Virus record (IMG/VR): IMGVR_UViG_3300028563_000023
Coordinates: 1 to 59,675 of that record
Strand: one strand, 5' to 3'
Source: a virus
Length of the DNA: 59,675 nucleotides
Shown: in pieces, positions 1 to 59,675 of the stretch
How the letters are laid out: each line of letters opens with the position of its first letter
Numbering within the stretch: position 1 is the first letter of the stretch
Notes under the pieces: generated by a model
What the model saw: only the letters and a program-made list of their open reading frames with translations
Databases searched by the model: none
Told to the model about the DNA's origin: nothing
Made by a program: the position numbers and the translations under genes

Positions 1-25
1 CTTAAACAAGCCAAAACTGCTCTCG

Positions 26-55
26 GTGACAGATCGTGACACTTTTCTCTAGTGT
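26..55 (+). promoter_or_regulatory. Candidate sigma70-type promoter in the ParB-methyltransferase leader
   Basis: GTGACA (26-31) and TAGTGT (50-55) are separated by 18 nt. The inverted pair GTGACACTT (36-44) and AAGTGTCAC (94-102) lies across and downstream of it, as expected of an operator. The same arrangement is kept in the second copy at 56837-56866, where a third AAGTGTCAC lies upstream at 56794-56802. Transcription would leave a leader of about 100 nt before the gene at 166. A second, closer -10 box at 152-157 may give a leaderless transcript. Confidence 0.4.
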
Positions 56-120
56 AGGCCGCATGCGCGCGCACGGAACGAAACTCCCCACGGAAGTGTC
101 ACACCTGTCATCCGTCACAC

Positions 121-133
121 GGGAATCATTCCC
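121..133. promoter_or_regulatory. 13-bp palindrome GGGAAT-C-ATTCCC
   Basis: A perfect 6+1+6 inverted repeat, conserved at 56932-56944. It lies between the GTGACA/TGTCAC repeats and the -10 box of the methyltransferase gene. It looks like a dimeric-repressor operator; the binding protein is unknown. The XRE protein at 5381 or the RHH protein at 44236 are candidates by inference only. Confidence 0.4.
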
Positions 134-151
134 ATCTTTGACCTGAGCGCG

Positions 152-157
152 TAAACT
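152..157 (+). promoter_or_regulatory. Leaderless-type -10 box TAAACT before the methyltransferase
   Basis: TAAACT ends 8 nt before the ATG at 166, so transcription would begin at or next to the start codon. There is no Shine-Dalgarno in the gap. The box is conserved at 56963-56968 although the bases just upstream differ between the copies. It belongs to a set of similar boxes before operon-first genes. Confidence 0.5.
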
Positions 158-165
158 CCGAGCCG

Positions 166-1419
166 ATGAGCGAAGTAGAAACCTTGGCGCGCGACCTGTC
201 CTCGCTGGCGGTAGTCGACGCGCCTGTGGCCGAGCTCCGCGGCTGGGATCGGAACCCGCGCCGGATCAAGCCGGCGCGGCTCGAGCAGCTGAAGGCGATG
301 CTGACCGCGTCGCCGGAGATGCTGCGCGCCCGGCCGCTGATCGCGCTTCCTGATGGAACGGTGATCGCCGGCAACCAGCGTCTCGCCGCTGCGCAGGCGC
401 TCGGCTGGGAGTCCATCCCTGCTGTCTTCGTCGACCTGGATGAGGCGACGGCGATCGAGTGGGCGTTCCGCGACAACAATCCGGCGGGCGAATCGGACGA
501 CGATCTGGCCGCGGTTCTACTTGCGGATCTGGCGGAGCGCGGCCGGGCTTTGGACATGACGGGGTTTGCTCCGTCGGATCTGTCGGCGCTTCTGCGGCGG
601 GTTGCTCCGAAGAATGATCCGGATGCGGTGCCACCGGTTCCGAAAAAGCCGAAGAGTAAACGCGGCGAGATATACGAGCTCGGTAATCACCGGTTGATGT
701 GCGGGGACGCGACGAGCGCGGAGGATGTGGCGGCGCTGATGGGCGGCTCGAGCGTCGCATTGCTCTTCACCGACCCGCCGTATGGTGTGAACTACCAGGG
801 CGACGAGGATCCCGAGTCGCTGCGGCGGCGGAACAGACGCACGGACGGCAAGGCGACGGTCGCCGGCGACGCGCTCGGCGACGACGGCACACGTGCGCTC
901 GTGTCGGCCGCTCTCGCGACGGCGCGCACGGGGATGGCTCCCGGTGCCACCTTCTACGTCTGCTCGCCGTCGGGCATGTCGGAGCTCGCGTTCCGGCTTG
1001 CGCTCCAGGACGCCTCGTTCGAGTTGCGCCAGGCGATCGTCTGGGCGAAGGACGTGTTCGCGTTCGGGCGGCAGGACTACCACTGGCGGCACGAGTCGAT
1101 CCTCTACGGCTGGCTCGCCGGCGCGGCGCATCTCTGGAACGGCGGCCGGAAGCAGGACACGGTCTGGGAGATCGCGAGGCCGAAGCGCTCGCCGGAGCAT
1201 CCGACGATGAAGCCGGTCGAACTCGTCGAGCGCGCACTTTGGAACTCGAGCGATCCCGAGAAGGCTGTGCTCGATCCGTTCGCAGGGAGCGGCTCAACCC
1301 TGATCGCCGCCGAGCAGTCGAACCGCCGCTGCTTCGCGCTCGAGATCGACCCGGCCTACTGCGACGTGATCCGGCAGCGCTACGCCGACTTCGTCAACGA
1401 CCAGAAGTGGGCGCCATGA
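166..1419 (+). CDS. ParB-domain DNA methyltransferase (DPPY, beta class)
   Basis: 417 aa. Residues about 15-110 are a ParB/Srx-like nuclease-fold domain (IAGNQRLAAA motif near 67-76). Residues about 168-417 are an amino-methyltransferase: motif IV TDPPYG at 202-207 precedes motif I DPFAGSG at 370-376, the beta-class order, predicting N6-adenine or N4-cytosine methylation. The ParB-methyltransferase fusion is common in phages next to the terminase and probably protects virion DNA from host restriction. The stop overlaps the next ATG (ATGA). The middle of the catalytic half, which should carry target specificity, differs completely from the second copy at 56977 while both ends are nearly identical. 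Confidence 0.9.
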   Translation: MSEVETLARDLSSLAVVDAPVAELRGWDRNPRRIKPARLEQLKAMLTASPEMLRARPLIALPDGTVIAGNQRLAAAQALGWESIPAVFVDLDEATAIEWAFRDNNPAGESDDDLAAVLLADLAERGRALDMTGFAPSDLSALLRRVAPKNDPDAVPPVPKKPKSKRGEIYELGNHRLMCGDATSAEDVAALMGGSSVALLFTDPPYGVNYQGDEDPESLRRRNRRTDGKATVAGDALGDDGTRALVSAALATARTGMAPGATFYVCSPSGMSELAFRLALQDASFELRQAIVWAKDVFAFGRQDYHWRHESILYGWLAGAAHLWNGGRKQDTVWEIARPKRSPEHPTMKPVELVERALWNSSDPEKAVLDPFAGSGSTLIAAEQSNRRCFALEIDPAYCDVIRQRYADFVNDQKWAP

Positions 1420-2018
1420 GCGAACCCGCCCCGGTGAAGAAGAAGCGGGCGAAGCCGCCGAACCGCGACGGCTCGTTCCCGCAACGCCGGCCGATCACCC
1501 CGAAGCGCCGCCAGATCGGCGAAGGCACCAAGATCAACGAGGCGATCACCGAGAAGATCGTCCAGGCCGTCAGGATCGGCGCGCCGCTGAACACCGCGCG
1601 CGCCTACGCCGGCGTGCCGACACCGACGTTCAACGAATGGCTGCGCCTCGGCCGCGAAGGCTGGGAGCCCTACGTCGCCCTTGTCGAGAAGATCGACGCG
1701 GCGATGGCCGAGGGCGAGATGCGCGACATCGCAAGGATCGACGCCGGCGCCGACAAGGACTGGCGTGCCGCCGGGTTCAAGCTGGAGCGTCGGTTCCCGG
1801 AGCGGTGGGGTGAGAAGAAACAGATCGAGGCGACCGTCACCGGCCGCCCGTTCGTCGACCTGTCGAAGTTGACGTTGGAGGAGCAGCTGCAACTCAGGTC
1901 GCTGCTCGCGAAGGCGTCTCCGGAGCAGGCCGAGCTCCCGGCGGACGGGAAGCCGGCGGCGGAGATCCTTGCCGCGTCGATCGAGGGCGAAGTAGTGTCC
2001 GAGGAGGAAGTCGCTTGA
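1416..2018 (+). CDS. Terminase small subunit-like protein
   Basis: 200 aa. A basic N-terminus (KKKRAKPPNRDG) is followed by a helix-turn-helix-like segment at about 38-75 (ITEKIVQAVRIGAPLNTARAY, then a PTFNEWLRLG recognition-helix-like stretch), a helical middle and an acidic tail. It is coupled by ATGA to the methyltransferase and lies 1.5 kb before the large terminase, the usual TerS position. DNA-binding TerS would recognise the packaging site. The start chosen is the ATG at the overlap, because the second copy (58212) begins at the equivalent place. The assignment rests on motif and position; a non-packaging HTH protein is the alternative. Confidence 0.65.
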   Translation: MSEPAPVKKKRAKPPNRDGSFPQRRPITPKRRQIGEGTKINEAITEKIVQAVRIGAPLNTARAYAGVPTPTFNEWLRLGREGWEPYVALVEKIDAAMAEGEMRDIARIDAGADKDWRAAGFKLERRFPERWGEKKQIEATVTGRPFVDLSKLTLEEQLQLRSLLAKASPEQAELPADGKPAAEILAASIEGEVVSEEEVA

Positions 2019-2039
2019 TCCCCATCCAGGAGGTTTGAA

Positions 2040-2483
2040 ATGGCTCGCACGATCGAAGGCCACAAGTTGTTCAAGGGAACGCAGAACCTCGGCGACGTGC
2101 GGGTGCCGCGCGGCGACGTGACGCTAGAGATCCACCGTTGCGGCGAGTGCGGCGTCATCTGGGGCATCGAGGAGGGTTACATCGCGGCGCGCCGGGACGA
2201 CCATCTCGGCTGGGTTTGCCCGAACGGCCACTCGTTCGTCTTCAACGGGCCGTCCGAGGAAGAGAAGCTGCGCCAGCAACTCGAGCGCGAGACACGCCGC
2301 GCCGACCGGCATGCTGAGGAACGCCGCGCAGCGGAAGCGTCGTTGCGCGCGACGAAGGGCCAGGTGACGAAGCTCAAGAAGCGCGTCGCCGCCGGCGTCT
2401 GCCCGTGCTGCGGCCGGACGTTCCAGCAGTTGGCCCGGCACATGGAGAACAAGCATCCCGACTACGCGCACGCCGAGGCGTAG
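2040..2483 (+). CDS. Zinc-ribbon/coiled-coil/C2H2-like zinc-finger protein
   Basis: 147 aa. An N-terminal zinc ribbon (CGECG near 34-38, then CPNGH near 60) is followed by a charged coiled coil (about 75-120). A C-terminal finger has CPCCG, 11 intervening residues, then H and H (RHMENKH), a C2H2-like arrangement. Excellent Shine-Dalgarno AGGAGG at 2028-2033, 6 nt before the ATG. It is inserted between TerS and the 36-aa peptide and is absent from the second copy, so it is a cassette gene. Nucleic-acid binding is likely; the target is unknown. Confidence 0.7.
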   Translation: MARTIEGHKLFKGTQNLGDVRVPRGDVTLEIHRCGECGVIWGIEEGYIAARRDDHLGWVCPNGHSFVFNGPSEEEKLRQQLERETRRADRHAEERRAAEASLRATKGQVTKLKKRVAAGVCPCCGRTFQQLARHMENKHPDYAHAEA

Positions 2484-2486
2484 ACT
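2481..2486 (+). promoter_or_regulatory. Leaderless-type -10 box TAGACT
   Basis: TAGACT overlaps the stop of the zinc-finger gene and ends 7 nt before the ATG at 2494, with no ribosome binding site between. The equivalent in the second copy is TAACCT at 58815-58820, with the same 7-nt gap, although the upstream gene is different there. Confidence 0.4.
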
Positions 2487-2493
2487 CCGCGCC

Positions 2494-2604
2494 ATGCAGA
2501 CTCTCGCGTTCACCGTCACGAAGGGCGACCTCGAAGTCGTCGCGCTGATCCTGGTCATCGTCGTGCTCGTCCTGATCCTGCTCAAGAAGCTCCGCGTCTG
2601 GTGA
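2494..2604 (+). CDS. Single-span membrane peptide, 36 aa
   Basis: A short head (MQTLAFTVTKGDLE), a hydrophobic helix of about 17 residues (VVALILVIVVLVLILL) and a basic tail (KKLRVW). It is conserved in the second copy (58828-58938) with substitutions that keep the membrane segment, which argues for real coding. Its TGA overlaps the GTG of the next gene. Function unknown. Confidence 0.6.
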   Translation: MQTLAFTVTKGDLEVVALILVIVVLVLILLKKLRVW

Positions 2605-3533
2605 TCCCGCTCACCGTCCTCGCCGAGACGAAGACGACGCTGACCGTCGGCTGGACGCCGCTGCGGAACGCGACCGGCTACGAGTTCCTCGTCGACAGCG
2701 TCCGGGTGTCAAACACGTTCGACCCGACCCGGTCGAGCGTGAAGTTCGGGAAGCCATCGAGCGGCGAGCACATCTACTCCGTCGTGGCGCTCGGCAAGCT
2801 CGACGAGGGCGACCTGACATGGCCGGCTGTCACACCGCCGGTCGGCTGGGTCGTCGCCCCGCCGGCGCCACCGCCGGTCGGCACCGTGATCACGAACCCT
2901 GTTGGCGCCGGCGTGAACGTCTACCAGGCACCGGCGCACATCACCGACACGGTCGTCAACGGCGGTCAGGATCAGGCGTTCCTGGTGCAGGGCGGACAAG
3001 GCGGCGGTGCCGGCTCGACGTTCGAGCGGATTCAGGGCAACCTCGTCGGCGGCTACTCGGTGCCGCACAACAACAAGCATTTCTTCTACGTCAAGGGTGC
3101 GAACGTCACCGCGCTCGACGCGTCCGCGACGGCGGCGCTCTCGCCGAACCGCGGCGACGGCGGCTTCTCCGTCCGCTACGCAGGCTTCCGCGCCGAGAGG
3201 TTCAAGCTGATCGGCTTCCAACTGCCGCTCTGCATCTTCGCCGACGACCTCGTCAAGGGCCCGGTGCTGTTCAAGGACGGGATCGTCGACGTGCAACCGG
3301 GACAGCCGGTGTTCTACGGGTCGACCGACGAGGCGGCGACGCTGAACTACGACGTCGAGCTCGACAACGTCGCTGCGACCGGGCCGGACGGCAACCCGTT
3401 CTGGAACTTCGACACGGGCACGTTCCTCGGCACCCTGACGGTTCACGCCACTTGCACCTACAACGGTGTTCCGATCACGAAGGCGAGCCAGGGCCGCAAC
3501 TGCCCGGCCGGGCAACTCCGCCTCGTCGCCTGA
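2601..3533 (+). CDS. FN3-like/beta-rich virion-associated protein
   Basis: 310 aa. Residues 1-80 resemble a fibronectin type III domain (TTLTVGWTP, ATGYEFLVDS, SGEHIYSVVAL). A proline linker (about 85-93) leads to a glycine-rich, beta-solenoid-looking region (about 95-310) with turns such as VVNGGQDQAF and GGFSVRYAGF. The C-terminus (CTYNGVPIT...RNCPAGQL) could be disulphide-linked. No signal peptide. A virion decoration or fibre protein is inferred from architecture and its place before TerL. The GTG start overlaps the preceding stop; the second copy starts with ATG at the same residue, supporting this start. Confidence 0.55.
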   Translation: MIPLTVLAETKTTLTVGWTPLRNATGYEFLVDSVRVSNTFDPTRSSVKFGKPSSGEHIYSVVALGKLDEGDLTWPAVTPPVGWVVAPPAPPPVGTVITNPVGAGVNVYQAPAHITDTVVNGGQDQAFLVQGGQGGGAGSTFERIQGNLVGGYSVPHNNKHFFYVKGANVTALDASATAALSPNRGDGGFSVRYAGFRAERFKLIGFQLPLCIFADDLVKGPVLFKDGIVDVQPGQPVFYGSTDEAATLNYDVELDNVAATGPDGNPFWNFDTGTFLGTLTVHATCTYNGVPITKASQGRNCPAGQLRLVA

Positions 3534-3540
3534 CGGCGCG

Positions 3541-5175
3541 ATGAGCGTCATCGAACTGAACCTCGCCGAGCTCGACGCGGCGATCGAACGGAAACGCAGC
3601 GGGCAGACGCTCGCCGACCAGGCGGAGGCGTGGAGCGGTGATCTGCACACGTTCATGCGGCAGGCGTGGCCGGTGCTCGAGCCGGACACGCCGTTCGTCG
3701 ACGGATCCCATATCGAGGCGATCTGCGACCACCTGGAGGCGGTCTCGGCGGGCGAGCTCCGGAAGTTGATGATCAACGTGCCGCCCGCCACGTCGAAGAG
3801 CACGACCGTCTCCGTGATCTGGCCGGTCTGGGACTGGATCCACAAGCCGAACCGTTCGTTCATCACCGGCAGCTACCACATCGACCTTTCGACCGACTTC
3901 GCGGTCAAGTCGCGCGACCTGATCCAGTCGTGGTGGTTCCAGTCCCGTTGGGGCCATCTGTTCCAGATGAAGGGTGACGAGAACCTGAAGACCCGCTACC
4001 GGAACGACCGGCGCGGCCGCCGCTACGCGACATCCCCGGGCGGTGGCGGCACCGGCCAGCACGCGAACATCATCATCGTCGACGATCCGCACAACGCGAA
4101 GGAGGCGGAGGGTGCGACCCCGTCGGCGTTGCAGGCCGCGATCGGCTGGCAGGACGGCACCCTGTCGACCCGGTTCGCCGACCCGAAGACGGGCGCGCAG
4201 GTGATCATCATGCAGCGCCTCCACGAGGCTGATCTGTGCGGGCATCTGCTCGCGAAAGAGGACGGGCACTCCTGGACGGTGCTGTGTCTTCCCGAGGAGT
4301 ACGACCCTGACCATCCGAACGTGACACCGGAGCGGATCGTGTTGCCGTCAGGACGGGTGTTGGCCGGCGACCCGCGCACCGTGCCGGGCGAGTTGCTGTG
4401 CCCTGACAGGATCGGCCCTGTCGAGCATCGGGCCCGTGCGGAGGCGCTCGGCTCGTTCCGGGCGTCGGGCCAGCTGCAGCAGCGGCCGACCGCGGTCGAG
4501 GGCGAGATTCTGAAGCGGGCCGACTGGATGTTCTTCCCGCCCGCCTGGCTCGACGACGACGGGAGGAAGCATCTGCCGGCGTTCACGCATGTCGCGCAGT
4601 CGTGGGACACGACGTTCAAGGATCGGACGAACAGCGACTTCGTTGTCGGCCAGATCTGGGGTGTCCGTGGCGCCGACCGTTTCCTGCTCCGGGTGTTCCG
4701 GGCCCGGATGAATTTGACGGCGACGAAGACGGCGATGCGTGAGGCGAACGCGTGGGCGACGGAGCGGTGGCCGCGTGCGGCGCACAAGATCCTGATCGAG
4801 AAGTCCGCGAACGGGGTTGACATCATCGCCGATTTGAAGCGGGAGCTCCCGGGGATTGAGCCGATCGTCGCGGCGACTGACAAGACGACGAGGGCGATTG
4901 CTGCGTCGCCGGCGCTCGAGTCGGGGAACGTGTGGATCCCAGGTTTGAAGTCGTCTGACCCGGCGGGCTATGACTCGCAGAGGACGCCGTCTGAGTCGGC
5001 GCAGCTGGTGGAGGAGGCTGCGGTGTTCCCGAAGGGCGCGAACGACGACTCTGTGGATGCGTTTTCGCAAGCCATGAACTGGGCGCGTGGCCGTGCTTCG
5101 CGAGCACGGGTGACGGTCAACTTGGAGCAGATCGGCCAGGTTGGTGCGATCCCGACACCAGGCCGCTGGGAGTAG
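3541..5175 (+). CDS. terL: Terminase large subunit
   Basis: 544 aa, normal length. The ATPase domain has the variant Walker A of this family (PPATSKST, about residues 81-88) and a Walker B IIIVDD followed by PHNAKEA (about 177-190). The RNase H-like nuclease domain starts near residue 350 with the aspartate motif SWDTTFKD, and the C-terminal acidic motif is DDSVDAF (about 502). It pumps DNA into proheads and cuts concatemers. The start is the ATG at 3541 just after the upstream stop; an upstream extension in the same frame would overlap the previous gene and carries no conserved sequence. Confidence 0.95.
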   Translation: MSVIELNLAELDAAIERKRSGQTLADQAEAWSGDLHTFMRQAWPVLEPDTPFVDGSHIEAICDHLEAVSAGELRKLMINVPPATSKSTTVSVIWPVWDWIHKPNRSFITGSYHIDLSTDFAVKSRDLIQSWWFQSRWGHLFQMKGDENLKTRYRNDRRGRRYATSPGGGGTGQHANIIIVDDPHNAKEAEGATPSALQAAIGWQDGTLSTRFADPKTGAQVIIMQRLHEADLCGHLLAKEDGHSWTVLCLPEEYDPDHPNVTPERIVLPSGRVLAGDPRTVPGELLCPDRIGPVEHRARAEALGSFRASGQLQQRPTAVEGEILKRADWMFFPPAWLDDDGRKHLPAFTHVAQSWDTTFKDRTNSDFVVGQIWGVRGADRFLLRVFRARMNLTATKTAMREANAWATERWPRAAHKILIEKSANGVDIIADLKRELPGIEPIVAATDKTTRAIAASPALESGNVWIPGLKSSDPAGYDSQRTPSESAQLVEEAAVFPKGANDDSVDAFSQAMNWARGRASRARVTVNLEQIGQVGAIPTPGRWE

Positions 5176-5181
5176 TAAACT
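5176..5181 (+). promoter_or_regulatory. Leaderless-type -10 box TAAACT after terL
   Basis: TAAACT ends 8 nt before the ATG at 5190, directly after the terL stop. The gap (CGCTTGCC) has no Shine-Dalgarno. It would start transcription of the accessory block separately from the terminase operon. Confidence 0.45.
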
Positions 5182-5189
5182 CGCTTGCC

Positions 5190-5384
5190 ATGAGAAAGCC
5201 ACGCAAGAAGCCGCCAACCCCGAAGGTCACCTCCCGCGTCCAGGACACGTCGCAGGTCGCCCGCGGTTTCAAGCAGCCTCCGAACCACCGGGCGCAGGTG
5301 CTCGCAAGGGTGACGGGGCTCGAGGTGTATGACGGGGTTGAGGCGGCGAACCAGGCCGGACTACCGATGCCGGGGCAGTTCTGA
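5190..5384 (+). CDS. Small basic hypothetical protein
   Basis: 64 aa, Lys/Arg/Pro-rich N-terminus (MRKPRKKPP) and an amphipathic C-terminal half. First gene after terL and possibly leaderless. The final codons overlap the predicted CTG start of the next gene. No family recognised. Confidence 0.55.
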   Translation: MRKPRKKPPTPKVTSRVQDTSQVARGFKQPPNHRAQVLARVTGLEVYDGVEAANQAGLPMPGQF

Positions 5385-5608
5385 GCGAGCGCCTCGTCAC
5401 ACCGCATGCAGAGAGGCTCGGCTACACGGTGCGGATCTTCCGTGAGAATGAGGGTTTGAGCCAAGAGGCGCTCGCGAACGAGCATGGGCGAACGCAGGTC
5501 TGGCTTTCGTACATCGAGACAGGAAAGAGCGAGCCGACGTTGGGCGACCTCTTCTGGCTCGCGCACCGCCTCGGCTTCTCGATCGACCGTGCGCTCATGC
5601 CGAAGTGA
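5381..5608 (+). CDS. XRE-family helix-turn-helix regulator with a probable CTG start
   Basis: 75 aa. The whole protein is a Cro/C1-type fold: helix 1 (GYTVRIFRENEGL), helix 2 (SQEALANEHG), recognition helix (TQVWLSYIETGKSEPT), then helices 4-5 (LFWLAHRLGFSIDRAL). In frame, the only initiator upstream of helix 1 is CTG at 5381, overlapping the preceding stop as CTGA. The next option, GTG at 5429, would remove part of helix 1. No strong Shine-Dalgarno, so translation would depend on coupling. It is the only XRE-type regulator I see. Its gene overlaps the next start (GTGA). Confidence 0.75.
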   Translation: MSERLVTPHAERLGYTVRIFRENEGLSQEALANEHGRTQVWLSYIETGKSEPTLGDLFWLAHRLGFSIDRALMPK

Positions 5609-6303
5609 GCCGCATCTCTGTGATAGCGCCTGTTCTAGGTCGGCCCGCGAACGCCGCGCCACTCGTCGAGTCGCTGCTCGCATCGACCGATCAGGCCACG
5701 CTCGTCTTCGTCTGCTCGCCGCGAGACTACGACCAGATCGACGCGTGTCTTCGCGCCAGTGTCGGACAGCCTCGCGTATGCACGGTCATCCACAAGACGC
5801 CACCAGGGCCAGCGGACTACGCGGCCAAAATCCAGCGAGGCTACGACTGGACGGACATGCCGCTCGTCCTGCTCGCCGCCGACGATCTCCGCTTCCAACC
5901 CGGCTGGCTCGAAGCCGTCGAAGCCATCGCCGACGAGTACGACGTGGGTGTGATCGGCACGAACGACAACGCGAACCCGAGTGTGAAGGCAGGCCGGCAC
6001 TCGACGCATCCCGTCGTAAGGCGCTGCTACATCGACCAGTACGGCGGCTCGGTGGGCGAGCCGGGGCAGGTGTACCACGAGGGTTACGACCATCAGTACG
6101 TCGACAACGAACTCGTGGCGACCGCGATGGCTCGAGGCTGCTACGCGCACGCCCACGATGCCGGTGTTCACCACCTTCACCCGCTCTACGACCGGACGGT
6201 GCGCCGGGATCCGACCTACGACAAAGGGCAGGCGAAAGGCGCCGAAGACCGGCGCCTGTTCGAGTCGCGACGACCGCTCTGGGAGAACGAGATTCGCGTA
6301 TAG
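5605..6303 (+). CDS. GT-A-fold glycosyltransferase (family 2-like)
   Basis: 232 aa. It opens with SRISVIAPVLGRP, the first strand of a GT-A nucleotide-sugar domain. LVLLAADDLRFQPGWLEA (about 88-105) contains the acidic nucleotide-sugar/metal motif in the form DD. The C-terminal half has conserved-looking aromatic and acidic residues (YHEGYDHQYVDNEL). No membrane span, so cytosolic. The GTG start overlaps the preceding stop. One of five dispersed glycosyltransferases; acceptor unknown (virion protein, cell wall or DNA). Confidence 0.75.
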   Translation: MSRISVIAPVLGRPANAAPLVESLLASTDQATLVFVCSPRDYDQIDACLRASVGQPRVCTVIHKTPPGPADYAAKIQRGYDWTDMPLVLLAADDLRFQPGWLEAVEAIADEYDVGVIGTNDNANPSVKAGRHSTHPVVRRCYIDQYGGSVGEPGQVYHEGYDHQYVDNELVATAMARGCYAHAHDAGVHHLHPLYDRTVRRDPTYDKGQAKGAEDRRLFESRRPLWENEIRV

Positions 6304-6331
6304 TCGCGTGTCCTAGGTAGAAGGTCGGGTA

Positions 6332-6374
6332 GCGGGGCGGCGCCAGATTCCTGACAGTCGAGGCGCCGCCCCGC
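6332..6374. terminator. Bidirectional terminator between convergent genes
   Basis: GCGGGGCGGCGCC (6332-6344) pairs perfectly with GGCGCCGCCCCGC (6362-6374): a 13-bp GC stem with a 17-nt loop. It lies between the + strand glycosyltransferase and the - strand moron. There is no long U-run, as is usual in high-GC hosts. Confidence 0.75.
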
Positions 6375-6375
6375 C

Positions 6376-6477
6376 CTACTTCTCGCGCAGCAGCCGGATC
6401 TCGGCGACGAGCCGTCGGATCGCCCGGGCCCGCCACGGCATCAGCACCGTCAGCAGGATCCGGTGCAGCCGTCGCAT
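6376..6477 (-). CDS. Small basic hydrophobic peptide, 33 aa
   Basis: A short hydrophobic helix (ILLTVLMPW) in an arginine-rich peptide. Its ATG overlaps the stop of the secreted protein (ATGA on the minus strand), so the two are translationally coupled. It ends 1 nt from the terminator stem. Function unknown; possibly a partner of the secreted protein. Confidence 0.4.
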   Translation of the reverse strand: MRRLHRILLTVLMPWRARAIRRLVAEIRLLREK

Positions 6478-6944
6478 CAGAGCGACCGGCCGAACGGCGT
6501 CGACTGCGCCGCGACCAGCCACGCCTTGTCCGCGACGATCGGCGTGCGCGCCGGGCCCGAGACGAGCGGCAGGAAGTCGGCGTCGGCGGCAACCGCGGCG
6601 GCGATCAGCGGCCGGAACCGTGCACGCCACTGGGCGCGGGTCGGATTCTGCGGGAACGCCCGCAGCAGCCGGTAGAAGCGCTGCTGGTCGGTGTACGCCT
6701 TGAGCGCGGCACCGCCTCCGCACGGTGCCGTCAAGGCAGCTGCGGCGAGGCGTTCCTTCCCACGCCACGAGGTCGAGCCGAGACCGATGAGATACGGCTT
6801 GAGGCCGTAGTCGGCGTTGAACGCGATCGTGTTCCAGGCCTGGTCGCCTGTGCAGTCGGTGGTCGAGGCGCGAGCGGTGCCGGCGAACGCGGCTACGGCG
6901 GCGAGTGAAGCAACGATGGCAAGCGATTTGACAGTCATGCCCAT
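6477..6944 (-). CDS. Secreted moron protein with a signal peptide
   Basis: 155 aa. Residues 1-26 are a textbook Sec signal (MGMTVKSLAIVASLAAVAAF, then GTARAS with an ARA cleavage site). Two cysteines in the mature part (TDCTG, TAPCGG) could form a disulphide. The rest is helical and Ala/Arg-rich with no family recognised. It runs against all neighbours, has its own divergent upstream gap and a terminator, and is coupled to a 33-aa peptide: moron organisation. Export suggests action at the host envelope, for example superinfection exclusion; that is inference. Confidence 0.7.
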   Translation of the reverse strand: MGMTVKSLAIVASLAAVAAFAGTARASTTDCTGDQAWNTIAFNADYGLKPYLIGLGSTSWRGKERLAAAALTAPCGGGAALKAYTDQQRFYRLLRAFPQNPTRAQWRARFRPLIAAAVAADADFLPLVSGPARTPIVADKAWLVAAQSTPFGRSL

Positions 6945-6964
6945 ACGGTGTACCGTCGGTTGCC

Positions 6965-7216
6965 ATGAGCCGTCCTACGAAAGTCCAGAAAGAGCAAGAC
7001 CTTCGGCCAACGGGCCCGGAGGATCATTTCGCGTCGGTTGAGGACGCGGCGGCGTTCCTGGCGGAATGCCAGAACGAGGCGCTGCTTCGCCGTGCCGAGC
7101 TCGAACGCAGGGTGCGGTTGGCGGTCGGTGCCGGTTTGTCGATGCGGCGGATCGCGAAAGCTGCCCGTTTGTCGCATACGACGATTCAGACGATCGCAGC
7201 CGAGGAGTCGAAGTGA
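6965..7216 (+). CDS. Small helix-turn-helix DNA-binding protein
   Basis: 83 aa. A helical N-terminal half (AAAFLAECQNEALLRRAELE) and a C-terminal HTH typical of short phage/actinobacterial proteins: VRLAVGAGLSMRRIAKAA then RLSHTTIQTI as recognition helix. It is divergent from the moron across a 20-nt gap. First of a string of genes coupled by 4-nt overlaps to 9634. Probably regulatory. Confidence 0.65.
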   Translation: MSRPTKVQKEQDLRPTGPEDHFASVEDAAAFLAECQNEALLRRAELERRVRLAVGAGLSMRRIAKAARLSHTTIQTIAAEESK

Positions 7217-7389
7217 CCGCGACGTTGAGCGGACGGTCGGTCAAGCCTGCCAACCCAGCCGGCCGTTCGCTGAACGACATCCGGGAGCCTCGACCGTTGT
7301 CCCGCCAGGCGCAGGATCTGCGCGACCGGGCGGCGGCCATCGCACGTCTGCGCGAGCGTCCGCACTACGGCATCTGGGAGACGCGGTGA
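7213..7389 (+). CDS. Short Arg-rich hypothetical protein
   Basis: 58 aa from the GTG overlapping the previous stop (GTGA). Helical, charged C-terminal half (RQAQDLRDRAAAIARLRERP). No family recognised. Supported mainly by exact packing between neighbours. Confidence 0.45.
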   Translation: MTATLSGRSVKPANPAGRSLNDIREPRPLSRQAQDLRDRAAAIARLRERPHYGIWETR

Positions 7390-7562
7390 ACGGTGTGTTC
7401 TGGGCGTTTGTTGTCCAAGGCCCGATGGTGTGGATCGTCGTGCAACTCGCAGGGCCAATCGGCCACCCGCGTCCTGGATGGCTGGTGTCGTCGCTGTTTT
7501 TCGTTGTCTACGCGCTGCTGAACTCGGTCGCTGGATACTCAATCGCTCGGGCCGTGCGATGA
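7386..7562 (+). CDS. Two-span membrane protein, 58 aa
   Basis: Two hydrophobic segments (about 4-25 and 34-55) around a GPIGHPRPGW turn. GTG start overlaps the previous stop by 4 nt. Function unknown. Confidence 0.5.
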   Translation: MNGVFWAFVVQGPMVWIVVQLAGPIGHPRPGWLVSSLFFVVYALLNSVAGYSIARAVR

Positions 7563-7699
7563 CCGCGGTCGCCCGCATAGCGATCCTGCTCGTCTGGCTG
7601 ATCCCGATGACCGTCGGCGCGCTCGCCTGCCTGCTCGTTTCCGGTGTGACGATCGGCTGGGACATCATGGCCGACTGGATCGAAAGGATCGAACCGTGA
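7559..7699 (+). CDS. Single-span membrane peptide, 46 aa
   Basis: A long hydrophobic segment (VARIAILLVWLIPM through CLLVSGVTIG) and an acidic amphipathic tail (DWIERIEP). ATG overlaps the previous stop by 4 nt. Confidence 0.5.
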   Translation: MTAVARIAILLVWLIPMTVGALACLLVSGVTIGWDIMADWIERIEP

Positions 7700-7947
7700 T
7701 GGCCTCGCTCAAGCGTTACGTCCATCCGCAGTCGAAGCCGATCTGGAAGCCGCTCGCCGAAGTCGCCGCCGACATCACCTTCACGCTGCCGCCGACCGAC
7801 GGATCGAACGGCAAGGAAGCACCCGTCCCGATGGCTTTGGCGTTCGTCGACCCCGACCAGGAAATGCACGTCTACATCTTCGACGACGACGGCCGGCGCG
7901 CCCTCATCCAGATGCTGCTCGGCACCGGACTCGTCCTGCCGAAATGA
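7696..7947 (+). CDS. Small hypothetical protein
   Basis: 83 aa, alpha/beta composition. The C-terminal half (ALAFVDPDQEMHVYIFDDDGRRAL) looks like beta strands followed by a helix. GTG start, 4-nt overlap. No family recognised. Confidence 0.5.
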   Translation: MMASLKRYVHPQSKPIWKPLAEVAADITFTLPPTDGSNGKEAPVPMALAFVDPDQEMHVYIFDDDGRRALIQMLLGTGLVLPK

Positions 7948-8159
7948 CCGACGAAGCTTTCACCCGCACGATGATCTACGCAAATTGGACGGAACCGAAC
8001 ATCCGCTGCGAGCTCTTCCTCCGCCAACTCCGCGTGCCGCTGTTTAGGGTTGCCGTCATGGAACTGCTGCGCGACCTGCTCTGGTTCCTGATCGGTTTCG
8101 CGTTGTTGGTCGGTTTCTGGGCGGCGGTCGGCTACGGCATCTACAAGCTCGTGACGTGA
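7944..8159 (+). CDS. Single-span membrane protein, 71 aa
   Basis: About 40 polar residues, then a membrane span (LLWFLIGFALLVGFWAAVGY) and a very short tail. ATG at 7944 overlaps the previous stop; an internal ATG at 8058 would give only the span. Function unknown. Confidence 0.5.
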   Translation: MTDEAFTRTMIYANWTEPNIRCELFLRQLRVPLFRVAVMELLRDLLWFLIGFALLVGFWAAVGYGIYKLVT

Positions 8160-8359
8160 CGGCCGCGACGGTGCATGAACGGGTGTGCGCGCTGATGCGT
8201 GACGGCGAATCGCGGACGGTCGCCGAGGTGATGTCGGCGGTCGGGTCGAACGCGAACGGTGTGCGGCCGGTGCTGCAGGCGCTCGAGATCGAGGGTTCGC
8301 TCAGGTGTGTGCGTGACCCTCGGACGCAGCTGCGGGTGTACGTCTGGAACGAAGCGTGA
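8156..8359 (+). CDS. Winged-helix DNA-binding protein, 67 aa
   Basis: TVHERVCALMRDGESRTVAEVMSAVGSNANGVRPVLQALEIEG forms a compact winged helix (three helices and a beta wing ending RVYVWNE), as in ArsR/MarR-like minimal domains. 4-nt overlaps on both sides. Likely regulatory; target unknown. Confidence 0.6.
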   Translation: MTAATVHERVCALMRDGESRTVAEVMSAVGSNANGVRPVLQALEIEGSLRCVRDPRTQLRVYVWNEA

Positions 8360-8904
8360 GCCTGCAACTGACCTTCGACGACGGCCCGTCCGAGTGGACG
8401 CCCACGATCCTCGACCTGCTCCGCGACTTCGACATGAAAGCGACGTTCTTCGTCGTCGGAGCGTCGATCGAAGGCAACGAAGGCATCCTGCTCCGCGCCG
8501 ACTACGAAGGCCACGCGATCGGCAACCACACCTGGTCGCACCCGCGGCTGACGGACTGCACCGGCGCGAAGGTCTGGCGTGAGCTCAAGGACACGTCCGC
8601 GAAGATCGCCGAAGTGACCGGCACCTGGCCGGCAGCGTGGCGGGCGCCGTACTACGCCGCCGACGAACGGGTGCTCGCCATCGCCTCCGACCTCGGCCTG
8701 ACCCGCCATGTCAAGGCGAACATCGTGCCGGAGGACTGCTTCACCGACGACGCGGATCTGATCTACCGGCGCACGATGAGCGGCGGCGAAGGGATCGTGT
8801 CGCTGCATGACGGGATCCCGCCAGACGGCGGCTCGTCGGCGTGCACGAAGAGCAGGCAGCCGACGGTGGACGCGGTACGGATGATCCTGGAGGCGTTGAA
8901 GTGA
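8356..8904 (+). CDS. Polysaccharide deacetylase (NodB domain)
   Basis: 182 aa, all one NodB/CE4 domain. Motif 1 TFDDGP at 6-11, with the general base and metal-binding Asp at 8-9. Motif 2 GNHTWSHP, metal His 58 and 62. Motif 3 WRAPYY at 95-100. Motif 5 SLHDG with catalytic His 151. All key residues are present, so it should remove N- or O-acetyl groups from peptidoglycan or a capsule. No signal peptide, so it acts in the cytosol, is released at lysis, or is virion-borne. Sits among glycosyltransferases. Confidence 0.9.
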   Translation: MSLQLTFDDGPSEWTPTILDLLRDFDMKATFFVVGASIEGNEGILLRADYEGHAIGNHTWSHPRLTDCTGAKVWRELKDTSAKIAEVTGTWPAAWRAPYYAADERVLAIASDLGLTRHVKANIVPEDCFTDDADLIYRRTMSGGEGIVSLHDGIPPDGGSSACTKSRQPTVDAVRMILEALK

Positions 8905-9095
8905 TGCTCGATATCACTGACGAGGAAGTTCAGTTCACCTACCGTTTGTTGCTGGGCGAGGATCCTCTATCGGATCGGCTCCGCGAAAGAATCATGCGTC
9001 GTGTCACTGGACATTGGTCGAAGCGGGTCGTCGACCAGCGCCTTCGGCTAGACGATGCGATGCGCGCGAAGGCGATCCTGGAGGGGATGGCGTGA
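8901..9095 (+). CDS. Small helical hypothetical protein
   Basis: 64 aa, Arg-rich helices (LLLGEDPLSDRLRERIMRRV). It may start at GTG 8901 or ATG 8904; GTG gives the 4-nt overlap used throughout this operon. No family recognised. Confidence 0.5.
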   Translation: MMLDITDEEVQFTYRLLLGEDPLSDRLRERIMRRVTGHWSKRVVDQRLRLDDAMRAKAILEGMA

Positions 9096-9634
9096 CGCTC
9101 GACGAACTCCGCGCGTCCGCGACGCCGGCCGAGAACGGCTACCACCGCTTCCCGGCGCCGTATCGCCAGATGTCGGTGTGTCTAGAGGAAGCCGACTTCC
9201 TCTACGCGCTCGTCCGCGCGACCCGGCCGCGGAACGTGCTCGAACTCGGCACCGGGCTCGGCCTGTCCGCGAGGTTCATGTATGCCGCCGGCCGTGAGAA
9301 CGAAGCGCAAGGGGCGGACGCCTTCACCCTGATCACTGTCGAACCGAACGTCGCGATCAGAGAAAAGGCGGCGATGGGCTTGCTCGCCGATGTTGTCGGC
9401 TTCGGTGTCGCGCTAGTTCCGGCGCTTCGGCCTGATACGCATTGGCAACCGGATCTCGTCTACATCGACTCGGGGCAGAAGTACCGCGCGGACGACATCA
9501 CGACCTGGCTGACGAACGGCTACGAAGGCCTCGTGCTCGTTCATGATGCCGAGCGCGGCTACCCGGAGCTCAACCAGGGAGTCGGCGTCTATCTTCCGAC
9601 CGCGAACGGCATGTGGCTCGGACGGGCGAAGTGA
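9092..9634 (+). CDS. Class I SAM-dependent methyltransferase (O-methyltransferase-like)
   Basis: 180 aa. Motif I VLELGTGLGLSAR (about 49-61) after a strand, then TLITVEPNVAIREKA (motif II acidic residue at the end of strand 2) and DLVYIDSGQKYRADD (motif IV). The closing LVLVHDAERG resembles the catechol/caffeoyl O-methyltransferase group. Adjacent to glycosyltransferases and another methyltransferase, so it could methylate a sugar or lipid. Substrate unknown. GTG start with overlap. Confidence 0.75.
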   Translation: MTLDELRASATPAENGYHRFPAPYRQMSVCLEEADFLYALVRATRPRNVLELGTGLGLSARFMYAAGRENEAQGADAFTLITVEPNVAIREKAAMGLLADVVGFGVALVPALRPDTHWQPDLVYIDSGQKYRADDITTWLTNGYEGLVLVHDAERGYPELNQGVGVYLPTANGMWLGRAK

Positions 9635-10140
9635 CGAGTCGGCAGGCGCAATGGAACGCGCGCAATCCTGGGAAGATCAAGGAAGCGATGCGGCGGCTGG
9701 AGACGCGCAATCTCCGAATCGTCGCTGACGAACTTGAACGTCGTGGCGGACATTGCGTTTTCGACGGATGCGCGGAGACGGAGATCGAATGGCACCACCG
9801 CGATCCGACCACGAAGAACTTCAGCATCGGCACTAGCGTCCGTCTACATTCAGTCGCACGCCTCACGGCCGAACTCGCTCTATGCGATCCTCTCTGCCGC
9901 GAGCATCACATGGTTGTCGATGGTCGGAGCGAAGCCGCGCGCAACTACTGGATGATCCACAAGCGCGTGATGACGCGGCGCAAACCCGATAGCAAACTAA
10001 CCGAGGATCAGGTGCGTGAGATCCGGCGGAGAGCCGCTAGCGGTGAGCGGGCATTCATCATTCGTCGGGATTACCCGGTGTCGCAGTCCAACATCTCAAT
10101 GATCATCAACCGAAAGAAGTGGGCATGGCTATCAGACTGA
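9631..10140 (+). CDS. HNH-like endonuclease with C-terminal HTH
   Basis: 169 aa from GTG 9631. An N-terminal helical region is followed by CVFDGC, then EIEWHHRDP and LCREHHMVVDG: a zinc-finger ββα/HNH-like nuclease core (about 43-105). The C-terminal HTH is KLTEDQVREIRRRAASGERAF then VSQSNISMIINRKKW, the usual DNA-binding tail of phage homing-type HNH enzymes. Base composition is visibly less GC-rich than the flanks, suggesting acquisition. A GTG at 9613 would add six residues inside the preceding gene. Confidence 0.75.
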   Translation: MTSRQAQWNARNPGKIKEAMRRLETRNLRIVADELERRGGHCVFDGCAETEIEWHHRDPTTKNFSIGTSVRLHSVARLTAELALCDPLCREHHMVVDGRSEAARNYWMIHKRVMTRRKPDSKLTEDQVREIRRRAASGERAFIIRRDYPVSQSNISMIINRKKWAWLSD

Positions 10141-10577
10141 ACCTCGCAAGCGGGCCACAGCCCATCGATGGCTTTCACAATCTCAACCCGCCAGAGTGGC
10201 GCTTCGAACTTGGCCTGGGCGACTACTCCGACGAGAGCGTAGAGGCAATTACCGAGAGTCACGGCTTGCTCTACCTGCCGAAGTTGAACTGGGAGTACGT
10301 CTTCAAGGAGTTCGCGCGCGTGCTCGAGCCTGGCGGCATCATCCGGATCACCGAAGACGACACTGAGAACGAAGCGTCGGAACGCGCCGGCGGCTGGCAT
10401 GACGCGGTGACGTTGACCGGGCCGAAGATGATGGCGGCGGCGCTCCGGAAGGCGAAGCTGATCGTGCAGAAGGTCGACGCGGACACGACGTTCTTCCACG
10501 ACCGATCGCTGCTCCAGGCGTGGCATGGGCCGGCGCCGAAGTGCTTCTGGATCGAAGGGCGCAAGCCGGCGGCATGA
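10125..10577 (+). CDS. SAM-dependent methyltransferase, compact
   Basis: 150 aa. LNLASGPQPIDGFHNLN (about 5-21) is the motif I/II form seen in predicted SAM methyltransferases with GF(V/H)N(L/V)D. EYVFKEFARVLEPGGIIRITE (about 60-80) is the motif V-VI region. Shorter than usual class I enzymes, with a reduced segment between strands 2 and 4. Overlaps the HNH gene by 16 nt; a GTG at 10119 is also possible. Substrate unknown, probably a glycan given its neighbours. Confidence 0.65.
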   Translation: MAIRLNLASGPQPIDGFHNLNPPEWRFELGLGDYSDESVEAITESHGLLYLPKLNWEYVFKEFARVLEPGGIIRITEDDTENEASERAGGWHDAVTLTGPKMMAAALRKAKLIVQKVDADTTFFHDRSLLQAWHGPAPKCFWIEGRKPAA

Positions 10578-11299
10578 CCGTCGACATCCTCTACGTTGCT
10601 TATAACCGGCTCGCGTTCACGGAGCCGTCGTTCCAGGCGCTGATCGACAACACCGACTGGTCGCTCGTCCGCACCCTGCACATCCACGACGACGGATCCA
10701 GAGACGGCGCGGCGCGCTACCTGCAAGACGCGCTCGATGCGATCCCCGACGCGGTCGACGTGCGCTACGAGTCGATGCGTCTCGGCGGCCCTGTCGCCGC
10801 CACCAACCGGCACCTCGACCTCCTGTCCACCACCGCCGAGCAGGACGACGTCGGCGCGTTCGTGAAACTCGACAACGACGTCGTCGTATCACCCGGCTGG
10901 CTCAACGAGCTCACCCGCGTCGCGACACTCAACCCCGGCATCGACTTCCTCGGCATCCAGCCACGCTTCGGCCCGCCCGTGATGGGACACTGCGACGAAC
11001 GCCGCGTCGAAGAAGCACGCCACATCGGCGGCGTCGGGCTGATGCGCTACCGGGCGTTCGAGGTTTGCCGGCCGACACCGAACGGCCGCTACGGCTTCAC
11101 CGAGTTCCAATGCCGCCACCCCGAGAACCGCAAGGGCTGGATCACGCCGGATCTGCCGTGCTTCTGCCTCGACCTGATCGACCTCGAACCGTATGCGACG
11201 CACGCGGTCTCGCACATCGCGAAAGGCTGGGCGCGGCCGTGGTCGAAATACGTCGACGGCGGTCGTTCCTACTACCAGTGGTGGGCACCGGTCGAGTAG
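10574..11299 (+). CDS. Glycosyltransferase family 2
   Basis: 241 aa. TVDILYVAYNRLAFTEPS is the first GT-A strand. DDGSRDGAARYLQ (about 38-50) is the classic GT2 nucleotide-sugar motif. FVKLDNDVVVSPGWLNEL (about 96-113) holds the metal-binding DxD-like DND. A CRHPENRKGW...PCFCLDL region may bind the acceptor. ATG overlaps the previous stop (ATGA). Confidence 0.85.
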   Translation: MTVDILYVAYNRLAFTEPSFQALIDNTDWSLVRTLHIHDDGSRDGAARYLQDALDAIPDAVDVRYESMRLGGPVAATNRHLDLLSTTAEQDDVGAFVKLDNDVVVSPGWLNELTRVATLNPGIDFLGIQPRFGPPVMGHCDERRVEEARHIGGVGLMRYRAFEVCRPTPNGRYGFTEFQCRHPENRKGWITPDLPCFCLDLIDLEPYATHAVSHIAKGWARPWSKYVDGGRSYYQWWAPVE

Positions 11300-11302
11300 A
11301 CT
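11297..11302 (+). promoter_or_regulatory. Leaderless-type -10 box TAGACT before the C5 methyltransferase
   Basis: TAGACT overlaps the stop of the glycosyltransferase and ends 10 nt before the GTG at 11313, with no Shine-Dalgarno. This is the longest gap in the set, so it is a weaker member. Confidence 0.35.
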
Positions 11303-11312
11303 GGCAAGCGAC

Positions 11313-12452
11313 GTGACACTTACTTGCGGATCGCTCTTCTCGGGTATTGGAGGCTTGGACAATGGACTCGCTAGCGCTGGGTTTCGACACGCGTTCTTCT
11401 GTGAGAGCGATCCTTGGCGCCGCACAGTCCTCGCCGCCCACTGGCCCGGAGTGCCCGTCTACGACGACGTGCGTTCAGTCGCTCGCAGAGAACCAGAGGG
11501 GGGAACTGCTGCTGACGGACGTGGCGCACCAGATGACGACGGGCGGTGGGAAGCCGGGCCAGGGCTACCCGGCAGTGTTGATCTCCTCTGCGGTGGGTTC
11601 CCGTGTCAAGACCTCTCCGTCGCCGGGCGAAGAGCAGGACTCCACGCTGGCGAGCGATCATCCCTCTTCTTCGAGTTCGTCCGAATCATCGACGCTCTTC
11701 GACCCAGATTCGTTCTCATCGAGAACGTTCCAGGTTTGCTCAGTTCACAAGGCGGTCGGGACTTCGGAACAGTCATTGGAACGCTGGCCGACATCGGGTA
11801 CGGCCTGGGCTGGCGGATTGTCGACTCACGCTTCTTCGGAGTGCCGCAGCGACGCCGACGGGTGTTCATCGTCGGAACCCTCGCTGTCGGAGATCCTCGA
11901 GCCGCCGCAGAACGTGCCGGGCAAATACTCGCTGTCGGCACGAGCTGCGTCCGGCATCCTCCGTCGGGCCGAGAAGCGGGGCCGGAAGTTGCCGGGACAC
12001 TTGGCGGAGGCGCTGGAGAGCGTGGCTGGGCCCAGGACACCGAGCGCATGACGTTCGTGCCGGTACAGGCGTCAACGCTGAAGGGCCACAACGGCAAGGG
12101 CGGCTCGGGCATCTCGCCCAAAGACACGTTCGTGGCCGACACGGTTCGCTCGCATCCGCGCCCCGGATCGAACTCGAACGGCAACCTTGTCGCCGCGACG
12201 CTCTCGTCCGGCGGCCACCCGAACAGCAACATGCCGGGACTGCGAAAGGAGGACGACGTGAACATCGTTCCGAGCGGAGCCACGGTGCGCCGTCTGACGC
12301 CCGAGGAGTGCGAGGCGCTTCAGGCTTTGCCGCGCGGCTGGACGAACCCCGACGGGAAAGCGCCCGACTCGCGTCGTTACGCCGGGCTCGGCGACGCCGT
12401 CACGGCGAGCGTCGGCGAGTGGATCGGACGGAGGATCATCGCGTGCGGTTGA
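11313..12452 (+). CDS. DNA (cytosine-5) methyltransferase
   Basis: 379 aa, typical length. Motif I LFSGIGGLDNG (8-18), catalytic motif IV GGFPCQDLS with nucleophile Cys98, motif VI IENVPG (136-141), motif VIII QRRRRVFIVG (179-188), then a Gly/Ser-rich target-recognition region (about 210-310). Motifs IX-X follow (RRLTPEECEALQALPRGW; YAGLGDAVTASVGEWIG). All catalytic elements are intact. Orphan, with no restriction partner, so probably self-protection against host restriction. GTG at 11313 starts directly at the first beta strand. Confidence 0.93.
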   Translation: MTLTCGSLFSGIGGLDNGLASAGFRHAFFCESDPWRRTVLAAHWPGVPVYDDVRSVARREPEGGTAADGRGAPDDDGRWEAGPGLPGSVDLLCGGFPCQDLSVAGRRAGLHAGERSSLFFEFVRIIDALRPRFVLIENVPGLLSSQGGRDFGTVIGTLADIGYGLGWRIVDSRFFGVPQRRRRVFIVGTLAVGDPRAAAERAGQILAVGTSCVRHPPSGREAGPEVAGTLGGGAGERGWAQDTERMTFVPVQASTLKGHNGKGGSGISPKDTFVADTVRSHPRPGSNSNGNLVAATLSSGGHPNSNMPGLRKEDDVNIVPSGATVRRLTPEECEALQALPRGWTNPDGKAPDSRRYAGLGDAVTASVGEWIGRRIIACG

Positions 12453-12919
12453 CGAAGTTCTGCACGCGATGTGCGACTGACCTACCTGTCGACGCTTTCG
12501 CGAAACACTCCACCAAACCCGACGGACTCCAGGCGTGGTGTCGTTCTTGCCAATCGCTTCATCAGAAAGCCAACCGTCATCTCGCGAATGCTCGCTTGCG
12601 CAGGTGGCGTGAGCGCAATCCTGGCGATACGGCTAGACGTTTTCGCGAAGCACGGACTGATGCGATCAACCACTACAGCCTTACGACGCCGCCGAGTTGC
12701 GCGTGCTGCGGCGAAGACGAACCGGCATTTCTAGTTCTTGATCACATTGACGGTGGCGGCAACGCTGAAAGGCGCAAACTCGGCCGAGGTCTAATCGCGA
12801 AGCTAAGGACTAGAGGATGGCCGGCTGGTTATCAAGTCCTCTGTTGGAATTGCAACGCCGCGAAGCAGTATCAAGGCATGTGCCCGCATGAACGCAAACG
12901 ACAGATGGCGGCAGCGTGA
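12443..12919 (+). CDS. HNH endonuclease (endonuclease VII-like)
   Basis: 158 aa. N-terminal treble-clef zinc motif (FCTRCATDLP...WCRSCQSLHQ) followed by a basic helix. The HNH core is SCACCGEDEPAFLVLDHIDGGG with second zinc half LCWNCN (about 92-150). The DHIDGGG signature is characteristic of recombination-endonuclease-VII-like homing nucleases. Less GC-rich than the flanks. Overlaps the methyltransferase by 10 nt at GTG 12443 (TTG 12449 is an alternative). Confidence 0.85.
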   Translation: MRLTKFCTRCATDLPVDAFAKHSTKPDGLQAWCRSCQSLHQKANRHLANARLRRWRERNPGDTARRFREARTDAINHYSLTTPPSCACCGEDEPAFLVLDHIDGGGNAERRKLGRGLIAKLRTRGWPAGYQVLCWNCNAAKQYQGMCPHERKRQMAAA

Positions 12920-13656
12920 AGTTGATAGCCAGTTTGATCGTTCGCAACGAACTAGGTCGCTACCTTGAGCCGTGCGTCGACCATCTGCTCGAGTTCTGCG
13001 ACGAGATCCGCGTGCTGGATGAGGGTTCGACGGATGGCTGGTCTGATGACCGTGTGATGTGCCTGCGCGCGCCGGAAAGGGTCGGCGATGCGTTCGTGAA
13101 CCATGCGGCGATGCGGCAGAGGTTGCTCGACTTCACGCTCGAGGGTGCGCCGACGCACATCCTGGCGATCGACGCGGACGAGTTCATCACCGACGGCGCG
13201 CTGCTACGTCAGACGGCCGAGTCGCTCGACTACGCCGGCGCGCTCAAGGTTTGCCTGCAAGAGGTCTGGCGGGTGCGCGACGACGACCTCGACATTCGCC
13301 AGGACGGAGGATGGCAGGAGCACGACGTGGCGCTCGTCTGGCGCCCAGATCGTTTGAAGCCGAACCAGTTGAAGATCACGGATAAGGGTCATGCGACCGG
13401 GCGCACCCCGGACGCGGTCGGGCTGCTGCCGACAGGGCACACCTGTTCGGCTCTGCTTCATCTGGGATGGGCGAACGTTGGTGAGCGTGACGAGCGGTTC
13501 GCGCGTTACGCGGTCGGTGACGCGGGCAAGTTCCACGCGAAGGCGCACATCGACAGCATCGCTTGGCCTGACTCTCGGATGAGGTTCGAGTCGGTTCCGT
13601 GGCCTGATGGGTTGGAGTCGTGGCGTGCCGAGTTGACCGCGAGGGCTAACCGATGA
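12916..13656 (+). CDS. Glycosyltransferase family 2
   Basis: 246 aa. MKLIASLIVRNELGRYLEPCV is the first GT2 strand and helix. DEGSTDGWSD (about 36-45) corresponds to DDGSxDG. ILAIDADEFITDGA (about 78-91) carries the DAD metal motif. The C-terminal half (GHTCSALLHLGWANVGERDERFARY) resembles GT2 proteins of the SPBc2 prophage/teichoic type. GTG start overlapping the HNH stop by 4 nt. Confidence 0.85.
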   Translation: MKLIASLIVRNELGRYLEPCVDHLLEFCDEIRVLDEGSTDGWSDDRVMCLRAPERVGDAFVNHAAMRQRLLDFTLEGAPTHILAIDADEFITDGALLRQTAESLDYAGALKVCLQEVWRVRDDDLDIRQDGGWQEHDVALVWRPDRLKPNQLKITDKGHATGRTPDAVGLLPTGHTCSALLHLGWANVGERDERFARYAVGDAGKFHAKAHIDSIAWPDSRMRFESVPWPDGLESWRAELTARANR

Positions 13657-13904
13657 CCTGCTACCTCTGCCGCGAGACGATCACGCCCTTCGAGGAGCGA
13701 GCCGACATCGTCACGATGGACGCCCACCGTGAATGCTCGCTCCGCTCGGCGCTCGGCGGCATTGGGCATCTGATCGACCACGGCCATTTCTGCCGTGGCG
13801 AACTCGGGCCCGACGCTGGACTGGACTACCGAACGTCGGCGCTGCTCGTCGATGTGTGGGTGACGCGGAAGGGCGTTGAAGCCGCAGCGGGTATCTCGAC
13901 GTGA
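13653..13904 (+). CDS. Small putative zinc-binding protein
   Basis: 83 aa. CYLC at the N-terminus with HREC further on (MDAHRECSLRS) gives a C-x2-C...H-x2-C set. A second HFCRGELGP follows. Similar short proteins are common in actinophages with no assigned function. 4-nt overlaps on both sides. Confidence 0.55.
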   Translation: MTCYLCRETITPFEERADIVTMDAHRECSLRSALGGIGHLIDHGHFCRGELGPDAGLDYRTSALLVDVWVTRKGVEAAAGIST

Positions 13905-14218
13905 TCCCGTCGCCGTGGGTCGCGGTTGTTCTGACGCTCGGCACGTTCCGGCTCTGGCGGATCGCAGCTGCCGACACGCTTCCGATCCTCGTCCGCTTCC
14001 GCGACCGGCTGCTCGGCTACGAATGGACGAACGCCGACGACGAGAAGTTCTACTCCCGGCCGCTGCTCGCCGAATGGCTCGAATGCCCATTCTGCTCCGG
14101 CGCATGGTTCAGCGTCGCCGCCTACCTGCTCTGGCTCTGGACGCCCGACGTGCTCTACGTCGCATTCCCGCTCGCGATCAGCGCGGCGGTCGGCATCCTT
14201 CGAACCCGACTTGACTGA
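13901..14218 (+). CDS. DUF1360-like membrane protein
   Basis: 105 aa. A first hydrophobic segment (VAVVLTLGTFRLWRI), a polar loop and then ECPFCSGAWFSVAAYLLWLW, the Cys-x2-Cys plus membrane-span signature I associate with DUF1360. A final span (YVAFPLAISAAVGIL). Function unknown. GTG start overlapping the previous stop. Confidence 0.7.
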   Translation: MIPSPWVAVVLTLGTFRLWRIAAADTLPILVRFRDRLLGYEWTNADDEKFYSRPLLAEWLECPFCSGAWFSVAAYLLWLWTPDVLYVAFPLAISAAVGILRTRLD

Positions 14219-14393
14219 CAGCGAAGAGTTCACCGAGGGAGGGCTTCGCTACCTTCGCGACAAATACGCACTTGGGTTCATCACGTTGACGGAACTTGAG
14301 ATAGGCATTCACAGTGTTCTGACTACCGGCCTGGTCAACGTTCCGCGCTCGGATGGCACGTTGCCGCCTATTCCAGAACGAGTCTTCACCTAG
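14211..14393 (+). CDS. Small SHOCT-like hypothetical protein
   Basis: 60 aa. LRDKYALGFITLTELEIGIHSVL resembles the short SHOCT-type helical hairpin (oligomerisation motif) found at protein termini. TTG start overlapping the previous gene by 8 nt. Confidence 0.45.
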   Translation: MTDSEEFTEGGLRYLRDKYALGFITLTELEIGIHSVLTTGLVNVPRSDGTLPPIPERVFT

Positions 14394-14399
14394 TAATCT
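14394..14399 (+). promoter_or_regulatory. Leaderless-type -10 box TAATCT
   Basis: TAATCT follows the stop of the preceding gene and ends 6 nt before the GTG at 14406; no Shine-Dalgarno fits in the gap. Confidence 0.4.
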
Positions 14400-14405
14400 C
14401 GCGGC

Positions 14406-14768
14406 GTGGCCGATCAGACGACGGAACGCTTCGTCTTCATCGGCATGATCGGGGCCGTCACCTTCGGATTCCTCTCGCAGGCGCTGAAACTGCAACGCGG
14501 CGAGACCGACCGGCGACTCGACGGCCTGAACAACGAAGCCGCGCGACTCAAAGCAGCCGTCGCGCTCAACGTCAGCGCCGACACCTGGGAGGGCTTCCAG
14601 ACGAACTACCGGCAGGCCGTCGAGCGCACCCTGCTGCGCTTCGAGACGATCGAGAAGTTCCAGAACAAGATGCTCGGCGCCATCGCCATCGCCGCCGTCC
14701 TCGTCCCGGCGATCACCGCGATCGTCGTCTACCTCCTCACCCGCCATGCCGTTCCGGTCGGCAAGTGA
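14406..14768 (+). CDS. Membrane protein with central coiled coil
   Basis: 120 aa. Membrane span (FVFIGMIGAVTFGFLSQAL), a charged helical coil (about 28-85, LDGLNNEAARLKAAVAL) and a second span (MLGAIAIAAVLVPAITAIVVYLL). Looks like small phage membrane proteins with a cytoplasmic or periplasmic coil. Apparently first in its transcript (leaderless box). Function unknown. Confidence 0.55.
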   Translation: MADQTTERFVFIGMIGAVTFGFLSQALKLQRGETDRRLDGLNNEAARLKAAVALNVSADTWEGFQTNYRQAVERTLLRFETIEKFQNKMLGAIAIAAVLVPAITAIVVYLLTRHAVPVGK

Positions 14769-14835
14769 GCGCTTTGCATTTCCGTCGCGCGTGATATAAG
14801 CCGTTTGCTGACACGCGATTCGACCGGAGGCCGAT

Positions 14836-14973
14836 ATGGGATGCGGGTGCGGAGGTTCGTCGAAGGTCTACAAGAAGCCGACGGCCCGCCAGGCCGCCGC
14901 CGAGGCGAAGCCGGAACGGGTGCGCGGGCTGCCGGCCGTCTGGAACGGCCCGAAGACCACGGTCGCCAAGTAA
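14836..14973 (+). CDS. Small Cys/Gly and Lys-rich protein before the portal, 45 aa
   Basis: MGCGCGGSSKVYKKPT start and a basic tail. Good Shine-Dalgarno CGGAGG at 14825-14830, 5 nt before the ATG. The 67-nt gap before it holds a possible promoter (TTGCAT 14774-14779, TATAAG 14795-14800, 15-nt spacer) and an inverted repeat CGCGTG/CACGCG. Short proteins starting MGCGC are common beside phage portals; function unknown. Confidence 0.6.
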   Translation: MGCGCGGSSKVYKKPTARQAAAEAKPERVRGLPAVWNGPKTTVAK

Positions 14974-14977
14974 CCGG

Positions 14978-17116
14978 GTGACGATCAGCAGGATCAGAGC
15001 GGGCAGCGCGAAACAGCGCAAGCCACGCACCCCGGTCAGCACCCGCCGTCGCACACGCGACCGGCCACGCGACGACAACCTGTCACTCGAGACGCTGACC
15101 GCCGCCGCGATCTACGACATCCAACTCCACACCCAGCCGCTCCACATCGGCGATGACGGCAAAGCGATCCGTGGCTCCGCGCTCGCCCTCGCGAAGAAGA
15201 ACTCGCAGGACATCCGCCGGCTGATCCAGCCGTGGCAGGCCCAGTCGATGAGCTACTACAGCCTCGTGCCGGAGGTCAAGTTCGGCACGAACTTCTTCGC
15301 ACAGATGCTCCGCAACGTGCGCCTCTTCCCCGCCAAGTTAGACCCGAAGACGCACGAGCCCGAGGAGATCCACGACGGGCCCGCGTTCGAGATCTTCAAC
15401 CAGATCGTCGACCCCGGCGGCGGCCGCACCCTGCTCCAAGACCAGTACGCGAAGCTGCGCTTCCTGATCGGCGAGTGCTACATGACCGTCTCGCCGGACG
15501 AGGATCGCGGCGAGGTGTGGGAGTGCCTGTCGCCGAACGAGCTCAGGCCGCAGCCGGGTGGCCTCGCCACCCGGTTCCGTGCGCCGATGCTTTCCGCCGA
15601 CCAGTACACGATCGGCGTCAACGAGTACATCGTCGGCAACGACCCCGCCCAGATCGAGGCGAACGGCGACGTGATCGGCCCCACGTTCGTCGAGAACGGG
15701 CCCGACATCATCAACGTCTACCGGCTCTGGCGCCCATCACCGGCCTACAGCTGGCTTGCCGACTGCAACATGCAGGCCGCGCTCGACATCCTCGACGAAC
15801 TCGTCCTCTCGACCTACTCGGTGCGCGCCCAGTTGAAGTCGCGGCTCTACCAAGCAGGCATCTTCGCCTACCCGGAAGAGGCCACCCTGCCGTCGCTCGG
15901 CAACGACCCCGAAGAGGATCCCGCCTCCGACGACCTGATGGCCCGGCTGAACGTCGCGATCATGGCGTCGCTGCGCGACCCCGGCACCGCCGCCGCCGTC
16001 TCCCCGATCGGGCTGCGGATGGCCGGCGACTTCATCGACAAGATGAAGTACATCCGGTTCAACGACAACCAGGGCGAACTCGCGGAGATCAGCCAGCGGG
16101 CGGAGATGATCGGCCGCTTCGCGACCTGCATCGAGCTCCCGAAAGAGGTCATCACCGGCACCGCCGATGTCAACCACTGGGGCGCCTGGCTGATCGACAA
16201 GCAGACCTACGACAGCTACGGCAAACCGGGCGCGCTCGAGATGGCCGCCGACTTCACCGCCGCCTATCTGCAGCCGGCGCTGCGCGGCGAAGGCGTCGCC
16301 GACTGGGATCAGTACCTGATCGGTGTCGACCCGTCCGACGTGATCAACCATCCCGACCGGGCGAAGGACGCGAAAGATCTCCGAGCCGCCGGCCTGATCA
16401 ACGACGAGGTCTACCGCGAACTGCTCGGCTTCAACGAGAACGACGCGATGAGCGACATCGAATACCAGCACTGGGCCGGGATCGCGCTCAAAGACCCTTC
16501 CTACTTCGCCTACGGCATCCCGTCGGTGCGCGCGAACATCGAGCCGGCACCGGGAGACATCGAATCGGCGACCGGCGAGGTCGCAGGCACGAACGTCAAC
16601 CCGGTCGAGGCGAACCCAGGTCCGCCGCAGGACACACCGGCCGACCAGAACGGATCCGACGGCGGCCCAGCGCTCCAAGCGTCGGCGGCGCTCGGGCGCG
16701 AGCAGCGGATCCTCGGCGCCGCCGACTACGCGATCCTGCGCGGCCGCGAGATGGCCGGCGCCCGCCTCCGCTCGCTGACCGGGCCGCGCGCCGGCAAATG
16801 CGACGAATGCCAGGAGGCGATCGTCGACGTTCCGAACTGGCTCGTCGCCGCCACGCTCGGCAAGGAGCGCGCGAAGCCGTATCTGAACACGTCCGGGCCG
16901 GGCACGACCGGGAACGGCAACCTCGTCGCCGGTGTGGCTGACGCGTTCGCCGCCGTCGTCGCAGGGATGGGCGTCGCCCCTGCTTGGGCTTCTGAGCTCG
17001 GTCGTCTGGTTGAGCAGCACGCGGCGAAGACACTGTTCCAGGAGACCCCTGATCCGTTGCCGGCCGGCTTCTCGGTGCTGCTGCAGCGGATCGACCGGCC
17101 TCTCGAGCGGTCGTGA
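14978..17116 (+). CDS. Portal protein
   Basis: 712 aa. The diagnostic region is RAEMIGRFATCIELPKEVITG then NHWGAWLIDKQTYDSYGKPG, the portal signature of actinophages (ELP-E-ITG, NHW-W-ID-QTY). It is preceded by the alpha/beta clip and stem regions. The C-terminal extension (about 570-712) carries a CDECQEAI motif, so it is longer than many portals. Forms the dodecameric DNA gate at the capsid vertex and docks TerL. GTG start 4 nt after the small upstream gene. Directly followed by the MuF/protease gene. Confidence 0.93.
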   Translation: MTISRIRAGSAKQRKPRTPVSTRRRTRDRPRDDNLSLETLTAAAIYDIQLHTQPLHIGDDGKAIRGSALALAKKNSQDIRRLIQPWQAQSMSYYSLVPEVKFGTNFFAQMLRNVRLFPAKLDPKTHEPEEIHDGPAFEIFNQIVDPGGGRTLLQDQYAKLRFLIGECYMTVSPDEDRGEVWECLSPNELRPQPGGLATRFRAPMLSADQYTIGVNEYIVGNDPAQIEANGDVIGPTFVENGPDIINVYRLWRPSPAYSWLADCNMQAALDILDELVLSTYSVRAQLKSRLYQAGIFAYPEEATLPSLGNDPEEDPASDDLMARLNVAIMASLRDPGTAAAVSPIGLRMAGDFIDKMKYIRFNDNQGELAEISQRAEMIGRFATCIELPKEVITGTADVNHWGAWLIDKQTYDSYGKPGALEMAADFTAAYLQPALRGEGVADWDQYLIGVDPSDVINHPDRAKDAKDLRAAGLINDEVYRELLGFNENDAMSDIEYQHWAGIALKDPSYFAYGIPSVRANIEPAPGDIESATGEVAGTNVNPVEANPGPPQDTPADQNGSDGGPALQASAALGREQRILGAADYAILRGREMAGARLRSLTGPRAGKCDECQEAIVDVPNWLVAATLGKERAKPYLNTSGPGTTGNGNLVAGVADAFAAVVAGMGVAPAWASELGRLVEQHAAKTLFQETPDPLPAGFSVLLQRIDRPLERS

Positions 17117-17119
17117 GCG

Positions 17120-17476
17120 ATGAGGAGGGAAGAGATCGGAGCGGCGATCTTCGGCTTCGCTCTCGCCTGCGGGATGTTCCTGGTCGCGCATCTCGCAGGC
17201 TCGTCGCTGAGTAGCAGCACGTTCTACAACGTCGGTGCGAACGAGATCCAGTGGGTCTCCGGCGTCGGCTTGATCGCCGGCCTGTCGATGGCGGCTTGGG
17301 CGCGCTGGCATAACCGTTGCGGTGTCAACCTTTGCATCCGGCGTGGCGAGCATCCCGTCGCCGGCACCGTCCGAAAGGTGTGCACCCATCACCACACGCG
17401 CGAGCATCACGAACTCGTACATGCGCTCCACTGGTGCGAGAACAAGTTCGGCTGGGGCGACACACATGGCGTCTAA
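17120..17476 (+). CDS. Two-span membrane protein with His/Cys tail
   Basis: 118 aa. Two hydrophobic segments (IFGFALACGMFLVAHLAG; VSGVGLIAGLSMAAWA), then a soluble tail with HNRCG, LCIRRGEHPVAGTVRKVCTHHHTREHH. The Cys/His density suggests a metal site. Overlaps the MuF gene by 11 nt. An unexpected membrane protein between portal and prohead protease; function unknown. Confidence 0.55.
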   Translation: MRREEIGAAIFGFALACGMFLVAHLAGSSLSSSTFYNVGANEIQWVSGVGLIAGLSMAAWARWHNRCGVNLCIRRGEHPVAGTVRKVCTHHHTREHHELVHALHWCENKFGWGDTHGV

Positions 17477-19970
17477 GCACACGAAGATCAACGACGGCTC
17501 GAAGACCGGCGCCGATAAGGCAGCCGAGCATCTTCCGGCTCTGACTCGCGCCTACGGGCGCACGTTGCGCGCCGCCGGACGTCGCGCCGCAGGCCGGATG
17601 CGGCAGATCCACCCGATCACCGCTGCGGCCGACCAGCAGCCTCCGAACTGGACGCCGCCGCCCGCCGGGCAGTTGATCGACCAGCAGGAACTCGAGGCCG
17701 ACACGCAACGGAAGACCGCGAAGCTGCACCGGCAGATGCTGACCGCTTCGGCGTCGAGCGCGATGCAGCCGTTCGACATCTCGTTCGACATCCACGCGCC
17801 GACTTCGCAGGCGATCCTGGATGCCATCGCCGCCCGCATCCAGGGAACGATCACGTCGGCGATCGAGGAGCAGATCACGGAGGCGATCCAGGAAGGTTTC
17901 GCGAACGGCTACTCCGTCGACCGTGTCGCCCGCAACATCGTCACCGCGACCGACAAGATCTCGAAGGTGCGCGCCGACATGCTCGCCCGCACCGACCTGA
18001 ACGCGCTCTCGAACGCCGGCTCGCTGCTCGGAGCCACCACCGCTGACGCGGCCTCGACGAAAACATGGCTGGCGACCGAGGACGAGCGGACACGCGAAAC
18101 GCACGCGGACGCCGACGGGCAGACCGTCGCGATCAACGACACATTCACAGTCGGCGGCGAGTCGGCCCAGTACCCAGGGGATCCGAACCTGTCATGGGAA
18201 GAGAGCGCGAACTGCCGCTGCACGCTTGTTTACGGGCAGCCGTTGACGGCTAGCGCGGCGCTCGAGCGGTTCCGCGACCATCTCTGGGAAGGCTCGTTCG
18301 ACTACGACCTTGTTGCGCGCGCGCCGAATGGCGCTATAACCTCGGGAGGAATCATGCCGACCATCGATGTCGCAACGCTTACGATCGAGGAGCGCGAAGA
18401 GCTCGCTGCGAAACTCGCAGAGCCGCTCTCGCCGGAAGCGGCACGGCTCGCCGAGGTTCGTTCCGCGCTCGTTGCAGGCGGGTTCGGCGACGCGTTCGAT
18501 GACGAGCAGTTGTCGGCGCTCATCCTCGTCAGCGAGGCGCTCGGCCTTTCCCCCGCCGCTTCGGCGCCGCGCGCTTCGCTGCCGGACTCCGCTCTACTCG
18601 CCGCTGCGTCCGGCGGAACACCGTGGACGGCAACGCTCTGCGTCGCCGGCGTCCCGACCGTCGATTCTGGTGTCAAGCGGCTGCTCTCACCCGACGGCGG
18701 CTCCTGGCTTCCGCTCCCGCTGCCGCTGATGCTGATGGAAGACGGGCCGCACGCGGATGTCGTCACCGGCGCGCCGATCTGCGGCCGCATCGACGCGATC
18801 TCCGTCGCCGGCAACCAGTACCAGGCGAACGGTGTCCTCTTCGACGACTCGGACGACCCCGAACTGCGCGCGATCGGGTCGAAGGCCGCGGCGCTCGTAG
18901 GGGAGATGCGAAGGCTCGGCATCTCGATCGACATGGTCGACTGCGAATGGGAGCCGATGGCCTACGACGCATCCTCGGTCACCGGGCTCGACGACATGCT
19001 CGACGAGGTCAACGATCCGACACAGGCCGACGAGGAGGTCAGCCCGGCCGAGGCTGGCCTGCCGAACGACATGCCGATCGAGGCCGAGCAGGATGTCGAG
19101 GCGGAGCCGGACTTCGACGACATCGAGATCATCATGGTCGCGAAGGAATGGACGATCGCCGGTGCGACCATCTGCCCGGTGCAGGCGCTCGCACCGCAGA
19201 GCACGATCTCCCTGATCGCGTCGGCGCTGAAGCGCGAAGGGAAATGGGACACCGTCACGGACATCGACGGGCCGGTTCTCACCGCTTCGGCGGCAGGGCT
19301 CGCGCCTGAGCGGCCGCCGGCGGAATGGTTCGAGAATCCCGAGCTCGGTCAACTCACGGCGCTGACGGTGACGGACGAAGGCCGCGTCTACGGGCACATG
19401 GCTCCCTGGGACGGCTGCCACACCGGTTTCCCCGGACGTTGCGTGCCGCCGCCCCGGTCGCCGTCGAACTACGCCGCATTCCATCTCGGCGAGATCCTGA
19501 CCGCCGACGGGGAGAAGGTTGCGGTCGGCACTCTGACGATGGACACCGGCCACGCCGGCCTGCGTCTCACGGCCGACAAGGCGGTCGCGCACTACGACAA
19601 CACCGGCACCGCCGCCGCCTATGTGCGCGCCGGCGAGGACGCGTTCGGGATCTGGGTTGCCGGCACGTTGAGCGCCCGGCTGTCGGCAGCGGACGCGCAA
19701 GCGTTGATGGCGTCGAAGCCGTCCGGAGACTGGCGTGAGGTTTTCCGCGGCAAGGGCAAGGATCTGATCGGCGCTCTCCAGGTGAATGTTCCCGGCTTCC
19801 CCGTTCCTCGCGCCCTGACTGCTTCCGGGCTGCTTCCCGACGGGGAAGATGCGGTGCAGTTCGTCGAGTCGGCCGCGTGCCAGCCGTGCGAGGAGGCGCT
19901 CGAGCGCGAGCTCGCGGTGTTGGCCGCTTCGGCCGACGGTATCGAAGGCCTCGCCGAGCTCGTCGCGTAA
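17466..19970 (+). CDS. MuF-like head morphogenesis / capsid maturation protease fusion
   Basis: 834 aa. Residues about 85-260 are a phage Mu gpF-like domain, ending in the conserved TWLATEDERTRETH...ADGQTV then PNLSWEESANCRCTLVYG. After a linker (about 300-380), the C-terminal half (about 385-830) looks like a prohead protease: TLCVAGVPTVDSGVKRLL, GHMAPWDGCHTGFPG near 643, and LRLTADKAVAHYDNTG with candidate catalytic His and Ser. MuF-protease fusions are known in actinophages. It would be packaged at the portal vertex and cleave the capsid delta domain. ATG 17466 chosen; longer upstream frames overlap the membrane protein. Confidence 0.85.
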   Translation: MASKHTKINDGSKTGADKAAEHLPALTRAYGRTLRAAGRRAAGRMRQIHPITAAADQQPPNWTPPPAGQLIDQQELEADTQRKTAKLHRQMLTASASSAMQPFDISFDIHAPTSQAILDAIAARIQGTITSAIEEQITEAIQEGFANGYSVDRVARNIVTATDKISKVRADMLARTDLNALSNAGSLLGATTADAASTKTWLATEDERTRETHADADGQTVAINDTFTVGGESAQYPGDPNLSWEESANCRCTLVYGQPLTASAALERFRDHLWEGSFDYDLVARAPNGAITSGGIMPTIDVATLTIEEREELAAKLAEPLSPEAARLAEVRSALVAGGFGDAFDDEQLSALILVSEALGLSPAASAPRASLPDSALLAAASGGTPWTATLCVAGVPTVDSGVKRLLSPDGGSWLPLPLPLMLMEDGPHADVVTGAPICGRIDAISVAGNQYQANGVLFDDSDDPELRAIGSKAAALVGEMRRLGISIDMVDCEWEPMAYDASSVTGLDDMLDEVNDPTQADEEVSPAEAGLPNDMPIEAEQDVEAEPDFDDIEIIMVAKEWTIAGATICPVQALAPQSTISLIASALKREGKWDTVTDIDGPVLTASAAGLAPERPPAEWFENPELGQLTALTVTDEGRVYGHMAPWDGCHTGFPGRCVPPPRSPSNYAAFHLGEILTADGEKVAVGTLTMDTGHAGLRLTADKAVAHYDNTGTAAAYVRAGEDAFGIWVAGTLSARLSAADAQALMASKPSGDWREVFRGKGKDLIGALQVNVPGFPVPRALTASGLLPDGEDAVQFVESAACQPCEEALERELAVLAASADGIEGLAELVA

Positions 19971-20515
19971 TGCTAGAGCGGCGCTTCGCCACTTCGTTCC
20001 GCGGCGTCGATGATTCGTCGCCCGGCCTCATCCAGAAGGATGACGGCACCGTCTGGCTCGTCAACCCAGACGGCTCCGAGACGCAGTTGCCCGGCGGTGC
20101 GGGAGCGCTCCCGATCTGGACGAACCTGATCGACGGCGTCACGGTCACTAACGGCACCGTCGATGTGTCGAACAGCTACGCCTACGCGCTCACGCAGGCC
20201 GTCGACCCGGACGGCGAGTTTCCGTCAGTCACGTCGATCTGGCTACGGATCATCTACGGCACCTACGCTGGCGGTGGCGAGGCGGGCACGTTGACGATCG
20301 AGCTGCCGGACGGCTCGGCTGCTGGAAGTCAGAACTACAAGGCGAACACGGCCGAGGTCTCGGGGATGTGGTCGACGGGCGGCATCGGCTCGTGGGATGC
20401 GTTCGGCCCGGCGACCTGGGCGTCGATCGACGGCTCGGTCGTCGTAGCGGGCTCGCCGACGTTTGATGTGGGCGAGATCTTGATCGCCGGCATGGGCACC
20501 TTCCCGTCGTTCTGA
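19970..20515 (+). CDS. Virion-associated protein with shared N-terminal motif
   Basis: 181 aa. The N-terminal 45 residues (FRG, PGL, DGTVWLV, PDGSETQL) are clearly related to those of the protein at 26620, while the remainders differ. The rest is beta-rich (TVTNGTVDVSNSY, AGTLTIELPDGS). ATG overlaps the previous stop (TAATG). A capsid- or fibre-bound decoration protein whose shared head is an attachment module is inference. Confidence 0.55.
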   Translation: MLERRFATSFRGVDDSSPGLIQKDDGTVWLVNPDGSETQLPGGAGALPIWTNLIDGVTVTNGTVDVSNSYAYALTQAVDPDGEFPSVTSIWLRIIYGTYAGGGEAGTLTIELPDGSAAGSQNYKANTAEVSGMWSTGGIGSWDAFGPATWASIDGSVVVAGSPTFDVGEILIAGMGTFPSF

Positions 20516-21169
20516 GTGCTACGGGTCGTCGTCCAGCACGACCCGCGCCGCGCCGACCTCCTACCGCGCCTCCTGCCCGATCTTCCCGGCGCGCAAGTGG
20601 TCGCCGACCCCGACCCGACGAACCCGAAACGGTCGCCGTGGCGCTGCTATCTGGCTTGTCTTAGCCAGATTAAGCCCGACGACTCACACCTTCTAATCAT
20701 TCAGGACGACGCGCTCGTCTGCCTCGACTTTCTGCCGACCGTTGAGAACGTGATCGCAGCGCATCCCGACCGGATCACCTGCCTGTTCGTGCCCGGCACG
20801 CCGCATGGCGGTTCGCGCGCGATGCTCGACGCCTGCGGCCGCGACGAGCACTGGGCCCGCATCCCCGAGCAGGCGTTCGTTCCCTGCGTCGCGATCGTCT
20901 GGCCGCGCGCCGAAGCGGAAGCGCTACTCGCCTACTCGGAGGCTAGGCCGTTCGCGCGCGGGCGCACAGCTGACGACGCCAACGTGAAGGAGTGGGCGAA
21001 GATCGCGCAGCGGCCCGTCTGGATGACCGTTCCGTCCCTCGTCGACCATCCCGACGATGTCGCGTCGCTCGCCGGCCAGACCGCGATGGGCGGCCGCAAC
21101 CCGGCGCGCACCGCCTGCTGCTGGGCCGGACGGGAGTGGTCGCCCAGCCAAGTCGACTGGGCGACCTAG
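20516..21169 (+). CDS. Glycosyltransferase-like protein
   Basis: 217 aa. MLRVVVQHDPRRADLLPRLL starts a GT-A-like strand/helix. SHLLIIQDDALVCLDFL (about 58-74) matches the strand plus acidic pair of glycosyltransferases reminiscent of family 25. CVAIVWPRAEAEALL and an acidic ADDANVKEW follow. Sits inside the head gene cluster directly behind a virion-associated protein, suggesting virion glycosylation; not proven. Confidence 0.6.
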   Translation: MLRVVVQHDPRRADLLPRLLPDLPGAQVVADPDPTNPKRSPWRCYLACLSQIKPDDSHLLIIQDDALVCLDFLPTVENVIAAHPDRITCLFVPGTPHGGSRAMLDACGRDEHWARIPEQAFVPCVAIVWPRAEAEALLAYSEARPFARGRTADDANVKEWAKIAQRPVWMTVPSLVDHPDDVASLAGQTAMGGRNPARTACCWAGREWSPSQVDWAT

Positions 21170-21178
21170 AGATCCCTC

Positions 21179-22030
21179 TCAGCGGGTCGGTGCGTCGCCG
21201 ACGTAGGTGTGCGGAAACTTCTCAGCGAGAGTCTCCGCCACCTTCTCCAGCGCGTCCCGGACGATCACGTCGGGACGGTCGAGCATGTAGCCGAGCGTCA
21301 ACTTGCCGCTGTTCAGACGGAAGCGGAGACGCGCGTTGATCCTGGACGGCTGTTCGCCAAAGAACGGTGCGACGACCAGCAGGATCTGCGTCGGCACCGT
21401 CAACTGGCCGGTCAACCCAGCCGTCGCGGTTCCCTCTTCGTCGTACTGGAACTGCTGGATCCCGGTCGACAGACGGATGCTCGATCGGAAGTTCGCGCCG
21501 CTCGTCATCTGGAATGTCTGCGCGATCTCCAGCAGGTCGGCGCCGTCGGGCACCGCGATCTCTTCGAGGCCGCCTTCGATGTGCTCGGCGAAGTCGACCT
21601 GCGACAGCATCTTGCGATCCTGGGCGATCCAGTAGTTCCACTCGGCGGTGTGGGCGAGTTGCAGATCGACGCGCCACTCGCGCCAGCCGGCCTTCTTCGC
21701 GGCGTGATCATCAAGGATCGAAACCACCTTGCCGCTGGTCGGATGAACCCAGACCGTCGACGCGTCCGCGTCCAGGTGCTCTTCGACGTACTGAGAGAAC
21801 GCCTCGACGGTCGCGGGACGGTAGACGCCGGTCTTGCGGGTCGGTGCTTCCCGCCAGTCCGACAGGTCGGGAAGAACGAGCTCCGACCCGGCCGGCACGA
21901 CGATCCCGAGCGGCTTCTCCGGGTCGAGCACGTTCGGTTCGGCCGCGCGTGTGGCGACATCGATCACGGCCTGCTCGTCGGTCGCACCCGACGCGAGGAC
22001 GGGGCTGAGAATCTCTTCGTCAGCAGCCAT
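21179..22030 (-). CDS. DUF2303 family protein
   Basis: 283 aa. Organisation and motifs of DUF2303 (YfdQ-like): GIVVPAGSELVLPDLSDWRE, YRPATVEAFSQYVEEHLD, WVHPTSGKVVSILDDH and the C-terminal LTVPTQILLVVAPFFGEQP. Function of the family is unknown; it is usually in early gene clusters. Its ATG overlaps the stop of the upstream minus-strand gene (TAATG). The pair runs against the structural operon just before the major capsid gene. Confidence 0.85.
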   Translation of the reverse strand: MAADEEILSPVLASGATDEQAVIDVATRAAEPNVLDPEKPLGIVVPAGSELVLPDLSDWREAPTRKTGVYRPATVEAFSQYVEEHLDADASTVWVHPTSGKVVSILDDHAAKKAGWREWRVDLQLAHTAEWNYWIAQDRKMLSQVDFAEHIEGGLEEIAVPDGADLLEIAQTFQMTSGANFRSSIRLSTGIQQFQYDEEGTATAGLTGQLTVPTQILLVVAPFFGEQPSRINARLRFRLNSGKLTLGYMLDRPDVIVRDALEKVAETLAEKFPHTYVGDAPTR

Positions 22031-22374
22031 TACGCCGTCTCACGCTTTCCGCCCTCGACAGCCTCGAACGGAAGCTCGGGCTGTGCCGGGTTGCGCCGCG
22101 ACAGGTTGCCGGCCGCGTCGACGAACCAGATCGCCGCACCACGGTTCGCCTGCGGAACGACCGCCTTGATCTTGTCGGTGATCACCACGGTCGCGCCGTC
22201 GTCGTTCGCCTTGATGTCAATGGTGAGGACGAGTTGTCCCTTCTTGCCGTGCTCGATGCAGGCCGCGACGATCTCGCTGATCGCGTCGGAGAGCTCGCCG
22301 TGCAATCCTCCGCCGCGCTGCTCCTGCAGGAACGCCGCGAACGGTTTCCGTGCGCCATCGTCTGAATCTGGCAT
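22030..22374 (-). CDS. Conserved partner upstream of DUF2303
   Basis: 114 aa. FAAFLQEQRGGGLHGELSDAISEIVAACIEHGKKGQLVLTIDIKA is a helical half followed by strands (VVITDKIKAVVPQ) and an AIWFVDAAGNLSRRNP tail. I recall similar small proteins beside DUF2303 in actinophages. A strong Shine-Dalgarno (GGAAGGAG on the minus strand) precedes the ATG at 22374, which rules out the longer upstream frame. Confidence 0.7.
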   Translation of the reverse strand: MPDSDDGARKPFAAFLQEQRGGGLHGELSDAISEIVAACIEHGKKGQLVLTIDIKANDDGATVVITDKIKAVVPQANRGAAIWFVDAAGNLSRRNPAQPELPFEAVEGGKRETA

Positions 22375-22675
22375 GTTGCTCCTTCCCTCTCGTTTGACGG
22401 CACCAGACGGATAGAGTCTATAAGACCGCGTCCGGCGGTGCATAGAGTGAGGTGCCGGGTTCGTGCTCGCGACGCGCCAGACACGCTTCGCCCTCAGCCG
22501 AACCCGGCACCTTCTCGACAAGGAACGCGCGCCTTCCCCTTGCGCCGTTTCCCAAACCCTGCTTTACTACCGCGCAAGTCGTTGACCGCCTAGCTGTCAC
22601 GATCCAGTCGGGCCGCATAGCTGCTCCGGCGAAGTGAATTTTCCGTCTCTTCCACTTCGCAGAAGGAGCACCGCT
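22375..22675. promoter_or_regulatory. Divergent control region between DUF2303 pair and capsid gene
   Basis: 301 nt without a convincing gene. On the + strand TTGACG (22394-22399) and TCTATA (22417-22422) are spaced by 17 nt, a good promoter for the head operon. The capsid leader has a 7-bp hairpin CGAAGTG (22630-22636)/CACTTCG (22653-22659) just before the Shine-Dalgarno AAGGAG (22663-22668) and may stabilise the mRNA. A 61-aa + strand open frame inside (from 22452) is low-complexity and not believed. Confidence 0.5.
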
Positions 22676-24424
22676 ATGGAACCGCTGTTCCCCGCACTGC
22701 CCGAGAGTTTCGACGCTGTCAGCGACGACGATCTCGCATCCCTTCTCGCCCAGACCGTCGAGGCGAAAGACAAGATTCGCGCCCAGGACGCCGAGTTCCT
22801 CGGTGAACTGAGCGCCACCGAGGTTCTCGAGACGATGAAGACCGTCGTCTCGAACATCCTGGCGCTGAAGGCCGAAGAGGCCCGGCGTGCCGAGGCCGAG
22901 ACGACGCTCGCCTCCGAGCTCGAGAGCCTGAACGCGCAGGCCGCCGAAGTGCTCGCCGTCGCCGACGACGAGTCGGGAGACGACACGGGTGACGAGACCG
23001 AGGACGAGCTCGCCGCAGAGACCGAGACGGTCGAAGCGGTCGCCGAGGCCCCGGTTGTCGAAGAGGTCCCCGAGGTTGTCGTCGCGTCCGCGCCGCCGCT
23101 CCGCCGCCGACCCGCGCAGGGACGGCACACCGCCGTCCAGGCAGCACCCCCGAACCGCGGCATCGCGCTCACCGCGTCCGCCGACATCGACGGCTTCCGC
23201 GCCGGCGAGATTCTCGATGACGAGAGCCTCGCGCTTGCGATCCGGGCGGCGGCGAACCGCAAGACCGCCGTGCCGAAGGGCTTCTCGGACAACGTGGTCG
23301 TTGCCAGGCTCGACCTCCGCGACAACGACGCGATCCCCGGCTACCGGCGCCTCCTCGGAGACGACGTGCTCGGAAACACGAAGAAGATCGACGCGCTCGT
23401 CGCCGCAGCCAAGCAGGGCGGCATCGGCGGAGGCGAAGAGGAAGCGTTCGCCCTGGTGGCGTCCGGCGGAATCTGCGCCCCCGTCACACCGTACTACCAG
23501 CTGGCGAACGTCTCGACCGTCGAGCGGCCCGTCCGTGACGCCCTCGTCGGCTTCATCGCCGACCGCGGCGGCATCAACTTCGCACCGCCCCCGGTCATCT
23601 CCGACATCACCGACGCGGTCGGGATCATCACCGCCGACCAGGACGCGGCCGGAGGGTCGGCCGGCACGAAGACCTGCCAGACGGTGATCTGCCCCGACTT
23701 CGAGATCGTCACCGTCGACTCGATCTTCCACTGCGTCACCGCCGGGAACCTCGGCGCCCGGGCGTTCCCGGAGCAGATCGCTCAGTTCAACGCGCTCGTC
23801 CTCGCACAGCACGCACGGGTCGCAGAGACGAACCTGCTGAACGCGATCAAGGCCGGATCGACCGCCGTCACCGCGAACGGCCAGGGTGCCGCCAACGATG
23901 GAGCGACGGCGACTCTGCTGAACGACATCCTCGTCGCCGCCGCCGGCTACCGGTCGCGGAACCGCATGACGCAGGGCGCACGGCTGCAGGCCATCCTGCC
24001 GGCCTGGACAGCCGACTTGCTCGTCGGTGACCTCGTCGCATCGCAGTTCCAGCGCTTCCAGTACAACCAGCAGGGCGTCACCGATCTGCTCAACTCGTTC
24101 GGCGTCTCGGTCTCCTGGACGCTCGACGGGCCGTCCGACGGGATCGCCCAGGTATTCGGTGCGCAGAGCCCCGGAGCGGTCGACCCGTATCCGACGGCGA
24201 TCCAGTGGGCGCTGTTCGCACCGGGATCGTGGCTCTTCGTCGACTCCGGAGTGCTCGAGCTCGGCATCGTCCGAGACTCGGTACTCAACGCGACTAACAG
24301 CTACCAGATCTTCGGCGAGTCCTGGGAGAACGCCGCCGGCATCGGCGTCGAGTCTCTCTGGATCACATCGACGGTCTGCGCCAGCGGCATCGTTTCGGCC
24401 CCAGTTGCCCCGGCTGGCTGCTAG
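22676..24424 (+). CDS. Major capsid protein with N-terminal scaffold (delta) domain
   Basis: 582 aa. Residues 1-100 are helical coiled coil (LAQTVEAKDKIRAQDAEFLG, ALKAEEARRAEAE), about 100-140 a very acidic linker (DDESGDDTGDETEDE), then a basic RRRPAQGRH patch. The capsid domain follows: GGICAPVTPYYQLANVS, EQIAQFNALVLAQHARVAETNLL, GARLQAILPAWTADLL, and the C-terminal VLELGIVRDSVLN. This is the HK97-fold arrangement with a cleavable delta domain, matching the protease upstream. ATG chosen for the AAGGAG 7 nt before it. Confidence 0.9.
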   Translation: MEPLFPALPESFDAVSDDDLASLLAQTVEAKDKIRAQDAEFLGELSATEVLETMKTVVSNILALKAEEARRAEAETTLASELESLNAQAAEVLAVADDESGDDTGDETEDELAAETETVEAVAEAPVVEEVPEVVVASAPPLRRRPAQGRHTAVQAAPPNRGIALTASADIDGFRAGEILDDESLALAIRAAANRKTAVPKGFSDNVVVARLDLRDNDAIPGYRRLLGDDVLGNTKKIDALVAAAKQGGIGGGEEEAFALVASGGICAPVTPYYQLANVSTVERPVRDALVGFIADRGGINFAPPPVISDITDAVGIITADQDAAGGSAGTKTCQTVICPDFEIVTVDSIFHCVTAGNLGARAFPEQIAQFNALVLAQHARVAETNLLNAIKAGSTAVTANGQGAANDGATATLLNDILVAAAGYRSRNRMTQGARLQAILPAWTADLLVGDLVASQFQRFQYNQQGVTDLLNSFGVSVSWTLDGPSDGIAQVFGAQSPGAVDPYPTAIQWALFAPGSWLFVDSGVLELGIVRDSVLNATNSYQIFGESWENAAGIGVESLWITSTVCASGIVSAPVAPAGC

Positions 24425-24471
24425 AGCTAAGGCGTCGAGATCGAAACGAAGACAGAGGGGAGGGCTGAACG

Positions 24472-25479
24472 GTGACGCAAACAGTCGGCTACGGGCCACT
24501 GCTTCGCCGTGACGGCCCTCCCCCGCAGGGACGCAACAACACCCTCCTGCAGGTCGTCGCCGACATGGGGCTGCTCATCACCGACGACGACGGCCACTGG
24601 CGGAACGGGATCTGGCTGCAGAGCTACACCGCAGACCAGGCTGGCGGCTTCGACCCGTGCGGTACCGGCTCCGACCATCTCAAGGTCGAAGGCTCCACCC
24701 CGCTGCTGCCCGAGTTCGGCCCGGTCGAGATCTACTTCCCCGAAACGTGCACCGCCAGCGTCGTGGGGCCACCGCCGGAACTCGAGCCGCCAAGATCCAA
24801 CCCGTTCCCCGACGACAGCCTGTTCAACGCCTACTCGGCTGTCGCCGACGCGCGCGCACGCGGCCTGACCGATCCTGGCGCACGGCAGGAGCTCGCCGCC
24901 GCGAACGAGGACTTCTGGTTCACGAGGCGGGCCGTCATCCAGCTGGGCGGAACCGAAGAGGCCGCGATCGAGAACGTACTCGCCACCGGCGGCGCAGTCC
25001 CAGCAAACCCGCATCTCACCGACGCCAACCTCGACCAGTTGAACGGCGGCGGAGCAACCAACCCAGTCGAAGGGCTGGCGCTACTCGAGGAGACGATCGG
25101 CGGCACGAAGAAAGGCGGCATCATCCACGCCGCCCCCGCCACGATCGCCTACTGGTCGTGGTACCGGCTCATTCAGGAGCCGACCAAGGAGGGCGACCTC
25201 TATACCCTCTCCGGCACCCCGGTCGTCTGCGGCTACGGCTACATCGGCGCACACCCGGACGGCGGCTCCGCCCCCTCCGACACCGAAGACTGGGCGTTCG
25301 CGACCGGCCCCATCAAGATCTGGCGGGAGCCTGCGATCACCCTCTACCCCGGCAGCTACCGGGAAGCGCTCGACCGGCACACGAACACGCTGACGTATAG
25401 AGCCGAACGGACTTACGTGATTTCCTGGGACACAGTTTTGCAGGCAGGAATTCTAATTGACCGGGCGAGCAAGCCCTAA
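24472..25479 (+). CDS. Capsid-downstream virion structural protein
   Basis: 335 aa. Contains the pattern found in the gene behind the capsid gene of many actinophages as I recall them: GGFDPCGTGSDHL, EIYFPETCTAS, ARQELAAANEDFWFTRR, EGLALLEETIGGTKKGGIIHA and WAFATGPIKIWRE. The fold is not known to me. GTG start after a GGGAGGG-like Shine-Dalgarno. Head vertex or head-tail structural role inferred. Confidence 0.65.
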   Translation: MTQTVGYGPLLRRDGPPPQGRNNTLLQVVADMGLLITDDDGHWRNGIWLQSYTADQAGGFDPCGTGSDHLKVEGSTPLLPEFGPVEIYFPETCTASVVGPPPELEPPRSNPFPDDSLFNAYSAVADARARGLTDPGARQELAAANEDFWFTRRAVIQLGGTEEAAIENVLATGGAVPANPHLTDANLDQLNGGGATNPVEGLALLEETIGGTKKGGIIHAAPATIAYWSWYRLIQEPTKEGDLYTLSGTPVVCGYGYIGAHPDGGSAPSDTEDWAFATGPIKIWREPAITLYPGSYREALDRHTNTLTYRAERTYVISWDTVLQAGILIDRASKP

Positions 25480-25507
25480 TTCTCAGCGCGAAAGGGAGGG
25501 AACGAAA

Positions 25508-26197
25508 TTGTCAATTCATTGCGTCGACAGCATCAAAATCTGCGCGTTGAGAATCACGCTTCTCGACGATCTCGGAAACACGGCGACTGGGCCGAACAAT
25601 TACGTCAGTACGAACCGTGAGTCGCAGCTGCAGTACACGGGCGTCACCGACAAGGGCAAGGATCTCTTCTACCGCAACGGCTGCGACCTGCCGCTCGCGA
25701 ACTACAAGAGCCCCGACCTGCTCCGCCGCTTCGACCTGCAGGTCGACCTGTACTCGCTCGAGCCGGCAGTGCAGTCGATCATGCTCGGTGCGCCGGTGCT
25801 CGACGACGCCGACGGCAACCCCGTCGGCTTCGAGTACGCGCTGCAGGACTGCCCCACAGACATCCCGCCGCCGCTCGTCGCGGTCGAGGCGTGGTCGTGG
25901 TCGTGGGACTGCGACGCGCAGGTGCCGGAGGTGCCGTACTGGTACTACGTCTGGCCGATGGTGCAGTGGGCCACCGATCAGGCGAACGTGCTGCAGACGG
26001 ACATCCTCGCGCCGAAGCTGACCGGGTTCACCCGGCGCAACCCTCTCTGGGGGCACGGTCCCTACGGGGGCGTTGTGCAGGGGCCGGCTGGTGGCCCGAC
26101 GTTCGAGTCTTCGACAGGCGGCCCGGCCGTGTTCCTGACGAGCACCGCGCCGCCTGATGCAGTCTGCGGATTTTCCACGGTGACGCCCGGCAGTTAA
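25508..26197 (+). CDS. Major tail tube-like protein
   Basis: 229 aa from TTG 25508 (GGGAGGG Shine-Dalgarno at 25494-25500); a longer frame from 25457 overlaps the previous gene. The features are those of actinophage major tail proteins: CALRITLLDDLGNTATGP, strands with a NGCDLPL segment, SPDLLRRFDLQVDLYSLEPA and the conserved VLDDADGNPVGFEY. The C-terminal half (PYWYYVWPMVQW, LWGHGPYGGV) is also typical. Its position before the connectors, rather than after them, is unusual. Confidence 0.7.
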   Translation: MSIHCVDSIKICALRITLLDDLGNTATGPNNYVSTNRESQLQYTGVTDKGKDLFYRNGCDLPLANYKSPDLLRRFDLQVDLYSLEPAVQSIMLGAPVLDDADGNPVGFEYALQDCPTDIPPPLVAVEAWSWSWDCDAQVPEVPYWYYVWPMVQWATDQANVLQTDILAPKLTGFTRRNPLWGHGPYGGVVQGPAGGPTFESSTGGPAVFLTSTAPPDAVCGFSTVTPGS

Positions 26198-26200
26198 TAT
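26195..26200 (+). promoter_or_regulatory. Leaderless-type -10 box TAATAT before an HNH gene
   Basis: TAATAT ends 8 nt before the GTG at 26209 and overlaps the end of the preceding gene. The HNH gene may have brought its own promoter. Confidence 0.45.
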
Positions 26201-26208
26201 GCGGGTTC

Positions 26209-26604
26209 GTGGCGAAGAAGAAGATCGTTCATGGCACTCGCAACACATACGAGCGCCACGGCTGCCGATGTGACGAATGCCGCGCGGTCAACGCCGCTCG
26301 CTCTCAGTCTTACCGTGATGCCAATCCGGAGGAGATGCGAGCGGCAGACCGTGCCAAGTACCATCGGCACAAGAATCGAATCAGCGCCAAGAAGCGAGCG
26401 AACTATGACCCCGAGAAGACTCGCGCTCAGAACCAGGCGAAGTACGCGATCCGAAAAGGCGTTCTCGTTCGTGGCCCCTGCGAAGTCGGCATTGATTGTC
26501 GCGGTGCGATCCAAGCCCACCATGACGATTACTCGAAGCCGCTTGACGTGCGCTGGCTTTGTCGGCGGCATCACGCCATGCATCACGTCGCTCTCGGTAG
26601 GTAG
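26209..26604 (+). CDS. HNH-type homing endonuclease, zinc-finger N-terminus
   Basis: 131 aa. HGTRNTYERHGCRCDECRAVN is a small zinc motif common in actinophage proteins. After a Lys/Arg-rich spacer comes CEVGIDCRGAIQAHHDDYSKPLDV then WLCRRHHAMHH, a treble-clef HNH core with paired Cys/His. Clearly lower GC than flanking structural genes; inserted between tail-tube and decoration genes. Confidence 0.8.
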   Translation: MAKKKIVHGTRNTYERHGCRCDECRAVNAARSQSYRDANPEEMRAADRAKYHRHKNRISAKKRANYDPEKTRAQNQAKYAIRKGVLVRGPCEVGIDCRGAIQAHHDDYSKPLDVRWLCRRHHAMHHVALGR

Positions 26605-26619
26605 CTGCGGGGCGGTCGT

Positions 26620-27201
26620 ATGACCGACGAGATTCGTTTCCAGACCGGGTTCCGCGGTGCGCCTACCGGGGAGCCCGGTCTCGTCATGCACCTGGACGGC
26701 ACCGTTTGGCTGGTCGCGCCTGACGGGTCGGAGACACAACTGTCGCCCGGAGCCAGTGCTCCATCGATAGTGCAGTTCGTCGCCCAAGCGCAAAGCATTT
26801 ACGACACCCTGGATCTGCTTCTGACCATTCCGAACGACCCGGTTTCTCAGGCATACGGCGAAATCAAGATGCCGTTCACTTCGTCCCCGGCACTTTATGC
26901 TGCTTCTGACAACGTTGCGACGTTTTCGCGGTTCACAGTCGAGCGGGTAGACACACGCCACGACTCATACATCATCGAAGCGCAAATGATCGTTACGAAT
27001 GCCGATCAGTCGGAACATGCAGTGCTGAACGGAACGGCAACGGCCGGCAACGGGGTAGAGCTTGACACGGCGACAATCAATAGCTCCGATCTATCGCCAA
27101 CGATCATCGGAGATGATCTTTCTTGGGATGGATCGAATGTCGTATCTGCGGCCGGTGGCACGTATTCCGTGCAGATGATCTACTCGTCCATCTGGGATTG
27201 A
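26620..27201 (+). CDS. Virion-associated protein sharing an N-terminus with 19970-20515
   Basis: 193 aa. Residues 7-42 (FQTGFRG...PGLVMHLDGTVWLVAPDGSETQL) match the start of the protein at 19970. After SPGASAPS the sequences are unrelated. The remainder is beta-rich (VTNADQSEHAVLNGTATAG) and somewhat less GC-rich. Suggests a shared anchor carrying different displayed domains. Confidence 0.55.
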   Translation: MTDEIRFQTGFRGAPTGEPGLVMHLDGTVWLVAPDGSETQLSPGASAPSIVQFVAQAQSIYDTLDLLLTIPNDPVSQAYGEIKMPFTSSPALYAASDNVATFSRFTVERVDTRHDSYIIEAQMIVTNADQSEHAVLNGTATAGNGVELDTATINSSDLSPTIIGDDLSWDGSNVVSAAGGTYSVQMIYSSIWD

Positions 27202-27209
27202 ACGCTTAG

Positions 27210-28382
27210 ATGGCTCCTCCCGGAACCGAATACCAGCAGGGCAACCCCGTCACGATCGTCGAGACGTTCTTCGGCGACGACGGATCGACACCAGAGGATC
27301 CAGACACCGTCACGGTGCGGCTGCGCCTTCCCGACGACACGCTCGAAACGTTCGTCTACGGCGTCGATGTGCAGGTGACGAGGCTCTCGGCCGGCGTCTA
27401 CCAGTTCGCCTACGGCGTGCCCCCACTCGCCTACGAGTACCACGGCGACTTCGTCGGCACCGTCGGCTCGACGGTCGGCTGGACGCTCCCGTTCGACTTC
27501 TACGTCATCCCGTCCAGTGTCGTGCCGCCCGACGGGCCACCCGGCCCGCAGCTGCCGCCCTGCCAAGCCTGGATCAGCGGCGACGACCTGCAGTGCTCCG
27601 GCATCGACGCGTTCGACAAGCAGCAGCGCGACGAACTTGCCGTGTCCGCGTCGATGTTGATGTTCGAGCTCTCCGCACGCCAGTTCTACGGCATCTGCGG
27701 ACCCGTCACCGTGAGGCCGTGCCGGAGCGCCTGCGCAGGCCGTGCAGGCTGGGGATCCTGGATCTGGACGTGGGGCTACTGGTCTGGCGACTGGGGCTAC
27801 GACTGGTTCTGGGGCAACCAGGAGGGCGGACGGCTCTGCTCGTGCGGCTATGACTCAACGGTCGAGCTCGCCGGCTACCCGGTGACGGAGATCACCGAGG
27901 TCAAGATCGACGGGCAGGTGCTGCCGCCGACATTCACGGGGGGCGCCCCGCAGTACCGGCTCGACCAGGATCGCTACCTGACCCGGATGAGCGACCCCGA
28001 CAACGCGAACATGCCGCTTCACTGGCCGGGCTGCCAGCGTCTCGACCTGCAGGACGACCAGCCGGGCACCTGGAGCGTCTCCTACCGTTACGGGGTCGCG
28101 CCGCCGCCGCTCGGGATCAGCGCGGCGAAGCAGATCGCATGCCAGCTGATGCTCGCCGAGTCCGGCCAGAACTGCGCGCTGCCCGCGAAGGTGTCGCGGC
28201 TGGTGCGGCAGGGCGCGACGATCGATCTGATCACACCCCTCGCCGACATGCTCCGCGCCGGCAAGACCGGCCTGTTCGCCGTCGACTCATTCATCGCCGC
28301 GTACAACCCCTACGGGCTGCGTCGCCGTCCTGCGGTGTTCAGCCCGGACGTGCCGCTGCCGGTGCGTGTCGGGAACGCTTGA
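27210..28382 (+). CDS. Head-to-tail adaptor with extra N-terminal beta domain
   Basis: 390 aa. Residues about 125-390 match actinophage head-to-tail adaptors: LAVSASMLMFELSARQFYGI, GPVTVRPC, CSCGYDSTVELAGYPVTEI, TEVKIDGQVLP, LHWPGCQRLDLQ and the end YNPYGLRRRPAVFSPD. The first 115 residues are an added Ig/FN3-like sandwich (NPVTIVETFFGDDG, PDTVTVRLRLPDD, SAGVYQFAYGV) not usually part of this protein. An aromatic insert (WGSWIWTWGYWSGDWGYDWF) is also unusual. Joins portal to tail. Confidence 0.85.
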   Translation: MAPPGTEYQQGNPVTIVETFFGDDGSTPEDPDTVTVRLRLPDDTLETFVYGVDVQVTRLSAGVYQFAYGVPPLAYEYHGDFVGTVGSTVGWTLPFDFYVIPSSVVPPDGPPGPQLPPCQAWISGDDLQCSGIDAFDKQQRDELAVSASMLMFELSARQFYGICGPVTVRPCRSACAGRAGWGSWIWTWGYWSGDWGYDWFWGNQEGGRLCSCGYDSTVELAGYPVTEITEVKIDGQVLPPTFTGGAPQYRLDQDRYLTRMSDPDNANMPLHWPGCQRLDLQDDQPGTWSVSYRYGVAPPPLGISAAKQIACQLMLAESGQNCALPAKVSRLVRQGATIDLITPLADMLRAGKTGLFAVDSFIAAYNPYGLRRRPAVFSPDVPLPVRVGNA

Positions 28383-28927
28383 CCGTCACACCTTCCACCG
28401 TCTCATCGATGTTCGACCTGGCCGTCGACTTCCTCGACGCGGTCGTGGCTGCGATGGCGACCACCGAGGAGGGCATCGTCGGCCTCTCGTCGTATGTGAC
28501 GCTCGGCCAGCCGGCGCTCGCGTCCGACTGCGACCAGGCGATCGTCCAGGTTGTCGGATTGGGCGAGGGCGCTACGTCGCCGACGACACCGCCGGAGGCG
28601 ACCGGGATGCGCCACTCGCGCGGACGGCTGAACCTCGTCACGTTCACCGCCTACGCGCTCCGCTGCTCGGCGATCACCCGCGGCAACGGCCAGGTCGTCG
28701 AACTCCCGTCGTTCGCTGAGTTGAAGGAGGTCGCGAAGATCGGCTACGAGGACGGCTGGGCGATCTGGAACTACGTCACTCGCGCGATCGACCGCGGCAC
28801 GTTGTTCGGAGGCCCGTGTTCGGTCGTGCACTTCGACGGTGGCATTCCGTTCACGCCCGAGGCGGGACTTGGCGGCTGGCTCTTCACTCTCAGAGTAGAG
28901 TTGCAAGGATATGACCCGCTGGCGTAG
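28379..28927 (+). CDS. Head-tail connector / tail terminator-like protein
   Basis: 182 aa from TTG 28379, overlapping the previous stop. Features: DLAVDFLDAVVAAM, LASDCDQAIVQVVGLGEG, the RGRLNLVTFTAYALRCSAIT strands and the C-terminal LFTLRVELQGYDPLA. The CDQ-IVQV and Cys-rich strand pattern is that of the neck/tail completion protein after the adaptor in actinophages. Its end, with GATATGACCC, abuts an HNH remnant. Confidence 0.65.
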   Translation: MTVTPSTVSSMFDLAVDFLDAVVAAMATTEEGIVGLSSYVTLGQPALASDCDQAIVQVVGLGEGATSPTTPPEATGMRHSRGRLNLVTFTAYALRCSAITRGNGQVVELPSFAELKEVAKIGYEDGWAIWNYVTRAIDRGTLFGGPCSVVHFDGGIPFTPEAGLGGWLFTLRVELQGYDPLA

Positions 28928-29163
28928 TGGCTAGAGCGCACACGATCCACCGCGGTCGAGACAATCCAGCGTGGAAGGGCGGACGGTCGATCAACCATCA
29001 CGGCTATGTGCTCATCCGCCGGCCGGAGCATCCACGCAGTCATGCGGGATATGTATCCCGACTCTTCCGTCGAGCCGAGATTGCCGAATGGTATGGGATC
29101 AGCCTCGGCACTCTTAAGGATGTGGTCGCAGGTCGAACATGGCCCGAAAGCCTTGCGCCGTGA
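28927..29163 (+). pseudogene. Internally deleted HNH homing endonuclease remnant
   Basis: 78 aa. The N-terminus NPAWKGGRSINHHGYVLIRRPEHPRSHAGYV is the usual opening of phage HNH enzymes, which normally continue with EHRLVMExH and an HHINGxxxDNR core. Here it jumps directly to a C-terminal HTH (EIAEWYGISLGTLKDVVAGRTW). The whole catalytic HNH segment is missing although the frame is open. It may be inactive or a DNA-binding leftover. Wedged with 1- and 4-nt overlaps between connector genes. Confidence 0.7.
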
Positions 29164-29537
29164 GCGAGATCGTCTGGGATCAGGCTGCGCTCTTCGCCGT
29201 ACTGAACAGCCCGAACGGATTCGTCGCCAAGGATCTCCTCCGCCGTGGCGTCGCGGTCGAGTCGGCGGCGAAGATCTTCGCGTCCGGGAACGGTGGCGGC
29301 CCGCACGTCCAGACCGGCCGGTTGCGCGCGTCGATCACGCACGGGCTCGGAGAAGACGGGCTGGGTCTGTATTGCGATGTTGGGACTAACGTTGAATATG
29401 CCCCTTACGTCGAACTGGGGCACGAAAATACGGCTCATGTTTACCCGAGACGCGGGGGAGGATTCGGTTACGTGAGCGATAGACCGACTAAGGCCTTCCC
29501 CTTCTTGCGGCCCGCTCTGCGTGCTGGTGTTCTGTGA
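29160..29537 (+). CDS. HK97 gp10-like neck/tail protein
   Basis: 125 aa from GTG 29160. LLRRGVAVESAAKIFA, HVQTGRLRASITHGL, LYCDVGTNVEYAPYVELGH and KAFPFLRPALRAG reproduce the HK97-gp10 family pattern in order. Acts at the head-tail joint. Its last 50 nt overlap the end of the HNH gene on the other strand. Confidence 0.85.
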   Translation: MSEIVWDQAALFAVLNSPNGFVAKDLLRRGVAVESAAKIFASGNGGGPHVQTGRLRASITHGLGEDGLGLYCDVGTNVEYAPYVELGHENTAHVYPRRGGGFGYVSDRPTKAFPFLRPALRAGVL

Positions 29538-30093
29538 GCCATGTTCGGTCGTTCCAGATGTGGCTTATCGTTGCTTTGCAAACGCCGAACTCAACCGCCA
29601 GAGCCTTCCGTGCCTCTCCCATCGCAACGCGACGGCGAATCTCTTGCGCCTTCGCGAGCGTCAACTGGGCACGGTCTCCGCGCCTGATGTTCTCGGTGTG
29701 AGTCACGGGTTCTAAGTGCTCGGGGTTGACGCACCCTCGGTTCTTGCAGAGATGATCAGGCTCAAGACCGTCCGGAATCGGGCCGACGAAGTGCCTGTAA
29801 AAGAAACCGTGCGCCTCGACGAACTTGTGCGTGTCGGGATCCCACATGCGTCCGTAGCCGCTCGGACGTTTGCTCCTAAGCCAGCACCAGCACGGAGTCA
29901 AGTAGCCGCAGTCGCGTATCTCGTAACGCTGATCAAGCGGCTCGAACGGGCGATGGTCGGGATTGTGGCCGGCGCGAAACTTTCGAGGTTCGCCCTTCAC
30001 GTAGCCGCGAAGCGTGTCAGTCTTCGGAATGATCGCCGTCATCTCGCCGCATCCGCATTGGCAGTAGCCGTAGGGGATAGGATCGCCGAGCAC
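29488..30093 (-). CDS. HNH endonuclease, reverse orientation
   Basis: 201 aa. N-terminal zinc motif YCQCGCG, then the HNH core GPIPDGLEPDHLCKNRGCVN followed by PEHLEPVTHTENIRRG (about 108-145), the canonical phage HNH signature. The C-terminal HTH is LTLAKAQEIRRRVAMGE then FGVCKATISHIWNDRTW. GTG start at 30093 chosen because AAGGAGG precedes it on the minus strand; the longer frame from 30156 has none. It interrupts the connector/tail operon antisense, and its base composition is less GC-rich. Confidence 0.88.
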   Translation of the reverse strand: MLGDPIPYGYCQCGCGEMTAIIPKTDTLRGYVKGEPRKFRAGHNPDHRPFEPLDQRYEIRDCGYLTPCWCWLRSKRPSGYGRMWDPDTHKFVEAHGFFYRHFVGPIPDGLEPDHLCKNRGCVNPEHLEPVTHTENIRRGDRAQLTLAKAQEIRRRVAMGEARKALAVEFGVCKATISHIWNDRTWLTEHQHAERAARRGRP

Positions 30094-30215
30094 GCAGCCT
30101 CCTTGCCGAGGTTGTTGTGGGGGAGCGCGGAGAGCCGATCGCCGCGCTCCCCGCACTCTATCGGGTGGTGGTTTAGAGTGACGCGCACACTTAACCCATC
30201 CAGCGGAGGCAGCAA
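30094..30215. other. Intergenic gap with a strong hairpin between HNH and tail chaperone genes
   Basis: GGGGAGCGCGG (30120-30130) pairs perfectly with CCGCGCTCCCC (30142-30152), an 11-bp stem with an 11-nt loop. It may terminate readthrough before the tail genes. A TAGAGT (30174-30179) follows, and GGAGG lies at 30203-30207 before the GTG at 30216. The rest shows nothing further. Confidence 0.5.
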
Positions 30216-30707
30216 GTGACCGATCCGGATCCGTGGCTCGTCCAGTTCAACGAAAAGCGGCGACTCGCCAAAGAGGCAGAGAAGTCGTTCGAGGTTGAAG
30301 GCGAGACCATCTACTACAAGCCGTTTGTCGCGCCCGAGGTCGGGCTTCGCCGGCAGGCATTCCAGGACAAGATCAACGCCTACGTCGAGATCGTCGCCGA
30401 GGCACAGGCGTCCGGCAAGCCGATTCCCGAAATGGGCGTCGACAACGAGACGATGCTCGCCATCTCCGAATCGGTGATCTACGACTGCCTCGCGCCCGAG
30501 TCATTTAAGACCTGGGAGAAGCTGCGCGATCCGAAAAATCCAGAGCCGCTAGGGCTTCTGGAGATCTGGCACTTCTCTGGGTTCATCCTGTCGAAGGTGA
30601 CCAACCTCCCTACCGACGCGCCACCCGCCTCCTCGAATGGGCATCAGGGCGGCGCGCGCACATCGAGGGCCGGATCCTCCTCCAGGGCGGCAGCCCGCAA
30701 GCGCTGA
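30216..30707 (+). CDS. Tail assembly chaperone, short form (gpG-like)
   Basis: 163 aa. KSFEVEGETIYYKPFVAPEV start, a helical middle with LAPESFKTWEKLRDPKNPEP and LEIWHFSGFILSKVTNLPTD near the end, typical of the first tail chaperone before a tape measure. The C-terminal SSNGHQGGARTSRAGSS tail is low complexity and looks like what is read when the ribosome does not shift. GTG start. Folds around the tape measure during tail assembly. Confidence 0.8.
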   Translation: MTDPDPWLVQFNEKRRLAKEAEKSFEVEGETIYYKPFVAPEVGLRRQAFQDKINAYVEIVAEAQASGKPIPEMGVDNETMLAISESVIYDCLAPESFKTWEKLRDPKNPEPLGLLEIWHFSGFILSKVTNLPTDAPPASSNGHQGGARTSRAGSSSRAAARKR

Positions 30708-30949
30708 CCCTGCATGACTACCTCAACGTCGCCTACGCGCTCTATGTCGAACAGTCAACCCCACAAGGGATGTCGCCCATCGAGGTCATCGAACGGCTCG
30801 AGGAGAGCCTCAACGAGCCTCTGCCCGACGAGGTCTCAGCCGACGAGCTCGAGCGGCGTCGCCGGCGCAAGATCGCCGAAGAGAACCGTGCGGCAACGGA
30901 ACGGCTCGCCGGCGTGATGAACCTGGAAAGGGATCCGCGGCGTGCCTGA
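30216..30949 (+). CDS. Tail assembly chaperone, -1 frameshift product (gpGT-like)
   Basis: In the -1 frame an uninterrupted reading continues past 30707: RLLEWASGRRAHIEGRILLQ, GGSPQALTLHDYLNVAYALY, then a charged helix ending DPRRA at the TGA 30947-30949. There is no convincing independent start for this second frame. HIEGRILLQGG and LHDYL are the usual T-part motifs. The conserved zero-frame text ends at LPTDAP, so the shift should occur about 30600-30640; CCACCC (30620-30625) lies there but is not a canonical slippery heptamer. Confidence 0.75.
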
Positions 30950-33900
30950 TGTCGGAGAACTCTTCGTCCGGATCCGGCCCGCACCTGGAACGCAGGCCGC
31001 GCTCACATCGGAGGCGTCCGGGCCTGTCGCAGCGGCCGGCCGTGATCTGTCGAAGGTGTTCCTGGCCGCGTTCGCCGTCGGCGGCATCGCGACCACGATC
31101 AAGAGCGTCGTCACCGCCGCGACCGAGCATCAGTCGGCGTTCGCGGTTCTCAACCAGACGACGAAGGACGCAGGCGCGTCGAACACGGTCTTCGGCCAGT
31201 CGATCGAGACGCTGCTCGAGAAGGAATCCAGGCTGAAGGGCTTCACCGACGAAGATCTCGCATCGTCGTTCGTCCGGCTCGTGTCGGCGACGAAGAACAG
31301 CGCCCAGGCGTTCAAAGATCTCGGGCTCGCGGAGGATGTCGCACGGGCCCGCCACATCGACCTCGCGAACGCCGCGCTCGCGATCTCGAAAGCCGAGCAG
31401 GGATCAGCAACTGCGCTGCAACGGCTCGGCATCGTCGTCCATCCCGTCACCGCCGCCGTCGACCAACTCAAGACCGCCCATGAGAACGAAGTCATCGCCG
31501 GCGCGAAGTTCAACGATGCGCAGAAGCAGATCTACCAGCAGGCGTTGCTGAACGCCGCCGTCCAGGACAAGGAGGCGACCCGTCTGCAGGTGCTGTCGAC
31601 GCTGCAGCAGCGCTTCGGTGGCGACGCCGCGGTGTTCGCCCAGACCGCGTCCGGCCAGTTCGCAAGGCTGCAGGCTGACTTCCACCAGTTCGAGGTCTCG
31701 ATCGGCACCGGTCTGCTTTCCGGGCTGGCGTCGGCGTCGGAGGCGCTCGGCTCGTTCTTCACCAGGGCCGAGAACAACCAGGGTTTGCGGCAGGGCATCT
31801 CCGGTGGCCTGAACGAGATCAAGGATGTCGCCGAGACGGTCGGGCCGCCGCTGCTTGAGATCGCGAAGGATGCGCTCGCTGTCGCGAAGGCGATCGGCGC
31901 ACCGGAGATCATCGCCGGTGTCGCCGCCTACAAGGCGTTCGGGGCGATCCAGGGCGCGGTCGCGTCGGGGCAGGCGCTCTACGCGCGCGCCGTCGCGGCC
32001 GGTCGTGGCGAGGTCGTCGCCGAAACGTCGGCCGAGGAGAAGCACTCCGCTGTCATCGCCGCGAACACCGCAGCACTACAGGAGCAGGCGACCGCGGCGA
32101 CGACATCGCAGGCGTCGTTCGTCGAGGCGGTCAACGCTGGCACCGTCGCGATCAACGAGCAGACAGCGGCGCTCGTCCGGCTCGGCGAGGCGTCGACGCA
32201 GGTTGGGGCTACCGAGGTTGGGGCGACGATTCTTCCGCTGACGCAGGGCGTGTCCACGGTGGCGCCGGTTGCGCAGGCATCGGCACCTGAGATCGTCCAG
32301 GAGACGGCGGCGCTCGCGGCCGAGCAGAAGGCGACCCAGGGTGTGACGGCCGCGAACGTCGGGCTCGGCGCCGCGTTCGCGAAACTCGACGCCGAACGGG
32401 CCGCGAACATCGCAGCATCCGCCGAGACAACCACGGCCGCTACCGGTGAGACGGCTGCGCTCGCACGGCTCACGGAAGCGGACACGCTTGCCGCTGCCGC
32501 AGCGGTTCGGCTCGGCATCGCCACAGAGGCGACCGCCGCCTACTTCGGAGAGGCCGCCATCGCCGCCGATGTCGCCGCGGCAGCAGAGGAACGCGCCGCG
32601 CTCGCAGCGTCCAGCGGTGCCGTCGCCGGCGCAGGAAGGCTCGCGCTCGCCGCGATCGGAGGAACCGCCGGTGCCGCAGCGATCGGCGTTGGACTGCTCG
32701 CCGCCGGTGTCTACAAGCTCGTTACCGCCGAGGATGTCGGAACCGAAGCAACGCACGCGCTCGAACACGCCGTCGGTGACCTCAACTCGGCACTCCACAG
32801 CGACGCCGTCGACAAACTCGCGCTCTCCCAGGCGCGTCTGACGCTCCGCCAGGACGAGGCGGCGCTCTCCGCCAGCCATGCCGCCCACGACTCGGTCGAG
32901 TACCAGCAGCTGCTGCTGAACGTCGCGAACGACTCGCTCGGCGTCACCGACGCCCAAAACGCCCTGCGGGACAGTCTCGCGGCCACGACGGCCGACTTCG
33001 AGAAGCAGCGCGAAAAGGTTCAGCAGCTGATCGACGCCGACAAGATCCTGGCGTTGGTTGACACCGGCGCATCGCGAAGGCGCGGCCCAGCGCCTGCCGA
33101 CGAGCCGGCCCAAGTGCAGCGGATCCAGGCGACCGACTTCGTCGAAGGGATCCAGAAGACGATCGACACGTCGAAGGATCTCTCACCGATCCTGCTCCAC
33201 AACTACCAACTGCTTGAGCAGTTCGCGGAGGTCTTCGGGAATGTTCCGCCGACGAAAACGTGGAACCTGATCCTGAACAACAAGGACGCCACGATCAGCC
33301 TGACGAACATCGTGCGCGAGGTCGAAGGCCTGCCACCGATCACCGCAGCCGCGGGTGCGGCCGCAGGCGCCGCGACGATCAACGCCTTCAACCAGGCGAC
33401 GCTCGCGGGCGCATCCCAGTTCGACCTCGGTCCGGCGGTCAGCGTCCCATTCTCGCTTCTTCCGCAGGAGATCGGCCCATACGCAGCCTCCGTCGGGGCC
33501 GATCTCGGCGGCGGCCTGATCGGCGGCATCGTCGGCGCCGTCCAGCAGGGCGGCGACGCCATCGCGGCCGCTGCAGCGCAGGCGCTCTCAATCGCGCAAC
33601 AGCAGGCTGCCGACGCGCTCGCGAAGCAGCAACTGCACGCCCAGATCGACCCTCTGAAACAGAACGTCGCCGGCTACCAGACCGACCTTGCGAACCTCGC
33701 CCAGCAGGCGCAGGACACCGCAACCCAGGGCGCGCAAGCGCTCGCACAGGCGATCGACCAGGCGAAGCAGAATCTCACCTCGATCGGCCAGAGCATCGCC
33801 AACACCCTCTTCCAGTACATCGACAAGCCGCTCCAAGACGCCGCGACGCGCATCTCCGACGCGCAGGCGAAACTCACGCTGCTCGGCGACAAGCAGTCGC

Positions 33901-34571
33901 TCGCACGGCTTGGCGAAGAGGTCATCCTTCCAGGAGACCGCCGGCTTTCGGCCGACCCGCAGAAGGCCATTGCGCAACTCGAGGCGCTGCAGAAGACGAA
34001 GAACAGCCCTGCGCTCGACGCCTACGTTCTCCAGTTCCGCTCGCTCGCACTCCAGGTCGAGGGAGACAAGAACACCGTCCAGACGAACGCCGCGAACCTC
34101 GTCAAAACCGCGGCCGAGTCGCGGCTCGCGAACCTCACCGACCTCTTCAACACGCACCGCATCTCGCAGGCGACGCTCGAGCGCGACGTGACCGCGCTGC
34201 TTGAACACAACGGCCTGACGGCGAAGACCGCACGCAAGCGCGGCGCAGCGTTCGCCGACACGCTGCAAGGAGAGCTCACAGGCTTGTCTCAGCAGGCGTC
34301 GGCGATCGGCGCGGTTCCGTCGCAGGCCGGCTCCGGGCTGATCCCGTCGATCACCCGTCCGATCGACACCCTGAACGCTACGCAGAAGCAACTCGCCTCC
34401 GACGCCGCCCAGCAGCGGAAAGACCAACTCGCGGCGACGAAGGATCAGACGAAGATCCTCCACGACATCCACTCGTCGCAGACGGCAAAAACGGCGACCG
34501 ACTCATTGAGTCACAATCCTGGGTTGCGGACGAAACGCGCTGTCGACCTTGTCGGAGTGGGGAGCCACTAG
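30942..34571 (+). CDS. Tape measure protein
   Basis: 1209 aa, the longest gene. N-terminal MPDVGELFVRIRPAPGTQAAL, then a hydrophobic region (FLAAFAVGGIATTIKSVVTAA), long Ala/Gln/Thr-rich helices, and a second hydrophobic stretch near 575 (LALAAIGGTAGAAAIGVGLL). C-terminal Gln-rich coiled coils (LAKQQLHAQIDPLKQNVAGYQ). Determines tail length; at about 0.15 nm per residue the tail would be about 180 nm. GTG overlaps the end of the chaperone frame by 8 nt. Confidence 0.93.
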   Translation: MPDVGELFVRIRPAPGTQAALTSEASGPVAAAGRDLSKVFLAAFAVGGIATTIKSVVTAATEHQSAFAVLNQTTKDAGASNTVFGQSIETLLEKESRLKGFTDEDLASSFVRLVSATKNSAQAFKDLGLAEDVARARHIDLANAALAISKAEQGSATALQRLGIVVHPVTAAVDQLKTAHENEVIAGAKFNDAQKQIYQQALLNAAVQDKEATRLQVLSTLQQRFGGDAAVFAQTASGQFARLQADFHQFEVSIGTGLLSGLASASEALGSFFTRAENNQGLRQGISGGLNEIKDVAETVGPPLLEIAKDALAVAKAIGAPEIIAGVAAYKAFGAIQGAVASGQALYARAVAAGRGEVVAETSAEEKHSAVIAANTAALQEQATAATTSQASFVEAVNAGTVAINEQTAALVRLGEASTQVGATEVGATILPLTQGVSTVAPVAQASAPEIVQETAALAAEQKATQGVTAANVGLGAAFAKLDAERAANIAASAETTTAATGETAALARLTEADTLAAAAAVRLGIATEATAAYFGEAAIAADVAAAAEERAALAASSGAVAGAGRLALAAIGGTAGAAAIGVGLLAAGVYKLVTAEDVGTEATHALEHAVGDLNSALHSDAVDKLALSQARLTLRQDEAALSASHAAHDSVEYQQLLLNVANDSLGVTDAQNALRDSLAATTADFEKQREKVQQLIDADKILALVDTGASRRRGPAPADEPAQVQRIQATDFVEGIQKTIDTSKDLSPILLHNYQLLEQFAEVFGNVPPTKTWNLILNNKDATISLTNIVREVEGLPPITAAAGAAAGAATINAFNQATLAGASQFDLGPAVSVPFSLLPQEIGPYAASVGADLGGGLIGGIVGAVQQGGDAIAAAAAQALSIAQQQAADALAKQQLHAQIDPLKQNVAGYQTDLANLAQQAQDTATQGAQALAQAIDQAKQNLTSIGQSIANTLFQYIDKPLQDAATRISDAQAKLTLLGDKQSLARLGEEVILPGDRRLSADPQKAIAQLEALQKTKNSPALDAYVLQFRSLALQVEGDKNTVQTNAANLVKTAAESRLANLTDLFNTHRISQATLERDVTALLEHNGLTAKTARKRGAAFADTLQGELTGLSQQASAIGAVPSQAGSGLIPSITRPIDTLNATQKQLASDAAQQRKDQLAATKDQTKILHDIHSSQTAKTATDSLSHNPGLRTKRAVDLVGVGSH

Positions 34572-35471
34572 ATGCCGAACATCGAATTCGATGTCCCGAT
34601 GAGCATTGTCTCGCCCTACGGGCCGCCGGGGCTGCCTCTCAACCAGCAACTCCCTCTGGATTTCGCCGACAACACCCATTCCTTCTTCTACATGGTGCGT
34701 CCCGGCGGATACCAGATCGTGCCGGGCAAGTTCCGGTCTGTGATCGACTCGATCTCGCAGGCCGACGGCGTCTCGATGCAGGAGCCGTACATCGACGGCC
34801 TGATTGCAACGATGACCGTCGAATACTGGGAGACCCCCGGCAGCACCGACCCTGCCGCACGGGTGCTGGCATGCGGTGCCGTGGCACGACAAATGGATGA
34901 GATCCTGCTCGGCGTCCTCAACTCTCTCAGGCACTGGACGACCGACCCGAACAACGACCAGCGCTACATCTGGACGCCGACCGGTGCAGGTTCCGACCGG
35001 CTGCTGACCGATGTGCTGCTTGCGTCTTGGCCGACCGTTTCGATCGACCCGCCGAGCATCTCTCGCACCTTTTCGCTCGGCACACCGTTCCCCTACGCGA
35101 TCGACATCGCGCAGCTGTCACCGACGCTCGCCGACGGAAGCACGACGACCCTGACGAACGGCGGCAACGCCTCGTTCAGTCCGGTCATGCGGGTGGCAGG
35201 GCCGACGACGGTGTTCCTGATCGAGAACAACACGACCGGCAAGATCCTCTCCTACGACGGCACCCGTCCCGGCGCGGTCGCTATCGGCGGAGGAGACTAC
35301 GCCGAGATCGACTTCTTCCAAGGCTCGATCTTCCTGAACGGATCCGGCGCCGACCTGATCGCCGGCCTCGACCCGGTCGCAACAGACTTCTTCACCTTCG
35401 ATCCGGGCCCGAATTCGATCACGGTGACGGGCGCCGACGTGACCGTTCTCTACAACAACGCGTGGCTGTAA
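34572..35471 (+). CDS. Distal tail (Dit-like) protein
   Basis: 299 aa, first gene after the tape measure. N-terminal beta domain (SFFYMVRPGGYQIVPGKFRS; TVEYWETPGSTDPAAR), a helical LLGVLNSLRHW, then a C-terminal beta domain (NASFSPVMRVAGPTTVFLIEN). Position and the two-domain beta layout are those of Dit, the ring joining tail tube and hub. Starts 1 nt after the tape-measure stop. Confidence 0.7.
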   Translation: MPNIEFDVPMSIVSPYGPPGLPLNQQLPLDFADNTHSFFYMVRPGGYQIVPGKFRSVIDSISQADGVSMQEPYIDGLIATMTVEYWETPGSTDPAARVLACGAVARQMDEILLGVLNSLRHWTTDPNNDQRYIWTPTGAGSDRLLTDVLLASWPTVSIDPPSISRTFSLGTPFPYAIDIAQLSPTLADGSTTTLTNGGNASFSPVMRVAGPTTVFLIENNTTGKILSYDGTRPGAVAIGGGDYAEIDFFQGSIFLNGSGADLIAGLDPVATDFFTFDPGPNSITVTGADVTVLYNNAWL

Positions 35472-35483
35472 AAGGAGGAGCGC

Positions 35484-35570
35484 GTGGCTCCTGCTTGCCT
35501 AGTCGACTTGGCCTTCGTCGGCGGGAGCGACCCGCGAACATCGGGGAGCCCAGAGCCACGCGCGAGATGA
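35484..35570 (+). CDS. Candidate 28-aa peptide between Dit and hub genes
   Basis: GTG 35484 follows AAGGAGGAG at 35473-35481 and encodes MAPACLVDLAFVGGSDPRTS plus eight more residues, stopping 6 nt before the hub ATG. The same stretch forms an 11-bp inverted repeat, GCGCGTGGCTC (35480-35490) with GAGCCACGCGC (35553-35563). It could therefore be a structured leader controlling the hub gene instead, or a coupling peptide. The hub gene itself has no good Shine-Dalgarno. Confidence 0.4.
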   Translation: MAPACLVDLAFVGGSDPRTSGSPEPRAR

Positions 35571-35576
35571 GTCTAT

Positions 35577-38771
<3,195 letters not shown>

Positions 38772-38772
<1 letters not shown>

Positions 38773-39677
38773 TGCCTCCAAAGACGAGAGCGCAGACGAT
38801 CGGGCTCGTGATGATCGTCAAGAACGAAGCCGCCATGCTCCCACGCATGGTCGGATCGCTCAAACCGGCGATCTCGCACTGGACGATCTGCGACACTGGC
38901 TCGACCGACGAGACCGTCGAGATGATCCATGAACTGCTCGGCGACATCCCCGGCGAGCTCCATCATTCACCCTGGGTCAACTTCGGCCACAACCGCACCG
39001 AGGCGTTCGCGCTCGCGCGCGGCACCGCCGACTACCTGCTCGTCTTCGACCCCGACATGCAACTCGAGATGCTCGAGCCGCTCCCGCACCTGAGCGCCGA
39101 TGTCTACAACTTGGCGATCAAAGGCTACGGCTTCGACCTGAGGCTGCCGCTCCTCACCCGCGGCAACCTTGAATGGCGCTACGAGGGCGTCGTTCACGAG
39201 CATCTCGCCGGCAACAACTACCCGGAAACCCCGGCCGTGCCGCTCGACTGCTGGCACGTTCATCAAGATCACCCTGCCGAACGGCAGAACGTAAAGGCTC
39301 AGGTTTACCTTGAGATCTTGACAGCCGAGTTCGGCCGCGACCCGACGAACCCGCGCACCGTCTTCTACCTCGCGCGCACGCATGCCCAGCTGGGGAATGT
39401 GAAGGAGGCGATCACCTTCTTCCGGCTCCGCTGCGAGATGGGCGGCTGGGATCAGGAGCGCTACTACGCCCGCTACCAACTCGGCTGTCTGCTCACCGAG
39501 CACGTCTCTATTTTCGACGGGGCCGAAGTGCTTCTACGCGCATCGCGGGAGCGACCGTCAAGGATCGAAGGCCTGCGCGCGCTCGCGAACGCGCTGAACG
39601 CCGTGGCAGACCAGGCGAAAACACCCGACGACGTATTGTTCGTCCACCGAGACCTCTACGCGCCGACCGAACGATGA
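38772..39677 (+). CDS. Glycosyltransferase family 2 with TPR-like C-terminus
   Basis: 301 aa. TIGLVMIVKNEAAMLPRMVGSL is the GT2 VKNE start. CDTGSTDETVEMIHE (about 40-54) is the nucleotide-sugar motif, and YLLVFDPDMQLEM (about 85-97) contains DPD. CWHVHQDHPAERQN is the usual acceptor-side segment. The C-terminal 90 residues are tetratricopeptide-like helices (PRTVFYLARTHAQLGNVKEA; YARYQLGCLL). Located directly behind the collagen-like fibre, whose Thr residues are the obvious candidate acceptors (inference). Confidence 0.88.
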
Positions 39678-41485
39678 CGACGAACTACACCACCACCCAG
39701 GACATCACGACGCCGGCCGTCACACTGACCGACTTCACGAGCGTCGTGCCTGCGTCGCTCGGCGTCAACGTCTACGGCGGCGCTCTCTCCGCCGACATCA
39801 ACACGTTCGACATCGGCCCGACCGGCGACTCGAACATCCTGCTGCAAACCCTCCAGGTCGGCTCGCACCATGTCCACGGCGGCGTCTGCCACAACAGCGC
39901 CGACGGCACCGTGCCGCCCTACGGTGTGCACGGTATCTACGACAAAGCCGCCGGCACGTTGGTCGAGGATATGGAGTTCTACGCGCACCCGAACGGGCAG
40001 GCGTACAGCCCCCGCTACGGCAACGCGTGCGCATCCTCGATCTTCCACGACACCCCGTACTCGATCGGCCTCTTCAACTACCAGGGCGCCGCGCTGGGGC
40101 CGAACGGCACCCTGCGGATCCGCGACTGCATCTTCTACAGCCTTCCGTCGGGCGGCTACGTCTTCTACTCGGACGGCATCTGGCGCGAGACGAACGGAAC
40201 TGTTCTCGGCGACAGCCTGATCAGCGTCGAGATCGACCATTGCACCATCGACGCGCGCGGCATGTCGAACCCGTTCGACTTCTCCGCCTGCCACAACGAC
40301 GTCTACCTGACGAACTGCGTGATCATCTCGGACTCGGGGCTGCCGCTCTCGTCGATCATCGTGCCGCCGTCCGACGGATCAACGGTGCACCTCGACGGCT
40401 CGATCGTCCTTTCGAGCGCGGACGCGGCCACCTATCTCGGGCCCGCGCCGACCTTCACACCGCTCGCCGTCGGTGGCTCACCGGTGATCGGCACGGCTGT
40501 CGCGTCGCCGCCCGTCACCTACGCCCAGTTCGGCAACGAAGGCGACCTTGGAGCCACACAGACAGGCTCGCCCGCACCGGGGCCGCCGCCGCTGCCAGGG
40601 CCGGGCATCCCGACTATGGTCGCCACCGTCGTCGGAAGCGTCGACTCGTCAGGATCCGACGTGGTCATCCTGCCGATCACCGTCGACGTGCCACGCTCAA
40701 GCCCTGCCAGCGGCACGATGATCTTCCTTTTCACCCAGTCCGATACCGGCGACGGGATCACTGAAGCTGTCGACGACGCCATGCCGGAGGACGCCTACAG
40801 CCTCTGCATCTTCACCGACGGGCTCAACCACTACAACGCGCTAACACAGCCAGTGGTGGGACTGATCGTCAACGATCTTGTCGGAGGCGTAAACAACATC
40901 ACACTCACTCTCACCGGCACTCCAGCGGCGTTCCATGCTGTCGCCATCGCCATCACCGGCATCTTGTTCTACGCCCCAGGCCCGGTCGACCCGACAACGA
41001 TCATCCCTCCCCTCCAACCAGCCGAACAACCTGTCGGCGGAGGGGGAACCATAAGTTCGGGGGGCGCAGCATGGATCACCAATGCGGACAGCAGCGTCAC
41101 ATTTATCGAGCCGGTCGGGGCAGTCGATATGGACTGGGACTTCATTTCGGGTGCGCTCGCCCTCTACTCCGTTCACTTCGGCAGCGCATCGGATCCGGTC
41201 GGCTGGACGTGGAGCGACCCAGCAATCACCGACCTCGTTCAGTGGGATATTCCAAACGGATCGGGCGGCTTCATGCTCTTCGCTATCGGTGTTCAGAACC
41301 CGTTGACTCCTGGAGCAGCGGCCCCAAGCGTCGTCGGCACGCTCGACAGCGGCAGCCCGGACGAGTTCGGCGGAGGCGGCGACGGCATCGCGCTCGCCGC
41401 CGGGCTAGGGCCGTTCTGCACCACCCCGTCACCGCCAGGCGCAGGCACACCGATCCTGCACGGACACATCCGCCTAAGCGAATAG
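39674..41485 (+). CDS. Beta-helix tail protein
   Basis: 603 aa. Residues about 20-270 have the turn pattern of a right-handed parallel beta-helix (NILLQTLQVGSHHVHGGV, TLRIRDCIFYSLPSG, SVEIDHCTIDARGM, DVYLTNCVIISDSG). A Pro-rich linker (PAPGPPPLPGPG, about 300) leads to a beta-sandwich part (about 310-440) and a Gly-rich hinge (VGGGGTISSGG). The C-terminal beta domain follows. Polysaccharide-binding or depolymerising tail protein; catalytic residues cannot be assigned. ATGA overlap with the glycosyltransferase. Confidence 0.7.
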   Translation: MTTNYTTTQDITTPAVTLTDFTSVVPASLGVNVYGGALSADINTFDIGPTGDSNILLQTLQVGSHHVHGGVCHNSADGTVPPYGVHGIYDKAAGTLVEDMEFYAHPNGQAYSPRYGNACASSIFHDTPYSIGLFNYQGAALGPNGTLRIRDCIFYSLPSGGYVFYSDGIWRETNGTVLGDSLISVEIDHCTIDARGMSNPFDFSACHNDVYLTNCVIISDSGLPLSSIIVPPSDGSTVHLDGSIVLSSADAATYLGPAPTFTPLAVGGSPVIGTAVASPPVTYAQFGNEGDLGATQTGSPAPGPPPLPGPGIPTMVATVVGSVDSSGSDVVILPITVDVPRSSPASGTMIFLFTQSDTGDGITEAVDDAMPEDAYSLCIFTDGLNHYNALTQPVVGLIVNDLVGGVNNITLTLTGTPAAFHAVAIAITGILFYAPGPVDPTTIIPPLQPAEQPVGGGGTISSGGAAWITNADSSVTFIEPVGAVDMDWDFISGALALYSVHFGSASDPVGWTWSDPAITDLVQWDIPNGSGGFMLFAIGVQNPLTPGAAAPSVVGTLDSGSPDEFGGGGDGIALAAGLGPFCTTPSPPGAGTPILHGHIRLSE

Positions 41486-41488
41486 ACT
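41483..41488 (+). promoter_or_regulatory. Leaderless-type -10 box TAGACT
   Basis: TAGACT overlaps the end of the beta-helix gene and ends 7 nt before the GTG at 41496; no Shine-Dalgarno lies between. Confidence 0.45.
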
Positions 41489-41495
41489 CCCGAAC

Positions 41496-42515
41496 GTGGC
41501 ACGCAAGACAGTTGTTGTCGAAGAACCGGTCTGGGTCGTCGTTCGCGCCACCGTCCACCGGCCGCGCCTCGCACGCGACCACATGGCGACCGTCGACATC
41601 ACCCGGCCCGAAATCCAGCACGAGCTCGCCGCCGGATGGATCGTGCCGATCCCCGCAGACGAACAGCCGACCATCACAACCGACCCTGACACCGGCGGGC
41701 CCATCCTTGGAGGGAGAACCATGAGAGGAAAACTCGGCAAAGCGCCGGCAACCGTCGACGAGCGCGACATCACCTTCAAGAGCGTCCGCGTCCTGCTCAA
41801 CCTGCCGAAGCCGCCAGCGAACTTCGGGCACGGCTCCATCTTCGCCGACGGCGAGGGCGCCAAGGACTGGGAGATGAACGGCAACGGCCCCGACGACACC
41901 GTCGAACCAGGATTCCAGGGTGCCGGCGACTGCGTCTTCGCCTGCGGCGCGCACACCACCCGCGAGACGAACAAGCTCGCCGGGAAGACCGTCACGATCA
42001 CCGGCAAGGAATCGATCTCCGACTACAGCGCCGTCACCGGCTACGTCATCGGCGACGACTCAACCGACAACGGCACGAACATGCGCGACGCGCTCAAGTA
42101 CCGGCAGAAGACCGGCCTGCTCGACGCGCACGGCAACCGGCACAAGATCGGCGCCTACGTTGCGCTCGGGAAGATCGAGAACCTCACCGAGTTTTACCAA
42201 GCCTGCTACGTCTTCTCAGCCGTCGAGCTCGGATTCAACTTCCAGCAAGCACAGGACGATCAGTTCAACAACGGCGTCTGGGACTACGTGCCGCACTCGC
42301 CGATCGTCGGCGGCCACGCCATCCCCGCATTCGGACGAAACAAAAGTCGCGCCGGAGCCGTATCGTGGGCAAAGCACATCTGGCTGACCGAAGCGTTCCT
42401 GACCAATCTGGTCGACGAATGCTACGCCATCGTTTTCCCAGAGGAGCTCAAGAACGGAAAGACCGAACGCGGCATGGATCTCACACAGCTGAACGCCGCG
42501 CTCGCCAACCTCTAA
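41496..42515 (+). CDS. Papain-like cysteine peptidase-fold protein with internal start
   Basis: 339 aa. Residues 1-75 form a small separate-looking part (VWVVVRATVHRP, IQHELAAGWIVPIP). An ATG at 41721 (Met76) has its own Shine-Dalgarno GGAGGGAG (41709-41716), so a 264-aa form is likely too. The second part has FQGAGDCVFACGAH (candidate nucleophile Cys146 with preceding Gln141), VGGHAIPAFGRNK (His274) and WAKHIWLTEAF, a papain-like Q-C-H order. Lies between tail fibre and lysis genes; a role in lysis or in DNA entry is inferred. Confidence 0.6.
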   Translation: MARKTVVVEEPVWVVVRATVHRPRLARDHMATVDITRPEIQHELAAGWIVPIPADEQPTITTDPDTGGPILGGRTMRGKLGKAPATVDERDITFKSVRVLLNLPKPPANFGHGSIFADGEGAKDWEMNGNGPDDTVEPGFQGAGDCVFACGAHTTRETNKLAGKTVTITGKESISDYSAVTGYVIGDDSTDNGTNMRDALKYRQKTGLLDAHGNRHKIGAYVALGKIENLTEFYQACYVFSAVELGFNFQQAQDDQFNNGVWDYVPHSPIVGGHAIPAFGRNKSRAGAVSWAKHIWLTEAFLTNLVDECYAIVFPEELKNGKTERGMDLTQLNAALANL

Positions 42516-42529
42516 CCGAAGGAGCACGA

Positions 42530-42754
42530 ATGAGCGGAGCAATCGAAGTCGGAACCGAAGTCAAGTTTCATTCCGGCCACGGCGAACTTCTCGCCACGGT
42601 CGTCGAGTGCGAAGAGGGCAAGGAAGGCGGCGACTACTACCTCGCCGTCCTCGCCACGTCGAAGTCGCAGGCGTCGCAGGAGTGGGGCAACGGCCCGGTC
42701 TTCAACACCTGGAGCGTCGTCGGAGAGGAGCAGGGCGCCTTCTCGGTCGCCTGA
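42530..42754 (+). CDS. Small SH3-like hypothetical protein
   Basis: 74 aa. EVGTEVKFHSGHGELLATVVECEEGKEGGDYYLAVL looks like a short beta barrel. Strong Shine-Dalgarno AAGGAG at 42519-42524. No family recognised. Confidence 0.55.
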   Translation: MSGAIEVGTEVKFHSGHGELLATVVECEEGKEGGDYYLAVLATSKSQASQEWGNGPVFNTWSVVGEEQGAFSVA

Positions 42755-42761
42755 GCAAAGC

Positions 42762-43118
42762 ATGTGGATCCTGTCGGGAGGCGGCCCAGCAACATGGACG
42801 GGAAGCCTCCCGACATGGATACTCGTCGTCATCGGACTCGCATTCGCATGGCGCATCACCCGAGGCGGCGGCGGCACGGCCGTCAGCGAACTGACCGCCG
42901 CGAACGCCGTCCTCACACACGCCCTCCAGGAGCAGCGCGAGATCACCGACAAGCAGGCGAAAGAGATCGCTGCACTGCAAGGCAAAACGGATGTGGTGCT
43001 CGCGATCACACCGCTGATGCAGTCGCATGAGAAGAACGCTCAGGAGCGGCACGCGGCCACTGTCAAGGTGCTCGCCGAAATGTCCGAGAGCCTGCACAAG
43101 ATGAGCGCCGCGGCCTGA
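42762..43118 (+). CDS. Membrane-anchored coiled-coil protein
   Basis: 118 aa. One span (LPTWILVVIGLAFAWRI), a Gly hinge (TRGGGG) and a long charged helix. N-out anchor plus coiled coil next to the endolysin suits a spanin-like or holin-accessory protein of the lysis cassette. Its stop overlaps the endolysin ATG (TGATG). Confidence 0.55.
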   Translation: MWILSGGGPATWTGSLPTWILVVIGLAFAWRITRGGGGTAVSELTAANAVLTHALQEQREITDKQAKEIAALQGKTDVVLAITPLMQSHEKNAQERHAATVKVLAEMSESLHKMSAAA

Positions 43119-43624
43119 TGGCAACGACGGCGCAACGCCAGCACGTCAAGCATCTCTGCGACGTGTTCAACGCCCACAAGGGCCAGCTGCTCTACCCGCC
43201 GCACGACTGGCGGCAGCGGCAGGACGCGACCGACTGGGCGCTCTCCGAGCAGCAGATGGAGGCGGTATTCGCGCAGCATCTCAGCGTCATGCTCGACTGC
43301 TCCGAGTCGGCCTCCTGGTGGTTCAAGTGCGCCGGGCTCTGGCCGTTCCACCTGCCCGGCTACACCGGCACCTGGACTGAATGGCTCGGCAAGTACGCCT
43401 ACACGAACGGCAAGGAGGCGCTGCTCGCCGCGCCCGTGATCTTCGGGCCCGGCACCGGGCATCACATGGGTGTCGTCTGTGAGCCCGATCCGAAGCATGG
43501 CGACCCGCTGATCGCCGGGCACGGCCGGCGAGGGTTCGACATCGCACGTCTGAGCGCCATCGCAGCTTCGCAGGCCGCGGAGGGTTTCCCCGGCTACAGG
43601 TTCCTCTCGATCGCCCACCTCTAG
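43118..43624 (+). CDS. NlpC/P60-like endolysin
   Basis: 168 aa. LDCSESASWWFKCAGL places a nucleophile Cys61 at the start of a helix. GPGTGHHMGVVCEP gives His115/116, and LIAGHGRRGF the third polar residue His135: the Cys-His-His order of NlpC/P60 peptidases. It should cut peptidoglycan stem peptides. Between a membrane coiled-coil protein and a holin-like gene, completing a lysis cassette. Short, with no recognisable wall-binding domain. Confidence 0.75.
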   Translation: MATTAQRQHVKHLCDVFNAHKGQLLYPPHDWRQRQDATDWALSEQQMEAVFAQHLSVMLDCSESASWWFKCAGLWPFHLPGYTGTWTEWLGKYAYTNGKEALLAAPVIFGPGTGHHMGVVCEPDPKHGDPLIAGHGRRGFDIARLSAIAASQAAEGFPGYRFLSIAHL

Positions 43625-43636
43625 AAAGGACACGCG

Positions 43637-43897
43637 TTGACCCTCAACACCCTGTTCCTCAAGAAGCTACTGGTCGCGTTCCTGATCGGCTTCGCGGGCT
43701 CCGTCGTCCAGGCTGTCGTGAACGTCGGGCCGGTCGCCGACCTGAGCGCTTGGAAGGCCGTCTGGGTCTCGGCGATCTCCGGTGCCGTCGTTGCCGGGTT
43801 CCGCGCGCTGCTCGTGCTGTTGCCGGTGAACCTCGTGCCGTCGGATAAGCAGCCGGTCGTCACGAAGAAGCCGGCGAAGACGGCTGCCAAGAAGTAG
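43637..43897 (+). CDS. Holin-like membrane protein
   Basis: 86 aa. Two spans (LLVAFLIGFAGSVVQAVV; VWVSAISGAVVAGFRALLVLL) and a basic tail (TKKPAKTAAKK), the layout of small actinophage holins. TTG start with AAAGGA upstream. Last gene of the rightward late operon; the palindrome GCCGCGCGGC overlaps its stop (43897-43906). Confidence 0.75.
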   Translation: MTLNTLFLKKLLVAFLIGFAGSVVQAVVNVGPVADLSAWKAVWVSAISGAVVAGFRALLVLLPVNLVPSDKQPVVTKKPAKTAAKK

Positions 43898-43913
43898 CCG
43901 CGCGGCAAGCCAC

Positions 43914-43942
43914 TTGACAAGCCCGCCACGGTGGGGCATAGT
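43914..43942 (+). promoter_or_regulatory. Strong promoter of the early/replication region
   Basis: Consensus TTGACA (43914-43919), 17-nt spacer, CATAGT (43937-43942). The start point would fall at about 43949, which is the A of the ATG, so the transcript is leaderless. The -35 lies inside the palindrome CTTG-A-CAAG (43913-43921) and the spacer contains CCAC-G-GTGG (43926-43934), both plausible operators. Confidence 0.75.
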
Positions 43943-43948
43943 GGGGAT

Positions 43949-44116
43949 ATGAACACTTCTTCTTCCCCCCGGGCCGTGAACGCTTCCGGCCTCGGCGCGG
44001 TCTCGGGCTACGAGTCGCGCTGCACCTGCGGCCTCGTCCTTCGGAGCTCGCTGCTCCCGCTACTTGAGGCCGACCGCTCGGCGCACCTCGCCTGGCACGA
44101 GAAGAAGGGGGCGTAA
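43949..44116 (+). CDS. Small zinc-finger-like protein, leaderless
   Basis: 55 aa. CTCGLVLRSSLLPLLEADRSAHLAWH gives C-x-C...H-x3-H, a short finger. ATG at 43949 chosen because the promoter start point coincides with it; an in-frame GTG at 43931 lies within the promoter. Followed by a structured 119-nt leader. First product of the region, so possibly regulatory. Confidence 0.6.
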   Translation: MNTSSSPRAVNASGLGAVSGYESRCTCGLVLRSSLLPLLEADRSAHLAWHEKKGA

Positions 44117-44235
44117 GGAGGAACCATCTAGCCTCCGAAGCGCCCCCGATCTGGTGACGGCCGAGACCCGAAAGCAGGGAACACCCGGAAACCCAGACGC
44201 CAAGCGGACGGAGGCTAGATCTCCCCGGAGATCTC
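44117..44235 (+). ncRNA. Structured leader RNA with competing hairpins over a ribosome binding site
   Basis: ATCTAGCCTCCG (44126-44137) pairs perfectly with CGGAGGCTAGAT (44209-44220). AGATCTCC (44217-44224) pairs with GGAGATCT (44227-44234) across a 2-nt loop. The two stems share 44217-44220 and so exclude one another; the second buries GGAG (44227-44230), the Shine-Dalgarno of the ATG at 44236. The 71-nt interior contains smaller pairings such as TCTGG with CCAGA. This is an on/off switch layout; ligand or protein unknown. Confidence 0.5.
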
Positions 44236-44409
44236 ATGGCAACCACCCAGGCCCCGATCAAGTTCTACACCGCGCAGGAGCGCGCCGACCGCATCAAGAA
44301 GATGTGCGACAAGGAACGGCGCACCCAGACGGTGCTGCTGAACGAGGCGCTCGACCTGCTCTTCGCGTCCCGCGACAACGAGAAGCACTCGCAGAGGGCC
44401 GAGGCGTGA
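44236..44409 (+). CDS. Ribbon-helix-helix-like DNA-binding protein
   Basis: 57 aa. IKFYTAQERADRIKKMCDKE then RRTQTVLLNEALDLLFA is the strand-helix-helix pattern of CopG/Arc-type regulators. Its translation appears to be controlled by the preceding hairpins, so autoregulation at the RNA level is a possibility (inference). GTGA overlap with the next gene. Confidence 0.65.
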   Translation: MATTQAPIKFYTAQERADRIKKMCDKERRTQTVLLNEALDLLFASRDNEKHSQRAEA

Positions 44410-44510
44410 TCGGCACCGCGCTCCTCATGCTCGCCGCCGCGGCAGCCGTCTGGGCCGCGATCAGCATCAGCCGGCTCGGCAACCTTCCCGAAGAGTCAGA
44501 CCAGACCTAG
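44406..44510 (+). CDS. Single-span membrane peptide, 34 aa
   Basis: A hydrophobic helix (LLMLAAAAAVWAAISI) and an acidic tail. GTG overlaps the previous stop. Function unknown. Confidence 0.4.
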   Translation: MIGTALLMLAAAAAVWAAISISRLGNLPEESDQT

Positions 44511-44572
44511 CGCGCGGGCCGGGGTCATCCCCATCCAGGCTCCCCCGACCCGCAAAAGGAGACGATACAAGC

Positions 44573-44755
44573 ATGAGCAGCACCGAGAACGTGACGAGCG
44601 AATCCCGCTCGTCGGTTGCCATCGAAGAGAACTCCAAGGGCGAGCCGATCGTCAAGGTCAAGTGTTACGCAGCGTCGACTGACATCGACGCCATCGACGA
44701 GGCCGCAACGAAAGCGGTCAAGACCTACTACGACGTGAAGGCGAACCTCGCATGA
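44573..44755 (+). CDS. Small acidic hypothetical protein
   Basis: 60 aa; a strand pair (EPIVKVKCYAAST) and a C-terminal helix (AIDEAATKAVKTYYDV). AAAAGGAGA Shine-Dalgarno at 44555-44563. Coupled by ATGA to the next gene. The 62-nt gap before it has no further signal. Confidence 0.5.
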   Translation: MSSTENVTSESRSSVAIEENSKGEPIVKVKCYAASTDIDAIDEAATKAVKTYYDVKANLA

Positions 44756-44931
44756 GCACGATCGCTGAAACGATGAGGACAGTCCGCGAGGACTGCGCCA
44801 CCGACGCAACGAAGCTGGACAGCACGCCGTTCACGCCGCGAGGCATGGGCGAAGCGCTGGGCACAATCCTCGCCATGATCGCGGCGGTGGCACACGGCGT
44901 AGAACTTCTCGCGGAGGCGCACGGCGAATGA
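44752..44931 (+). CDS. Small helical hypothetical protein before recT
   Basis: 59 aa, two predicted helices (MSTIAETMRTVREDC; GEALGTILAMIAAVAHGVELL). ATGA overlaps on both sides (44752, 44928), so it is translated with RecT. No family recognised. Confidence 0.5.
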   Translation: MSTIAETMRTVREDCATDATKLDSTPFTPRGMGEALGTILAMIAAVAHGVELLAEAHGE

Positions 44932-46043
44932 GGGACATCGCGACACGCAACCCGCAAGCCGAGCTCATCGGCGGACTCCGCAGCGAACCGTTCAAAGCAC
45001 AGATCGTCGACGCGCTCCCGGAAGGCATCTCCGCCGACCGGTTCGTGCGGATCGCCATCACCGCCGTGCAGACAAACCCCGACCTCGCAGCGCTCGACGT
45101 CGACAGGGACTCCGTCATCCGTGCGTTCATCATGTGCGCCCAAGTCGGACTGCTCCCCGACGGCAAAGAAGCCGCGATCGTCCTGTTCGGCAAGAAGGCA
45201 ACGTTACTTCCGATGGTCGGCGGTTTTCGCAAAATCGCGGCCGAGCACGGCTGGACGATGCGCGGCCACGCCATCTACGAGAACGACGACTTCGAGTACA
45301 TCACCGAGCCGCCGGCCATCCACCACATCGCCGTCGAGAACGACCGCGGCGAGCTCCGCGGCGCCTGGGCGAAGGCAACCCACCGCGACGGCCGCATCGA
45401 ATACAAGGTGATGTACGCCGACGACATCCTCAAGCGGCGCGAGGTTGCGCGTTCGAAGAACGTCTGGGATGGGCCGTTCAAGGCGGAGATGTGGACGAAG
45501 ACGCCGGTGCGCGACCTGTTCCTCGAGCTTCCGCTGGATCCGGCCGATAAGGAGCGGCGCGAGCGGCTGATCAACGCCGAAGAGTTCAAGCCGAACGAGG
45601 CTGTCGCGTTGCTGTATGGCCCGTCGGGCGAAGAGATGCGCGTCATCGAACAGAGCGACGCAACCGAGTCGGCCCCCGAAGCAACGGAGGCTGACGGCGG
45701 AGGGCAGGGCGAAGGCGGAGAACAGCCGCTCTCAATGGGAGAGGGCGGTCTCGGTGATCCTGGGGGATCGACCGCCGACGCCCTGCCGTCTATCGACGCC
45801 GAAACGAAGATGCTGGCCGACGAGGCCGGCGAGTTCGTGCCGACGAACGGAACCTACGCACAGTCGGGGCCGAAAGGGCCGCAGACGCTCGCTCAGCTGT
45901 ACCAGCACGACGAAGGCAGACGGTATCTCGTGATGCTGTTGAAGCGGCTGTCGGAGCCGCAGGAGTACGTGGATGCGGTGTGGGCGTTCTGCCGGGCCTA
46001 CATGCCGGAAGAGGCTGCCAAGGCTGAGGCGGCGAAGTCGTGA
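44928..46043 (+). CDS. recT: RecT-family single-strand annealing protein
   Basis: 371 aa. The core (about 20-200) has the RecT signatures DRFVRIAITAVQTNPDLA, FIMCAQVGLLPDGKEAAIVLF, LLPMVGGFRKIAAEHG and KVMYADDILKRREVARSK. A low-complexity acidic linker (about 245-290) and a C-terminal helical part (LLKRLSEPQEYVDAVWAFCR) make it longer than usual. Pairs with the SbcD/SbcC-like nuclease downstream, giving a recombination-dependent replication set. Confidence 0.9.
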   Translation: MRDIATRNPQAELIGGLRSEPFKAQIVDALPEGISADRFVRIAITAVQTNPDLAALDVDRDSVIRAFIMCAQVGLLPDGKEAAIVLFGKKATLLPMVGGFRKIAAEHGWTMRGHAIYENDDFEYITEPPAIHHIAVENDRGELRGAWAKATHRDGRIEYKVMYADDILKRREVARSKNVWDGPFKAEMWTKTPVRDLFLELPLDPADKERRERLINAEEFKPNEAVALLYGPSGEEMRVIEQSDATESAPEATEADGGGQGEGGEQPLSMGEGGLGDPGGSTADALPSIDAETKMLADEAGEFVPTNGTYAQSGPKGPQTLAQLYQHDEGRRYLVMLLKRLSEPQEYVDAVWAFCRAYMPEEAAKAEAAKS

Positions 46044-46279
46044 GCGATGTCGACTACTACGACGTGCAGGCAATGATCCGTGAATCAGCCAGCGAACTGC
46101 GTGGACACACGGACAATGCTGTGCGAGAGGCGTGTCGACAGTTGCGTGCAGACACGCATGAATCGTTCGCGGATCTCCGGCAAGGTCTGGCTGAAGCGCA
46201 CGCCGAGATCGCAGGATTGCAGGCTGAGATCGCCGGTTTGACACGCACGCTGGCATCGAGAACGGATCACCTCGCATGA
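46040..46279 (+). CDS. Coiled-coil hypothetical protein
   Basis: 79 aa, almost entirely heptad helix (ESASELRGHTDNAVREACRQL; AEAHAEIAGLQAEIAGLTRTL). 4-nt overlaps with recT and sbcD-like genes. May bridge recombination proteins; unknown. Confidence 0.55.
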   Translation: MSDVDYYDVQAMIRESASELRGHTDNAVREACRQLRADTHESFADLRQGLAEAHAEIAGLQAEIAGLTRTLASRTDHLA

Positions 46280-47415
46280 AGATCCTCGCGCTCGCAGACC
46301 TGCACATGGGAGCCGGTGCGGCCTACGCCGACGACCGGCTACACGACCAGATGAAGGTGCTCGAACAGGTCGCCCAGATCTGTTTCGACCAGGACATCGA
46401 ACTCGTTCTGATCGCCGGCGACGTGTTCCACCGGCCACGGCCGACACCGGCAACGCTGCTCGCCTTCCGCCGTTTCACGGATGTGCTCGCGACGATGCAG
46501 GTGCCGACGATCGCCTGCCTCGGGAATAGTGGGCACGATCAGGAGGGCATCGACCGTCCGTGCGCGCTCGACCTGTTCGAGTCGCCGCTGTTCCGCGTCT
46601 CCCGACGGCCCGAGCTCATCACGGCCTTCCCCGGCGTGTCGGTCGCCACCTTGCCGTCGGTGCCGGTTTCGAGGTTGGTCGCTCAGTCGGAGTCTGCGGA
46701 GCGCGGCCCGGTGTTCGACCAGGCGGCGGAGGCGCTGCTCGCCATCGCAGGCGAGCTACGGCGCGACGCCGGCGCCGACAAGCCCTGCGTGCTGGTCGGA
46801 CACTGGTCGGTCAGTGGCGCGTCGCTCCCGAACGGGCTGCCGGTCGACAGTCTGAACGAGCCGATCCTGGATATTGCTTCTCTTGAGCGGCTGAACTATG
46901 ACGCGATAGTCATGGGCCACCTCCATCTCTACCAGCGCCTCGGTTCCGACGCCTCGGTCTTCTACTGCGGCTCGCCGATGACCGTTGACTTCGGAGAGGC
47001 CGGCCACGATCACGGCTGCGTCATCCTCGACACGGACACCGGGACGCACGAGTTTCGCGTGCTCAAGGATCGGGCTTTCGTGACGGTCGGCGTCTCGATC
47101 GACGACACGCACGGCTGGTCGCTCGACAGCGACGAGGATCTTGCCGACGCGGTTGTCCGGGTTCGCTACCGCGCGACCGAGGAGCAGCACCGCCGCGTCG
47201 ACACCGCCGCGCTCAAGAAGGCGATTCTCGACGCCGGAGCTCACAAGGTTTTCCAGATCAGCGCGGAGATCGTCAAGGCGGATCGTGCGCGCGTGCAGGG
47301 CGTCGACGAGAACCTTGATCCGGCAGCCGCGTTGGCGCTCTGGTGCGAAGCGAACGAGGTCGACGGCGAAGGGCTGGCCGATCTGCTGGCCCGTTACTCG
47401 GTGACAGCGCCATGA
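46276..47415 (+). CDS. sbcD: SbcD/Mre11-like nuclease
   Basis: 379 aa. Metallophosphoesterase motifs in order: ADLHMG (7-12), AGDVFH (47-52), GNSGHD (83-88), GHWSVS (175-180) and GHLHLY (214-219). The third is normally GN(H)D; here two residues (SG) precede the HD, an unusual local insertion while His and Asp remain. C-terminal region binds the Rad50-like partner. With the SbcC-like protein it processes DNA ends for RecT. Confidence 0.9.
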   Translation: MKILALADLHMGAGAAYADDRLHDQMKVLEQVAQICFDQDIELVLIAGDVFHRPRPTPATLLAFRRFTDVLATMQVPTIACLGNSGHDQEGIDRPCALDLFESPLFRVSRRPELITAFPGVSVATLPSVPVSRLVAQSESAERGPVFDQAAEALLAIAGELRRDAGADKPCVLVGHWSVSGASLPNGLPVDSLNEPILDIASLERLNYDAIVMGHLHLYQRLGSDASVFYCGSPMTVDFGEAGHDHGCVILDTDTGTHEFRVLKDRAFVTVGVSIDDTHGWSLDSDEDLADAVVRVRYRATEEQHRRVDTAALKKAILDAGAHKVFQISAEIVKADRARVQGVDENLDPAAALALWCEANEVDGEGLADLLARYSVTAP

Positions 47416-47471
47416 GCACGCTCAAACACTGGGCCTGGCATATCAAGGTCTTCCTGTTCGGACGCCGATGA
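47412..47471 (+). CDS. 19-aa coupling peptide between sbcD and sbcC
   Basis: MSTLKHWAWHIKVFLFGRR, with ATGA overlaps to both neighbours (47412 and 47468). The exact fit suggests ribosomes hand over from SbcD to SbcC through it. Could also be a small amphipathic membrane peptide. Confidence 0.4.
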   Translation: MSTLKHWAWHIKVFLFGRR

Positions 47472-49702
47472 ACCCGCTGACCCTTCGTCTCAAGAACGTC
47501 GGTCGCTTCGCTGACCTGGAGATTGACCTGCCCGAAGGACTGCTCGCGGTCGTAGGTTCGAACGGATCAGGGAAATCTACGCTCGTCGGGGCGATCGAAC
47601 TCGCGCTATTCGCCGATGGTTCACGCGACCTGGCCGGCTGTCTTTCGCCGTGGGCCGACCGGCTCGAGATCGAACTGACCTTCGAGCATGGTGGCGAGAC
47701 GTACCGGGTGCGCCGCGGCTACGTCGGCGGTGCGCGCGGGAAGGCAACGCTCGACTTCGATATCGGGGCCAGCGAGATTCTTGGCGAGGACGGCGACGAG
47801 CCGTGGGATACGTGGCAGCCGCTCACTCGCGAGAAGGCATCCGAGACCCAACTGCTGATCAACCGCACGATCGGCCTGTCACGTCGCACGTTCGGCGCGT
47901 CCGCGTTCCTCGGTCAGGGCAACGCCGGCGCCTTCCCGGAAGCGACAGCGGCCGACCGGAAAGGGATGCTCGGCGAGATCCTCGACCCGCACGGCTTCTG
48001 GCCGCACGTCGCCGCGTGTGCTGGTGCGGAGCGGCGGAGTGCGGAGCAGTCGATCCTGGTCGCGCAGTCGCGGATCGCTGATGGCGAAGAGAAGACCTCG
48101 GCGCTTGCCGGGTTGGCGTCCGAGCACGCGACCACGACTGGGCTGGTTGAGAACTCCAGGGCGCTGGTCGCTTCCTATGAAGCCGATGTGGCTACCGCCC
48201 AGGCGTCGCTTTCTGAGGCTCAGGCTGCGGCGGAGCGCGTGCGCACCCTGACAGCCGAACGGGACGCGGCCGCTCATGCCGAAAAGCGTGCTGGCGAAGA
48301 CGCTAGGAACGCCGAGGTCGCCGCTGCTCTTGCCGTCTCAACACGCGAGGATCGAGACCGGTTGGATTCCCACGTCACCGTTGAGCATCTTGAAGCGAAG
48401 GTCGAAGAGCAGCGCACGCTCACCGAAGCGCGCGCCGAGGCGATCCGGCGGCGGAACGCAGAAGTCATCACGCGCACCGGTGTCCTCGCCGAGATCGAAC
48501 GGGTCGCGCAACAGGGCGTCGCCGACAAGACGAAGAGCGGCGAGCTCTACGCGCGCGCCGACGAACTGGAGGCGCACACCGGCGAGGCCCAGCATTGCCA
48601 GACCTGCGGTCAGTCCCTCGATGAACCTGACGCACGCCAGAAGGTGATCGACGGGCTACGCGACGAAGCGCTCGCGCACCAGTTGAAGGCGCAGGGTGCG
48701 CTCGCGAACGTCGAGACGCTCGAGCAGCGCGCCGCCGACCTGCTTGCGGTGATCGACACGATCATCGTCATTCCGGATCCGGGCGATGAGAACTTCGCCG
48801 GTCTTCTTTCGCAGGCACGGAAGATGGAGGCGCGGCGGATCGAGCTCGGCGTGCTTATCCAGGGCTACGAGGAGAAGGCGGCACGGCTTGACGAGTTGCG
48901 CAAGGCGCACGAGGTTGCGGTGATCCGATTGTCGGAGTGCGAGACGCGGATGATCCAGTTCTCGCCGCCGCCGGACGTGAGGCAGTTGGCCGAGCAACTC
49001 GAAGCAGCCGCGCAACGCACACGCATGGCGCGCACCGCGCTCGCCGAGATCCAGCAGCGGCAGGCACGGCTCGAACAGCAGATCGAAACTCTTACCGAAC
49101 TCGAAGCCGCCGTAGCAACTTCACGAACTGAAGTGGCCGGCAAGCAGCGCGAGATCGACCTGCTCAAACTGGCCGAGCGCGCCTTCGGACGGGACGGCAT
49201 CCCAGCCCTCATCGTCGAATCCGTCATCGGCGTCATCGAATCCGAAACGAACAGGCTGCTCGAAGCCATGCCGACCTCGGACGGCGAAACGTTCCGTGTA
49301 GAACTCCGCACACAGCGGGCGCTCAAGACCGCCGAGCATCTGAAGGAGACGCTCGATGTGATCGTGTATGACGCCGATGGCGAGCGACCCTACGAGACCT
49401 ACTCCGGCGGCGAGCAGGCCAGGCTGAACATCTGCCTGCGGATCGCGCTCGCGCTGCTGCTCGCCGACCGGCGCGGAGCCGAAAGCCGGCTCCTAGTTTG
49501 CGACGAGCTCGAGTACCTCGACCAGTTGGGGCAGGAGCAACTGATCGACGTGATCCAGTCCGTCAGCGGCCGCTTTGACCGGACGATCGTGGTTTCTCAC
49601 CATCCGGGGATCCGGGATGCGTTCGACAACACGCTGCGGATCGTGAAGGACAACGGGGTTTCTCGGGTGCTGTCCGACGACGACGGGATGATGGCGGCAT
49701 GA
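47468..49702 (+). CDS. sbcC: SbcC/Rad50-like ATPase
   Basis: 744 aa, shorter than bacterial SbcC (about 1000). Walker A GSNGSGKST (30-38), long coiled coils, the zinc hook CQTCGQ near 377-382, the ABC signature YSGGEQARL near 643 and Walker B LLVCDELEYLD near 676. All ATPase elements are intact. Complex with SbcD. The shortened coils are typical for phage versions. Confidence 0.92.
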   Translation: MNPLTLRLKNVGRFADLEIDLPEGLLAVVGSNGSGKSTLVGAIELALFADGSRDLAGCLSPWADRLEIELTFEHGGETYRVRRGYVGGARGKATLDFDIGASEILGEDGDEPWDTWQPLTREKASETQLLINRTIGLSRRTFGASAFLGQGNAGAFPEATAADRKGMLGEILDPHGFWPHVAACAGAERRSAEQSILVAQSRIADGEEKTSALAGLASEHATTTGLVENSRALVASYEADVATAQASLSEAQAAAERVRTLTAERDAAAHAEKRAGEDARNAEVAAALAVSTREDRDRLDSHVTVEHLEAKVEEQRTLTEARAEAIRRRNAEVITRTGVLAEIERVAQQGVADKTKSGELYARADELEAHTGEAQHCQTCGQSLDEPDARQKVIDGLRDEALAHQLKAQGALANVETLEQRAADLLAVIDTIIVIPDPGDENFAGLLSQARKMEARRIELGVLIQGYEEKAARLDELRKAHEVAVIRLSECETRMIQFSPPPDVRQLAEQLEAAAQRTRMARTALAEIQQRQARLEQQIETLTELEAAVATSRTEVAGKQREIDLLKLAERAFGRDGIPALIVESVIGVIESETNRLLEAMPTSDGETFRVELRTQRALKTAEHLKETLDVIVYDADGERPYETYSGGEQARLNICLRIALALLLADRRGAESRLLVCDELEYLDQLGQEQLIDVIQSVSGRFDRTIVVSHHPGIRDAFDNTLRIVKDNGVSRVLSDDDGMMAA

Positions 49703-50115
49703 GCGGATCGGAGCACCACAACTGGCGCGGAGACAGTGTTGGATACCGCGCGCTCCACAACTGGGTCGAGAGGAAGCGCCCGCTGACCGGAACCTGTCAG
49801 AAGTGCGGCCGGACGGGATGCAGAACCGAGAACGCGAACCTGAGCGGCGAATACCGGCGCGACCTCGACGACTTTCTCGAAATGTGTTCGCCGTGCCACA
49901 AGAACCTGCACCTCGGCCGTGCCGTTCCTGACCGCGAGTTCGTAGAAACGCTCCGCTCCGAACACGCATCGCTGCCTCGTCCCGGCCGTGGAACGCGCGT
50001 GTCGCGTGGCGCCCTAGCCGCGCTCGCGGCCAAACACGGCCTCGACGTTGAATACGCCAGGGCGATTATCAGAGGGAAAGTGGCCAGCTACGCACTTGGA
50101 GAAGGACATGAGTGA
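49699..50115 (+). CDS. HNH-like endonuclease
   Basis: 138 aa. HHNWRGDSVGYRALHNWVER start, CQKCGRTGC then NANLSGEYRRDLDDFLEMCSPCHKNLH: two CxxC zinc pairs bracketing an HNH/His-Me-like core, with a C-terminal HTH-like LAALAAKHGLDVEYARAIIRGK. It is the common N-W-K-x-x-x-Y-x-x-L-H small HNH type. ATGA overlap with sbcC. Confidence 0.75.
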   Translation: MSGSEHHNWRGDSVGYRALHNWVERKRPLTGTCQKCGRTGCRTENANLSGEYRRDLDDFLEMCSPCHKNLHLGRAVPDREFVETLRSEHASLPRPGRGTRVSRGALAALAAKHGLDVEYARAIIRGKVASYALGEGHE

Positions 50116-50539
50116 ACTGGACGATTTGCGGGCTGTGGTCGCCTCACTGAGAAACCAACGCGACCGGGCCGATGCACGGTACGTTCAGGCGCGGGCCGAC
50201 CACCTCGAAGCCATTGACGCCAACACCGCTGCTGAGGCGCGTGTGGAAGCCCTGGAGGCTGGACTGCGAGAAGCCGACGAGTTCGTGCGGACGGCCAAGC
50301 ACAAGTTCGAGTCCATCACGCCTGACTGGCCCGACTCTGGCGCGGTCAACGTATGGATTCACGAAGCAGAAGTCGTCCGCTTACACACCCGTGCTGCTCT
50401 CGCTGCTGCCCTTCCTGAACGACAGACGGCTGGCCCTGGCTGCGAACGTCACCGTGGCGACCCGCACAACCTCTGCGAAGCGTGCTGGGCCGTCGAGCCT
50501 CCTGCTGCCCTCCATAACCCGCAGGAGACGAACCAGTGA
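50108..50539 (+). CDS. Coiled-coil protein with zinc-like tail, recombinant C-terminus
   Basis: 143 aa. Coiled coil (about 1-85) then CERHRGDPHNLCEACWA, a possible zinc site. It contains both short DNA repeats that end the next two genes: the 28-bp repeat at 50398-50425 (AALPERQ) and the 38-bp repeat at 50502-50539 (ALHNPQETNQ and stop). Suggests its 3' end arose by recombination among neighbouring genes. Confidence 0.6.
   Translation: MSELDDLRAVVASLRNQRDRADARYVQARADHLEAIDANTAAEARVEALEAGLREADEFVRTAKHKFESITPDWPDSGAVNVWIHEAEVVRLHTRAALAAALPERQTAGPGCERHRGDPHNLCEACWAVEPPAALHNPQETNQ
50398..50425. repeat. 28-bp direct repeat, copy 1 (copy 2 at 50805-50832)
   Basis: TCTCGCTGCTGCCCTTCCTG followed by AACGACAG is identical at both sites and in the same reading frame (ALPERQ). 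In the second site it is immediately followed by AGGAGAAGTGA, serving as the Shine-Dalgarno for the next gene. Confidence 0.9.
50502..50539. repeat. 38-bp direct repeat, copy 1 (copy 2 at 51061-51098)
   Basis: Both copies end a gene (LHNPQETNQ-stop) and contain CAGGAGA plus the GTGA overlap with the next start. One mismatch in 38. It is a transferable gene-end/ribosome-binding-site block. Confidence 0.9.
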
Positions 50540-50844
50540 CAGATAGGAGCGCTCCAGAGTCGCGCGAAGTAGCGCAGTTGCGAGTCGCGATGGAAGCGCT
50601 GGCCGAAAACCCGCACGTCTCGGAGAAGGACTTCGCCGCAGTCTGTGACGCGCACCTCGCGGTCAGCGTTGCCCTGTTCGACCGCCTCGACGTGATGAGC
50701 GAAGCCCTGCGCGAGTTGGAAGCCGTCCCGGACGCTGGCCCGTTCGCCAACAAGGGCGCGTGTCGAGCCTTCGCCGGGTACGTCCAGACGGTCGCTCGTC
50801 GTGGTCTCGCTGCTGCCCTTCCTGAACGACAGGAGGAGAAGTGA
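50536..50844 (+). CDS. Hypothetical helical protein
   Basis: 102 aa. Helices (EVAQLRVAMEALAENPHVSE; AHLAVSVALFDRLDVMSEAL) and a C-terminal LAAALPERQEEK from the 28-bp repeat. GTG start. No family recognised. Confidence 0.55.
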   Translation: MTDRSAPESREVAQLRVAMEALAENPHVSEKDFAAVCDAHLAVSVALFDRLDVMSEALRELEAVPDAGPFANKGACRAFAGYVQTVARRGLAAALPERQEEK

Positions 50845-51098
50845 GCTACCTCGTCGCACATCGCTACGGCCTAACGCGCGTGTCTCCGACTGCCCCGGAG
50901 CGCGAAGGTGGCTGGCGGCAGGTCTGGGAGCATCCCTCCGGGTTGCGTGCTGCGAAGAATCCCGCAACAGGCCGCTGGCACGTCACCGATGGACGCCGCG
51001 TTCTAGGCGAAGGGTTCTGTAGCAGCCTCCGCGCCGCCGCGCTGAGAATTGAGCGCACCGCTGCTGCCCTCCATAACCCACAGGAGACGAACCAGTGA
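50841..51098 (+). CDS. Hypothetical beta-rich protein
   Basis: 85 aa. Alternating strands (YLVAHRYGLTRVSP, WRQVWEHPSGLRAAKNP, RWHVTDGRRVLGEG) and a C-terminal AAALHNPQETNQ from the 38-bp repeat. No family recognised. Confidence 0.55.
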   Translation: MSYLVAHRYGLTRVSPTAPEREGGWRQVWEHPSGLRAAKNPATGRWHVTDGRRVLGEGFCSSLRAAALRIERTAAALHNPQETNQ

Positions 51099-51325
51099 GC
51101 GTGGAACTCAAGCCGATTCGCTCGGGCGGACTGATGCGCTGCTGCATCGCCACATTGGCCGAACACGCCGGAGAAGCACTCTCCGAGGCCGAAGGAACCG
51201 TCATCCCGTGCAACTACTGCTCGTCCTCGATGCGTGTCCGTGATGGCGCTTGGGAGTGGAACCACGACTACGACGGGCACGGAGAATGGCCCGTCGCTCG
51301 CCCTCCTGCCGGAGAACAACCATGA
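51095..51325 (+). CDS. Small zinc-ribbon-like protein
   Basis: 76 aa. LMRCCIATLAEH then VIPCNYCSSSMRV, a CC...CxxC pattern followed by an aromatic tail (WEWNHDYDG). GTG start overlapping the previous stop; coupled by ATGA to the next. Confidence 0.5.
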   Translation: MSVELKPIRSGGLMRCCIATLAEHAGEALSEAEGTVIPCNYCSSSMRVRDGAWEWNHDYDGHGEWPVARPPAGEQP

Positions 51326-52188
51326 GCGCGACCCTGCACGACCTCCGCGCCAACCTCGCCACCACCCGCGAGACCTACGGCCGCCGCTCGAGCCAAGCCG
51401 AACAAGCATTCAGCGAACTCGTCCGCTGCGCGGCAGCGAACGGAACACCGCTCGACGGGTTGCGCCACCACACCGCCAACGAGGCAGAACGGTTCTTCTC
51501 CTGGACGATCGCCGGCGTCGACGGCCACATCTACTGGGACGGCCCGAAGTCCTTCCGCCGCAACGACGGCATGACACGCACACCGCTCCGCTGGTGGTGG
51601 CAGCACAAATACGCGAATCTCGACAACTCCGATGATTTGGTTGTGAAATGCGGCGAGCGGAACTGCATCAACCCGGAGCACGCCACCAAGGAACGCATCC
51701 GCGGCGTCGCACGCCGATTCAGCGACGAATCGCTACTCGGCGCCCTGCAAGTCCTCGCGCAACGGCTCGGCTACACCCCGTCAACGAAAGACTGGGAACG
51801 CACCGGACGGCAACCCAGCTACTCGACATTCCAGCACCGGTGGGGAACCTGGGAGAACGCCACACGCGCAGCAGGCCTCGCGCCGATCCGCAACGTGTTT
51901 CGCCGAACCAGCGCAGAGGATGTCCTCGCCGGCATACGCCTCGCACGCGAGATCGTCGGACACTGGCCTTCCTGGGATGAGTACGTGTCCTGTTGCGACC
52001 AGTTGAAAGCCGCCGGTCTACCGTCGACAATCACCGCGGCGATGCGGATCTACGGCTCCTACCCGAAAGCACGCGAGGCCGCAGGCGGGCCCGCGAGCTC
52101 GCACGCGGAAGGACGACAGCACGCCGACAACACGCAAGCCGCGAGAAACCAACTCGCGAGGACGCGCCAGCAACGGAAGGAACGGTGA
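51322..52188 (+). CDS. HNH-like protein with homing-endonuclease-associated repeats
   Basis: 288 aa. N-terminal part (about 60-130) with a degenerate HNH look (TPLRWWWQHKYANLD, VKCGERNCINPEHATKERIR: the CxxxxCxNPEH half of HNH). Then repeats of the HEAR/HNH_repeat type: LQVLAQRLGYTPSTKDWERT with FQHRWGTWENATRAAGL, and a second diverged copy about 205-270 (IVGHWPSWDEYVSC with IYGSYPKAREAAG). Basic tail. DNA-binding, likely a homing-type enzyme. Confidence 0.7.
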   Translation: MSATLHDLRANLATTRETYGRRSSQAEQAFSELVRCAAANGTPLDGLRHHTANEAERFFSWTIAGVDGHIYWDGPKSFRRNDGMTRTPLRWWWQHKYANLDNSDDLVVKCGERNCINPEHATKERIRGVARRFSDESLLGALQVLAQRLGYTPSTKDWERTGRQPSYSTFQHRWGTWENATRAAGLAPIRNVFRRTSAEDVLAGIRLAREIVGHWPSWDEYVSCCDQLKAAGLPSTITAAMRIYGSYPKAREAAGGPASSHAEGRQHADNTQAARNQLARTRQQRKER

Positions 52189-52189
52189 C

Positions 52190-52516
52190 CTGAAAAGTGC
52201 AGCACTCATCTTCGCGATCCTTGCTCTACACCACCACCCGAAGCCGCCACCCTGGCCGCACTGGTGGTACGCCGACGCCATGTGCATCCACCGCCACGAG
52301 GGCGCTCTAAATGCGGCCACTGGCAACGGCTACGAGGGCGGCTGGCAATTCCTCAAGAGCACCTGGGTCAGCGTCGGCGGTCGTGTCTACCCGGACGGGC
52401 ACTGGGCATCAGAGGCGCCGCCGCGCGAGCAGCTGTATCGCGTATGGCTGGTATGGCTTCGCGATCATCGGTCGTTTCGCGAGTGGGGAACTGCGCGCGC
52501 CTGCGGACTCCGCTAG
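52190..52516 (+). CDS. Rpf/lysozyme-like secreted muralytic protein with CTG start
   Basis: 108 aa. In frame upstream of the domain the only initiator is CTG 52190, 8 nt after GGAAGGAA (52175-52182), and it adds a signal peptide (KSAALIFAILAL). The domain MCIHRHEGALNAATGNGYEG then GWQFLKSTWVSVGG has the catalytic Glu (HRHEG) of resuscitation-promoting-factor/transglycosylase folds; ASEAPPREQLYRVWLVWLRD and WGTARACGLR close it with a Cys pair. It would cut peptidoglycan after export. Far from the lysis cassette, in the early region. Confidence 0.75.
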   Translation: MKSAALIFAILALHHHPKPPPWPHWWYADAMCIHRHEGALNAATGNGYEGGWQFLKSTWVSVGGRVYPDGHWASEAPPREQLYRVWLVWLRDHRSFREWGTARACGLR

Positions 52517-52744
52517 ATGACCGCTGACGAGCGCGCCCACATCCGGGCGCTGATCCAACAAGCACGGCTCGAACGAGTCGCCCGCGAAGAACGCGTCGAA
52601 GCAGAAGAACGCACCTGCGCCCACTGCGGCGCTCCGATCCCGCCGGAACGCGTCGGCCGGGGGAAGTTCCGGGCGATCTACTGCAAGCCGACGCACCGCC
52701 AGTACGCCTACTACCGGCGCAAGCAGCGCGAGGCGACGGCGTGA
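52517..52744 (+). CDS. Small zinc-finger protein
   Basis: 75 aa. Charged N-terminal helix (IRALIQQARLERVAREERVE) and CAHCGAPIPPERV...RAIYCKPTHRQYAYY, a C-x2-C...C-x3-H finger. ATG directly after the previous stop. Confidence 0.6.
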   Translation: MTADERAHIRALIQQARLERVAREERVEAEERTCAHCGAPIPPERVGRGKFRAIYCKPTHRQYAYYRRKQREATA

Positions 52745-52923
52745 GACTCCTCGACTGCACCCGCTGCGACGAGAAAGTCGAAGTGCACGAGCTCCCCGTC
52801 GAATACCTCAACCCCGACCACTATGTCTGCGGCGACTGCCTGATCGCGGCGACCGACCTGCTCGAGGCGGAGCGCGGCTGGAAGATCGGTGAGCCGGTGC
52901 CCTACGGCGTCATCCCGTACTAG
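52741..52923 (+). CDS. Small zinc-ribbon protein
   Basis: 60 aa with LDCTRCDEKVEV and YVCGDCLIA, two CxxC knuckles. GTG start overlapping the previous stop. No further family recognised. Confidence 0.6.
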   Translation: MRLLDCTRCDEKVEVHELPVEYLNPDHYVCGDCLIAATDLLEAERGWKIGEPVPYGVIPY

Positions 52924-52926
52924 CCG

Positions 52927-53541
52927 TTGTTGATCCTCGTCCACACAGCTCACCCGCAAGCCGTCCAGCACGCCGGGCCAGGGTTCGGCCGGCTGCTCTC
53001 GCCCCGCCAGTTCTCACGGGTCGCCGACACCGCAGCCGCCGGCATCTCCTGGGCAGCCGACAACGACTGCTTCCAACGCCTCGACGTCGTCGCCTACCGG
53101 AAGATGCTCGAGGCTGTCCGTGACGTGCCGAACTGCCTGTTCGTGGTCGCCCCCGATGTCGTAGGCGACTGGCAGACGACCCGTTCGCGCTGGGATGAGT
53201 GGGTCGTCTGGTTGCGCATCATCGGCCAGCCGCCCGCCTACGTCGCCCAGGACGGCCAGCCGTGCGACAGCGTCCCGTGGGACGAGATCGGGGCGCTCTT
53301 CATCGGCGGAACCACCGCCTTCAAACTCTCACCCGAAGCCGAACGGCTCGGCCGGGAAGCGAAACGACGCGGCCTGTGGCTGCACATGGGACGCGTCAAC
53401 AGCCGCAAACGCTTCGACTACGCGCGCGCCACAGGCTGCGACTCCATTGACGGCAGCAAGTTCTCCCGCTGGCGCAACACCTGGCTCCCGGAAGTTCTAG
53501 AGTGGCACACCGACCATCTACAAGAAAGGCTGGAAGCATGA
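52927..53541 (+). CDS. DpdA/TGT-superfamily-like protein
   Basis: 204 aa. TIM-barrel-like pieces in order: ISWAADNDCFQRL, NCLFVVAPDVVGDWQTT, PAYVAQDGQPCDSVPWDEIG, ALFIGGTTAFKLSPEAERLG, RGLWLHMGRVNSRKRFDYA and GCDSIDGSKF. This is the pattern of short actinophage proteins usually called queuine tRNA-ribosyltransferase, related to DpdA, which inserts 7-deazaguanines into phage DNA. Half the length of TGT, so possibly a minimal enzyme. TTG start. Coupled by ATGA to a VUT/YhhQ transporter gene, which strengthens the call. Confidence 0.6.
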   Translation: MLILVHTAHPQAVQHAGPGFGRLLSPRQFSRVADTAAAGISWAADNDCFQRLDVVAYRKMLEAVRDVPNCLFVVAPDVVGDWQTTRSRWDEWVVWLRIIGQPPAYVAQDGQPCDSVPWDEIGALFIGGTTAFKLSPEAERLGREAKRRGLWLHMGRVNSRKRFDYARATGCDSIDGSKFSRWRNTWLPEVLEWHTDHLQERLEA

Positions 53542-54092
53542 AGCCCAGAACCCCATCCATCGCGATCTTCGCGCCGCTCGCCATCATCTTCTTCGGGCTC
53601 GTGATCCTCGCGAACTGGCTCGCCTCCAAGTACACGATCACCGTCCCGTTCACCAACTACCTCGCCCCGGCCGGCACGCTCTGCATTGGCGGCGTGCTCG
53701 TGCTACGCGATTGGATGCAGCAGTTGAAGGGGCTGCTCTGGACGATGCCGATCGTCTACCTCGCCGGCCTCACATCCTGGCTTGTCGGAGACCTTGCCGG
53801 CTGGACAGGACTCGAAAAGATCGCCATCGCCTCAGTGATCGCGTTCTCCGTCAGCGAAACCGTCGAAGCGCTGATCTTCACCCCGCTGCGCAAGAAGCAC
53901 CTGACCGCCGGCGTCGGTCTGAGCGCAACCGTCGGCAACGCGCTCGACTCGTACATTTTCCTCGCCATCGCGTTCGGCTCGCAGGCGTTCTTCTGGGGCA
54001 ACTTCATCGGCAAGTTGGAGATGATCGCCATCGGAGTCGTCCTCACCGCCGGGCGCCGCTGGTTCTTCCCCGTCGAAGTGGCAACAGCGTGA
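53538..54092 (+). CDS. VUT/YhhQ-family queuosine-precursor transporter
   Basis: 184 aa, five to six membrane spans (IFAPLAIIFFGLVILANWLA; YLAPAGTLCIGGVLVLRDWMQQ; IVYLAGLTSWLVGDLAG; IAIASVIAFSVSETVEALIF; GNALDSYIFLAIAFGS). The APAGTLC...LRDWMQ, SETVEALIF and VGNALDSYIFL motifs are those of VUT_1/YhhQ, which imports preQ0/preQ1. Phage versions are known near DpdA. Inner membrane. ATGA overlap with the DpdA-like gene. Confidence 0.85.
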   Translation: MKPRTPSIAIFAPLAIIFFGLVILANWLASKYTITVPFTNYLAPAGTLCIGGVLVLRDWMQQLKGLLWTMPIVYLAGLTSWLVGDLAGWTGLEKIAIASVIAFSVSETVEALIFTPLRKKHLTAGVGLSATVGNALDSYIFLAIAFGSQAFFWGNFIGKLEMIAIGVVLTAGRRWFFPVEVATA

Positions 54093-54367
54093 TCGTCACC
54101 CAGCACCGCCTTACGTTCACCGCTATCTGCCCCGTCAACGGCAGCCGCGATGTCTACCAGATGACCGTCGAGACGAGCGAAACGATCGAAGTCGAGCGCA
54201 TCCTGGCAGCCGTCGAGCAGGCGACGAAGGAGCCCGTGTACCAGGAGAGCCTGACGCAGTGGCTCGCCGACGGGCTCGGAGCGACCGTGACGACGGAGGC
54301 CGTCCACTCAGGCGTCGAGACCCGCTGCAAGGCAGAGCGCGCGGTGACGGCCCGACCGGTGTTCTGA
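54089..54367 (+). CDS. Unknown 92-aa protein of the deazaguanine module
   Basis: GTG start overlapping the transporter stop. HRLTFTAICPVNGSRDVYQM, VETSETIEVERILAAVEQAT, LTQWLADGLGATVTTEAVHS then GVETRC: two strands, a helix, two strands. This layout loosely recalls the small T-fold used by QueD/QueF/FolE, but no catalytic signature can be confirmed. Its place between a preQ transporter and a nuclease suggests a role in base modification (inference). Confidence 0.5.
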   Translation: MIVTQHRLTFTAICPVNGSRDVYQMTVETSETIEVERILAAVEQATKEPVYQESLTQWLADGLGATVTTEAVHSGVETRCKAERAVTARPVF

Positions 54368-54738
54368 TGCCGCGCCGGTTCGGCCCAGCCCTGCCGCTCG
54401 AGGATCTGACCGAGAAGGAATGGGTGGCGCAGGGTGTCCAACTGGCCCGACAGATGGGTTGGAAGCGCTACCACACGTTCCGCTCCGACCGCTCCGAACC
54501 AGGCTGGCCCGACGACGCCCTCGTCCGCGACCGGCTGCTCCTGATCGAGTGGAAAACCGAGAAAGGCAAGCTGTCCGACGCGCAGAAGGAATGGATCCGG
54601 GCGCTGATCAACGCTCAAGTAGAGGTCTACGTTGCACGGCCACGGCACCTCGACGATCTCGCTACGGTGCTCCGAGCACGCGGAACAGCGCCGGCGAGGA
54701 CGATGCTGTTTGAGACGCACGAGCTCGTAACTCTCTAG
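54367..54738 (+). CDS. VRR-NUC nuclease (Holliday junction resolvase-like)
   Basis: 123 aa. TFRSDRSEPGWPDDALVRDR holds the catalytic Asp, and LLLIEWKTEKGKLSDAQKEW the E-x-K and following helix; EVYVARPRHLDDL closes the domain. This is the PD-(D/E)xK VRR-NUC fold. It would resolve branched intermediates before packaging. TGATG overlap with the previous gene. Confidence 0.88.
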   Translation: MPRRFGPALPLEDLTEKEWVAQGVQLARQMGWKRYHTFRSDRSEPGWPDDALVRDRLLLIEWKTEKGKLSDAQKEWIRALINAQVEVYVARPRHLDDLATVLRARGTAPARTMLFETHELVTL

Positions 54739-54751
54739 CGTCGGCTGAGAG

Positions 54752-54781
54752 TTGCCACTTGCCTCGGGTGAGGCGTAGGGT
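54752..54781 (+). promoter_or_regulatory. Candidate promoter before the helicase operon
   Basis: TTGCCA (54752-54757), 18-nt spacer, TAGGGT (54776-54781), in the only clear gap of this region (54739-54813). A small hairpin GCCTC/GAGGC lies in the spacer. AAAGGCAGG precedes the TTG at 54814. Confidence 0.4.
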
Positions 54782-54813
54782 GCTCTTCCCCCATCCCAGC
54801 GAAAGGCAGGCAC

Positions 54814-55068
54814 TTGGCTCTCTCCCCTGGCCGAACCGCGCTCCGCGACCTCGCCATCCTCGACACCATCGACGCACACTGGGGCCAAACCCCGCATTCG
54901 GCCGACGAGGGCGCACGACAGGCCGTACACGCGCTCGTCAACCTGGACAGGCGGCTCCGTATCGAACAGGCCGCCGAAAACGGCAGAACGCCAGACACGC
55001 TCGAGGGCTGCATCGCCGTCCTGAACGTCGCCGCCGATATCGCGGAGCGGTACGGGCCGCTCCTGTGA
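54814..55068 (+). CDS. Small helical hypothetical protein
   Basis: 84 aa; helices TALRDLAILDTIDAHWG, EGARQAVHALVNLDRRLRIEQ and EGCIAVLNVAADIAERYG. TTG start with AAAGGCAGG upstream. Overlaps the GIY-YIG gene by GTGA. No family recognised. Confidence 0.55.
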   Translation: MALSPGRTALRDLAILDTIDAHWGQTPHSADEGARQAVHALVNLDRRLRIEQAAENGRTPDTLEGCIAVLNVAADIAERYGPLL

Positions 55069-55382
55069 GCATCAACAACACCCTCTACCGCTTCTACGCC
55101 GCGGACGGCCGGCTGCTCTACGTCGGCCAGACGGCGGATCCCGGCAAACGCTTCGCCAAGCATTCCGTCACCCACGCATGGTGGCGTGCCGTCGACAAGA
55201 TCACCCTTGAGCACTACACCACGCCGGCCCTCGTCAAGGAGGCCGAACGGCAAGCGATCGAACGTGACCGGCCGTACTACAACAGCCACTTCAACACCGT
55301 CGAACGCGGCGACGAACGATCGTTCAGCGAGGACGACCGCCTCTACAAGTTCCCGCACCGCCGCGACAGCCTCGACGACTGA
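55065..55382 (+). CDS. GIY-YIG nuclease
   Basis: 105 aa. LYRFYAADGRLLYVGQTADPGKRFAKHS is the GIY-YIG motif (LYRF...LYVG, then catalytic Arg in GKRF), and VKEAERQAIERDRPYYNSHF carries the metal-binding Glu and the N. A complete minimal domain with no added DNA-binding part. May be a homing-type or repair enzyme. Confidence 0.85.
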   Translation: MSINNTLYRFYAADGRLLYVGQTADPGKRFAKHSVTHAWWRAVDKITLEHYTTPALVKEAERQAIERDRPYYNSHFNTVERGDERSFSEDDRLYKFPHRRDSLDD

Positions 55383-56767
55383 TGCAGGAACACGAGACAG
55401 GCGGCGACGTCATCGACTTCCCTTCAGGTAAAACCGTCGCCAACCTCACCGACGTCGGCAACGCACAACGCCTCGTCGAACGGCACGGCCACTCCCTCCG
55501 CTACCTGCACCGCTGGTCACGCTGGATCTACTGGGACTCGAACCGCTGGGTCGAAGACCACGCCGGCCAGGCGACCGCCTGGTTCAAAGAAACGATGAAA
55601 GCGCTCGCCGCCGACGCGGCCGAGATCGCCGACGACAAGATCCGCAAACAGACCGTCAAGCATGCGCTCGCATCCGAAGGCGCCGGCCGCGTCAAAGGCG
55701 GACTCGAGATGGGCCGCTCCGAAGCGGGCATGCCGATCCAGCCGGACGACCTCGACTCCGACCCGCTCCTGCTCAACCTCAACAACTGCACCTACGACCT
55801 CGCCACCGAAGCGCCACGGGCCCACCAGCGCGAAGACCTGCTGACGAAACTCGCGCCCGTCGACTACGACCCCGAAGCGACCTGCCCGCTCTGGGACGCC
55901 TTCATCGAAACGATCCTCCCCGATCCCGACGTGCGCCGCTACGTCCAGCAACTCGTCGGCTACTCGCTCACCGCCGAAACCGGCGAGCAGATCCTGCCGG
56001 TGCTGTACGGCTCCGGCGCCAACGGGAAGACCACCATGCTCGAAACGATCCGGCACATGCTCGGCGACTACGGCCAGGTCGCGCCCGCCTCGATCTTCAT
56101 GGAACAGAAAGACGGCATCCCCAACGACATCGCCAGGCTACGTGGCACCCGCTTCGTGATGGTGTCAGAGATCGCCGAAGGGAAACGACTGAACGAAGCA
56201 CTCGTGAAAAGACTGACCGGCGGCGACACGCTTTCAGCACGGTTTCTCTACGCCGACTATTTCGAGTTCAAGCCCGACTTCAAAGCATGGCTGGCAACGA
56301 ATCACAAACCCGAAATACGAGGCACCGACGAAGCCATCTGGCGCCGTGTCAGGCTCATCCCGTTCACCGTCACCATCCCGCCCACCGACCGCGACCCCGA
56401 CCTGCAAGACAAACTCAAGAACGAGCTCCCCGGCATCCTCAACTGGGCTTTGCACGGCTACATGGACTGGGCGGCCAACCGGCTCACCACCCCCAACGCC
56501 GTCATCGCCGCCACCGACGACTACCGTGCCGACAGCGACCTCATCGGCGCCTTCCTCGCCGACCGCACCGAAGAAACAGCCGGCGGCTGGGTACGAAACG
56601 GCGAAATCTACGAGGCATACAGCAGCTGGGCCAGAGCAAACGCCGGCGACCCAATGAGCCCAAAAGCGTTCACACAACGCATGCTCGAACGCGGATACCA
56701 GCAAAACCGGCTGCGCGTCGGACGCATCTGGCTCGACCTCGAACTCCGAACAGTAGAACAAACATGA
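55382..56767 (+). CDS. SF3 (D5/P4-type) DNA helicase
   Basis: 461 aa. N-terminal D5_N region (RYLHRWSRWIYWDSNRWVED; LLNLNNCTYDLAT). Walker A LYGSGANGKTTML (about 208-220), RLRGTRFVMVSEIAEGKRL (Walker B), then LTGGDTLSARFLYADYFEF and LATNHKPEIRGTDEAIWRRV (motif C and arginine finger). C-terminal winged helix (NGEIYEAYSSWARAN). No primase domain before it, so helicase only. Main replication enzyme visible. ATG overlaps the previous TGA. Confidence 0.93.
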   Translation: MQEHETGGDVIDFPSGKTVANLTDVGNAQRLVERHGHSLRYLHRWSRWIYWDSNRWVEDHAGQATAWFKETMKALAADAAEIADDKIRKQTVKHALASEGAGRVKGGLEMGRSEAGMPIQPDDLDSDPLLLNLNNCTYDLATEAPRAHQREDLLTKLAPVDYDPEATCPLWDAFIETILPDPDVRRYVQQLVGYSLTAETGEQILPVLYGSGANGKTTMLETIRHMLGDYGQVAPASIFMEQKDGIPNDIARLRGTRFVMVSEIAEGKRLNEALVKRLTGGDTLSARFLYADYFEFKPDFKAWLATNHKPEIRGTDEAIWRRVRLIPFTVTIPPTDRDPDLQDKLKNELPGILNWALHGYMDWAANRLTTPNAVIAATDDYRADSDLIGAFLADRTEETAGGWVRNGEIYEAYSSWARANAGDPMSPKAFTQRMLERGYQQNRLRVGRIWLDLELRTVEQT

Positions 56768-56976
56768 CAAACAGCAAACCAGCCATAGCCCACAAGTGTC
56801 ACAGCAAATGGCTTAAACAAGCCGTTTCTGCTCTCGGTGACAGATCGTGACACTTTTCTCTAGTGTAGGCCGCATGCGCGCGCACGGAACGAAACTCCCC
56901 ACGGAAGTGTCACACCTGTCATCCGTCACACGGGAATCATTCCCATCTTTGCGGTGAAGGGTTAAACTCCGAGCCG
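56768..56976. promoter_or_regulatory. Leader with iterated GTGACA/TGTCAC motifs (possible origin or operator)
   Basis: 209 nt without a gene. AAGTGTCAC at 56794-56802 and 56905-56913 flank its complement GTGACACTT at 56847-56855; a further GTGACA is at 56837 and a CTGTCATCCGTCAC stretch at 56916-56929. GTGACA with TAGTGT (56861-56866) can form a promoter. The palindrome GGGAATCATTCCC is at 56932-56944 and a TAAACT box at 56963-56968. Lying between the helicase gene and the packaging genes, it could be an origin or a control region. Confidence 0.5.
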
Positions 56977-58215
56977 ATGAGCGAAGTAGAAACCTTGGCG
57001 CGCGACCTCCCCTCCCTGGCGGTCGTCGACGCGCCGGTGGCCGAGCTCCGCGGTTGGGATCGGAACCCGCGCCGGATCAAGCCGGCGCGGCTCGAGCAGC
57101 TGAAGGCGATGTTGACCTCGAGCCCGGAGATGCTGCGTGCGCGGCCGTTGATCTGTTTGCCGGACGGGACGGTGATCGCCGGCAACCAGCGGCTGGCGGC
57201 TGCGCAGGCATTGGGCTGGGAGTCGATCCCTGCTGTCTTTGTCGATCTGGATGAGGCGACGGCGATCGAGTGGGCGTTCCGCGACAACAATCCGGCCGGC
57301 GAATCAGACGACGATCTAGCTGCGGTTCTGCTGGCGGATCTGGCGGAGCGCGGCCGGGCTCTGGACATGACGGGGTTCGCACCCAGCGATCTGTCGGCGC
57401 TTCTGCGGCGGGTTGCTCCGAAGAACGACCCGGATGCGGTGCCGCCGGTTCCTGAAAAGGCTAAGTCGAAACGCGGCGTGGTTTACGAGCTCGGTAATCA
57501 TCGGTTGATGTGCGGTGACGCGACGAGCGCGGAAGATGTGGCGGCGCTGATGGACGGCTCGAGCGCGGCGCTGCTGGTGACGGATCCGCCTTACGGCGTT
57601 GGCGTCGACCACCGCTGGCGAAAGGATGCCTTCAAAGTGCGACTAGGGCCGGATCGAGCCGCGATTGAGGGTGACGACCGCTTCGCCTGGATTGAGGCGT
57701 ACCGACTCACAGATGCATCCGTCGCCTACGTGTGGCATTCGGCGCTTCACGCCGGCAGCGTGCAAGCCGAACTTGAAGAGGCGGGCTTCGATGTTCGCCA
57801 GCAGATCGTGTGGGCTAAGGCTGTCTTCGCGATCGGCCGTTCGGCCTACCAGTGGAAGCACGAGACCTGCTGGTACGCGGTGCGCCGGGGCGCGACGGCT
57901 CGCTGGTTTGGTGGCCGCTCGCAGACGACGGTCTGGGAAGCGGCAAGCCCCATTCAGATATTTAGCGGGGGCGGCAACGACACGCGCACTCCTCATCCGA
58001 CGCAGAAGCCGTCGGCGATCTTCGAGCCGCCGATCTCAAACCACACCGAGCCCGGCGACATCGTCTACGACCCGTTCCTAGGTAGCGGCACGACGCTGAT
58101 CGCTGCCGAGCAACTCGGCCGATGCTGCTTCGGCCTTGAGATCGACCCGGCCTACTGCGATGTGATCCGGCAGCGGTACGCCGACTACGTCAACGACCAG
58201 AAGTGGGCGCCATGA
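56977..58215 (+). CDS. ParB-domain DNA methyltransferase, variant specificity
   Basis: 412 aa. The ParB-like domain and motif IV TDPPYG (202-207) are almost identical to the first copy. From about residue 208 to 360 the sequence is replaced (VDHRWRKDAFKVRLGPDR onward, with AYVWHSALHAGSVQAELEEA). It rejoins at YDPFLGSGTTLIAAEQLG and the shared end EIDPAYCDVIRQRYAD. Motifs are intact, so both versions should be active on different targets. TAAACT box 8 nt before the ATG. Confidence 0.9.
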   Translation: MSEVETLARDLPSLAVVDAPVAELRGWDRNPRRIKPARLEQLKAMLTSSPEMLRARPLICLPDGTVIAGNQRLAAAQALGWESIPAVFVDLDEATAIEWAFRDNNPAGESDDDLAAVLLADLAERGRALDMTGFAPSDLSALLRRVAPKNDPDAVPPVPEKAKSKRGVVYELGNHRLMCGDATSAEDVAALMDGSSAALLVTDPPYGVGVDHRWRKDAFKVRLGPDRAAIEGDDRFAWIEAYRLTDASVAYVWHSALHAGSVQAELEEAGFDVRQQIVWAKAVFAIGRSAYQWKHETCWYAVRRGATARWFGGRSQTTVWEAASPIQIFSGGGNDTRTPHPTQKPSAIFEPPISNHTEPGDIVYDPFLGSGTTLIAAEQLGRCCFGLEIDPAYCDVIRQRYADYVNDQKWAP

Positions 58216-58817
58216 GCGAACCCGCACCGCCTCCCAAGAAGAAGCGGGCGAAGCCGCCGAACCGCGACGGGTCGTTCCCGCAACGCCGGCCGATCACCCC
58301 GAAGCGCCGCCAGATCGGCGAAGGCACCAAGATCAACGAGGCGATCACCGAGAAGATCGTCCAGGCCGTCAGGATCGGTGCCCCGCTCAACACGGCGCGC
58401 GCTTACGCCGGCGTGCCGACACCGACGTTCAACGAGTGGCTGCGCCTCGGCCGCGAAGGCTGGGAGCCCTACGTCGCCCTGGTCGAGAAGATCGACGCGG
58501 CGATGGCCGAGGGCGAGATGCGCGACATCGCCCGGATCGACGCCGGCGCCGACAAGGACTGGCGGGCAGCCGGGTTCAAACTCGAACGGCGCTTCCCGGA
58601 ACGCTGGGGTGAGAAGAAGCAGATCGAGGCGACCGTCACCGGGCGCCCGTTCGTCGACCTGTCGAAGCTGACGCTCGAGGAGCAGCTGCAACTCAGGTCG
58701 CTGCTCGCGAAGGCCTCGCCGGAGCAGGCCGAGCTCCCGGCGGACGGGAAGCCGGCGGCGGAGATCCTTGCCGCGTCGATCGAAGGCGAAGTTGTCTCCG
58801 AAGAGGAAGTCGCGTAA
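58212..58817 (+). CDS. Terminase small subunit-like protein, copy 2
   Basis: 201 aa, nearly identical to the protein at 1416 except at the N-terminus (APPPKKKRAKPP, one residue longer). Many synonymous differences in DNA show the copies have been separate for some time under purifying selection. ATGA overlap with the methyltransferase. Confidence 0.65.
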   Translation: MSEPAPPPKKKRAKPPNRDGSFPQRRPITPKRRQIGEGTKINEAITEKIVQAVRIGAPLNTARAYAGVPTPTFNEWLRLGREGWEPYVALVEKIDAAMAEGEMRDIARIDAGADKDWRAAGFKLERRFPERWGEKKQIEATVTGRPFVDLSKLTLEEQLQLRSLLAKASPEQAELPADGKPAAEILAASIEGEVVSEEEVA

Positions 58818-58827
58818 CCTCCGCGCC

Positions 58828-58938
58828 ATGCAGACACTCGCGTTCACCGTAACGAAGGGCGACCTTGAAGTCACGGCGCTCGTGCTCGTCATCGTCGTGC
58901 TCGCACTGATCCTGCTCAAACGCGGCCGCTTCTGGTGA
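58828..58938 (+). CDS. Single-span membrane peptide, copy 2
   Basis: 36 aa, same layout as 2494-2604, with changes such as T for V and RGRF for KLRV. TAACCT at 58815-58820 lies 7 nt before the ATG. Its stop overlaps the GTG of the next gene. Confidence 0.6.
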   Translation: MQTLAFTVTKGDLEVTALVLVIVVLALILLKRGRFW

Positions 58939-59123
58939 TCGACGACCCGCGCGAAGGCTGCCGCTGCAACGGCGGCGCCAACGGCCACGACCACCGGCTG
59001 CTGGTCATGCGCGTCAACGCGTCGTTCGAGAAGGATCGCGAACGGGCGCTCTTCGGCCAGGGGAACACCACATCCGAAGCGCTACGCAGACGCGCCATCG
59101 CTCCGACGAACGGACACGCATGA
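58935..59123 (+). CDS. Small hypothetical protein present only in copy 2
   Basis: 62 aa with GCRCNGGANGHDHR, a Cys/His cluster, then a charged helix (ASFEKDRERALFGQG). Fits exactly between neighbours with 4-nt overlaps (GTGA, ATGA). It has replaced a direct junction in copy 1. Confidence 0.5.
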   Translation: MIDDPREGCRCNGGANGHDHRLLVMRVNASFEKDRERALFGQGNTTSEALRRRAIAPTNGHA

Positions 59124-59675
59124 TCCCGCTCACCGTCCTCGCCGAGACGAAGACGACGCTCACAGTCGGCTGGACACCGGTGCCGAACGCGACCGGCTAC
59201 GAGTTCCTCGTCGACAGCGTCCGGGTGTCGAACACGTTCGACCCGACACGTTCGAGCGTGAAGTTCGGGAAGCCATCGAGCGGCGAGCATGTCTACTCGG
59301 TCGTGGCGCTCGGCAAGCTCGACGAGGGCGACCTGACGTGGCCTGCGGTCACGCCGCCGCCGGTCGGCTGGGTCGTCGCACCGCCCAGGCCGCCGATCAC
59401 GGTGATCAACAACCCGGTCGGGGCAGGCGTGAACGTCTACCAGGCGCCCGCGCACATCGTCGACACCGTCGTCAACGGCGGCCAAGATCAGGCATTCCTG
59501 GTGCAAGGCGGACAAGGCGGCGGTGCCGGCTCGACGTTCGAGCGGATCCAGGGCAACCTCGTCGGCGGCTACTCGGTGCCGCACAACAACAAGCATTTCT
59601 TCTACGTCAAGGGTGCGAACGTCACCGCGCTCGACGCGTCCGCGACGGCGGCGCTCTCGCCGAACCGCGGCGACG
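59120..59675 (+). CDS. FN3-like/beta-rich virion-associated protein, copy 2 (truncated by window end)
   Basis: First 185 residues of the homologue of the protein at 2601, with few changes (TPVPNATG; a PPRPPITVINNP linker). Starts with ATG where copy 1 has GTG. Runs off the window. Confidence 0.6.
   Translation, partial: MIPLTVLAETKTTLTVGWTPVPNATGYEFLVDSVRVSNTFDPTRSSVKFGKPSSGEHVYSVVALGKLDEGDLTWPAVTPPPVGWVVAPPRPPITVINNPVGAGVNVYQAPAHIVDTVVNGGQDQAFLVQGGQGGGAGSTFERIQGNLVGGYSVPHNNKHFFYVKGANVTALDASATAALSPNRGD

Follow-up and report, generated by a model that had tools for sequence, protein, structure and literature searches.

A phage cassette of short DpdA, YhhQ-type transporter and QueF-like protein predicted to modify DNA with a salvaged 7-deazaguanine

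Could a virus disguise its own DNA without the usual genes for 7-deazaguanine synthesis? The question is raised by three consecutive genes in IMG/VR record IMGVR_UViG_3300028563_000023, from a virus of bacteria; the window analysed here is the whole record of 59,675 nt. For the products of these genes (Table 1) we computed the folds or families, the catalytic residues and the conservation of gene coupling, and we established the absence of de novo synthesis genes. The combined evidence makes it probable that the genes form a cassette that modifies phage DNA with a salvaged 7-deazaguanine, in which preQ0 would be imported, inserted by DpdA and finished by the QueF-like protein. Salvage had already been suggested in an initial annotation, and the idea gains support from fold, catalytic residues, conserved coupling and the absent de novo genes; the finishing step by the third protein is an addition to that reading.

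Table 1. Genes of the cassette and the gene that follows it (positions in the window)
Predicted product	Position	Strand	Start codon	Stop codon	Length (aa)	Profile match
Short DpdA-type guanine transglycosylase	52927-53541	+	TTG	TGA	204	
VUT_1/COG1738 (YhhQ/QPTR-type) queuosine-precursor transporter	53538-54092	+	ATG	TGA	184	
QueF-like T-fold protein	54089-54367	+	GTG	TGA	92	
VRR-NUC domain protein	54367-54738	+				Pfam VRR_NUC 2e-7

Both junctions within the cassette are 4-nt overlaps (ATGA between the DpdA and YhhQ genes, GTGA between the YhhQ and QueF-like genes); coordinates and overlaps are exactly those first annotated, and the motifs quoted at that time are all present. The start of the VRR-NUC gene overlaps the stop codon of the QueF-like gene by 1 nt (TGATG, 54367). 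This translationally coupled gene is probably downstream cargo and not a modification enzyme; a VRR-Nuc gene is likewise present in phage Aoka, some 3 kb downstream of the DpdA there. Two small genes lie upstream of the cassette.

The TTG start of the DpdA gene is backed by L006, a homologue that has these residues (LILVHTAHPQAV) starting from an internal ATG. The 204-residue protein has no match in Pfam or NCBIfam. By tblastn, it matches 24 phage records with identities of 34-47%; the annotation 'DpdA-like tRNA-guanine transglycosylase' is carried by many of these. An AlphaFold (AF2) model, built from an alignment of 47 sequences, has a mean pLDDT of 95.3, and its best matches in the PDB by Foldseek are tRNA-guanine transglycosylases (TGT; TMq 0.55-0.60; top match 3s1g, E 1.1e-5, TMq 0.60), with other barrels scoring just slightly below. 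In hhalign, the family profile aligns to that of long phage DpdAs together with the TGT of E. coli (TGT/DpdA1) at an E-value of 1.4e-5. The alignment pairs Asp175, Asp45 and Asp77 with Asp264, Asp89 and Asp143 of E. coli TGT, and Gln108 and Gly127/Gly128 with its Gln and Gly-Gly. In the Z. mobilis enzyme, Asp280 is the nucleophile and Asp102 the acid/base, while Asp156, Gln203 and Gly230 are substrate residues. The catalytic and substrate residues are invariant or nearly invariant in the 47 homologues. On its model and profile alignment, the protein is a TGT/DpdA-type barrel, predicted to insert a 7-deazaguanine into DNA. The profile search and structure prediction thus led to a TGT-type fold and not to an unrelated one, and the initial DpdA/TGT-like assignment is upheld by fold, catalytic residues and gene coupling.

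The enzyme is short, with 204 residues against 375 for TGT; it stops 15 residues past the aligned barrel, and the C-terminal zinc-binding part of TGT is absent. Long phage DpdA (for example that of 9g) and the DpdA2 of nt-1 share with it the TIM-barrel TGT fold and the matching catalytic aspartates. The short DpdA profile matches long DpdA weakly (Funsized gp3, 7e-6; 9g, 0.045). We rejected an identity with DpdA2, as the profile gives just −1.8 bits to ORF390 (464 aa) of Vibrio phage nt-1, which we take to be the DpdA2 of that phage.

The second protein matches Pfam VUT_1 (PF02592) with 2.4e-9 and 38.2 bits, above the curated cut-off of 27.2, and the same role as that of the YhhQ/QPTR (COG1738, VUT_1) preQ0 transporters is expected. 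In contrast to these, it falls under the cut-off of TIGR00697, the NCBIfam equivalog for queuosine precursor transporters (2.9e-6, 27.2 bits; cut-off 50.95), and of the profile, just the stretch from the middle to the C-terminus is matched. In phages Aoka, StevieRay and ReqiPine5, a homologue of the transporter adjoins the short DpdA or sits one gene away. Arthrobacter phage Aoka has all three genes, whereas in Mycobacterium phage StevieRay, with transporter and DpdA, a QueF-like gene was not seen. Judged by family membership, gene 2 is a VUT_1/YhhQ-type transporter, for which preQ0 import is predicted; the Pfam match and the conserved gene coupling agree with the first assignment.

Given the kinship of the gene 1 protein with TGT, and the bacterial use of YhhQ for queuosine in tRNA (PMC5372724), the cassette could instead target host or phage tRNA, in a queuosine-type salvage, and not DNA. 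We consider this very unlikely, since the C-terminal part of TGT is missing, the published phage DpdAs act on DNA (PMC6884629) and the cassette is surrounded by DNA-metabolism genes (VRR-NUC, D5-type primase and DNA methylases). DNA is the target that we infer.

Gene coupling was counted in the best 80 of 251 viral loci with a short DpdA; the set had not been dereplicated, and its counts therefore do not represent independent events, and several of the 80 loci are broken off at contig ends. A YhhQ gene is present in 45 of these best 80, on the same strand as DpdA in all 45 and within 150 nt in 37 of them. As a background, 22 of 50,697 phage records have any match to the window YhhQ; the linkage between YhhQ and DpdA is more than chance. 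Eight of the best 80 loci contain a QueF-like gene, seven of these also with YhhQ, and five contain QueC, QueD, QueE or FolE genes. YhhQ and de novo genes were found together in none of the best 80 (chance 0.014). Counting against the salvage reading, 29 of the 80 have neither nearby. A contrasting locus, L012, has the full de novo set without YhhQ. Another scan, in which the QueF-like protein served as the seed, yielded four new loci, all four with YhhQ, QueF-like protein and short DpdA, bringing the related loci with a QueF-like gene beside a short DpdA to twelve; a Nocardia farcinica contig has the same gene triple. The YhhQ/DpdA pair recurs across these viral loci, and the triple in related ones. 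The gene order varies, being DpdA-YhhQ-QueF in the window and YhhQ-QueF-DpdA in L015, which indicates that the coupling outlives rearrangement.

Other arrangements were encountered in the same searches. L087 has three consecutive genes (3703-5270), for a long-DpdA-like protein, QueE and a QueF-like member of the subgroup to which the window protein belongs, and QueC, QueD, FolE and YhhQ were not found in this 40.7-kb record, making it a second kind of partial cluster. One cluster in L042 (618-4933) contains a short DpdA, a long DpdA-like gene, QueD, QueE, FolE and QueC, and phage Sonali has both DpdA types. Paenibacillus genomes (L117, L119 and L133) have a short DpdA with no YhhQ nearby; these may be prophages that draw on the queuosine pathway of their host.

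The absence of synthesis genes depends on how complete the record is. Its last 2.9 kb (56812-59675) are collinear with its first 3.2 kb (1-3159) at 85-92% identity, interrupted by one replaced stretch inside a ParB/N6-N4 methylase gene. Most simply, the genome is circularly permuted, measures about 56.8 kb and was closed through a strain variant; the record looks complete, since its end runs into a variant form of its beginning. Alternatively, the homologous, diverged ends may be a real duplication in which a methylase segment was exchanged. Family searches across the whole record, with positive controls that worked, found no QueC, QueD, FolE or radical-SAM (QueE) gene. Both the self-overlap and these searches make it less likely that de novo genes were missed through an incomplete record, and they bear out the initial description of a whole genome unit without FolE, QueD, QueE or QueC. 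Elsewhere, the genome encodes a C5-cytosine DNA methylase (11193-12452; Pfam 8.8e-53), and thus has further DNA modification besides the cassette. Family 2 glycosyltransferase genes are scattered in it (10520-11299, 38772-39677 and, weakly, 5605-6303), and 36910-38772 encodes a long collagen-repeat structural protein (Pfam Collagen 4e-33).

The third protein had been left unrecognised. Searched as a single sequence, it has no match among phages, in viral contigs or in the PDB, gives a weak FolE hint in NCBIfam and does not match Pfam QueF (PF14489); just the profiles built from relatives succeeded. Relatives encoded beside short DpdA genes in L015 and L007 bridged it, by iterated HMM, to a protein of phage Aoka encoded between YhhQ and DpdA, which matches Pfam QueF with 8.7e-7 and the PDB QueF-Like weakly. 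Of 14 aligned relatives, nine match PF14489, and the profile of the 14 matches QueF-Like 5jyx with 1.6e-12 and GTP cyclohydrolase I with 7e-7. A profile limited to the window protein plus the three relatives nearest to it matches 5jyx more weakly (0.008), and aligns to the Aoka-type group with 2.1e-6 (hhalign). The AF2 model, from an alignment that included the relatives linking the protein to QueF, has a pLDDT of 94 and a strand-strand-helix-helix-strand-strand topology. QueF-Like is its best Foldseek match (5k0p/5jyx, TM 0.80 as TMq), including the structure with the covalent thioimide. The profile match of the relatives to 5jyx and the Foldseek match rule out a simply unknown protein; as modelled, it is a QueF-family T-fold homologue, its link to Pfam QueF running through relatives.

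Cys14, Pro15, Asp21, Glu53 and Val67 also stand, unchanged, in the QueF proteins of phages Dp-1 and Funsized and in P. calidifontis QueF-L. Asp21 lies seven residues after Cys14, as in QueF, and Glu53 is at the position of the substrate Glu. The NADPH motif of true QueF (ESKSLKLY type) is absent from the window protein, which has ERILAAVE there; its three closest relatives also have forms of this kind, keeping the Glu alone. Invariant in this subgroup instead are Tyr23, Gln52, His73 and Cys80. The HE pair is QE (YQE) in the window protein, and the conserved His73 and Cys80 are extra.

The missing NADPH motif lowers the case for a plain QueF reductase. A nitrile reductase making preQ1, in an otherwise identical cassette leading to dPreQ1 in DNA, is suggested by most of the aligned relatives, the Aoka-type group, which match the preQ1 synthase family TIGR03139 (best 3.7e-9) and keep part of the motif (ELHSLRxY), and by a protein of phage Dp-1 once called QueF-L that yields dPreQ1 (PMC6884629). 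Given that the window subgroup retains just one residue of ESKSLKLY, and that the amidinating QueF-Like gives the top match in structure, we regard dPreQ1 as distinctly unlikely here. Also unlikely is some other T-fold reaction on a 7-deazaguanine, for example one that hydrolyses the nitrile to give the amide (dADG) or one that decarboxylates 7-carboxy-7-deazaguanine, the role assigned to DpdL. Such a reaction would fit the invariant His73 and Cys80, the YQE-LT pattern resembling GTP cyclohydrolase I, and the L087 relative, which adjoins QueE, the enzyme making 7-carboxy-7-deazaguanine, in the record where QueC, QueD and FolE were not found. Against this, the protein retains the nitrile-attacking Cys, the Asp seven positions after it and the Glu that binds preQ0, and with no QueE in the window genome, 7-carboxy-7-deazaguanine would need to come from the host or by import.

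Given the QE pair and His73/Cys80, the protein may have an activity other than that of QueF-L. It is conceivable, if doubtful, that it founds a new QueF-related T-fold subgroup (Cys14, Asp21, Tyr23, Gln52-Glu53, His73 and Cys80), with a reaction on phage-DNA 7-deazaguanine unlike those of QueF and QueF-L, within a cassette living wholly on scavenged precursor.

In the salvage reading that we prefer, with finishing by a QueF-L-type reaction, the VUT_1 protein would import preQ0 and the short DpdA would exchange guanine in phage DNA for it. Cys14 of the QueF-like protein would then attack the preQ0 nitrile, Asp21 serving as general acid and Glu53 keeping the base in place, and the resulting thioimide would react with ammonia to give archaeosine (dG+). 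PreQ0 is most likely the imported base because the third protein keeps the nitrile-attacking residues and preQ0 is the sole pathway intermediate with a nitrile. Import of preQ0 or preQ1 had been envisaged at first; the kept Cys/Asp pair favours the former, and preQ1 appears less favoured. QueF-L, with a conserved Cys and an Asp, converts preQ0-tRNA to archaeosine with free ammonium (PMC5485725). Action after insertion is suggested because, in P. calidifontis QueF-L, ammonium turns over the thioimide formed from preQ0-tRNA and not that from free preQ0 (PMC5485725). As the NADPH motif is absent, the amidine is favoured, the amide or other T-fold reaction being the main alternative; dG+ is a more likely product than dADG or dPreQ1.

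Published phages need dpdA to modify their DNA, and their 7-deazaguanines confer protection from restriction (PMC6884629); by analogy, the expected benefit of the cassette is resistance to host restriction. Modification in such phages is predicted to depend on preQ0 around the host, so laboratory growth could miss it. A point against the proposed modification is phage Orion, which encodes DpdA alone and has unmodified DNA in the laboratory (PMC6884629), although it is absent among the phage records matched by the short DpdA family in tblastn. The cassette also yields a small QueF-like enzyme that probably acts on DNA.

Compared with the Pyrobaculum archaeosine synthase QueF-Like (5jyx, 5k0p), this enzyme shares the T-fold, the Cys/Asp dyad, the substrate Glu and about the same length, and the NADPH motif is missing in both. 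The two differ in sequence (18% identity), in YQE for HEE and in the extra conserved His and Cys; the substrate is tRNA for the Pyrobaculum enzyme and presumed to be DNA for the window protein. Our analysis adds a DpdA clade in close linkage with YhhQ, and a QueF-like partner lacking the NADPH motif. An overlap with DpdA3, DpdA4 and DpdL, names reportedly given in a 2023 paper, is possible. Set against known DpdA and TGT, the window enzyme has just 204 residues and is usually coupled to a transporter rather than to QueCDE. Unlike the de novo clusters (FolE-QueD-QueE-QueC-DpdA with or without QueF; Sonali, 9g, Funsized and Dp-1), the window has no synthesis genes, and the precursor would be salvaged. 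Funsized and Dp-1, like the window, combine DpdA with a QueF-type finisher, and Dp-1 and EC151 share the presence of a transporter. Hutinet et al. (2019) proposed that DpdA-only phages may rely on precursor from the host or from outside, and saw YhhQ in some phages with no correlation with any group (PMC6884629). Our analysis turns this open remark on precursor import into a defined, conserved cassette with testable chemistry: the idea of uptake is the same as for their DpdA-only group, whereas in our loci YhhQ, and in part a QueF-like gene, shows tight linkage to one DpdA clade.
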